Source: Pseudomonadota bacterium
Lineage (GTDB): Bacteria > Myxococcota_A > Bradymonadia > UBA4248
NCBI GenBank assembly: GCA_017441205.1
Contig: JAFRYG010000064.1
Location: forward strand, 1-36,929
DNA length: 36,929 nucleotides
Direction: 5' to 3'
Under the pieces are notes generated by a model. It was given only the letters and a program-made list of their open reading frames with translations. It was not told the DNA's origin and ran no database searches. How positions within the stretch are numbered: the first letter of the stretch is position 1; each line of letters opens with the position of its first letter. This document shows, piece after piece, positions 1 to 36,929 of this stretch. The position numbers and the translations under genes were made by a program.

Positions 1-66
1 ACGTTTCGTGAAACGTCTCTCAGATCATATCATCCAGTAAAGACGTTTCGTGGAACGTCTCTCAGG
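1..66. repeat. Two direct copies of a CGTCTCT palindrome
   Basis: Two copies of a ~23 bp unit lie at about 1-23 and 44-66. Each contains an inverted repeat: ACGTTTC-gt-GAAACGT in the first copy and a one-base variant in the second. Each is followed by CTCTCAG. They sit directly upstream of the molybdenum hydroxylase start at 94. Related palindromes with the same CGTCTCT tail occur at 2689-2709, 8287-8302 and 12792-12815, so this looks like a dispersed repeat and not a gene-specific operator. The left copy touches the window edge and may extend further. Confidence 0.7.
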
Positions 67-93
67 TCACCCCATCAAGGAGAAGGAGAAAAC

Positions 94-2661
94 ATGTTTG
101 TCGTCAATGTAAACGGGAAAGATTACGAATGCGCGGAAGATAAGAAATTGCTTCGATTTTTGAGGGATGACCTGCATTTGACGGCAGCGAAAGACGGCTG
201 CAGCGAAGGCGTTTGCGGCACGTGCACCGTGCTGGTGGATGGCGCAAAAGTGAAGGCATGCGTGCCGATGATAAGCAAAATGGCCGGTAAAAAGGTCGTG
301 ACGGTCGAGGGCATTCCGGCCGACGAAATGCGCGTCTATGAACATTGTTTTGCCGAAGCCGGCGCCGTGCAATGCGGTTTTTGCATTCCCGGCATGATCA
401 TTTCGGCCAAGAGCCTGCTCGATGTAAACCTGAACCCGACGCGCGACGACGTCAAGAAGGCGATTAAAGGCAATCTGTGCCGCTGCACCGGATACCGCAA
501 GATCGAAGACGCGATTCTGATGGCCGCCGACTTTTTCCGCGAAAAACGTGCGATTCCCGAAGCCCCCAAGACGCTGCACATGAACGAGCGGTTCAAGCGA
601 ATCGATGCCGTCGAAAAAGTCAACGGCACCGGCCTGTTTGCTGACGATCTGCAGATCGATGGGATGATTTATGCCAAGGGCCTGTATTCGAAATATCCGC
701 GCGCGCTGATCAATAAAATCGATGTCTCGAAGGCCGAGGCGCACCCCGACTGCCTGCGCATCATCCTCAAGAAAGACGTGCCCTGCAACGTGATCGGCCA
801 TATCAAACAGGATTGGGATGTCATATTGGGCGAGGGTGATATTACGAAATATGTCGGAAACGTGCTGGCCGTGGTGGTGTCGGAAAAACAGGATAAACTG
901 CAGGAAATCTGCGATTTAATCGAAGTCGATTACACCGAACTCAAGCCGCTGACGAGCCCCTACGAGTCGCTGCGCGGCGATGCGCCGCTGATTCACCCCG
1001 ACGGCAACATCATGAGCCGTGCGAACCTGGTGCGCGGCAATGCCGATGAGGCAATTAAGAATTCAAAATATGTCGTCACGCGCAAATACAAGACGACGTG
1101 GCAGGAACATGGCTTTATGGAACCCGAATGCGCTGTGGCGCTGCCCGAGGGCGATGACGGCCTGCTCATTTATACGACGAGCCAGTCGATTTACGATGTC
1201 CAGCGCGAATGCGCCGCGATGCTCAAGCTGCCCAAAGAAAAAGTCCATTGCCGTGCCCCGCTGGTCGGCGGCGGATTTGGCGGCAAAGAGGATATGACCG
1301 TGCAGCAGTATGCAGCGCTGGCCGCATGGATTACCAAACGCCCGGTCAAGGTCAAATACAGCCGCCAGGAATCGCTCAATTATCACGTCAAACGCCATCC
1401 GATGGAGATGGAATTCACGACGGCATGCGACGAAAACGGCATTCTCACCGGCATGAAGGGCGTCATCATTGCCGATACCGGCGCTTATGCATCGCTGGGC
1501 GGCCCGGTGCTTCACCGCGCATGCACCCATGCAGCAGGCCCCTACAATTACCAGAACATCGATATCTTCGGCATGTCGGTCTATACGAACAACGTCGTCG
1601 GCGGCGCATACCGCGGTTTCGGCGTTTCGCAAAGCTGCTTTGCAACCGAACAGAACATCAATCTGCTGGCCGAAATGGTCGGCATCGATCCCTGGGAAAT
1701 CCGCCGCCGCAACGCCATTAAACCGGGCGACATCCTCCCCAACGGCCAGACCGCCGATCCCAACACCAACATGGTCGCCTGCCTCGACGCCGTCAAAGAT
1801 CTCTATTACAGCAACAAATATGCGGGTATCGCAATTGGCTTTAAAAACTCGGGCACCGGCATGGGCAAGAGCGACATCGGCCGCGTCCTGCTTTCGGTCG
1901 AACAGGGCAAAATCCACATCCGCACTTCGGCTTCGTGCATGGGCCAGGGCATCGGCCAGATGGTACTCACCGAGATTTGCCACGTGACCAACCTTGATCC
2001 GGCGCTGTTCGTCTTCGAAAACGCCGATACCGTCCGCACGCCCGACTCGGGCACCTCGACCGCATCGCGCCAGACCGTCGTCACCGGCGAAGCCGCACGC
2101 CGCGTCGGCGTCAAACTCAAAGAAGCCCTCGATGCCGGCAAATCCATCGCCGATCTCGAAGGCCAGGAATTCTATGGCGAATACTCGGTCAAAACCGATC
2201 CCCTCGGTGCCATCAAAGAAAACCCGATTTCGCACGTCTCGTATTCGTATGGCGCACAAGTCATCATCCTCAACGACGAAGGCAAAATCGTCAAGGCCGT
2301 ATCTGCATTTGACGTCGGCACCCCCGTCAACATCCAGTCGGTCGAAGGCCAAATCGAAGGCGGCATGGTCATGGGCATCGGCTACGGCGTAACCGAAAAA
2401 TTCGAATGCATCGACGGCTATCCCAAGAGCAAATTCGGCACCATCGGCTTTATGCGCGCCGATCAGGCCCCCGAACTCGACGTCATCCTCTGCGTCCCCA
2501 AAGAAGAAGACAAACTGCCTTATTCGCTGGGCGCCAAAGGCTGCGGCGAACTCTGCATGATTCCTACCGCTCCGGCATGCGCACTCGCCTACTATAAATA
2601 TGATGGCAAATTCCGTCAGTCACTGCCGATCGAAGATACACCGTATCGCAAGAAGAAATAA
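94..2661 (+). CDS. Molybdenum hydroxylase, fused [2Fe-2S] and Mo-binding (xanthine dehydrogenase family, FAD-less)
   Basis: This 855-residue oxidoreductase hydroxylates a purine, aldehyde or other N-heterocycle at a molybdopterin centre and passes electrons through two [2Fe-2S] clusters. The plant-type cluster ligands are Cys36, 41, 44 and 56. The second cluster motif is Cys94/97 with Cys129/131 (QCGFC, LCRCTGY). The Mo-binding part follows directly, with GGGFGGKED, AYRGFG, a GQGIGQ loop and the C-terminal GAKGCGE whose Glu is the expected catalytic base. No FAD (CO-dehydrogenase flavoprotein) domain is present. Length, domain order and wording resemble the selenium-dependent molybdenum hydroxylase 1 group; that is recalled family knowledge, not a search result. 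The start follows an AAGGAGAAGGAG ribosome site. No Mo-cofactor maturation or selenium gene is visible nearby, so the substrate is unresolved. Confidence 0.9.
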   Translation: MFVVNVNGKDYECAEDKKLLRFLRDDLHLTAAKDGCSEGVCGTCTVLVDGAKVKACVPMISKMAGKKVVTVEGIPADEMRVYEHCFAEAGAVQCGFCIPGMIISAKSLLDVNLNPTRDDVKKAIKGNLCRCTGYRKIEDAILMAADFFREKRAIPEAPKTLHMNERFKRIDAVEKVNGTGLFADDLQIDGMIYAKGLYSKYPRALINKIDVSKAEAHPDCLRIILKKDVPCNVIGHIKQDWDVILGEGDITKYVGNVLAVVVSEKQDKLQEICDLIEVDYTELKPLTSPYESLRGDAPLIHPDGNIMSRANLVRGNADEAIKNSKYVVTRKYKTTWQEHGFMEPECAVALPEGDDGLLIYTTSQSIYDVQRECAAMLKLPKEKVHCRAPLVGGGFGGKEDMTVQQYAALAAWITKRPVKVKYSRQESLNYHVKRHPMEMEFTTACDENGILTGMKGVIIADTGAYASLGGPVLHRACTHAAGPYNYQNIDIFGMSVYTNNVVGGAYRGFGVSQSCFATEQNINLLAEMVGIDPWEIRRRNAIKPGDILPNGQTADPNTNMVACLDAVKDLYYSNKYAGIAIGFKNSGTGMGKSDIGRVLLSVEQGKIHIRTSASCMGQGIGQMVLTEICHVTNLDPALFVFENADTVRTPDSGTSTASRQTVVTGEAARRVGVKLKEALDAGKSIADLEGQEFYGEYSVKTDPLGAIKENPISHVSYSYGAQVIILNDEGKIVKAVSAFDVGTPVNIQSVEGQIEGGMVMGIGYGVTEKFECIDGYPKSKFGTIGFMRADQAPELDVILCVPKEEDKLPYSLGAKGCGELCMIPTAPACALAYYKYDGKFRQSLPIEDTPYRKKK

Positions 2662-2688
2662 TATATATTAATATATATATTGTAATGA

Positions 2689-2709
2689 GACGTGTCACGA
2701 CACGTCTCT
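2689..2709. repeat. CGTCTCT palindrome
   Basis: The inverted repeat AGACGTGT-cacg-ACACGTCT is followed by CT. It is fused directly to the first hairpin of the tandem repeat at 2700-2873. It belongs with the palindromes at 1-66, 8287-8302 and 12792-12815. Confidence 0.7.
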
Positions 2710-2873
2710 ACTCGCTATGGGCTGCCGCCCATACGCTCGCTGGCCGCTGCTATTGCCGTTCGGCAATACGCAGCAGCTTCTGATGATAGACACGTCTCTG
2801 CTATGGGCTGCCGCCCATACGCTCGCTGGCCGCTGCTATTGCCGTTCGGCAATACGCATCGGCTTCTGATGAT
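2700..2873. repeat. Tandem ~88 bp duplication carrying two stem-loops per unit
   Basis: Two nearly identical units at 2700-2787 and 2790-2873 each begin ACACGTCTCT and end TCTGATGAT. Each holds a TATGGGC-tgcc-GCCCATAC hairpin (2716-2734, 2802-2820) and a TATTGCC-gttc-GGCAATAC hairpin (2751-2769, 2837-2855). In the first unit the second hairpin is extended by an outer stem GCTGC/GCAGC (2746-2774), with the single C at 2769 unpaired. The array fills the gap between the molybdenum hydroxylase and the LysM gene and lies in the canonical + orientation downstream of a + gene. Confidence 0.8.
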
Positions 2874-2918
2874 GGCAGGCCATACCCCATATACAGTATA
2901 AAAACATAGGGATTTGCC

Positions 2919-4154
2919 ATGATTCTACGAAACTTTCTGATCGGATCACTGATGACGCTGAGTCTCGCTTCCCTCATGCCGCATCTCGTTTATGCAGAAT
3001 CACCTGCCCAGGATACACATACGGTGCAGAAAGGTGATACGCTGTGGTCGATTGCACGCGCATATTACGGCGATCCAAAACAATATACTTTATTGCTGGA
3101 ATACAATCCCGGGATCACTGAGACGCACGAAATGCGCCCCGGTGAGATCATTTATCTCGCTCCGCGCAATCCAGCAAAACCGGAACAGGCAAAACTTCCG
3201 CCGGTCAAAGTTCGTCCGCGACCATTTTCATGGTCAAAAGAATTTCACAAAGATACCTTTCAGTATGAAGTAACCATAAAAGATGCCGATGGCGAAGTAA
3301 TATATACCCATTATGTACCACCGGTAGACAACAACTACAGGGATCGCAGGGTGAATAAAAAGCCCGGTGAACGCATGACACTGACCGAACTTCATGATCG
3401 GGAGCACCCCTGGTCGGATTGTGATTTTTCATTCGACTCATTGTTCGTCGAACAGGAACTGTATCGCCTGATTCGGCAGGATGATCCCGTAATTGCCAAA
3501 CAATTGGACAGCATCGGCAGCGTGACATTTACCGACATGAACTTTGACGGCTACGATGACCTGGTCATAGAAAAAAGTATCTTTGGAATAATTAAAACAC
3601 ATTTTACGGATATTCTCTTCTGGGATGAAGCAAAACAGACATTTGTAACATCTTCGTCACCTCATCTGATCAGTGCGGGCAATGTCGTCCTGAATAAAGA
3701 AGATAAAACGATTAAATTTGCCAAACAATTATGCATGGAAGACTGGGCATATTTTGTCTATCGGATGGATGAAGAAAATCACTGGCAATTCGTGGAGGCC
3801 GTAAGAGAGGACTGCTCGAGAAATTTAACAATCGGGACACTCGTTATGATGCGGGAAGAAGAACTCGATCAACACCAATTCTCGTGCAAATATCAGATTT
3901 ATCATAATGCAGACATAAGCAAATCCCAAAATGCGGATGCGACCACATATTCACATGCCCAACTGACTCCGGCATGGCAGCAATACATCAAGGGCGATGA
4001 GCATCCGAACCTGCTCAACGATCCCAATTATATGGATTATGCACGATTATATATACGCAATCATACATTAAAATTCAACAGTGTCGAGGAAATGGAGCAA
4101 TGGAAAAAAGAACATGACGTTGGCCCGGGGCCATTCGGCGGACTTTTTAAATAG
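2919..4154 (+). CDS. Exported LysM-domain protein with FG-GAP-like segment
   Basis: This 411-residue protein is probably periplasmic or surface-located and binds peptidoglycan. Residues 1-26 form a signal peptide ending VYA, with no lipobox cysteine. Residues 34-82 form a LysM domain (HTVQKGDTLWSIA ... MRPGEIIYLAP), which typically binds glycan chains. The remainder has no catalytic motif I recognise. Residues 202-216 read as an FG-GAP/calcium-loop-like element (DMNFDGYDDL) of the type seen in XAC2610-like secreted proteins. The start is supported by AGGGA seven bases upstream. It follows the 2700-2873 repeat block and is separated from the next gene by 225 bp, so it is probably transcribed alone. 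The role of the C-terminal two thirds is unknown. Confidence 0.8.
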   Translation: MILRNFLIGSLMTLSLASLMPHLVYAESPAQDTHTVQKGDTLWSIARAYYGDPKQYTLLLEYNPGITETHEMRPGEIIYLAPRNPAKPEQAKLPPVKVRPRPFSWSKEFHKDTFQYEVTIKDADGEVIYTHYVPPVDNNYRDRRVNKKPGERMTLTELHDREHPWSDCDFSFDSLFVEQELYRLIRQDDPVIAKQLDSIGSVTFTDMNFDGYDDLVIEKSIFGIIKTHFTDILFWDEAKQTFVTSSSPHLISAGNVVLNKEDKTIKFAKQLCMEDWAYFVYRMDEENHWQFVEAVREDCSRNLTIGTLVMMREEELDQHQFSCKYQIYHNADISKSQNADATTYSHAQLTPAWQQYIKGDEHPNLLNDPNYMDYARLYIRNHTLKFNSVEEMEQWKKEHDVGPGPFGGLFK

Positions 4155-4379
4155 TTCTGTATGACAAGCTTGTTGACGTCAGCTTTGAGCTCTTTTCTGT
4201 TGTTGCTGGTTGGTGGCTAGTGATTAGTTGTTATTTCTGAAAAACGATGATTATGGATTTCGTCCCCAGTCAACAGCCTATCGCCAGCCATAACCAACTT
4301 CCAACTTCCAACTTCAACTACTAAAAGGGCCTATCAACGTTCCCGGCATACAAAATCATAATAAATATGGACAGACATC
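4155..4379. repeat. Intergenic stretch with heptanucleotide repeats
   Basis: This non-coding gap begins with TCTGTATGACAAGCT, a 15-mer found again at 36588-36602. It later contains a short period-7 tract, AACTTCC repeated (4300-4318). The 36.6 kb region has the same pairing of this 15-mer with heptad tracts. No terminator with a clear T-run or gene was seen here. Confidence 0.55.
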
Positions 4380-5072
4380 ATGACAAAACCATTGATGATA
4401 AGTGCAGCATTGTTTGATTTGGATGGCGTAATTCTGGATACGGAGAGCCAGTATTCAGGGTTTTACGGTGAAATCGGACGGCAGTTCAGACCGGATGTGC
4501 CGGATTTTGCATCTCGCATAAAAGGACAGGCACTGCATCAGATCTATAAAAACTGGTTCGACGGTGATTTGCTGCTGCAGGCAGAAATCACAAGGCGCCT
4601 GGATATCTTCGAACAACAAATGGATTATCGTTTTATAGATGGATTTCCGGAATTTATATCTACACTCCGCTGTGCAGACATCAAAACTGCGATCGTAACG
4701 AGCAGCAACAACAAAAAGATGTCGAGCGTCTATCGTGCACACCCGGAACTGCGCGAATGGATTGATCGCGTTCTGACAGCAGATGACTATAGGGCGAGCA
4801 AACCGGAACCGGATTGCTTTCTTGCCGGAGCAAAGTGTTTCGGTGCAGAGCCGGCAAGCTGCGTCGTATTCGAAGACAGTATCAATGGCTTGCGTGCAGG
4901 CCGTGCAGCAGGTTGCTTTGTCGTGGGTCTGACCACGACCAATCCTCCCCAAATCGTACAGCAATATGCCGATTGCGTCGTCGATGATTTTACGCAATTG
5001 TCCATAGACAAAATTGCATCTGCAATAAATAATATTAGAAACAAAGCCGTGCCGCAGCACGGCTCCCCATAA
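4380..5072 (+). CDS. HAD-superfamily hydrolase (beta-phosphoglucomutase/phosphatase-like)
   Basis: This 230-residue cytoplasmic enzyme carries all four HAD motifs. Motif I is FDLDGVILDT, with nucleophile Asp13 and acid/base Asp15. Motif II is Thr107 in IVTSSN. The motif III lysine is Lys141 in SKPEPDCF. Motif IV is Glu165/Asp166 in VFEDSINGL. The helical cap inserted after motif I and the DGVILDTE wording place it with the beta-phosphoglucomutase, phosphoglycolate phosphatase and sugar-phosphate phosphatase branch. The substrate cannot be read from the sequence. Length is normal. The ribosome site is weak, and an in-frame ATG at 4395 is a possible alternative. The gene stands alone between the LysM gene and the kinase pair. 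Confidence 0.88.
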   Translation: MTKPLMISAALFDLDGVILDTESQYSGFYGEIGRQFRPDVPDFASRIKGQALHQIYKNWFDGDLLLQAEITRRLDIFEQQMDYRFIDGFPEFISTLRCADIKTAIVTSSNNKKMSSVYRAHPELREWIDRVLTADDYRASKPEPDCFLAGAKCFGAEPASCVVFEDSINGLRAGRAAGCFVVGLTTTNPPQIVQQYADCVVDDFTQLSIDKIASAINNIRNKAVPQHGSP

Positions 5073-5100
5073 ATAGCAAACAAGTTTCTTTGCTCTCAAT

Positions 5101-5114
5101 TGTAATATATTACA
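5101..5114. promoter_or_regulatory. Perfect 14 bp AT-rich palindrome, candidate operator
   Basis: TGTAATATATTACA is a perfect palindrome in the 139 bp gap before the tandem kinases, about 100 bp upstream of the first start. Its size and symmetry suit a dimeric repressor site, but no regulator gene is adjacent and AT-rich palindromes also arise by chance. Confidence 0.35.
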
Positions 5115-5211
5115 TAATACATGTGGATTGTTGAACAGCGTTTGACAATGAGGAAATGCGTCCGGGCAAAGCCGGTAAAGCCACTCATGATGACAAAAGG
5201 CTCAATGCACA

Positions 5212-6396
5212 ATGAGTAACGACGAAATTCAGACGCCAGAACGTCTTAAAGACGATTATACCTTTATCCGGCTGCTTGGCGAAGGAACCAGCGGCAAAAC
5301 ATGGCTGGCAAAGCGAAACAGTGACGAACAGCTCGTTGCCGTCAAAGTGATGAAATTCTCGCTGGCAGAGAATTTTAAAAGCTACGAGTTATTCTGCCGC
5401 GAAGCACAGGTGATGAAGTCCATCAACATTCCCGGCGTTCCCAAATTCTTCGAATGCCAGGCCGGTGATGCTTCATCCCTGAGCTACATCATTCAGGAAT
5501 ATATTGAATATCCTTCACTTCAGGCAATTATCAGTGAACGCGGGAAACTGAATGAAGCAACAGTATTGAAGATATTGGAAAATCTGGCGGAAATTATTTA
5601 TCAGCTGCAGACCAATTATGCACCGCCGGTCATTCACCGTGACATCAAGCCGTCCAATGTTCTTTGTGATTTGGATGGAGACAAGCCCAAGGTTACGCTT
5701 ATCGATTTCGGAGCAGTGGCCAATCCCCAAAAGCGATCTGAAAAGTCGACGGTAGCAGGAACGTTCGGCTATATGGCCCCCGAACAAATGCTCAACGATG
5801 TGGTGATTCAGTCCGATTACTATGCACTCGGTGCACTGGCAGTAAATCTGCTCACCGGCATAGAACCCGTTGAAATGGAAACCCGCGGCGATGCATTTGC
5901 ACTTGATTATATGGGAACCATACAGGCACATGCCCCACAGACATCCCAGGCAATGCTCATGCTGCTCGGGCATCTGCTCGAACCCATTGCATCCAAACGC
6001 CCCATCAATGCCATTGCTCTGCTCGAAGAAATTCGCCGCGTCAGAAATGGCGAACTGCCGATACCGCAAACGGAGAATGAGGATGATTCTGCCAAATCTT
6101 TTGGCAAACGCGTCCTTGCATGGCTGAAAAACCACATGCCGCGTCCCAAAATAGTCATCATTGATGATTCAGACTACGCAGAATGGCCAACGACAAACGG
6201 TATCATCCACAGCGCAACTGAACTTGGAATAAATAATCATAGAGTTCGTGCTGAATATACATTTGATGCCAACGATCGAACATGGTGCGGCAGCTGGAAG
6301 ACAAATAAGCAATTTGTCACACCATGTCACTGCATCGTCCGCTATAATCCAAAGGATCCGCGTTTTAACAGCCTGGAAAAACTCTCTGAGTCATAA
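5212..6396 (+). CDS. Hanks-type Ser/Thr protein kinase, soluble
   Basis: This 394-residue kinase has an N-terminal catalytic domain (about 15-285) with a glycine loop GEGTSGKTW, catalytic Lys45 (VAVKVMK), helix-C Glu64, HRDIKPSN (Asp144, Asn149), DFG (Asp165) and an activation segment ending GTFGYMAPEQ. All catalytic residues are intact, so it should be active. No membrane segment is seen. The last ~90 residues form a small separate domain ending in IVRYNPKDPRFNS, which resembles the DUF3592 pattern. That resemblance is tentative. The next gene, 33 bp downstream, is a paralogous kinase with the same phrases (IPGV.KF, LIDFGAVANP), so the two probably arose by duplication and are co-transcribed. 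The target proteins are unknown. Confidence 0.9.
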   Translation: MSNDEIQTPERLKDDYTFIRLLGEGTSGKTWLAKRNSDEQLVAVKVMKFSLAENFKSYELFCREAQVMKSINIPGVPKFFECQAGDASSLSYIIQEYIEYPSLQAIISERGKLNEATVLKILENLAEIIYQLQTNYAPPVIHRDIKPSNVLCDLDGDKPKVTLIDFGAVANPQKRSEKSTVAGTFGYMAPEQMLNDVVIQSDYYALGALAVNLLTGIEPVEMETRGDAFALDYMGTIQAHAPQTSQAMLMLLGHLLEPIASKRPINAIALLEEIRRVRNGELPIPQTENEDDSAKSFGKRVLAWLKNHMPRPKIVIIDDSDYAEWPTTNGIIHSATELGINNHRVRAEYTFDANDRTWCGSWKTNKQFVTPCHCIVRYNPKDPRFNSLEKLSES

Positions 6397-6429
6397 AAAG
6401 CGACAGTACATATAAAACTGAGCATTGGC

Positions 6430-8253
6430 ATGAATACAAAACAAAACCCGATACAATCGCCATCAGATGGAATGAATCAGACAAACGAAATCGGCCAATA
6501 CGAAAATGAAGGAGCTGCCGTTTCACTGAATCATGAAACATCAAAACTGAATACGCCGCCGGTTCTGGCTGACAAATACGAATATTTGCAGCACATCGGC
6601 AGCGGTACCCAGGGCGATATCTATAAAGCGCGCATTCTGAAAACCGGCAATCTTGTTGCCATCAAACAGCTTCGAATCGATCAGGTCGATAACTGGAAAG
6701 CGTACGATCTCTTCGAACGTGAAGCAGACGTTCTGTCAAAACTGAATATCCCCGGCGTTTCAAAATTCTACGAAGCATTTAAATATTTTGATGCCGATCC
6801 ACCCTGCGCATTTATTGTACAGGAATTCATCGATGGGGTATCCCTCGAAACACATATTCGCAGCGGACTGCGCTGGACATTGCCCAGAACATTCAACATT
6901 GCAGTCCAGATCCTGGATATCCTCGAAAAACTGCACAAAAACGATCCACCGATCATTCATCGCGATTTAAAGCCAGGCAATATCATGATAACCCAGGAAG
7001 ATGGGAAAGACCGCGTATATCTCATCGACTTTGGAGCTGTGGCCAATCCGATTGTTCAGGGCGGCGGCTCGACAATTGCGGGTACGTTTGGATACATGCC
7101 GCCGGAACAGCTCATGGGAAAACCGGGGCCCGAAAGCGACCTGTACGCATTGGCAGCCACTATCGTGTATATGCTGAGCGGTGTCTCCCCGGCAGATATT
7201 CAAACACTGGAATTTCGACTCGTCATTGAGCCGCATCTGCAATCATTCCCTGCAGTCGTCATGCATTTGCTCGGGCGCATGCTCAACCCATCGGCACAAA
7301 AGAGGCTCACGGATTATGATGAAATCCGACGGTATTTTAATAACTTTATCCAATCCGATTTTACAGAAGGCAAACAAACTGACGATAAATTCTATGCATC
7401 CCCGGATTATGTCGCACAGTTCAAATCGGTAAAAACGCTTTGGGACAGCGGTAACCTGAAACTTTGGTCTGCTCTGCCGACTGCGTCAGACCGTATCGTT
7501 CCCAATGAAATCGTATCAATGGAAGCTGCCGATCTGATGTCGCATCGTTCCATTATGCGCGGAGAATACAAACCTAAAGTAAAAACATCTGCTTTAATCA
7601 AATTGATCACCCTGATTTTTGCGGGATGGATGGGGTATTTTGCATTCGTATATCTATTCAATGAACGCACATTAACAGAGGCATTAAAAGCAGGATTTTC
7701 CGGTATACTTGCCTGGATAATCTTTGCGATTTTTATATGTATTATTATCGGCGGATTTATATGGCTGGCGTTTGGCGCAGGGAAATGGAAGTCGAGCAAA
7801 GCTCTCCCCGCTCATAAAATAACACCATACGGATATATCTTATGCAAAAGAAAATTGCTCGCAAACGGACAAAAGACAATTGCAACCATCGTGAGCGTTC
7901 AATATATCCCAAACACTGATCCGCCCGTTGAATTATATGCAATTATTGGTCAGGAGAGCAAAGAATATATCCATAATATTCCCTCGTTTAGAATCAGTTA
8001 TAAATTCAATCCCCCAGACGATTCGCTCAAAGATGACCTCGTGCATCAAATCACAATACATCGTGATCCCAGCAACCATCTGCATCCCGGAGATCCGCTG
8101 CCGATACTCTACTGGATCGCACCGCTGAACAATAACAAAGTTATCAGTATGCCCTACCCTTTTGCTCAATGTGATACAGAAAACTATAAGGATATCATAT
8201 GCTATACAAAGGATGGAGCTATAACCGACTACGAAGCTGCTCTTTTCTACTGA
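6430..8253 (+). CDS. Hanks-type Ser/Thr protein kinase with membrane hairpin
   Basis: This 607-residue protein is the second kinase of the pair. A low-complexity polar N-terminus (1-48) is followed by an intact kinase domain: GSGTQGDIY, Lys79, Glu98, HRDLKPGN (Asp179, Asn184), DFG Asp200 and GTFGYMPPEQ. Two hydrophobic helices follow (about 387-411 and 424-447). With a cytoplasmic kinase, this membrane hairpin returns the C-terminal ~155 residues to the cytoplasm. That tail ends in a GDPLPILYW...ISMPYPF segment similar in style to the DUF3592-like tail of the upstream kinase. It has no extracellular sensor domain, unlike PknB-type receptors, so any signal would come from a partner or the membrane. 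Its stop at 8253 is followed by a palindrome and a bulged stem-loop. Confidence 0.9.
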   Translation: MNTKQNPIQSPSDGMNQTNEIGQYENEGAAVSLNHETSKLNTPPVLADKYEYLQHIGSGTQGDIYKARILKTGNLVAIKQLRIDQVDNWKAYDLFEREADVLSKLNIPGVSKFYEAFKYFDADPPCAFIVQEFIDGVSLETHIRSGLRWTLPRTFNIAVQILDILEKLHKNDPPIIHRDLKPGNIMITQEDGKDRVYLIDFGAVANPIVQGGGSTIAGTFGYMPPEQLMGKPGPESDLYALAATIVYMLSGVSPADIQTLEFRLVIEPHLQSFPAVVMHLLGRMLNPSAQKRLTDYDEIRRYFNNFIQSDFTEGKQTDDKFYASPDYVAQFKSVKTLWDSGNLKLWSALPTASDRIVPNEIVSMEAADLMSHRSIMRGEYKPKVKTSALIKLITLIFAGWMGYFAFVYLFNERTLTEALKAGFSGILAWIIFAIFICIIIGGFIWLAFGAGKWKSSKALPAHKITPYGYILCKRKLLANGQKTIATIVSVQYIPNTDPPVELYAIIGQESKEYIHNIPSFRISYKFNPPDDSLKDDLVHQITIHRDPSNHLHPGDPLPILYWIAPLNNNKVISMPYPFAQCDTENYKDIICYTKDGAITDYEAALFY

Positions 8254-8286
8254 TTCGTACGGAACACGGGCTATCTCGCCGGCAGT

Positions 8287-8302
8287 ACGTGTCATGACAC
8301 GT
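8287..8302. repeat. CGTCTCT-family palindrome
   Basis: ACGTGTCATGACACGT is a perfect 16 bp palindrome followed by CTT. It matches the 2689-2709 copy in its ACGTGT/ACACGT arms and again lies just upstream of a bulged stem-loop. Confidence 0.65.
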
Positions 8303-8325
8303 CTTCCGGTTCGATACGCCCTTTG

Positions 8326-8359
8326 CGCTCGCCTATGTGCGCTGCACATACGGCGAGCG
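8326..8359 (+). repeat. Bulged stem-loop element
   Basis: The outer stem is CGCTCGCC/GGCGAGCG and the inner stem is TATGTGC/GCACATA, with loop GCT. The single C at 8351 is unpaired. It lies in the convergent gap between the second kinase (+) and the hydrolase lipoprotein (-), in the same orientation as the kinase. A near-identical copy is at 13413-13444. There is no T-run directly after the stem, so it does not look like a standard intrinsic terminator. Confidence 0.8.
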
Positions 8360-8412
8360 ATTGTTTTTGGGGAATGACAATCAAGCGGAATGCATCCTTA
8401 CGGCACAAGGAT

Positions 8413-9921
8413 TTAATTGGCCTTGATAAATGCCGCAATATCGTCGATGACCTCGGTTCTCACGTGCTTGGTTGGGGTATAATCCTCGAAGATCGTACTC
8501 ACTTTCGTATTCGTCGACTCCGTCATCAGATGATTGGTTTTGGGATACAAGTGCGAAACCATTTTGGGATTATCTTTCAGGATTTCCTTATAGGCTGTAA
8601 AATCTTTATCTGCATAAACCTGCATATCATTTTCGCCCTGAAGCAATAAGATCGGCATCCGCAGTTCAGTATAGTAAGACTTGTCCTGATGTTTTCTCAG
8701 GGATTTATAATAATAAGCCGGCACACCAAAAATCGGCGTTTCATCTGCGACTTTATCAAGATCTTTGGTGCTGGCAATCGCACCATCGATCATATCCTGC
8801 AATTGTTTAATCTGCGCTTCGGCTTCCTTGAGTTCCTCAGGAGATGCTGTTGCTTTGGTTTCTTCGAGGGTTCGTACATTCTGTTCGATTTGCACATCAA
8901 GTATATCCCTGGGTGTACCGGCCACCGATATAACACCGCTCAATGTCGGGTTTTCTTTGGCAATTACAGGTACAATCATGCCTCCAAGTGAGTGACCGAG
9001 TACAAATATCTTTTCGGTGTTGATATCTGTTCTGGTGCGAAGCAATGCAATTGCAGCATTTGCATCATCGATGGTTTCTTCGCGGATACCAAACCGATTG
9101 ATATCTGCGGGTTTCCAGTTTGGAGATGCCGTTCGCTTGGTATATCTCAGTGTGGCAATGCCGCGTTCGCCCAGACCATAAGCAATATCTTTAAAGGGGG
9201 CTGCGCCCAGAATCGTTTCGTTCTTATCATGAGGTCCGGAACCGTGCACCAAAATCACGACGGGCGGTTTCTCGACGCCTTTGGGCAAAGTAAGGAAAGC
9301 ATCGAGTGTCGGACCGCCGGCAGCCTGAACCTGAACTTCAGTTTCGCTGTACTTATCTGTCGAAACCGGACCGTCATTGGGTTTTATACTATCTATTTTG
9401 GCGACTTCACCATCTGCACCGGGCGTTGGAAATGCGTTTTCTTCTCCAAACTTAAAGCTAAGCCCATTAATTTTATGATCCTTGTCAAAACTGATGCGCA
9501 TCACGAGCGTCTGACGTTCATACTTATCCACGACATCATAAACCATGAATCCTTGCAATTCAGCTTGTCCTGTGCGCTGATACGAGACGAACTCGCCCAA
9601 GATGCCGTATAGCTGCGCCATTGTAGCTTTGAGCGCTTCAAGTGACATCAATTCCTGCATCTGCGCATCAAACTGCTGATACACACGTTCAATTTCACCA
9701 TTGCGCAAACAGGCCGCAATCTCTTCGGGCGTTGTGCAATTGCTTGCTTGTTTTTCCGGCGCATTCGCTTCCGGCGCATTCGCTTCCGGCGCATTCGTTT
9801 CCGGCGTATTCACATTCTCCTCCAACTGCTTAGCAGGCTGTTTATGACTGCATCCCGGCAGCATGAACAGAAGCGCTGCCAGAGTAAAACCGATCACTAC
9901 ACTATTTCGTCGAATAACCAT
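8413..9921 (-). CDS. Lipoprotein alpha/beta hydrolase (DUF3887-like N-terminus), copy 1
   Basis: This 502-residue lipoprotein has a hydrophobic signal ending LLFMLPGC (lipobox, Cys24). A Pro/Glu/Asn linker holds repeats of the unit NAPEA. A small domain (about 60-190) resembles DUF3887, and an alpha/beta-hydrolase domain follows. The catalytic residues visible are Ser311 in GHSLGG, Asp432 in GENDMQV and His464 in TNHLMTE, with an oxyanion-type VHGSGP upstream. It should hydrolyse an ester or amide at the outer membrane or in the periplasm; the substrate is unknown. The start has AAGGAG five bases upstream. A close paralogue is at 13499-14983, and their downstream flanks also match. Confidence 0.88.
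   Translation of the reverse strand: MVIRRNSVVIGFTLAALLFMLPGCSHKQPAKQLEENVNTPETNAPEANAPEANAPEKQASNCTTPEEIAACLRNGEIERVYQQFDAQMQELMSLEALKATMAQLYGILGEFVSYQRTGQAELQGFMVYDVVDKYERQTLVMRISFDKDHKINGLSFKFGEENAFPTPGADGEVAKIDSIKPNDGPVSTDKYSETEVQVQAAGGPTLDAFLTLPKGVEKPPVVILVHGSGPHDKNETILGAAPFKDIAYGLGERGIATLRYTKRTASPNWKPADINRFGIREETIDDANAAIALLRTRTDINTEKIFVLGHSLGGMIVPVIAKENPTLSGVISVAGTPRDILDVQIEQNVRTLEETKATASPEELKEAEAQIKQLQDMIDGAIASTKDLDKVADETPIFGVPAYYYKSLRKHQDKSYYTELRMPILLLQGENDMQVYADKDFTAYKEILKDNPKMVSHLYPKTNHLMTESTNTKVSTIFEDYTPTKHVRTEVIDDIAAFIKAN
9754..9813 (-). repeat. 15 bp in-frame tandem repeat (four units)
   Basis: Four consecutive 15 bp units (plus-strand form TTCCGGCGCATTCGC with variants) encode the five-residue unit NAPEA in the linker just after the lipobox. 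The paralogous gene has only two units, at 14843-14872. The repeat keeps the reading frame, so copy number changes only linker length. Confidence 0.85.
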
Positions 9922-10012
9922 ATCACTCCTTCTGTCATAATCACTGACGTCAAAGCCATAATTCTGACTGATTCCACAAATTTCACTTTTGCCGTATGAC
10001 CATTATCCGGTT

Positions 10013-12676
10013 CTACTTCAAGGATTTATTCACAATCGCACTGTTAAATGCTTCATTGTACATATCCGTGTATTTATAGCAGTTTCCGCCTGTATTGACA
10101 TTGTTCGGACAATCGCTCTTTTCGTTTGTTGGTTTTGTGGATTTTTCGGAATAATAATCAAAGACATTATCCATCCGAATCAGGAAAGAAGCATTACTCG
10201 TCGTATTAACCCATCCGCTTTTGATAAACTCAGCTATTGTATACTTTGTCAGCTTGTTGCCGCTTCGGTTTCCCGTTGCCTCCCCGACTTCAATATGGGT
10301 CAAAGCTCCGCTGGAATTGCGTTTAATGCCAATAATCATGGCAACATGCCCATTTTTATAGAGATCATTTTGTTTATCCGTGTATGCGCCTAACCACAAC
10401 AGATCCCCGGCTTTGACCTCTTTTAATTTCTTTTGGAGATTAGATTCAGATATATTGTTGAGTTTAATAAAATCCGAGTCATTCAAACGGTTGAGTTTTT
10501 TGTAAGCCGATGTCAATCCGTTATTCATGTTTGACCAGGCATATTTGTTGTCTTTATTATTGACAATATTTTCACACCTATAATTTCTCAATACTTTCCC
10601 GTTGGGTTTACAGGCACCGGACTTTGCAAACATCAGTGTTTTCCAGTCACCCAGTCCCAGCTGGCCATTCCGGAATGCCCATGTCACGAAACCGGAACAC
10701 TCCAGACCATTATAAGGATATTCATCCGATGCATTACATCCCTTCGCACTGGCGACACAGGAATAGGCAGCCCCCCAGGGCACGACGTTTTCCCTCAATA
10801 TATTGCTTTTTGCATGACTCGTTGCAGAATTATATACATTCGATGTCAGATTCAATCCCATTATCCCGATTTCCGAGAGTTTGGATTTTTTCGAATCATG
10901 AATATTGAATACATAATGACTGAGTGCCTTTATTGTATTATTCAGGGCACCGGAATAATAGGGGATATCGTATGGGAACTGCAGGATCAAAAAACGGGCA
11001 GCTGCAACAACGCTTGCGCGCGTTCCATAATATTTGCCATCGTCCCCCTGGAGCATGTGGGGACGAATGTAATTCACAAACATATCATTATCGATGACCT
11101 TTAACTCTTCCTCCGTAAATATCTGCTTACCGTAAGGATTGGCTGGACCATACTTTGTCTCAATCCCCCCAAGATTGGCCTTTAACTCATTATCCGATTC
11201 CTTGTTGCCCGGATAATTCTTGACATGATGTCCCGGAGCATAACCATTTTTATATACGAGACTGCTCAACTGGACAAAACCATCCATATCGAAATAAGGC
11301 TTGAGCGTAAGCGTAGCTTCTGCTTTGGCTTTGGCATCATTCTCGACGGTCACGGTCATTGTCGTCAAATGCCGGCTATGCCCCACGAACTGAACCGTTT
11401 CGGTTTTCTTTGCTTTATCCTTAACGATGCATTCACTCAGTTTTTTCGATACGGTTCCATCGTTCTTCCGGCACCGCAAACCAGACAGATCTTGATCAGC
11501 GGCCTTGCCGTTGACTTTCCAGACGAGATCCGATTCATTCGAATTGGTCGCCACCATCTTTTCAGATACCGAACTCAGCATAACATCCAGATTGGCGGGG
11601 TTGATCGATATCGCCATTGCTTTGCAGGTACCATCGACACATGTTTCCCCTGACTTGCAGCTCACCTTTGCACAGGGATCAATCGGTTTGCAGGCTCCAT
11701 TGCTGCACTGCTCATTCTCTTTACAAATGGAATCGCCGCACTTACACACACCATGATCGCAGGATTCGTCAGCAGCGCAAGCACTGCATGACTCATCTTC
11801 CTTCTTTTGACAAACCCCATGTTCATCACAATATTCCGTCGATTCATCACAGGCGGGATTACATCCGGATGCCGGCGGTTCTTTGGGGACGCATGTTCCG
11901 TCTTCACAGATATCATTCTCGCTGCATGCAGGTTCGCACTCGACCGGCTTATCTTCCTCACCGGGGGGATCTTCCAGATCATCTTCACAAGAACCTGCCT
12001 TACAGATCTGATGTTCTGTACACTTGCTTTCACCACACAGACATTCCCCCTCAACGCATGTCTCATCGGCATTGCAGGAACCGTTGCAGGGATCACCGGT
12101 TTCAGGTGTTTCGCAGTCGTCACCGGTACATGTTTCCTCTGCTTTTTCGCATGTTCCGGCATTGCAAGTTTCGTCGGCCTTGCAAATCATATCACCGCAT
12201 CTGCACTCACCCTCAACACAGGTCTCACCCGTTCGGCATTTGCCATCGCATTTGGCATCAGGCTTTTCGCAGTCATCGCCGACGCATGAAACGTCTGGTT
12301 TCTCGCATACCCCTGCTTTGCAGATCTCTCCTTCATCACATTTCTTTCCCCCGCATCTGCACTCACCGTCTACACATGTTTCATCCAGACTGCATTTTCC
12401 ATCGCAGGAATCGCCGGTCTCAGGCACGCGGCAATCGTCGCCGGTGCATTCATCATCCCTTTTAGTACACTTGCCGGATTTACAGATTTCGTCGCCGTCA
12501 CAGACCGAACCGCCGCACTGGCAAACCCCATCGACGCAGACAGAGCCATTTGTACAGTCTGAACCGCATGTCTGGTCACCGGATGAAGGCGTTTCGGCGG
12601 ACGTATCTTCATTACATCCTGCAATACAAAACAAACTGAATGCCATCAGCAATGAAACAGAGAGATGCTTTTTCAT
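10013..12676 (-). CDS. Giant Cys-rich lipoprotein with NlpC/P60-like C-terminal domain
   Basis: The start chosen is the ATG at 12676, preceded by AGAGG. A longer reading from 12703 would place nine extra residues before a normal lipoprotein signal (MKKHL ... IAGC). The 887-residue product has about 300 residues of repeated cysteine motifs (C.GD.C, ETCVEGECRCG, ICKAG.CE), presumably a disulfide-bonded stalk. An Ig-like segment with few cysteines follows. The C-terminal half contains ECSGFVTWAF (Cys660) and GHVAMIIG (His777), the spacing and wording expected of a papain-like NlpC/P60 or CHAP peptidoglycan hydrolase or amidase. It would sit on the cell surface or in the periplasm. A TTGAAT-N16-TAGAAT promoter lies upstream. 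Enzymatic assignment is by motif only. Confidence 0.8.
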   Translation of the reverse strand: MKKHLSVSLLMAFSLFCIAGCNEDTSAETPSSGDQTCGSDCTNGSVCVDGVCQCGGSVCDGDEICKSGKCTKRDDECTGDDCRVPETGDSCDGKCSLDETCVDGECRCGGKKCDEGEICKAGVCEKPDVSCVGDDCEKPDAKCDGKCRTGETCVEGECRCGDMICKADETCNAGTCEKAEETCTGDDCETPETGDPCNGSCNADETCVEGECLCGESKCTEHQICKAGSCEDDLEDPPGEEDKPVECEPACSENDICEDGTCVPKEPPASGCNPACDESTEYCDEHGVCQKKEDESCSACAADESCDHGVCKCGDSICKENEQCSNGACKPIDPCAKVSCKSGETCVDGTCKAMAISINPANLDVMLSSVSEKMVATNSNESDLVWKVNGKAADQDLSGLRCRKNDGTVSKKLSECIVKDKAKKTETVQFVGHSRHLTTMTVTVENDAKAKAEATLTLKPYFDMDGFVQLSSLVYKNGYAPGHHVKNYPGNKESDNELKANLGGIETKYGPANPYGKQIFTEEELKVIDNDMFVNYIRPHMLQGDDGKYYGTRASVVAAARFLILQFPYDIPYYSGALNNTIKALSHYVFNIHDSKKSKLSEIGIMGLNLTSNVYNSATSHAKSNILRENVVPWGAAYSCVASAKGCNASDEYPYNGLECSGFVTWAFRNGQLGLGDWKTLMFAKSGACKPNGKVLRNYRCENIVNNKDNKYAWSNMNNGLTSAYKKLNRLNDSDFIKLNNISESNLQKKLKEVKAGDLLWLGAYTDKQNDLYKNGHVAMIIGIKRNSSGALTHIEVGEATGNRSGNKLTKYTIAEFIKSGWVNTTSNASFLIRMDNVFDYYSEKSTKPTNEKSDCPNNVNTGGNCYKYTDMYNEAFNSAIVNKSLK

Positions 12677-12744
12677 ATCGGCCTCTTTTAAAGTGAAAAC
12701 CAACTATCAGAGTGAACAAAACAGCTTACATTCACCTATTCGGC

Positions 12745-12772
12745 ATTCTATCTCATAATTATTTTAATTCAA
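12745..12772 (-). promoter_or_regulatory. Candidate sigma70 promoter for the Cys-rich NlpC/P60 lipoprotein
   Basis: On the minus strand a -35 box TTGAAT (12767-12772) is separated by 16 bases from a -10 box TAGAAT (12745-12750), about 70 bp before the ATG at 12676. The same -35 sequence occurs in the promoter of the 33834-35939 lipoprotein. Confidence 0.55.
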
Positions 12773-12791
12773 GTAAATGCCGGTTTAGAAG

Positions 12792-12892
12792 GAGACGTCT
12801 CTGGGACACGTCTCTGTTCGCTATGGGCGGCCAAATAACCGCTATGTGATCGCCTGCAAGCCACCAACGCGTGCGTATGCGCAAAGCGCACA
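12792..12892. repeat. Degraded composite repeat (CGTCTCT palindrome plus hairpins)
   Basis: GAGACGTCTC and GGACACGTCTCT precede TTCGCTATGGGCGG, which matches the start of the 2700 unit but has lost its GCCCATAC partner. Further on, G-TATGCGC-aaa-GCGCACA (12875-12892) is a hairpin in the minus orientation with a weak outer stem. The block reads as a decayed or recombined member of the dispersed family. Confidence 0.5.
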
Positions 12893-12900
12893 AGCGAGCA

Positions 12901-13395
12901 TGTATCTTTTTGAGAAGCTCAAGATCATACAGACATCAACTTCAAGACGTACCTGAACGCCTTTAACGTCATTCACATCGACGTGAACGGATGCTATTCA
13001 AACTCGAACAACTACGAGGATATTGTGCTGTCGTTCAGGCGATGACTGATAGACAATATGGTAATTACTGGACCAAAACCGGTTCCTGTGATTCGATAAA
13101 ATATATATATCGATACATTTAAAAGCATCAAGGATGATGTCAAAGCCATGATTGCAGGAGGACGCATTTAGGCTTACGACAACAATACAAAACAGTGTTA
13201 TATACCGAACAATGAGATCCATTCGGAGTGGATCTATGCTATCGAAGATGATCCCGATTATGATAAAGCCATAGAAGCAGATGTCAATAAAACATGTAAC
13301 GACAATGAAAATATACTTGAACAAACAATCCGGCAATCATTCAAATTCTAAAGGAATCCGGTGCCAAAGACGAATCAAATGCTGATAATTAATAC
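12901..13395 (+). pseudogene. Decayed AAA-ATPase/PD-(D/E)XK nuclease family gene (DUF1703-type)
   Basis: Translated fragments on the plus strand match the AAA-ATPase-like family whose members end in a PD-(D/E)XK nuclease domain. LFEKLKII in one frame is followed after a frameshift by DINFKTYLNAFNVIHIDV (from 12932), the usual N-terminal region. Further fragments then resemble the family's middle: FKSIKDDVKAMIAGG and AYDNNTKQCYIPNNEIHSEW. In-frame stops lie at 13043, about 13100 and about 13169, and another frameshift lies near 13345. Most of the ~550-residue protein is missing. No intact copy is in the window. Family assignment is by recalled motif wording, so it is moderately sure; the disruption itself is plain. 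Confidence 0.6.
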
Positions 13396-13412
13396 TTGTA
13401 TTTAATATAAAT

Positions 13413-13444
13413 GCTCGCCTATGTGCGCTGCACATACGGCGAGC
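13413..13444 (+). repeat. Bulged stem-loop element (copy of 8326-8359)
   Basis: The outer stem is GCTCGCC/GGCGAGC, the inner stem TATGTGC/GCACATA, the loop GCT, and the unpaired C is at 13437. It is part of the larger duplication that includes the downstream hydrolase gene. It follows the pseudogene in the same orientation. Confidence 0.8.
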
Positions 13445-13498
13445 GATTGTTTTGGGGGAATGACAATCAAGCGGAATACATCCTTACGGCACAAGAAT

Positions 13499-14983
13499 TT
13501 AATTGGCCTTGATAAATGCCGCAATATCGTCGATGACCTCGGTTCTCACATGCTTGATTGGGGCATAATCCAGGCTGAGCGTACTCACTTTTGTATTCGT
13601 CGACTCCGTCATCAGATGATTGGTCTGAGGATACAAGTGTGAGACCATTTTGGGATTATCTTTTAAGATTTCCTTATAGGCTGCAAAATCTTTGTCCGCA
13701 TAAACCTGCATATCATTTTCGCCCTGCAGCAATAAAATCGGCATACGCAATTCGGTATAATAAGACTTGTCCTGATACTTTCTCATGGATTTATAATAAT
13801 AAGCAGGAACACCAAATATCAGCTTTTCATCCGGAACTTGTTCAAGCTCTTTGGATAAGGCAACCGTGCTGTCAATCGTCTCCTGAAGCAGCTTGATTTG
13901 TTCTTCGGCTTCCTTGAGTTCCTCGGGCGATGCGGTCACTTTGATTTCTTCGAGTACTCGCACATTTTGTTCGATTTGCACTTCAAGGATATCCCTCGGT
14001 GTACCAGCCATCGCTATAACACCGCTCAATGTCGGGTTTTCTTTGGCAATGACAGGTACGATTGAGCCCCCAAGAGAATGACCAAGTACAAATATCTTTT
14101 CAGGATTGATATCTGTTCTGGCGCGAAGCAATGCAATGGCTGCATTTGCGTCATCGAGAGTTTCTTCCTTGACTCCGAATCGAATAAAATCTGCGGGTTT
14201 CCAGTTTGGAGATCCCGTTCGCTTGGTATACCGCAGCGATGCAATGCCGCGCTCGGCCAGACCATGCGCAATATCCTTAAATGGTGCAGCCCCCATGTTC
14301 GTTTCATTCTTATCGCTGGGGCCAGAACCATGAACAAAAATCACGACGGGAGGTTTGTCGACGCCTTTGGGCAAAGTAAGGAAGGCATCTAGTGCCGGAC
14401 CGCCGGCAGCCTGAACCTGAACTTCAGTTTCGCTGTACTTATCTGTCGAAACCGGACCTTCCTCCGTTTTCTTTAAACTGTCTGCATTGGCAGCCTCTCC
14501 ATTCGCACCGGGCGTTGGAAGTGCATTTTCTTCGCCCAGCATTATCTGAAGCCCATTGATTTTCTTTTCCTTGTCAAAACTAATGCGCGTTACGACCACC
14601 TGATGTTCATATTTATCCACAACATCATATATCATCATCCCCTGCACTTCACCCTGACCTGTGCGCTGGTACGAAACGAACTCACCTATTACAGCACGCA
14701 GCTGCACCATTGAAGATTTGAGTGTTTCGATTGTCATATTTTTCTGCATCCTCGCATCAAACTGCTGATACACACATTCAACTTCACCACTGCGCAAACA
14801 GGCCGCAATTTCTTCGGGCGTTGTGCAATTGCTTACTTGTTTTTCCGGCGCATTCGCTTCCGGCGTATTCACATTCTCCTCCACCTGCTTAACTGGTTGT
14901 TTATGACTGCATCCATATTGCATGAACAAAAGCGCCATCATAGCGAGAACAATCACCACTGAAATCTTTTGTCGGCTTAACAT
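13499..14983 (-). CDS. Lipoprotein alpha/beta hydrolase (DUF3887-like N-terminus), copy 2
   Basis: This 494-residue paralogue of the 8413-9921 protein has the same architecture: lipobox (MQYGC), short NTPEANAPEK linker with two repeat units, DUF3887-like domain and alpha/beta hydrolase. Ser303 lies in GHSLGG, with GENDMQV and TNHLMTE downstream. The ATG at 14983 has AGGAG five bases upstream. A GTG two codons earlier overlaps that site and is less likely. Long stretches are identical to copy 1, including the last ~50 residues and ~85 bp of downstream DNA. The N-terminal domain and the part before the Asp/His residues differ most. Both copies keep the catalytic triad, so both may be functional. 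Confidence 0.88.
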   Translation of the reverse strand: MLSRQKISVVIVLAMMALLFMQYGCSHKQPVKQVEENVNTPEANAPEKQVSNCTTPEEIAACLRSGEVECVYQQFDARMQKNMTIETLKSSMVQLRAVIGEFVSYQRTGQGEVQGMMIYDVVDKYEHQVVVTRISFDKEKKINGLQIMLGEENALPTPGANGEAANADSLKKTEEGPVSTDKYSETEVQVQAAGGPALDAFLTLPKGVDKPPVVIFVHGSGPSDKNETNMGAAPFKDIAHGLAERGIASLRYTKRTGSPNWKPADFIRFGVKEETLDDANAAIALLRARTDINPEKIFVLGHSLGGSIVPVIAKENPTLSGVIAMAGTPRDILEVQIEQNVRVLEEIKVTASPEELKEAEEQIKLLQETIDSTVALSKELEQVPDEKLIFGVPAYYYKSMRKYQDKSYYTELRMPILLLQGENDMQVYADKDFAAYKEILKDNPKMVSHLYPQTNHLMTESTNTKVSTLSLDYAPIKHVRTEVIDDIAAFIKAN

Positions 14984-15055
14984 ACGCACTCCTGAGCAAA
15001 TTATTTGTGGGAACTACGCTTACCTCTGTGGTTCAGCATAAAGAATCTGAATTGG

Positions 15056-15084
15056 TTTATACAAAATGCAGTTGGTATCAACAA
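15056..15084 (-). promoter_or_regulatory. Candidate sigma70 promoter for hydrolase copy 2
   Basis: On the minus strand, TTGTTG (15079-15084) is followed after 17 bases by TATAAA (15056-15061), about 75 bp upstream of the ATG at 14983. The -35 match is poor and the -10 match is good. Confidence 0.4.
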
Positions 15085-15215
15085 TATATTATATGTAAAG
15101 TTTTGTATATTTATTGCGGATACAACCCCCGAATTCATGCCCATTAAGCCTGCAAAAACGCAAATACATTCAACCGTATTATACCGCAGTTTTCATGTGT
15201 TCAGCAGATATCGCA

Positions 15216-15340
15216 GCCGCCCGCGTATGCGCGCAAACCGCAGGTTGAGCACATAGCGAGCGGCAAGGCGGCTGTATGGGCGAACGCAGATCGCCCATAG
15301 GCCGCCAACGCGTGCCGTATGCGCAAAGCGCACAGGCGGG
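15216..15340 (-). repeat. Cluster of three bulged stem-loops
   Basis: Three hairpins follow one another in minus orientation. At 15216-15264 the outer stem GCCGCCCGC/GCGAGCGGC (one mismatch) surrounds TATGCGC/GCACATA (one mismatch). At 15267-15306 GGCGGCT/GGCCGCC surrounds TATGGGCGA/TCGCCCATA. At 15311-15340 a weaker outer stem surrounds TATGCGC/GCGCACA. Each has one unpaired G next to TAT, the complement of the unpaired C in plus-oriented copies. They lie in a divergent promoter region, unlike most copies, which lie downstream of genes. Confidence 0.7.
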
Positions 15341-15501
15341 CAAACACAAAATAATCTCCATGACACGCGCAGATATGTTATGCTGCGAGCGGTGTATTGT
15401 ATCGTTGCCTTTATGTCAAAAGGCGATGCCCAGACTGCAGCCGTTGTCATGGTTGAGTTAAAAGCCCGCCGATGACAGCGTTGAACCAACAGGAGAATAA
15501 A

Positions 15502-15879
15502 ATGCGCAAGATTATCCTGATTTTGGCAGCAATAGGATTGGTGATTTCCGCATGTGAAAGTGACAATTGGAGCTATGACAAAACGGAGTGTATCAAATAC
15601 TGCGACGCCACTTCGTGCAATCCGGCAACAGCAGATCGTGAAGAATGCCTTGAAGAATGCCACAGTGATTACAATGAATATGAGCCCCATGGCTGCTGGA
15701 ATGATCGACTCGAATATATGCGATGCATGTACAACAAAACCTGTGAACAGCAAAAAGCAGATTCTGATGCATATTCTGCATGTACAAAACAGAAGGAATT
15801 TTATGAGTGTTATGATTCTGCCGAATGCCCTCCCAAGGCCTATGGTGTATATGGATGCATGGGTATCATCATCGATTAG
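15502..15879 (+). CDS. Small Cys-rich lipoprotein
   Basis: This 125-residue protein has a lipoprotein signal ending GLVISAC (Cys18). The mature part holds 12 further cysteines in spacings such as C.KYC....C, EEC..EC and MRCMYNKTC. Even cysteine number and export suggest disulfides. I recognise no family. The start at 15502 has AGGAG seven bases upstream; an earlier in-frame ATG at 15472 lacks one and would push the signal peptide inward. It ends 26 bp before the kinase-Sel1 gene, so the two are probably co-transcribed and may act together, for example as surface partner and kinase. That link is inference. Confidence 0.75.
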   Translation: MRKIILILAAIGLVISACESDNWSYDKTECIKYCDATSCNPATADREECLEECHSDYNEYEPHGCWNDRLEYMRCMYNKTCEQQKADSDAYSACTKQKEFYECYDSAECPPKAYGVYGCMGIIID

Positions 15880-15905
15880 AAACAAGCATATACCGCGGTT
15901 TAATC

Positions 15906-18113
15906 ATGACTGAACAACCCAAACAGACGATTTCCCAGGAACCAGCGACAGAACTGTCGGACGATGCCCCCGATACGAGCAATACATCCGATTCAGCTCC
16001 GGAAACTCAGCATTCTGCGCTGCTTGCGCATTACCACAACCTGGAAAAAATCGGACACGGTGCACAGGCGACGATGCTCAAGGCCCTGGACGAACGGGAA
16101 AGACCTGTTGCCATCAAGATATTTGATTATAAAAACGCGAAAGACTGGAAGGATGTCGAGCTGTTCGAAAGAGAAATCGATGTTCTGAAAAATCTGAATA
16201 TCGAAGGCGTCCCCAAATATATCGAAACGATCAAAACGGATCATACCATATATCTGGTCGAAGAGTATATCCATGCCCTGTCGCTCGAAAAGCAAATCCG
16301 AAACGGACGCATATTCAGTATAAAAGACTGCATCACAATACTGGAGCACGCGGCCGCTATTCTCTCGAAACTGGCCGGTTCCGTTCCCCCGGTAGTGCAC
16401 CGGGACATCAAGCCGGCCAATATCATCGTCGACGATGAACTCAATGTATATCTGGTCGATTTCGGTGTCGTGGCGAACACTGCCCAGACTTTTTCGATGA
16501 CATTTGCGGGAACCGCCGGCTACGTCGCACCGGAACAATTGTATGGCAAAGCGACACCGGCATCGGACATTTTCAGCCTCGGGGCGACCATGCTGCATCT
16601 GGTATCGCGGGTTGCACCGTGCGACATGAAGCTCAAGGGCATTCTGCCTGACTTTGATCGATATATTCCAAAGAGTATTCCAGGCTGGTTTTCGGATATT
16701 ATTAAAAAAATGATGTCTTCGGATCCGGAAAATCGGCCGCAAAATGGCAATGAACTCCTCGAACTGATAAAGAAATCACAACGCCAGAACATCCGGCATT
16801 CCAACAGCAATGCATCCAAATGGGCACCGGGATTGGCTGCCATCATCATCCTTGCCGTCATCGTTATTGTATATGCATATATTAGCGATACCGGCACTGC
16901 AAACAAGACAAACAATACTGTGAATGATGCCCAGGGTACATCTGCGAATATTCCCCCTTCGTACGCTTTGATCCTGGAGAAAGCGAATCAGGGTGATGCG
17001 AAGGCCCAGCATGACCTGGGATATAAATACTATTATGGTGAGGGAATCACGCAGGATCGTCAGGAAGCACTGAAATGGTACCTGAAATCAGCCGAACAGG
17101 GATATATGCAATCTCAGGCCAATGTGGGTTATATGTATGATATCGGCACAGGAACGGAACAAAATTACGAAGAAGCATTAAAATGGTATCGCCTGGCCGC
17201 AGAACAGGGACATGAATTGGCACAATCCAATCTTGCCAATTTGTACTATCACGGCAGAGGTACCGACATCAATTATGAAGAAGCCGCGAAGTGGTACAAA
17301 GCGGCAGCCGAACAAGGAAACACCTACGCACAAAGTACTATCGGCTATTTATATGATGCCGGCGAGGGCGTTGAACAGAATTACAATGAAGCACTCAAGT
17401 GGTATCGAAAAGCCGCAGAAAAAGGTGATGCCATGGCACAAGCCAACCTTGGCCGCATGTATGATGAAGCCCATGGCGTTGCGCAGGATTATGCAGAAGC
17501 CATGAAATGGTATCGAAAAGCAGCCGACCAGGGACTGGCCGGCCCACAGAATAATCTTGGGGTGATGTACAGCAAGGGACAGGGCGTTGAACAGAATTAT
17601 GAAGAAGCGCTCAAATGGTACAGAATGGCTGCCGAACAAAATGAACCATGGGCCCTGAACAATCTCGGCAATATGTATGAAGAAGGAGAGGGCGTTGAAC
17701 AAAATTATGAAGAAGCCATCGAGTGGTACATGAAAGCAGCCCAGCTAGGGAATCCTGGTGCACAGAACAACCTCGGGCGCATATATTATTTCGGTAAAGG
17801 TACGGGAAAGAATATACCGAAAGCCTTTGAATGGTACACCAAAGCTGCTGAAGGCGGAAACGCAAAAGCCCAGAACAGTCTCGGCAGCATGTATGCAAAT
17901 GGCGAAGGCACGGAACAGGATAAATTCACGGCAGCCCAGTGGTATAGAAAATCTGCAGAACAAGGCGATTCAGATGCACAATATAATCTCGGCAAAATGT
18001 ATCTGAATGGCGAAGGCGTCATGCAGGATAAGGAAGAAGCACTCAGATGGTTCAAAAAATCTGCAGAACAGGGAGACGAGGACGCAAAGGCAATGGTGAA
18101 TCAACTCCGCTGA
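15906..18113 (+). CDS. Ser/Thr kinase - transmembrane helix - ten Sel1 repeats
   Basis: The ATG at 15906 is chosen because an earlier in-frame start at 15825 overlaps the upstream lipoprotein gene. The 735-residue product has an acidic Ser/Thr-rich leader (1-38) and an intact kinase domain: Lys71 in VAIKIFD, Glu90, HRDIKPAN with Asp167, DFG Asp185 and GTAGYVAPEQ. One membrane helix follows at about 306-328. The tail (about 350-735) has ten Sel1-like repeats of about 36 residues (A..NLG.MY..GEGV.QNYEEALKWYRKAAEQG). With a cytoplasmic kinase and one helix, the Sel1 array would lie in the periplasm as a protein-binding scaffold. That makes it a receptor-like kinase with a solenoid sensor. Confidence 0.9.
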   Translation: MTEQPKQTISQEPATELSDDAPDTSNTSDSAPETQHSALLAHYHNLEKIGHGAQATMLKALDERERPVAIKIFDYKNAKDWKDVELFEREIDVLKNLNIEGVPKYIETIKTDHTIYLVEEYIHALSLEKQIRNGRIFSIKDCITILEHAAAILSKLAGSVPPVVHRDIKPANIIVDDELNVYLVDFGVVANTAQTFSMTFAGTAGYVAPEQLYGKATPASDIFSLGATMLHLVSRVAPCDMKLKGILPDFDRYIPKSIPGWFSDIIKKMMSSDPENRPQNGNELLELIKKSQRQNIRHSNSNASKWAPGLAAIIILAVIVIVYAYISDTGTANKTNNTVNDAQGTSANIPPSYALILEKANQGDAKAQHDLGYKYYYGEGITQDRQEALKWYLKSAEQGYMQSQANVGYMYDIGTGTEQNYEEALKWYRLAAEQGHELAQSNLANLYYHGRGTDINYEEAAKWYKAAAEQGNTYAQSTIGYLYDAGEGVEQNYNEALKWYRKAAEKGDAMAQANLGRMYDEAHGVAQDYAEAMKWYRKAADQGLAGPQNNLGVMYSKGQGVEQNYEEALKWYRMAAEQNEPWALNNLGNMYEEGEGVEQNYEEAIEWYMKAAQLGNPGAQNNLGRIYYFGKGTGKNIPKAFEWYTKAAEGGNAKAQNSLGSMYANGEGTEQDKFTAAQWYRKSAEQGDSDAQYNLGKMYLNGEGVMQDKEEALRWFKKSAEQGDEDAKAMVNQLR

Positions 18114-18129
18114 ACAGACAAACAATCAG

Positions 18130-18159
18130 ATGAATCACCATCCATTCCGAGTGATTCAT
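18130..18159. other. Inverted repeat downstream of kinase-Sel1 gene
   Basis: ATGAATCAC and GTGATTCAT form a 9 bp stem with a 12-base loop, starting 16 bases after the kinase stop. There is no T-run, so termination is possible but not clear. It lacks the TAT...ATAC features of the dispersed family. Confidence 0.4.
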
Positions 18160-18382
18160 ATCGATTGCCTTAAATTATCGTTATTTTGTCAACTGCCTGT
18201 AAATTGAACAAATGTATTAAACCGCAGCCGCCATCTGTTCGTTACAAATAAATATTTAATTGTATCCGCACCAGCATAGTGCTTTTCGATTATCGTTGCA
18301 CGAACAGATAGTTTTTGTTAGCCTATCGGGGTGTGTCTGAGCAAAAAATAGTTATACAACATTGAATGGAGGATACCAGCTC

Positions 18383-21300
18383 ATGAAATCATTAAAAAAA
18401 TACTCGCTTGCCCTGATTGCCCTGTTTGCATGCGGCTATGCCGGATGTGAGAGCGATTCTCTCGGAGAGCAGGAAACCAAGCCACCCGAACAATCCAAAG
18501 AATGCGAAAAAGACGGCACCTGCCCGGAAACGCCCGACTGCTCGGATGCCTGTACGGTTGGTGAAAAAAAGTGCAGTAACAGCAGCGAAATTGCCGAGTG
18601 CAAAAAGCCCAAGAATGGCTGCCCGGAATGGGTAACCAAAACGATATGCGAATCCGGCACGCATTGTGATGAGGAAACGCTTGAATGCGAAGAAGGCTGC
18701 GGAGAAACCTGCAGTGAAGAGGGCGAAACCAAATGTTCCGAAGACGGATTGTTCAAGTGCAAGGCAGATGAAAATGGCTGCGCGGTATGGAAAAAATCCG
18801 GGTCCTGCCCAACCGGTACTTACTGCAATTACGACACAGGTAAATGCGTCGAAGACTGTCCGGATGCCTGCGATCCCGAAGCACCGAAAAAGTGTATCAA
18901 AGCAGGTATTGATATCTGCGAAAATGACGAAAAAGGCTGCGGCATTCACACCGTTAAACCCTGTGATGTGGGCACCTACTGCGATGAAGAGACGATTACC
19001 TGCATCCCCTGTCAGGAAACCTGCAATCCGGATGCACTCACTCGCTGTTCAGACAAAGGCATTGAAACCTGTACTCCCGATGTCCAGGGCTGTGCCGAAT
19101 GGACTCTGACTGAATGTCCCGACAATCAAATCTGCGATCCCGAAACCCTGCAATGTGTCGATGGCTGTACAGATGCCTGTACTGCCGGTGATAAAAAGTG
19201 CGATCAGAATGGCATCTCGGAATGCGGGGATTCCAATGAAGACGGATGTACCGAATGGGGCGAACCTGTTGCGTGTGAAGCCGGACTGATTTGTGACGAA
19301 GAAACCATTTCGTGCAAATGCAATGATGAATGCAGGGAAGGCGAAAACAAGTGTGAGAACAACAGTATCTTTAAATGCACCAAGAATGACACCGGCTGCA
19401 TGGAATGGTCCAAACCAGAATCCTGCGGTACCGGCAAAACCTGCAATAAAGAAAAAACTGCATGCGAATTAACATGCGGCAGCGACTGCGAACCATTCTC
19501 AATTATATTAATTCCGGACACCCAGAATTATTCCAAAAACTACAGCAACGCTCCCGGAGAAAAAAATATATATACTCGCCAAATGAAGTGGATTAAGGAT
19601 AACGAAAAGAAAGAAAACATCCGGGCAGCCATTCATCTGGGTGATATTACCGACAATAATTCAGAACCCCACTGGCAGATTGCCGATTATGCGCATAAAA
19701 CCTATCTCGACAAATCTACAGTTCCCTACTCAGTGTCGACCGGCAATCACGATTATGGCCACGACTGCGGAAAAGCAAACGGGAACTGCAGCCGCGAGCG
19801 TTCACGAATTCATAAATATTTTGGACCGGAACGCTTTAAGGGAAAGGACTGGTTCCATACAACGCCATACACAGGCAATTACTATATTACCTTCTCGGTG
19901 GGCAATATTAAGTTCCTCGTACTGGCGCTTGAGTTCGCCGCCCGTAAGGATGTCATTTGCTGGGCAGATGAATTCATCAAGAAAAACAATGATTACCACG
20001 TGATTATCGAAACCCACAATTACCTGGAACACGAAGCGAGCAAAAGGCTTGCAACGAGTGTCTTTGGAAGACACGGTTATTCGGGGCCTGCCTATCTGCC
20101 GGATGCTGCACATGGTGCCAGCGGATATGATCTTTATCACGAGCTCGTTGCACGTCACAACAATATCATCATGGCCGTCAGCGGACATGAGGGAGAAACG
20201 GAATGGCGGCAGAAAAAAGCATACAATGGCAACACCGTCACCGAAATGGTGGTCGATTATCAATTTGAAGCCCCTTGTCACAAATCGAAGACGAGCGAAT
20301 GCACATCCCACTGTGCCCACGTCAATGATGCGGGCAATGGCTGGCTGCGCCAGCTCATCTTTGATCCCAAAACCAATAAGGTTCAGGGCAAAACCATCAC
20401 AGTTCTGAAAAACAGCGAATTTGCCGGAAAAACGCCAGCATTCTATTGTTCTGAACTGAATTCATCGCGCAACTGGTATCCCTCAGATGCCAAACATGCG
20501 GATCATCAGTTCTCATTTGACTGCGATTTTACAACCCCCATCGATTATAAATATTCAGATGGCAATTATCTTGGATTCACCAACCGCAACATCAACAGCA
20601 AGAGCGATGGTCAGCAGCTCAAACCAGCCATTGCCATGCATCGCACGCTCGGAACCATGGTCACGGTCTGGGAAGATGACTCAAGTTCAGAAGATGGCAG
20701 CGGCACAGCCGGCATCAAAAAGGATCAGCCCAATCATGATATCGAGGGCCGCATCTTTTATGGCGGCGGCTGTCAGAAAGTTGCCCAGTTTACAATCAAT
20801 GCCAATAAAGCCGGCGATCAGATGACCCCCGCAGTTGCCATGGATAAGGATGGCAATTTCGTCGTCGTCTGGGCGGATGATACCGACGGCAACGGGCTTT
20901 ACGAAATCATGATGCGCGGTTTTGATGAGAACGGCAAAGAACGCATTAAACCAACCCTCGTCAACACAAAATCCGATGGCCAGCAAACCAATCCATCGAT
21001 CGCCATGGCTCCTGATGGCCGTTTCGTCGTGGCCTGGGAAGATGAATCTGACGATGCCAAAACGCCGCAAATCTTCATCCGCGGCTTTAAAGCTGACGGC
21101 CAGCAGGCCTTTGACGCCAAAAACGTCGATACACTCGCCGGCGTTCGCCGCAAACCAAGCGTCGGCATTGCCGACAATGGCAATTTCGTCGTCACCTGGG
21201 AAGACGATACCGATATGAATGAAATGTTCCAAATCGTCGCCAAAGGATTCAATGCCGACGGTACCGAACGCCTCAAAATGTTTACGGTCAACACGCTGGA

Positions 21301-21742
21301 CAACGGCCAGCAGCTCAATCCCACCATCAGCATGAATGGCGCAGGTGTCTTTTATATCGCATACGAAGATGACGAAGACGCGAATGGCATATATCGCATC
21401 AAAGCACGCGGTTATCAGGCCGATGGCAAAGACCTGACTGCAGATATGTGGATTTCGGATGCCGGTGAAGATGCCGTGGATCCAGTTCTGTGTGTCAATA
21501 AAAACAACGAAATTGTGTATGCCTGGACTGCCAAAGCCAGGAATTCCGGGGATATCAGACGCAGAGCCTACCGAAGCGGCAAGCTCGAAGACAACCACAA
21601 CGTCAATATCATTACTGCCGGAACTCAGGATCAGCCCGCCATGGCATGCACAGAAGACGGCCGTTCGGGACTAATCTGGCACGATGATTTGGATCAGAAT
21701 GGATTCTATGAAATCTTCGGCCACGGATACAACGAGATGTAG
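18383..21742 (+). CDS. Giant Cys-rich lipoprotein with calcineurin-like phosphoesterase and repeat propeller
   Basis: The start is the ATG at 18383, with GGAGG ten bases upstream; a TTG seven codons earlier is less likely. The 1119-residue product begins with a lipoprotein signal (CGYAGC). About seven ~50-residue cysteine modules follow (to about residue 370), of the form C.DAC..G.KKC...GI..C..D..GC.EW....C..G..CD.ET..C. A calcineurin-type metallophosphoesterase domain comes next: IPDTQNYSK, LGDITDN, GNHDYG, ETHNYLEHE and SGHEGE, giving the usual Asp/His/Asn metal ligands. The last ~400 residues are ~55-residue repeats (NPSIAMA..G.FVVAWEDDSD) that look like a beta-propeller. It would be a surface-anchored phosphatase or phosphodiesterase. 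Confidence 0.85.
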   Translation: MKSLKKYSLALIALFACGYAGCESDSLGEQETKPPEQSKECEKDGTCPETPDCSDACTVGEKKCSNSSEIAECKKPKNGCPEWVTKTICESGTHCDEETLECEEGCGETCSEEGETKCSEDGLFKCKADENGCAVWKKSGSCPTGTYCNYDTGKCVEDCPDACDPEAPKKCIKAGIDICENDEKGCGIHTVKPCDVGTYCDEETITCIPCQETCNPDALTRCSDKGIETCTPDVQGCAEWTLTECPDNQICDPETLQCVDGCTDACTAGDKKCDQNGISECGDSNEDGCTEWGEPVACEAGLICDEETISCKCNDECREGENKCENNSIFKCTKNDTGCMEWSKPESCGTGKTCNKEKTACELTCGSDCEPFSIILIPDTQNYSKNYSNAPGEKNIYTRQMKWIKDNEKKENIRAAIHLGDITDNNSEPHWQIADYAHKTYLDKSTVPYSVSTGNHDYGHDCGKANGNCSRERSRIHKYFGPERFKGKDWFHTTPYTGNYYITFSVGNIKFLVLALEFAARKDVICWADEFIKKNNDYHVIIETHNYLEHEASKRLATSVFGRHGYSGPAYLPDAAHGASGYDLYHELVARHNNIIMAVSGHEGETEWRQKKAYNGNTVTEMVVDYQFEAPCHKSKTSECTSHCAHVNDAGNGWLRQLIFDPKTNKVQGKTITVLKNSEFAGKTPAFYCSELNSSRNWYPSDAKHADHQFSFDCDFTTPIDYKYSDGNYLGFTNRNINSKSDGQQLKPAIAMHRTLGTMVTVWEDDSSSEDGSGTAGIKKDQPNHDIEGRIFYGGGCQKVAQFTINANKAGDQMTPAVAMDKDGNFVVVWADDTDGNGLYEIMMRGFDENGKERIKPTLVNTKSDGQQTNPSIAMAPDGRFVVAWEDESDDAKTPQIFIRGFKADGQQAFDAKNVDTLAGVRRKPSVGIADNGNFVVTWEDDTDMNEMFQIVAKGFNADGTERLKMFTVNTLDNGQQLNPTISMNGAGVFYIAYEDDEDANGIYRIKARGYQADGKDLTADMWISDAGEDAVDPVLCVNKNNEIVYAWTAKARNSGDIRRRAYRSGKLEDNHNVNIITAGTQDQPAMACTEDGRSGLIWHDDLDQNGFYEIFGHGYNEM

Positions 21743-21764
21743 ATTGTGCTTTTTATTATGGGAA

Positions 21765-21798
21765 GCACCGCTATTGGCCCTGGGCCAATACGCGGTGC
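21765..21798 (+). repeat. Bulged stem-loop element
   Basis: The outer stem is GCACCGC/GCGGTGC and the inner stem TATTGGCC/GGCCAATA, with loop CTG. The unpaired C is at 21791. All other positions of both stems pair. It lies in the convergent gap after the phosphoesterase lipoprotein. Confidence 0.85.
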
Positions 21799-21800
21799 CA

Positions 21801-21842
21801 TGCGGCTATTGCCTGAGGCAATACGCCGCATTTCTTTTTTTT
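21801..21842 (+). terminator. Bulged stem-loop with T-run, likely intrinsic terminator
   Basis: The outer stem TGCGGC/GCCGCA and inner stem TATTGCC/GGCAATA have loop TGA and an unpaired C at 21824. The stem is followed at once by TTTCTTTTTTTT (21831-21842). It ends the plus-strand phosphoesterase lipoprotein gene and shows that at least one member of the hairpin family sits in a terminator. Confidence 0.75.
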
Positions 21843-21861
21843 GCGCGACAACCGGCTCTGA

Positions 21862-24570
21862 CTAATACAATTTATATACAAAGATAACCTGGCGCGCGGC
21901 TTTATTGGATTCTCCATCGACATTATATCTGGCTGTAACACTCAGATAAATCTTGCCATCCGAAACCCGGATACCTTCCGGCTCGAAGTACCCATTGTGC
22001 TCGAATTTCTTGCCATTTTCGGTAAAATTGACCATTCCGTCCAGTTCTGCATTGTTCAGGAAATAACCGGAATAGGTTAGTGTCTTACCATTGTCATTGT
22101 TGTTTTCCTTATATTTAATTTCTTCTTTCGGCCCCTTGGAGGTATTCAGATAATAGACATATTCATTTCCATTTTTATTGCTGATCGTTTTCTTATTGGG
22201 ACCGCCGAGCGAAGTTCCGCCATAGCTGTAGATGGTAAGCGGTATTTCTGATTTATATAAATATTTGCCATTTTTGCCTTCGGCTTTGGCGAGTTTTTTG
22301 GGCAGGCCGGTAACGGTATAGGCAATGCCATTTTCGATTTCGAGTCCCTGTACCGGCAGACTTGCAACGGACCATTCATTCAGAGCATCGATCTTGGACA
22401 AATCCCTGACATCAACTTTCGGTTTGTATCCCGTTTTCAGCTCATTATTTTTATTGATCCATTTAATACCACGAGGCAATGTAACCTGAGTTGTTGCAAT
22501 TTCCTTAACTTTGTTCAGGTGATATATGCGTACATAAGTTTTGCCATCACCACTATAGAGCGCTCTGAATGCAAACTTGTTATTCTTGACATCAAGCGCA
22601 GGTTCAAATTTATAATAGTAATTATTATTTTTACCTGGATAATAGTAATTCTCTTTTGCATCCGATGGATAGAGCGATGTATTCTCTTTCCACTCGACTC
22701 TTGAGATTATCTGGGACTCTTTGTATCCATCATTACATTTACATCCCTTAACGGTACCATCTTTACATGCTTTACCTGCCTCATCCAGGCAGATCAGGTT
22801 TCCATAATTTGCGAACCACAGATAATCCTTGCCGCTGACATTTTCGACGCTCAGATTCTGGCCATGCCCTGAGGCATGGAAGATCATCGGCTTGCTATTC
22901 TTGCTGGCGTCGTTCTGGAAAATATACATTTGTGTACGATCATAGAACGTTTTTCCATCTTTTGCTACAGCATCCTTGCCATCGATTTTGACCTTGGGGA
23001 GCTGCGTAAAATACATGAAATTATCATTATAAAAGTCGAATCCCTGAGAAACACGCGTCGTGGAGACCATGGCCATCGGCTTTTTGTAAATATGCGGATA
23101 TTTTCCGTCATCATTCTTTGCAGCGAGGTTGGCGTCGATTTTATTGAGATTGAGAACCCGAACGACGATGGAGCCCGTGATGCCCTTTTGACCTTTCAGG
23201 CTGATGGTACATTTGGTTTTACCTGCCTTGACTGCCTTAAATGTTGCATTCTTTGGCTTTTTGCTATTTTTGGTCACTGTGGCGATGGTTTTATCGTCCA
23301 TGGTCAATACGATATCGGCTTTGCATGGAGCGGTTTCCATATTGTAGGTTTCTTTTTCGGTTTTGATATAAACCGTCATATCCGCGCTGGTTCTGCCCGA
23401 AGAATCCGGCACGAGGATATCGAGTTCCTTGTATGAAAAATACATGCTTTTGACGACTTCCTTGCCGCACATGACCGGGCATTCCCCATTTGCATTGCAG
23501 GTATTCTTGCATGAATCCGGACACTGACAAACACCATTTGCATCACATTTCGTCGTGCATGCTGCCGGACACTGACAGACTCCGTTCGCATCGCAGTTCG
23601 TCTTGCACGTGGATGGACACTGACATGCCCCATTATCATCGCAGTTCGTTGTGCATGTTGACGGACACTGGCAGACTCCATTCGCATCGCAGTTCGTTGT
23701 GCAGGTGTCCGGGCACTGGCAGACTCCGTTCACATCACATCTCGTCTTGCAGGTATCCGGGCATTTACAAATGCCGTCATCATCACAGGATGTCGTGCAT
23801 GTTTCAGGGCACTTGCATTTACCCTCTTCATCGCATGAACCCGGGCAGGCTTCCGGACACTTATCCGGACATTTCAGCTCGTCGTCGCAGTTTCCCGGAC
23901 ATTCTTTGGGACAGGGATCCGGGCACGTCAGATCTTCATTGCAATTTTCGAGGCATTCTTCAGGGCAAGCTGAGGTCGGGCATTTACCTTCTTCGTCACA
24001 GGTATCCGGACAATCTTCGGGACAATTGGAACCAGTATTACATTCGCCATCCGTGCAATTGCCGGGACATGATGCAGGACAATCAGCATCAGTCTTGCAA
24101 ACCCCATCGGAATCGCATCCATTCTGGCAATCTTCCGGACACGTTACTTCATGACATTCACCATCATCACCGCAGCTATTCGGACATGCTTCGGGACATT
24201 TGGATTTTGGATTACACTCTCCGTCTTCGCTGCAATCACCAGGACAGGATTCGGGACATTTGTCCTTCTCATTGCATTTGCCATCTTCGCTGCAATCGCC
24301 GGGACAGGATTCGGGACATTTGTCCTTCTCGTTGCATTTGCCGTCGGTGCAGTCATTTGGGCACTCAGACGGACATGCGTCATCCTTTTTGCAATCCTCA
24401 AGTTCAGCTTCGCTGCAATTATCGCCGGTTTCACAATCACACTGCTGTGAATTTGTATCATCATTCGTTCTGCTGACGGAATCATCCGAACAACCGGCAA
24501 ATCCGGCGAACAACAAGGAGCTCAGAAAGACACTCCAAAAAACGCTTTTGCATTTTAAATTGTTCTTCAT
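21862..24570 (-). CDS. Giant Cys-rich lipoprotein with Ig-like and propeller-like domains
   Basis: The ATG at 24570 has GGGAG eight bases upstream and gives a normal lipoprotein signal (LLFAGFAGC); a longer frame would add 20 residues. The 902-residue product carries about 330 residues of short cysteine repeats (CPE.CPG.C.EDGKC, later CPDTCTTNCDANGVCQ). A Big_2-like Ig segment follows (TIATVTKN...ATFKAVKAGKTKCTISLKG). The C-terminal ~450 residues are rich in aromatic and short beta-strand patterns (ASGHGQNLSVEN, DYLWFANYG, EGIRVSDGKIYLSVTAR). These remind me of the TagC/helveticin-J type propeller, but weakly. No catalytic motif is evident. It is probably a surface adhesin or binding protein. 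Confidence 0.75.
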   Translation of the reverse strand: MKNNLKCKSVFWSVFLSSLLFAGFAGCSDDSVSRTNDDTNSQQCDCETGDNCSEAELEDCKKDDACPSECPNDCTDGKCNEKDKCPESCPGDCSEDGKCNEKDKCPESCPGDCSEDGECNPKSKCPEACPNSCGDDGECHEVTCPEDCQNGCDSDGVCKTDADCPASCPGNCTDGECNTGSNCPEDCPDTCDEEGKCPTSACPEECLENCNEDLTCPDPCPKECPGNCDDELKCPDKCPEACPGSCDEEGKCKCPETCTTSCDDDGICKCPDTCKTRCDVNGVCQCPDTCTTNCDANGVCQCPSTCTTNCDDNGACQCPSTCKTNCDANGVCQCPAACTTKCDANGVCQCPDSCKNTCNANGECPVMCGKEVVKSMYFSYKELDILVPDSSGRTSADMTVYIKTEKETYNMETAPCKADIVLTMDDKTIATVTKNSKKPKNATFKAVKAGKTKCTISLKGQKGITGSIVVRVLNLNKIDANLAAKNDDGKYPHIYKKPMAMVSTTRVSQGFDFYNDNFMYFTQLPKVKIDGKDAVAKDGKTFYDRTQMYIFQNDASKNSKPMIFHASGHGQNLSVENVSGKDYLWFANYGNLICLDEAGKACKDGTVKGCKCNDGYKESQIISRVEWKENTSLYPSDAKENYYYPGKNNNYYYKFEPALDVKNNKFAFRALYSGDGKTYVRIYHLNKVKEIATTQVTLPRGIKWINKNNELKTGYKPKVDVRDLSKIDALNEWSVASLPVQGLEIENGIAYTVTGLPKKLAKAEGKNGKYLYKSEIPLTIYSYGGTSLGGPNKKTISNKNGNEYVYYLNTSKGPKEEIKYKENNNDNGKTLTYSGYFLNNAELDGMVNFTENGKKFEHNGYFEPEGIRVSDGKIYLSVTARYNVDGESNKAARQVIFVYKLY

Positions 24571-24664
24571 AGTAGAATCTCCCATTCTGGTTATGCGTTG
24601 ATGGCAAACACAAATGGGTATTCTACACATTTAGTATTCCGAATTAAATAGTATTTAATCCGGC

Positions 24665-24736
24665 GCTGCTGCGTATTTGCTGCAGGCAAATAGCAGCAGC
24701 CAGTTGTCGTATGTGCCGCAGGCACATAGACAATTG
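24665..24736 (-). repeat. Two adjacent bulged stem-loops
   Basis: At 24665-24700 the outer stem GCTGCTGC/GCAGCAGC surrounds TATTTGC/GCAAATA, with G24673 unpaired. At 24701-24736 CAGTTGTC/GACAATTG (one G:T) surrounds TATGTGCC/GGCACATA, with G24709 unpaired. Read on the minus strand both fit the TAT...ATAC-bulge form, and both lie directly downstream of the minus-strand gene 24752-27718. Confidence 0.8.
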
Positions 24737-24751
24737 CCCCACAGAACAAAT

Positions 24752-27718
24752 CTATTCAGGAACCTTGATTTCAGGAATATTCATCGCTTTCTGGAACGCG
24801 CAGACGCGGGCCTTGAGCAGCGACACGCTTCCGGGGCAGGTTGGCGGAACCGGGCAGGCCTGCGAATTTCTTGCACAAGCGCCGTCCTCGTCACAGAGCG
24901 CCTTGAGTGTAGCAGCATCCCGTTTTAGATTCTGGTAGATTTCACCGAGATGAGCCGCCTCGAAAGTCTGAGGATTTGCGTAGGTGCTCCAGAATGCTTT
25001 GGAGATATTATCGGGCCACAGGGTAATAGCTTCGATTTGTTCATTTCGTTCATTGCAGCCGAGGGTGGGCTGTTCGAGCAAAATGCTGCGGGCCTTTTCG
25101 ACGTCTGCCCGATAGAGATCGAGGAATTCTGCGGTGGTAATTGTCGGATCAAAAGCGAGCGAGAGTCCTGCACTCTGCAGCACGAGACGAAGCTGTCGCT
25201 GATGGCACTGTTTGTGGCAGAGGGGATCATCGCTGCATACGTCGAGACATGCCGTCGTAAACGTCAGTTCCTCTTCGGAATCCTGCCGTGCGACATAATT
25301 TGCCAGCGAATCGAGTTTCCATGCGCTCAGTGGATTGGGATAGGCGTGGTTGAAGAGCATCTGCGTCGAGATGATGGTAACAGCGAGGAATCCGATTACC
25401 GGACAAAGCTGGAAGACGTCAAATGTGCAGGCTCTGCTGGGCTTTTCTTCGAATGTTCCGGACTGAATCACCGAATGGCTGCACCCGCCAGTGTACTGAA
25501 TGGCGAAGTTTGGCCGTGCCGGATCGAACAGCACCATGGGTACGAAATCGATTCGGGTCCACTGATGCCGATCCAGTTCAAAGACTTTACCCGGAACCGG
25601 TTCATATATAATGGATGGGTTGGTTTTGGCGCAGTTCTCCCATTTTCCTTCGACCAGATTTCCAAAACGCAGCAGGTAGTAGCGATTCCAGTACGTCCAG
25701 GATGTTGCGACCCAGGTAACGGCAGCGACCGGTGTTCCGAGGATGACAATCCACGACAGGAATGTGAGACCTGTATCATCGAAAAAGAAAGGCGCGGCGA
25801 CGAGGATCCCGACGCCCAGTCCGAGGATGACGCTCAAACATGCACGAAATACCGGTGTTGAATAGATGTGGGGTGCCAGGAAATAGCGATTGTCACGGTC
25901 AGAGATATAACGACGATTCTGAGCATCGAAGATATCAGCGAGATCCTGAGCATCCTCGCCGCTGCCCTTGAGCATGGATTTACGTCCGAATCCGCGTCGC
26001 CAGAACATGACAGCGAACATCGCAATAAAAGCCAGGATGCACAGGATCCATGAAATTGCAGTTGGTGCATGTGATGGTGGAGCTTCGGCGACGGCGACGG
26101 CCGGCGTTTTGCGCATTTGTTCCGGAGACGGCATATCGGTCTGGAAACAATCGTCGTCGGCCAGACAATAACCGTACCATTTTTCCTGCGGCGTCAGCAG
26201 TTCGTCGAATCTGGCATTCTGAAAATCGGCCAATGATTTGTGTATAATATCGGAATCATCAGCGGGATAGATATCCCATTGCGTCGGAGCAGACCCGGCC
26301 ACATGGACGACCATGCCCTGTTCCGTCAGTTCGATGGCGCGCGGCAAATCCGACCAGGGAACTTTTTCGAATGGCAGCGGCGCAGAGAGCGAACCGGTTT
26401 TGGTATCGAAGATGACGAACTGTTCAGTCAGGCTGACGAGGAGCTTATAGCGTTTGAATCCGGGGATGGTTCTTGCGGAGCTTATGGATCCGAAATCTAT
26501 CTGCGTCAGCTTCTGAGCGGGCAGTGAGACCAGTTTTTGTCCGGTCCGGGCATTCCATATCATGAGTGCATCGGAGCCGGAATTATGGATGGTCATGAGT
26601 TCGTCGTTCTGGAGCTCAGCGATGCGGCCTGGGGTCGGATATTCGATGAGGGCCAGTCGTTTCCAGGTCATTTCTGTCGTATCGATGGTCTGAACCCGGT
26701 TGTCGGAGCCGCCATCGAGTGCAGCGATATCATCCTGCCCGACGACGATGGTTTCGGGAGGCGTTGAAAGTTTCCAGTATTTTGCTTCGAATCTGTTCTG
26801 CAAAAAGGACCCGAGACGCGCAACGACTCTGACGGTATTGGCATCGATCGTCACGGCCATGGCGTATTTGGATCCCGAACCGAGGCCCTGAATGGCTGCG
26901 GTAGCATTGATGCGTGCGGTTGTCCAGGTATTGGTATTGAACCGATAATAGGACAATTTTTTGGCGGTTCGATTGAGGACCATCAGTCCATCCGGATCGA
27001 GTTCATAATCGCCGTCTGCAAGTTCCGGAGAGATATTGACGATCGTCGGACTGGTTTTCCAGCTTTGTGGAATGACGGATTCAGCGGCAGGACTTCCGGG
27101 TTCTGCAGCGATGGGGACGCCCGGACGCGGCCAGAAGATGAGTCTTGAACGTTCGATGACGACGAGGCGTCTGGACTGCCAGATGACCTGGATGGGTGCA
27201 TCTTTTCCAAGAGCGGCAGACATTTCTTCTTCGATCTGAGCCCCCGATTTGACGAGATGAATCTCGTACCCCTCATCGGTCTGCGAAAGAATGGCCTGAT
27301 GGGACAGATCGGTATCATCCAGCGGGAGCCTTTGAGCAGCTTTCCAGGGGCGATGCCATATCACCCGAAAATGTTCGCGTTCGAGTGCATAAACTTCCGC
27401 ATCATCCGCATAAAACAGGACTTTCGGAGAAGCGAACAGATAGCGCAGCGTCCCGGTTCCATTGGGAATGGCTGGAGCAAACTGTCCCGTTTTATGATTA
27501 AAGTCGAGGCGATAGAAATCCGCGCCAGCTTCTTTATCAGCAGAACACAATACGCCTTCGAGAACAGTATCCTGGACAATATTGCGCCAAACCCCACTTC
27601 CCGGAACGCAGGTCAGACTGGACTGTGCAAAAGCAGAGGAAGCTGTAAAAGCAAAGAGTAATGCGGCTGGAATGAGAAGTAATTTTCGATTCATGGTTTT
27701 GATACGCCAGGAGAACAC
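24752..27718 (-). CDS. Large membrane protein with exported N-terminal domain, unknown function
   Basis: I do not recognise this 988-residue protein. The GTG at 27718 has GAGG five bases upstream; an ATG at 27694 gives a more compact signal peptide (LLLIPAALLFAFTASSAFAQS). The signal is followed by about 500 residues of beta-rich, propeller-like sequence (LMIWNARTGQKLVSL). Four hydrophobic helices lie at about 555-577, 623-645, 652-676 and 769-791. The C-terminal ~190 residues are again soluble and hold several cysteines (TACLDVCSDDPLCHKQC and later ACPVPPTCPG). It is transcribed divergently from the sigma54-type activator, which may control it. Possible roles include an envelope sensor, but no motif decides this. 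Confidence 0.7.
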   Translation of the reverse strand: MFSWRIKTMNRKLLLIPAALLFAFTASSAFAQSSLTCVPGSGVWRNIVQDTVLEGVLCSADKEAGADFYRLDFNHKTGQFAPAIPNGTGTLRYLFASPKVLFYADDAEVYALEREHFRVIWHRPWKAAQRLPLDDTDLSHQAILSQTDEGYEIHLVKSGAQIEEEMSAALGKDAPIQVIWQSRRLVVIERSRLIFWPRPGVPIAAEPGSPAAESVIPQSWKTSPTIVNISPELADGDYELDPDGLMVLNRTAKKLSYYRFNTNTWTTARINATAAIQGLGSGSKYAMAVTIDANTVRVVARLGSFLQNRFEAKYWKLSTPPETIVVGQDDIAALDGGSDNRVQTIDTTEMTWKRLALIEYPTPGRIAELQNDELMTIHNSGSDALMIWNARTGQKLVSLPAQKLTQIDFGSISSARTIPGFKRYKLLVSLTEQFVIFDTKTGSLSAPLPFEKVPWSDLPRAIELTEQGMVVHVAGSAPTQWDIYPADDSDIIHKSLADFQNARFDELLTPQEKWYGYCLADDDCFQTDMPSPEQMRKTPAVAVAEAPPSHAPTAISWILCILAFIAMFAVMFWRRGFGRKSMLKGSGEDAQDLADIFDAQNRRYISDRDNRYFLAPHIYSTPVFRACLSVILGLGVGILVAAPFFFDDTGLTFLSWIVILGTPVAAVTWVATSWTYWNRYYLLRFGNLVEGKWENCAKTNPSIIYEPVPGKVFELDRHQWTRIDFVPMVLFDPARPNFAIQYTGGCSHSVIQSGTFEEKPSRACTFDVFQLCPVIGFLAVTIISTQMLFNHAYPNPLSAWKLDSLANYVARQDSEEELTFTTACLDVCSDDPLCHKQCHQRQLRLVLQSAGLSLAFDPTITTAEFLDLYRADVEKARSILLEQPTLGCNERNEQIEAITLWPDNISKAFWSTYANPQTFEAAHLGEIYQNLKRDAATLKALCDEDGACARNSQACPVPPTCPGSVSLLKARVCAFQKAMNIPEIKVPE

Positions 27719-28026
27719 AAAGACCTCAGACTAAGCGCATTATTATACCACAACCCGTTCGGTTGACGCACGATTTTTAGCTATATTACGGAGAGAAATC
27801 GCCTCATGTTCACGATTCCTGATGCGCATTGGGAACGGATTGATTAAACTGCTGCGAACGCCTTGGATGACGTTCACGAAAAGTGCTGACAAGCTCAGAG
27901 TTTTGAGCTCAGATCCCGCAACGGGAATTGACGTTCTGCAAACCGAAATTCACTGCTCAAAGCTGATGTCAGCGCACCGTCATATACAGCCATTCATTCA
28001 CTTTTTTGCCGGTTGGTTTTGTTCAA
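27719..28026. other. Divergent intergenic region with possible promoter
   Basis: This region separates the membrane protein (-) and the activator (+). A TTGACG box at 27763-27768 is followed by TATATT at 27782-27787, but the spacing of 13 is short for sigma70. No GG-N10-GC sigma54 site was found by eye. A 13-codon reading frame at 27806 has a GGAGAG upstream but no known product. A longer plus-strand frame at 27822-28118 overlaps the activator and looks spurious. Confidence 0.4.
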
Positions 28027-30213
28027 ATGACACCCTTGGAAATGGCTCGCCGGGTACGGCACGATCTCATCAAACATCTCGATGTTCCTCAAAAAGGAGT
28101 TTCCCTGGGCATCGATGAAATTCACGTTCTTCTTCGAAGGCTGTTTGATTCCGGAACGGGGGTCTGCCGAATGGCAGCGGTCTGGGGATTCAAGCTTCGA
28201 CGCGATGAACAGTGGCGTCCTGAATTTGAAGCTCCGATGGCTGCACTCGAAAAGGACTGCGCGGAGCTGTCCAAATACGAATCGAACCTGAGAAAACTGG
28301 CATCTTCGGGCGGAATTCCGGATGCAACTATCATCGAAAAAATCCGGAAGATTGTTGAAGATGTTCATGAATTTGAATCCATCTGCATGAAACTGGATGA
28401 GAGCGGCAATGAAGATGAGATGGCGGCGATGTCTTTTTTCAATTTCGCCCCTGTTCCAACGCCGGAACCTCCGGTCCAACCGAAAGAATCAGGTTCCACT
28501 GCAGACCAACTGCGAATTCTGGTCGTCGATGATCATTTGATGTCCATCGACAGGCTGCAGGCACATCCGACATTTTGCAGCCGATTTTCGTGGCTGACAC
28601 TATGCGACGAAGCGTGCGAATGCCAGCATTGTCCAAAGCGAGAAAATTGCGGGATGCGGCGAGCCAGGACTGGCATGGAAACGATCCAGGCACTGGAAAA
28701 GGCGCGCAAAAAGGATTTGCGGGTCGATGCGCTGCTGATGGATGTACGCTTTGACGATTTAAAAACGGAGGAGCTGCTGTGGATCCCGGAGATGCCGGCG
28801 CTCAATCATGAAGAGAATGTCAAAGCACTTCAGGGCCTGATCATTGCGCGCCAAATCCGCCGAATGCCGCAGTTCCGGAATATTCCAATCGTTCTGATGA
28901 CAGCACGCAGTCATCTGCCACAGGGCGCAGCAGGTCTGCTCGAGGGACTGGAGGGGCTGCAGTTTGTCGATGATGATGACAGTCTTGAAACGCTTGCTTC
29001 GCGTCTGGAAAGCGTCGTCAAAATGGGACGGGAAGCCCCTGTTGAACAAGGGTATTTTTGGGGAACATCGCCCAAAATTCAGCAAATACGGCGTCTTGTC
29101 GAAATCATGAGCATTGGTCCAAGGACAGTCTTTATCAACGGGCCGAGTGGGTCAGGCAAAAGCGCTCTGGTCGAGCATATCATCTATCCGCTGAGCCAGA
29201 GAAAGCGCCTGGTCACGCTGGATCTTTCGGCAGTTCCCGACACACTCGTCGAAAGTGAGCTGTTCGGACATGTCAAGGGCGCCTATTCGGGCGCGACGCA
29301 TGATCGGGTTGGATTGATAGAAGAAGCGGACGGCGGCATCCTGTTTCTGGATGAAATCGGCAATCTTTCGCTCGAAAATCAGAGAAAACTCCTGCTCTTC
29401 CTGCAGGACAAGATGGTACGCCGCGTCGGTGCTGCACACGAAACCCGCAAACACGTCGATGTCAAAGTCGTCGTTGCCACACATCTGGATCTGTCCGAAG
29501 AAGTTGCGGCCGGACGATTCAGATTTGATCTCTACATGCGATTCGGTCCGGCCATGCGCATTGTATTGCCTTCATTGACGGATCGCCGGGATGATCTGGA
29601 TGCATTCGTCGAAATGCTGGCGCTCAAAATTGTACACAGTGAAGATATGGCGCCGCATTTCGCCGAACATATCAAAAGGACGGGAGCAAACGGCCAGATT
29701 CAAATCGATTTTGCATCGGGCAAACCGGTTCAAGCCGGAGATATTTGTGTGCGCTTTAAGGAAGCGACGCGGGAACTCTTCCTGAACTACGCCTGGCCTG
29801 GCAACACGCGGGAACTCGAAAGCGTACTCGATACCCTGATTCTCAAAGCCCTCTATGAATTGCGCGTTTCGGAATCCAAAAGCCGCGTCATCGAAATTGA
29901 TCACTATTATGCCTTGTCATTACTGGGCGGGATTGTTCGCCAGTCGAATGATAATGCGACACCTCAGTCATCCTCTCAAATGCAGGAAAGCTCTGTATTC
30001 TCTGAGATTGGAAAGATGAATGATTTTGCAGAGCTTCGACAGACGCTTGAAAAACGCTGTCTGTGCAATGCATTCGATATTTGTCAGGGTAATATCGACC
30101 GCATGGGCATGATGCTGTTTGGAGACGACAGTCCGACCATGCAGCACAAGATTACGGTGCGCATGAATCAACTTGGATTAAGCGTTCGCCGATTAAAAAA
30201 TATGATTCCCTGA
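28027..30213 (+). CDS. Sigma54-type activator with receiver domain bearing a five-Cys insertion
   Basis: The ATG at 28027 is chosen over a TTG at 28006; neither has a strong ribosome site. The 728-residue protein has a helical N-terminal region (1-130), then a receiver domain (ILVVDDH, Asp168/169; phospho-acceptor Asp239 in LLMDVRFD; VLMTARS). Between them is an insertion with Cys193, 197, 199, 202 and 208 (C-x3-C-x-C-x2-C-x5-C), which could bind a metal or an Fe-S cluster. The AAA+ domain has Walker A GPSGSGKS (372-379), GAYSGA at 418 in place of GAFTGA, and Walker B ILFLDE (Asp442/Glu443). A Fis-like helix-turn-helix lies at the C-terminus. The near-intact GAFTGA loop argues that it still acts on sigma54 RNA polymerase. 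Its target may be the divergent membrane protein. Confidence 0.88.
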   Translation: MTPLEMARRVRHDLIKHLDVPQKGVSLGIDEIHVLLRRLFDSGTGVCRMAAVWGFKLRRDEQWRPEFEAPMAALEKDCAELSKYESNLRKLASSGGIPDATIIEKIRKIVEDVHEFESICMKLDESGNEDEMAAMSFFNFAPVPTPEPPVQPKESGSTADQLRILVVDDHLMSIDRLQAHPTFCSRFSWLTLCDEACECQHCPKRENCGMRRARTGMETIQALEKARKKDLRVDALLMDVRFDDLKTEELLWIPEMPALNHEENVKALQGLIIARQIRRMPQFRNIPIVLMTARSHLPQGAAGLLEGLEGLQFVDDDDSLETLASRLESVVKMGREAPVEQGYFWGTSPKIQQIRRLVEIMSIGPRTVFINGPSGSGKSALVEHIIYPLSQRKRLVTLDLSAVPDTLVESELFGHVKGAYSGATHDRVGLIEEADGGILFLDEIGNLSLENQRKLLLFLQDKMVRRVGAAHETRKHVDVKVVVATHLDLSEEVAAGRFRFDLYMRFGPAMRIVLPSLTDRRDDLDAFVEMLALKIVHSEDMAPHFAEHIKRTGANGQIQIDFASGKPVQAGDICVRFKEATRELFLNYAWPGNTRELESVLDTLILKALYELRVSESKSRVIEIDHYYALSLLGGIVRQSNDNATPQSSSQMQESSVFSEIGKMNDFAELRQTLEKRCLCNAFDICQGNIDRMGMMLFGDDSPTMQHKITVRMNQLGLSVRRLKNMIP

Positions 30214-30238
30214 TGGAGCCCCCGATGGCTCCACAGGG
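30208..30238 (+). terminator. Stem-loop at the end of the activator gene
   Basis: CCCTG/CAGGG and TGGAGCC/GGCTCCA form a 12 bp stem with one bulged A and a six-base loop, overlapping the activator stop codon. There is no T-run. It sits between convergent genes and could stall transcription from either side. Confidence 0.5.
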
Positions 30239-30254
30239 ATCTCTGCATTATTCA

Positions 30255-31004
30255 CTATAAGCTGAGTTTATGCCGCCATGCTTCAGCTGCGATGAGTTCG
30301 TCCGGCGTATTGACGCCCATCACCTCGCCGGGTTCCTCTGCGACGACGGCATGCACCGGCAACCCTTCCTGATTGGCCAGTTCAATGATATCCGTCAGAT
30401 AATACTCGCCTGCGGCGTTATTGTTATTGATCTGCGGCAAGGCAATTTCCAGAAATGCAGTCGGTACACTGTAGACGCCGACATTGACTTCCTTAATGGC
30501 AATCTGTTCGGGCGTGCAGTCCTTGAATTCGACGATTCGGGAAACCGTATTGTCATCATTTCGAATGACGCGGCCATAAGCTGCCGGTTCATTGAGATTG
30601 ACGGTCAAACAGATGAGCTGTTTCTGGGCTCGTTTGAGCATGAGCTTTTTGAGCGTGGATGACTGCAGATTCGGCAAATCACCATTCAGTATCACGGCAT
30701 ATCTTGCCTTAAGCTCGCGAACCTTATCCATTGCGGCCATCACGGCATGCGCCGTTCCAAGAGGATCTTCCTGAACAGCAATGTCGATATTCAGTGCATG
30801 ACCATCGCGGGCAAGATGCTGCCGAATATCATCCGACAAAGCCCCTACCACGACAATGATATTCTCTATGCCAGCCAGCTGGCAGGCATCGAGCTGCCAA
30901 TCCAGGATGGCGCGATCTGCAACTTTATGGAGAGATTTACACTGCATGGAATGCATGCGTTTTCCTCTTCCACCAGACAAAATGACAGCAACGACATCTT
31001 TCAT
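30255..31004 (-). CDS. NTP-transferase family nucleotidyltransferase (GlmU-like N-terminal domain only)
   Basis: This 249-residue cytoplasmic enzyme transfers a nucleotide to a sugar phosphate. The nucleotide-binding signature is LSGGRGKRM (9-17), with Lys23 nearby, QEDPLGTAHAV and NGDLPNL. The wording (GTAHAV, GEYYLTDIIELA) is that of the uridylyltransferase half of GlmU. The left-handed beta-helix acetyltransferase half is absent, so the protein is a stand-alone transferase. The ATG at 31004 has AGG seven bases upstream; a longer frame to 31058 would run into queD. The gap to the queD stop is only seven bases, so it is the last gene of the nadB-queE-queD operon. Confidence 0.85.
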   Translation of the reverse strand: MKDVVAVILSGGRGKRMHSMQCKSLHKVADRAILDWQLDACQLAGIENIIVVVGALSDDIRQHLARDGHALNIDIAVQEDPLGTAHAVMAAMDKVRELKARYAVILNGDLPNLQSSTLKKLMLKRAQKQLICLTVNLNEPAAYGRVIRNDDNTVSRIVEFKDCTPEQIAIKEVNVGVYSVPTAFLEIALPQINNNNAAGEYYLTDIIELANQEGLPVHAVVAEEPGEVMGVNTPDELIAAEAWRHKLSL

Positions 31005-31011
31005 TTGGTAC

Positions 31012-31374
31012 CTATTCCTCTTCATAACGCGCACTGGAAGTACACGTTTCGTGAACATAAATGGCCGACAAAGACGGCAGCAATGGTTTCATCCTGCGAT
31101 ATATCCAGCTGGCAAGGACTTCCGACGTTGGATTCTCGAGTCCTTCAATTTCATTCAGATAATAATGATCGAGCACATTATGCAAGGGCTGCCAGGCATT
31201 CGTAATTTCTGCGAAATCGATGATCATGCCTGTTTCAGGATCGACCTCTCCCTTGACGATAACATCTATCTGATAACTGTGACCATGAAGCCGCCCGCAC
31301 TTATGCCCTTCGGGAACTTTAGGCAACCGGTGTGCTGCTTCAAAACGAAATGTCTTGGATAATGTGGTGGGCAT
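31012..31374 (-). CDS. queD: 6-carboxy-5,6,7,8-tetrahydropterin synthase
   Basis: QueD converts dihydroneopterin triphosphate to 6-carboxytetrahydropterin, the second step toward queuosine. The 120-residue protein has the zinc histidines His15 (FEAAHRL), His30 and His32 (CGRLHGHSY), the catalytic Cys26, and [10 protein letters not shown] and PTSEVLA further on. The ATG at 31374 follows AGGA by six bases and lies 22 bases after the queE stop; an upstream in-frame extension would overlap queE. Gene order matches the pathway, with queE immediately upstream. queC and queF are not in the window. Confidence 0.93.
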
Positions 31375-31396
31375 CTTATATCCTGTTGTACACGAA

Positions 31397-32047
31397 TCAA
31401 ACACCGCGCGCATCCGGGCTCCAGATTACCTTATGAATCTGAAGATTCAGCCGGATCGGCAGATGTGCGGCACAAATCCAGTCTGCGAGTTCTTCGGGGG
31501 CGACAGATCCCCAGACCGGCGAAAAATGGATTATAACACGATTGAAGGCTTTGTACTGATGAAGTTTTTTTATGCACCAGTCAAAATCTTCACGACACGC
31601 GACGACACATTTGATTTCATCCGTATCGCGCCAGGATTCAGCATAATGATTCCACAAATTTTCATCATGCACGACATGACTGGCCGGGGGCTTGAGATCG
31701 ATAATGCGGTGAACTTCCTCCGGAACACAATCCAGAAGAAAAGAACCATTCGTTTCGAGCAGCACGCGCTTTCCGCGGCGTATCAGTTCCGACATCAATT
31801 CACATGCAGCTGTTTTCTGGCACATGGGTTCGCCGCCGGTAATCTCAACCAAATCGCAGTCAAATGACTCGATTTTAGCCAGGACATCCCCCATTTCCAT
31901 GCATTCGCCGCCCTCGTAGGCGTATTGCGTGTCGCACCATACGCAGCGCAGATTGCATCCCGTCAGGCGAACAAACACACACGGCTGCCCGACAAAACTC
32001 GATTCCCCCTGGATCGAGTGGAATATTTCACAAATACGAAGCTGCAT
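31397..32047 (-). CDS. queE: 7-carboxy-7-deazaguanine synthase (radical SAM)
   Basis: QueE rearranges 6-carboxytetrahydropterin to 7-carboxy-7-deazaguanine using SAM and a [4Fe-4S] cluster. The cluster motif is Cys31, Cys35 and Cys38 ([12 protein letters not shown]), preceded by the family start [10 protein letters not shown] and followed by EITGGEPM and ETNGSF. The ATG at 32047 gives the usual N-terminus of 216 residues. A GTG at 32059 overlaps the nadB stop and is an alternative that would make the genes translationally coupled. It is the second gene of the operon. Confidence 0.93.
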
Positions 32048-32052
32048 ACGAA

Positions 32053-33591
32053 TTAACACCAGGGCCCATTGCCCGTATAGACGAAAGGATGATGTTCCGT
32101 ATGTTCATCGTGATTGGGATAATCCGTACGATAGTGTCCTCCGCGGCTTTCTTTGCGTTCGAGAGCAGCCTGAGTAATAATGCGGGCGGCATCGATCATG
32201 TTGCACAGCATCAGGGATTCCGGCTTTCGTGCCGCAATTTCATCGAATACGCTCAGCGCATGCTTCATGCTCGTTTCGCAGCGAACGAGGCCGACATCGC
32301 TCCACATCGTATTCCTGAGCAGCCATGCATCTTCTTCTTCAGCAGGTGTAACGAATGTCGGCCGAATGACAAAATTCACATCATCCGGTTCCGGCGTATT
32401 CCCCCAATCGATCGAAGCCAGAATATCCTGGCTCACGCGAGCCCCGAACACGAGTCCCTCGAGCAGCGAATTGCTGGCCAGCCGATTGGCTCCGTGCACT
32501 CCGGTCGCACAGCATTCGCCGCATGACCACAGTCCCTTGCAGGATGTGCGGCCATTTTCATCCACGGCCACACCGCCCATATGGTAATGCGCTGCCGGCG
32601 AAACCGGGAGCAAATCATGAACGGGATCGATACCAGCCTGCTGACAAAAGCCATAGACGGTCGGGAATTTCTGCGGAAATTTCTCGCCGACGCAGCGCGC
32701 ATCCAGCCAAACACTCAGTCCTTTCTGCTGCTGAGCCCAGATTCCGCGAGCGACGACATCGCGCGGCGCAAGCTCCGCATCCTTATGAATATCCACCATA
32801 AACCGCTTTCCATCGGCGAGCAGTACAGCCCCCTCGCCGCGCAAAGCCTCAGTCAGCAGCGGAAGCGGATCGACGGTGGTATTGAGCGCCGTCGGATGAA
32901 ACTGAACGAATTCGACATCCGAAAGAACCGCACCAACTCTCGCTGCAATCGCCAGCCCATCCCCCACGGACTCCACAGGATTCGTCGTATACCGATAGAT
33001 CCTGCCAATGCCTCCGCAGGCCAGAACGACCGCCGGCGCATTGACCTGAATTACGTCTTCCGTACCGTTGATGATCCCGTACACACCGACGACATGATCA
33101 TCCCGGCGAAGCAAATCTGATACATAGCAGTTCTCAATTATCTGAATATTGTCGGCCCGTTTGACGGCCTCTACCAGTGCGCGTTCAACTTCCGCCCCCG
33201 TGCTGTCTCCGTTGGCATGCAGAATGCGGCGCCTGCTGTGGGCTGCTTCGCGACCGAACGAAAGTTCCCCGTCTTCTGTTCGATCAAAATTCGCCCCGAC
33301 TTCAATGAGTTCCCGAATCCTCGCCGGTCCCTCCTGCGTCAGAACATCGACACATCCGCGAATCGAAAGCCCATCCCCCGCAACCATCGTATCGGCCGCA
33401 TGCAATTCGGGCGTATCATCTTTCCCCATCGCACAGGCAATGCCGCCCTGTGCTATCGGCGTCGAGCCTCCGCGCCCAAAAGCCGACTTGGTCAATACGA
33501 CAACGCGTTTGTTTCTGAGTCCCAAAGCCGCCGAAAGCCCCGCAACGCCACCGCCGACGATGGCAACATCTGCTTCTATTTTCTGGTGCAT
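32053..33591 (-). CDS. nadB: L-aspartate oxidase
   Basis: NadB oxidises L-aspartate to iminoaspartate, the first step of de novo NAD synthesis. The 512-residue flavoprotein has the FAD-binding DVAIVGGGVAGLSAAL at the N-terminus, the GRGGSTPIAQGGIA segment, HSRRRILHANGDSTG, ACGGIGRIYRYTTNP, EFVQFHPTAL and RDVVARGIW. The C-terminal SPAAHYHMGGV and GVHGANRLASNSLLEGLVFGAR are typical of the family. Fumarate-reductase-like relatives share this fold, but the wording fits NadB. nadA and nadC are not in the window. It leads the operon with queE, queD and the nucleotidyltransferase. An AAAGG ribosome site precedes the start at 33591. Confidence 0.93.
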   Translation of the reverse strand: MHQKIEADVAIVGGGVAGLSAALGLRNKRVVVLTKSAFGRGGSTPIAQGGIACAMGKDDTPELHAADTMVAGDGLSIRGCVDVLTQEGPARIRELIEVGANFDRTEDGELSFGREAAHSRRRILHANGDSTGAEVERALVEAVKRADNIQIIENCYVSDLLRRDDHVVGVYGIINGTEDVIQVNAPAVVLACGGIGRIYRYTTNPVESVGDGLAIAARVGAVLSDVEFVQFHPTALNTTVDPLPLLTEALRGEGAVLLADGKRFMVDIHKDAELAPRDVVARGIWAQQQKGLSVWLDARCVGEKFPQKFPTVYGFCQQAGIDPVHDLLPVSPAAHYHMGGVAVDENGRTSCKGLWSCGECCATGVHGANRLASNSLLEGLVFGARVSQDILASIDWGNTPEPDDVNFVIRPTFVTPAEEEDAWLLRNTMWSDVGLVRCETSMKHALSVFDEIAARKPESLMLCNMIDAARIITQAALERKESRGGHYRTDYPNHDEHTEHHPFVYTGNGPWC

Positions 33592-33685
33592 ATTTTTTGA
33601 CCTTTATTCTTTCAAAGCGCAATCAGCGCGCATGGCGACGTTCTAATGAACTGTTCGACATTTTGCACGTATTTTCTGTTGGCCT

Positions 33686-33765
33686 CGGCTATTCGGCAGG
33701 GCAAAACCCTGCCGAATACGCCGCCGGCGCACCGCTATTGTCCATTCATGGCCAATACGCGGTGC
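33686..33765 (+). repeat. Two bulged stem-loops
   Basis: At 33686-33723 CGGC/GCCG surrounds the long inner stem TATTCGGCAGGG/CCCTGCCGAATA, with C33719 unpaired. At 33729-33765 GCACCGC/GCGGTGC surrounds TATTG.CCAT/ATGG.CAATA with one mismatch, with C33758 unpaired. They lie in the gap between two minus-strand genes but in the plus orientation, an exception to the usual downstream placement. Confidence 0.8.
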
Positions 33766-33784
33766 ATTTTTATTTCTACAAAAC

Positions 33785-33811
33785 ACAAAAAAGGCCGGGA
33801 TTGCCCCGGCC
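33785..33811 (-). terminator. Intrinsic terminator of the Ig-like lipoprotein gene
   Basis: Read on the minus strand, GGCCGGG-gcaat-CCCGGCC is followed by TTTTTTGTG. It lies about 22 bases after the stop of the 33834-35939 gene, a textbook rho-independent terminator. The stem has none of the TAT...ATAC features. Confidence 0.88.
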
Positions 33812-33833
33812 ATTTATCAGAACCACCAAGATA

Positions 33834-35939
33834 TTATTTGGCGCAAGCCTTATAATCGTTGCACATACCGGCCTCAACCAGCGATTCAAGATCGATTGCC
33901 GGATAGTGACAAAGCTGATCCTTGGAATCCGTCTCGGTTTTTGGCGTCGTGCAATACATGGTGCCCTCGCCGGTCTGGACATTCTTGTTATTATAGGCGC
34001 TCCAGATACCAGCCACGGCTGTCGACGTCTTGACAGAAGTATCGCCCGACTTCGTCGTAATTGACATGCTGCCCGTCCACTTGCCGTCATTGATATCATC
34101 GACGACATTGTCGGCGTTCGTATCCTTAAGGAATGCCGTACCACTGATGAGGATATCGGAACCGGCATCCTTGACATTCAGGATGGCAGAGGCAAATCCA
34201 AGACCACTGATAAGAGCATCCATTCCTTTATCAACCCATCCCTTTGTCGTGGAACTCGAAACATTGCCTAAGCCAAGCGATAAAGTATTAAGCAAATCAG
34301 CAATCCAATCGCCCACAGATTGTGTATTGATCCATTTACCAAATGCACATTTGAGCGAACTCTTGGTAACTTCATCGACCGTGCTGCCCTTGCCATGACA
34401 CTCATCCCCCGTCAGTTTGGGAATCAGGAAACCATTGAACAGCAGCATGACGATTTCGCCGTATTTGAGCTTCAATTCATGCGATTCGATCGAAACCTTG
34501 TCGTAAGCATTGGCCAGGGCACCATTCCAGTCACCCGCAAGCAAATTGACTTCATCGCTCGTAATCGAAGACGTATCAATGGCAAAGCGACCGCAGTTCG
34601 GATCTGGATCATCGGTACAATTCAAGCGCCAGTAAACCGCCAGTCCCGTATAGTTGTCGTGACCGCTCAGCTCGACTTCGCCTTCTTTCTGAACGCTCAG
34701 CGAACCGATGAACTCCATCTGTCGAATGACGTTGCCAAACTGGCACACAAATAACCCGACTTTGCATCCCGTCTGGCTGCTCTTGACCGTATCATTCAGA
34801 TAATCCTGCAGCTTAGACTTTAATCCCGTCACACTTAATGCAGTATCAGCCAATATCCCCGCCCAGCCGGCAATTCCTGTTTTAACAGCATCAATAATAT
34901 AATTGTAAACCTCTCCGCCAGGATTGCGGGCGAACGCATCGATCTTGCTCAGGACACTGCCGACGGTTCCCAGGGCTGCAGTGACATTGCCGAGGTCGAA
35001 ATAGCTTCGGATATGGTACGTCGTGACCGGATCCAAAGCAATGGTATCGAGATAAATCGTGCTTTCGGTCGTCTGATTTTCGAAAACAGCCGTTCCGGAA
35101 TCGAGGCATCCGATGGCCACCGGTGCACCAGCTTCGGAATAGCCGTATGCAATCAGCGTGTACTTCATTTCCGTCGAAAGATTCTCGAATTTTGCCGACT
35201 GGTCATTGACGGGGTCCAGAATCGGATTGGCTTCATCGCCTGTCTTCCAATTGGTTATCGGGCCCTTTGGCAGATCGAGGCGCGCGCACTGAACTTCATC
35301 GCCGTCATACAGCTTTATGCTGTAATTCTTGACCGGGGCATTTCCGTTATAAACCGCAGTCGCGCTCAGCGCACCTTTCGGTTTATCAAGTACCGTCACA
35401 TCAAACTTGACGGTCTTGGGGGCGATATCGCTTGCAGCAACGACGACAACAGCACCGGGGACTTCCGTCGCATTGATGGTTGCCGAAGCAACACCGGATT
35501 CATTGGTCTGAGATTTATTAACGGCCATCGATGCCGATTCCAGTCCGGATTCAATGCCCCAGCGGATGGTTTCTGCACTGATCCCTTCCCCGGCCGTCTC
35601 GCGATCCGTCGAAACGAGCATGACACTCAGTTTCGTAAAACCTGCATTGGCGATTTCGACATCCGTCGCCATAGCCGGCATCAGAACGGCCTTCCAGCCC
35701 TCCTTGGGTTCCTCTTTCGGAGGCTCCGGAACGACATTGTCTTCCGGCCCTTTCTGCTCGTCCTCGCCAGTTTCGTCGTCTTTCTTCGGCTCTTCTTGGT
35801 TAGGTGTATCTTCCTCGGGCTCAGCTTCTTTCTCTTTATGAGCCCTCGTACTGGTATCCGAATCATCGCTGCATGCGAGAAGCGGAAAACTCACAGAGAA
35901 CGCCAGTAATGCTGCCAGACTGTAATGTAATGCTTTCAT
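33834..35939 (-). CDS. Ig-like domain lipoprotein, unknown function
   Basis: The ATG at 35939 has GGAGG five bases upstream; another ATG adjoins it at 35942, and a longer frame would begin at 35969. The 701-residue product has a lipoprotein signal ending SFPLLAC, then a charged Glu/Lys/Pro linker of ~60 residues. A Big_1-like Ig segment follows (NESGVASATINATEVPGAVVVVAASD), and then a second beta-rich domain. The C-terminal ~400 residues contain alternating helical and strand stretches and a few cysteines, with no motif I recognise. It is monocistronic, with a good promoter upstream and a clear terminator downstream. It probably sits on the outer membrane; its role is unknown. Confidence 0.78.
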   Translation of the reverse strand: MKALHYSLAALLAFSVSFPLLACSDDSDTSTRAHKEKEAEPEEDTPNQEEPKKDDETGEDEQKGPEDNVVPEPPKEEPKEGWKAVLMPAMATDVEIANAGFTKLSVMLVSTDRETAGEGISAETIRWGIESGLESASMAVNKSQTNESGVASATINATEVPGAVVVVAASDIAPKTVKFDVTVLDKPKGALSATAVYNGNAPVKNYSIKLYDGDEVQCARLDLPKGPITNWKTGDEANPILDPVNDQSAKFENLSTEMKYTLIAYGYSEAGAPVAIGCLDSGTAVFENQTTESTIYLDTIALDPVTTYHIRSYFDLGNVTAALGTVGSVLSKIDAFARNPGGEVYNYIIDAVKTGIAGWAGILADTALSVTGLKSKLQDYLNDTVKSSQTGCKVGLFVCQFGNVIRQMEFIGSLSVQKEGEVELSGHDNYTGLAVYWRLNCTDDPDPNCGRFAIDTSSITSDEVNLLAGDWNGALANAYDKVSIESHELKLKYGEIVMLLFNGFLIPKLTGDECHGKGSTVDEVTKSSLKCAFGKWINTQSVGDWIADLLNTLSLGLGNVSSSTTKGWVDKGMDALISGLGFASAILNVKDAGSDILISGTAFLKDTNADNVVDDINDGKWTGSMSITTKSGDTSVKTSTAVAGIWSAYNNKNVQTGEGTMYCTTPKTETDSKDQLCHYPAIDLESLVEAGMCNDYKACAK

Positions 35940-35981
35940 CATGACCTCCTTAGGGGACTGAAAACACAAACTCCTATTTTA

Positions 35982-36010
35982 ATCATACACACTGATTTTC
36001 GATTATTCAA
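35982..36010 (-). promoter_or_regulatory. Strong sigma70-like promoter
   Basis: On the minus strand TTGAAT (36005-36010) is followed after 17 bases by TATGAT (35982-35987), about 43 bases before the ATG at 35939. Spacing and -10 match are near ideal. The -35 box equals that of the 12745-12772 promoter. Confidence 0.65.
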
Positions 36011-36586
36011 GGTTCATGGGTTATATTCGGTCATCAACGCATTCTTTTTCCGGTACTTTATTTGTGCAAAAAAAAATCGTACACCGAAGTGAAACAATCT
36101 CACTCCCGATGGCATCATGAAGAGTGAAGGAATGTTCCTTCCACTCTCATGAGGTGCCATATGTATCCATCCGGCTTTGTCTGACGAAGTTTCTCCCCCG
36201 ACATAATGTACGGACAACCCAGGGGAGGTTTTCTGCATCCAGGATTCCCGGACGCGGGGCCCCAATGCTGAAGAGCTGTACATGCCAGGCACATCGGGAT
36301 GCTTTTTTTACGACAGTTAATGCCGGAAAGGAGGCAGTGTGCCAAAGTCGAGCCAATTCAGGGTAGGGCGCAGGCTGGCGGGTGGGAATGGGACAGAGCG
36401 GATAACCCTTAAGGTTAGCCGCCACTCTTTATACCACATTAACCCACATTAACACACATTAACCCACACAAAAAAACCATACCCCACACTCATTTAAACA
36501 CTTCAGCTCACGCCAAAAAACAATCAGGATTGACCATGAATCAGATTTTTTCGTGAAAATGCCTGTTGCAGGTCAATTAAACACTG
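36011..36586. other. Non-coding stretch without a supported gene
   Basis: Overlapping short frames on both strands lack ribosome sites and family likeness. An imperfect hairpin GAGTGAAGGAA/TTCCTTCCACTC lies near 36123-36147. A short direct repeat of ACATTAACCCA (11 bp spacing) lies at about 36437-36468. I see nothing else that I can support. Confidence 0.5.
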
Positions 36587-36587
36587 C

Positions 36588-36922
36588 TCTGTATGACAAG
36601 CTCTGAACTTGGAGCTTGGAGCTTGGAGCCTGGAGCTTAGCGTTTGGAGCTTGGAGCTTATAGAGGTGAATGCATTTACCGATATTTGGGCAAGGACCTT
36701 TGTGATTGCATGACTTCCAACTCCCAACTCATGATGAGTTTGAGTTTTGAGTTTTGAGTTTTTAGAGGTGAATGAATGACCTGAGAATTGGAATTGGACT
36801 GAGAACAAGAAGACGACTGATGTTAGTGAATAGTGATGAGAATTTATAGCTTATAGAGGGTCGACATTATCTGTACTTTAGCAAAAGTCTTGGTGATTGC
36901 GTGACTTCCAACTCCCAACTCA
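36588..36922. repeat. Heptanucleotide repeats and ~78 bp degenerate direct repeat
   Basis: The region opens with TCTGTATGACAAGCT, as at 4155-4169. A run of period-7 units TTGGAGC follows (about 36608-36659), and later TTTTGAG (about 36738-36762). The segment 36655-36731 (AGCTTATAGAGG ... CTTCCAACTCCCAACTCA) recurs in diverged form at 36848-36922. The heptads are variants of one theme, TTGGAGC, TTGGAAG and TTTTGAG, on one strand or the other. Confidence 0.7.
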
Positions 36923-36929
36923 CCCTCAC

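Follow-up and report, generated by a model that had tools for sequence, protein, structure and literature searches.

A family of bulged hairpins with a fixed core at gene ends in gut Myxococcota, one of them at the edge of a duplicated hydrolase gene

The window analysed here, the whole 36,929 nucleotides of contig JAFRYG010000064.1, carries a duplicated hydrolase gene whose homology starts at the outer base of a bulged hairpin. This hairpin belongs to a family that has a fixed core, is nearly excluded from genes, keeps one polarity in tandem, is followed by T-runs on one strand and is restricted to one bacterial family among the genomes searched. The explanation that we consider just probable is a segmental duplication of the hydrolase gene with conversion at its end, in which the hairpin is a terminator-like 3'-end element, specific to the lineage and fixed in its core, along which gene units tend to break.

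The hydrolase gene pair

The features of the two hydrolase loci are as follows.

8413..9921, - strand: alpha/beta-hydrolase lipoprotein gene, copy 1, with DUF3887 and hydrolase domains
13499..14983, - strand: alpha/beta-hydrolase lipoprotein gene, copy 2, with DUF3887 and hydrolase domains
8327..8463 (to about) with 13413-13549, no strand: low-divergence tract common to both loci, 3 differences in 137
8268..8321, + strand: element A of locus 1, GGG-CTATCTCG...TTCGATACG-CCC, with the palindrome ACGTGTCATGACACGT in its loop (by eye on sequence and fold)
8327..8358, + strand: bulged hairpin element B of locus 1, GCTCGC-CTATGTGCGCTGCACATACG-GCGAGC, at the duplication edge (alignment, fold and scan)
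13413..13444, + strand: hairpin of locus 2, identical in sequence to element B, with no called + strand gene directly before it

As the preliminary description had proposed, the genes are close paralogues in the same orientation, both on the - strand, and their proteins are 79.5% identical over 492 columns (dN 0.12, dS 0.51). The loci align locally as 8327-9930 with 13413-14993, and homology extends from the first base of GCTCGCC...GGCGAGC in both copies until it fades at the start-codon region. Alignment of both loci therefore bears out the proposal that the duplication edge lies at or near the hairpin, placing it at the outer hairpin base (8327 and 13413), and the claimed identity of about 85 bp past the stop and through the hairpin corresponds to 86 nt with 3 differences.

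In locus 1 the hairpins stand in tandem, element A being followed after 5 nt by element B. The duplication edge falls between the two, and element A was not carried over to locus 2. A palindrome had been reported beside the first hairpin and missing at the second; it is indeed absent at the second, and its sequence is ACGTGTCATGACACGT, not CGTCTCT. Real ACGTCTCT copies are found near 2689-2710 and 12787-12818. Element B lies 3' of a kinase gene (6430-8253, + strand), with TTGTTTTT coming shortly after. This placement of the hairpin behind a same-strand gene makes locus 1 the probable source of the duplication. The hairpins of the two loci have folding energies of -25.0 and -23.6 kcal/mol, whereas their shuffled versions average -11.3 and -9.6 and none of 200 shuffles does as well; pieces of the hairpin recur elsewhere in the same genome. 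Beside copy 2, the stretch 12838-13412 is stop-ridden and resembles decayed coding sequence; two pieces of it matched no Pfam family.

Divergence within the pair is uneven. The 3' tract has its 3 differences in 137 alignment positions against 233 in 1429 beyond it, which none of 2000 permutations equalled; the cut was the best one, picked afterwards, and the permutation allows for that picking. Synonymous divergence is also lower over the last 42 codons (dS 0.12) than overall. The alternation of identical and diverged stretches that had been described holds in part: identical synonymous-capable codons occur in clumped runs (p=0.003 for the sum of squared runs), the longest run taken alone is not significant (p=0.10), and the clear signal is the single 3' tract. 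The simplest reading of the aligned sequences is that this tract reflects late conversion, after duplication; an alternative is constraint on the 54-nt spacer.

The host genome (4.36 Mb in 221 contigs) encodes one further, distant homologue of the hydrolase (32% identical). Since the best homologue in the genus is only 48% identical, with others at 35-38%, the pair appears confined to its own lineage among the genomes compared. A search of the hydrolase protein against a set of genome contigs gave no match.

Fixed core and free stems

Each element is built from an outer stem, CTAT, an inner stem, a loop, the returning inner stem, ATA, one bulged C, a G and the returning outer stem. An unbiased scan of 366,891 bases of the host genome for hairpins with a 1-nt bulge returned 175 hits, 45 of them in the context C-TAT...ATA-[C]-G; the next context occurred 8 times, and two shuffles gave at most 2 per context. 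A count over every core tetramer with every bulge base, 1,024 cases in all, found the CTAT/C core 41 times and any other at most 6 times, and there was no instance of the CTAT core with another bulge base, no bulge or two bulged bases. The exact core occurs 148 times in 1.86 Mb of three species, in which nearly all single-base variants have a count of zero; those tolerated are CTTT (14), ATACA (6), ATATG (5), CTGT (3), CTCT (1) and ATACT (1). Watson-Crick-compensated core changes number at most 2 in the same sequence, so the core bases themselves matter and not pairing alone.

Within the stems 89.9% of 752 cells are paired, and covariation is 0.662 against 0.164 in shuffled alignments (0/500), measured on 47 rows picked for pairing after 10 of 57 element references had been left out by hand; the 59 hits behind this reference set include one nested call. 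Because these rows had been picked for pairing, the unbiased scan and the count of 1,024 cores serve as independent evidence. Within a genome hardly any two elements have the same full sequence (30/31, 86/89 and 44/45 distinct in three species, or 160 of 165), and the elements of a genome do not have in common a stem sequence of the kind expected of REPs. G-U pairs are rare, at 18 of 1,328 (1.4%) in elements versus 153 of 1,680 (9.1%) in ordinary T-run hairpins of the same species, and under stricter controls at 4 of 504 (0.8%) in T-run elements versus 34 of 632 (5.4%).

Orthologous elements, for which the top pairs of 582 passing a loose 9-mer filter were used, keep the core between species and change their stems. 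An inner C-G pair is flipped to G-C in L083/L105, two outer pairs are changed on both sides in L181/L082, and the inner stem is exchanged within a 96% identical segment in L057/L090. One-sided, pair-breaking changes occur too, in the window elements next to the xanthine-dehydrogenase-like gene as compared with species G001 and G005, and in L176. Near-identical elements with unrelated flanks exist, for example three in species G004, which indicates that some copying of elements occurs.

Beyond the hydrolase loci, the window contains these members of the family.

2742..2778, + strand: element after the xanthine-dehydrogenase-like gene; the stretch in common with two other species runs on for about 14 nt beyond it
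2828..2864, + strand: second copy of the preceding element in an 86-nt direct repeat
15218..15262, - strand: element of a long-core subtype
15310..15341, - strand: CTGT-variant element
21765..21798, + strand: first element of a tandem pair
21800..21831, + strand: second element of that pair, followed by a T-run
24666..24699, - strand: element of a tandem pair
24702..24735, - strand: element of the same tandem pair
33683..33726, + strand: first element of a tandem pair, with a weak outer stem (4/6 pairs)
33729..33765, + strand: element upstream of nadB, followed by a T-run

At 2714-2873, a unit of 86 nt that holds one element and a piece of another is present twice in tandem, the copies being 97% identical; compared with the unit in G001 and G005, where it is single, one stem pair is broken in each copy. 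The window (2689-2706 and 12787-12818) and many other loci also contain palindromes of another dispersed family, GACGT(GTC or TCC)...ACGTC carrying a TCT or TGT tail. That family gives 32-38 strand-hits per species sample and often adjoins bulged hairpins; its CGTC is reminiscent of the tag of the same sequence on known REPs.

The window also carries, at 36069-36421, a dispersed non-coding repeat of about 350 nt whose copies in the host genome are 74-81% identical (L041 7727-8085, L042 2388-2738, L044 3278-3628, L045 7658-7971 and L048 8113-8463), with others in L198, L204 and L217; there are six copies in a 367-kb sample of the host genome and three in G005. Invariant blocks alternate with variable ones, and the consensus fold has 67 pairs, 19 of them changed on both sides. 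The repeat had no match in Rfam and, judged by its modelled fold, looks like a large structured RNA.

Distribution of the family

A pattern with fixed stems matched 7 of 95 relatives and its reversed control none. With a covariance model, elements were detected in all eight genomes of the bacterial family and in none of 20 relatives outside it; across the phylum the model identified 2 of 112 genomes, both of the same genus as the host, and none of the 110 others. Between 60 and 150 candidates were scored per genome, and the element counts of 124-182 per genome are lower bounds. An exact 22-base version, searched in 84,980 species represented by one genome each, was present in 35 stretches from five metagenome-assembled genomes only (Myxococcales UBA4248, uncultured Myxococcales, buffalo rectum, roe deer omasum and cattle colon). 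A single match in a viral contig was dropped as chance because its outer stem does not pair. No Rfam covariance model matched the element, and no description of the family was found in the literature searched, which left most subscription papers outside its reach; this intergenic hairpin family of gut Myxococcota is apparently undescribed.

Genomic position and orientation

In three species, 17 of 281 stringent elements lie inside called genes, though 83% of the sequence is coding, and the other 264, including 50 at contig edges, are extragenic and high in copy number as REPs are. Among the 281, convergent gaps hold 62, divergent gaps 29 and co-directional gaps 68 in sense and 55 in antisense orientation; these assignments are approximate, gene calls having come from a simple hexamer caller of our own. 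The median distance from stop codon to element is about 62 nt, and convergent gaps are enriched. Of 65 cases of neighbouring elements no more than 60 nt apart, 57 have both elements pointing the same way (57:8).

Among 166 elements, 63 have a T-run after the CTAT strand and 1 has one after the other strand. The T-run is more frequent where the element lies 3' of a same-strand gene (48/130) than otherwise (13/84, p=0.0006), and in two species 46 of the 125 strong T-run hairpins located 3' of a gene have the core. The 103 elements of 166 that have no T-run count against a terminator-type reading. In co-directional gaps, sense elements outnumber antisense ones by no more than 68:55 (p=0.28), and a role as RNA on the CTAT strand therefore cannot account for everything.

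Five of the 20 stretches in the host-genome sample were chosen for holding hits, the others by contig number, and known elements were part of the reason for taking one of the two larger G005 batches; the element densities are thus not random-sample estimates. Reciprocal best hits yielded no more than 14 orthologues in G004, a number too small for testing position; of four gene sides that bear an element in the host, three bear one on the same side there, which is only suggestive.

Edges of other duplications and transfers

Homology also ends at or near elements elsewhere. The xanthine-dehydrogenase-like gene at 94-2661 has about 97.4% DNA identity in two other species of the genus, G001 and G005, and no close copy in three others. 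Because the DNA of nadB is only about 75-78% identical to that of the species with the near-identical gene, recent transfer (or mis-binning) is indicated, and the stretch in common runs to about 14 nt beyond an element. A segment of about 4 kb (L057 11893-16013, L090 1197-5242), at 90-96% identity between two species over a background of 70-88%, is by its sequence apparently a second recent transfer, and in L057 it ends inside an element arm. In G004, the paralogues at L179 7274/9987 have a three-hairpin block that is 99% identical and starts at the outer base of its first hairpin; as in the window, a further element stands just before the edge at one of the two loci. Among 58 partly redundant paralogue alignments, 4 have, in both copies, an edge no more than 7 nt from an element. 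Arrays of diverged paralogues in tandem are themselves common in these genomes (G004 L184 7125-18645; G001 L124 2166-7314; G000 L047 262-8237).

The events behind the coincidence of edges and elements are few (one duplication, two transfers and 4 of the 58 partly redundant alignments). Elements take up just a few percent of the gaps between genes but concentrate where gene units end, and the coincidence is taken as suggestive. For the hydrolase pair it is partly expected, elements being common at gene ends; the hairpin is a possible recombination or transposition boundary of that duplication, as had been proposed.

Proposed mechanism and alternatives

In the explanation that we prefer, a segmental duplication would have copied one hydrolase gene together with the hairpin beyond its stop, the break falling between elements A and B of locus 1, and conversion would have acted at that end afterwards. 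Read on the CTAT strand, the element may be a standardised bulged terminator or 3'-end hairpin that ends or protects transcripts, with a dedicated putative factor reading the core; no binding factor for the core was found, which counts against this explanation. The palindrome may, more weakly, also be copied or read as DNA, as a cruciform or single strand. Such a DNA stage, which could proceed through template switching or a structure-specific enzyme, is hinted at by the near-absence of G-U pairs and by the tandem arrays. Were the palindrome copied or read as DNA, element arrays would be places where gene units break and are copied, and it is possible that the elements cause the breaks. A bolder version, which we regard as quite improbable, has some enzyme reading bulged hairpins with the invariant nine-base core as folded DNA throughout the genomes of this one family of gut Myxococcota; the hairpins would act both as transcript ends and as break points at which single genes, each with its 3' hairpin, are duplicated and handed on from species to species, a dispersed integron-like modularity without an integron integrase.

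The elements could instead be REP- or MITE-like mobile elements whose bulged core is recognised by a structure-specific transposase, of Y1/RAYT or other type, with terminator use secondary. This would account for the many dispersed intergenic copies, the identical elements with unrelated flanks, the three-hairpin blocks 99% identical between two loci and a 52 bp array common to locus 1 and contig C191. It is nevertheless unlikely, since full elements are almost all distinct, orthologous elements persist between species, and neither known tag is present (among 165 elements, GTAG occurs near the two ends in 1 and 1, CGTC in 4 and 6). A Y1 transposase as the mover was rejected: PF01797 is present in 7 of 11 genomes without tracking the elements, and was not found in the element-rich G002 and G003. 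According to PMC3733652, GTAG/CGTC REPs are likewise small, high-copy intergenic palindromes, mostly 3' of genes, some bulged and often grouped; as described there, they have an unpaired terminal GTAG/CGTC tag, conserved stems, frequent G-T pairs and many inverted dimers, whereas the present elements have no tag, free stems, a fixed mid-stem core, rare G-U pairs and direct tandem neighbours. The stem-loop families of 40 bacterial genomes (PMC2267715, main text) are also dispersed intergenic hairpins, possibly acting at the RNA level. They were found by clustering of similar sequences and HMM expansion, and the word 'bulge' is absent from that main text; unlike them, the hairpins here are defined by core and structure.

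Ordinary intrinsic terminators of one favoured design, with homology stopping simply because a gene unit ends at its terminator, make an improbable account of the family. The likeness is a G+C-rich hairpin followed by a T-run at gene ends, and the one-strand T-run, the distance from the stop codon and the enrichment in convergent gaps all fit. However, rho-independent termination needs neither an invariant core nor a bulge, and the fixed CTAT/ATACG core with its bulged C, the missing compensated variants, the depletion of G-U pairs, the tandem arrays and the majority of copies without a T-run set the elements apart.

Integron attC sites have a free stem, an extrahelical base, a polarity and a position at the 3' end of moved genes. 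The present elements resemble them in each of these traits, with a fixed extrahelical base and uniform polarity in arrays, and the moved units (hydrolase, xanthine-dehydrogenase-like gene and L057/L090) span from near the start codon to an element. That the elements are site-specific recombination sites delimiting gene cassettes, folded from one strand as attC is, nonetheless seems the most doubtful of these readings. The core sequence differs from that of attC, the elements are scattered genome-wide, they point in differing directions with respect to the moved gene, the events are few, and the junction is not one fixed base (outer base, inside an arm, about 14 nt past the hairpin). No IntI accompanies them, the integrase model TIGR02249 exceeding its cut-off in none of the eight genomes of the family (2 of the 15 searched).

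Significance

Families of dispersed hairpins in bacteria are usually identified by the sequence that their members have in common. In this one nine bases and one bulge are kept as all else changes, the signature of a structure that a specific partner reads. Core hairpins make up about a third of the strong terminator-like 3' hairpins in the two species, and finding the partner of the core would open the 3'-end biology of an uncultured lineage. With this family it can also be tested whether arrays of hairpins steer the duplication and transfer of genes.
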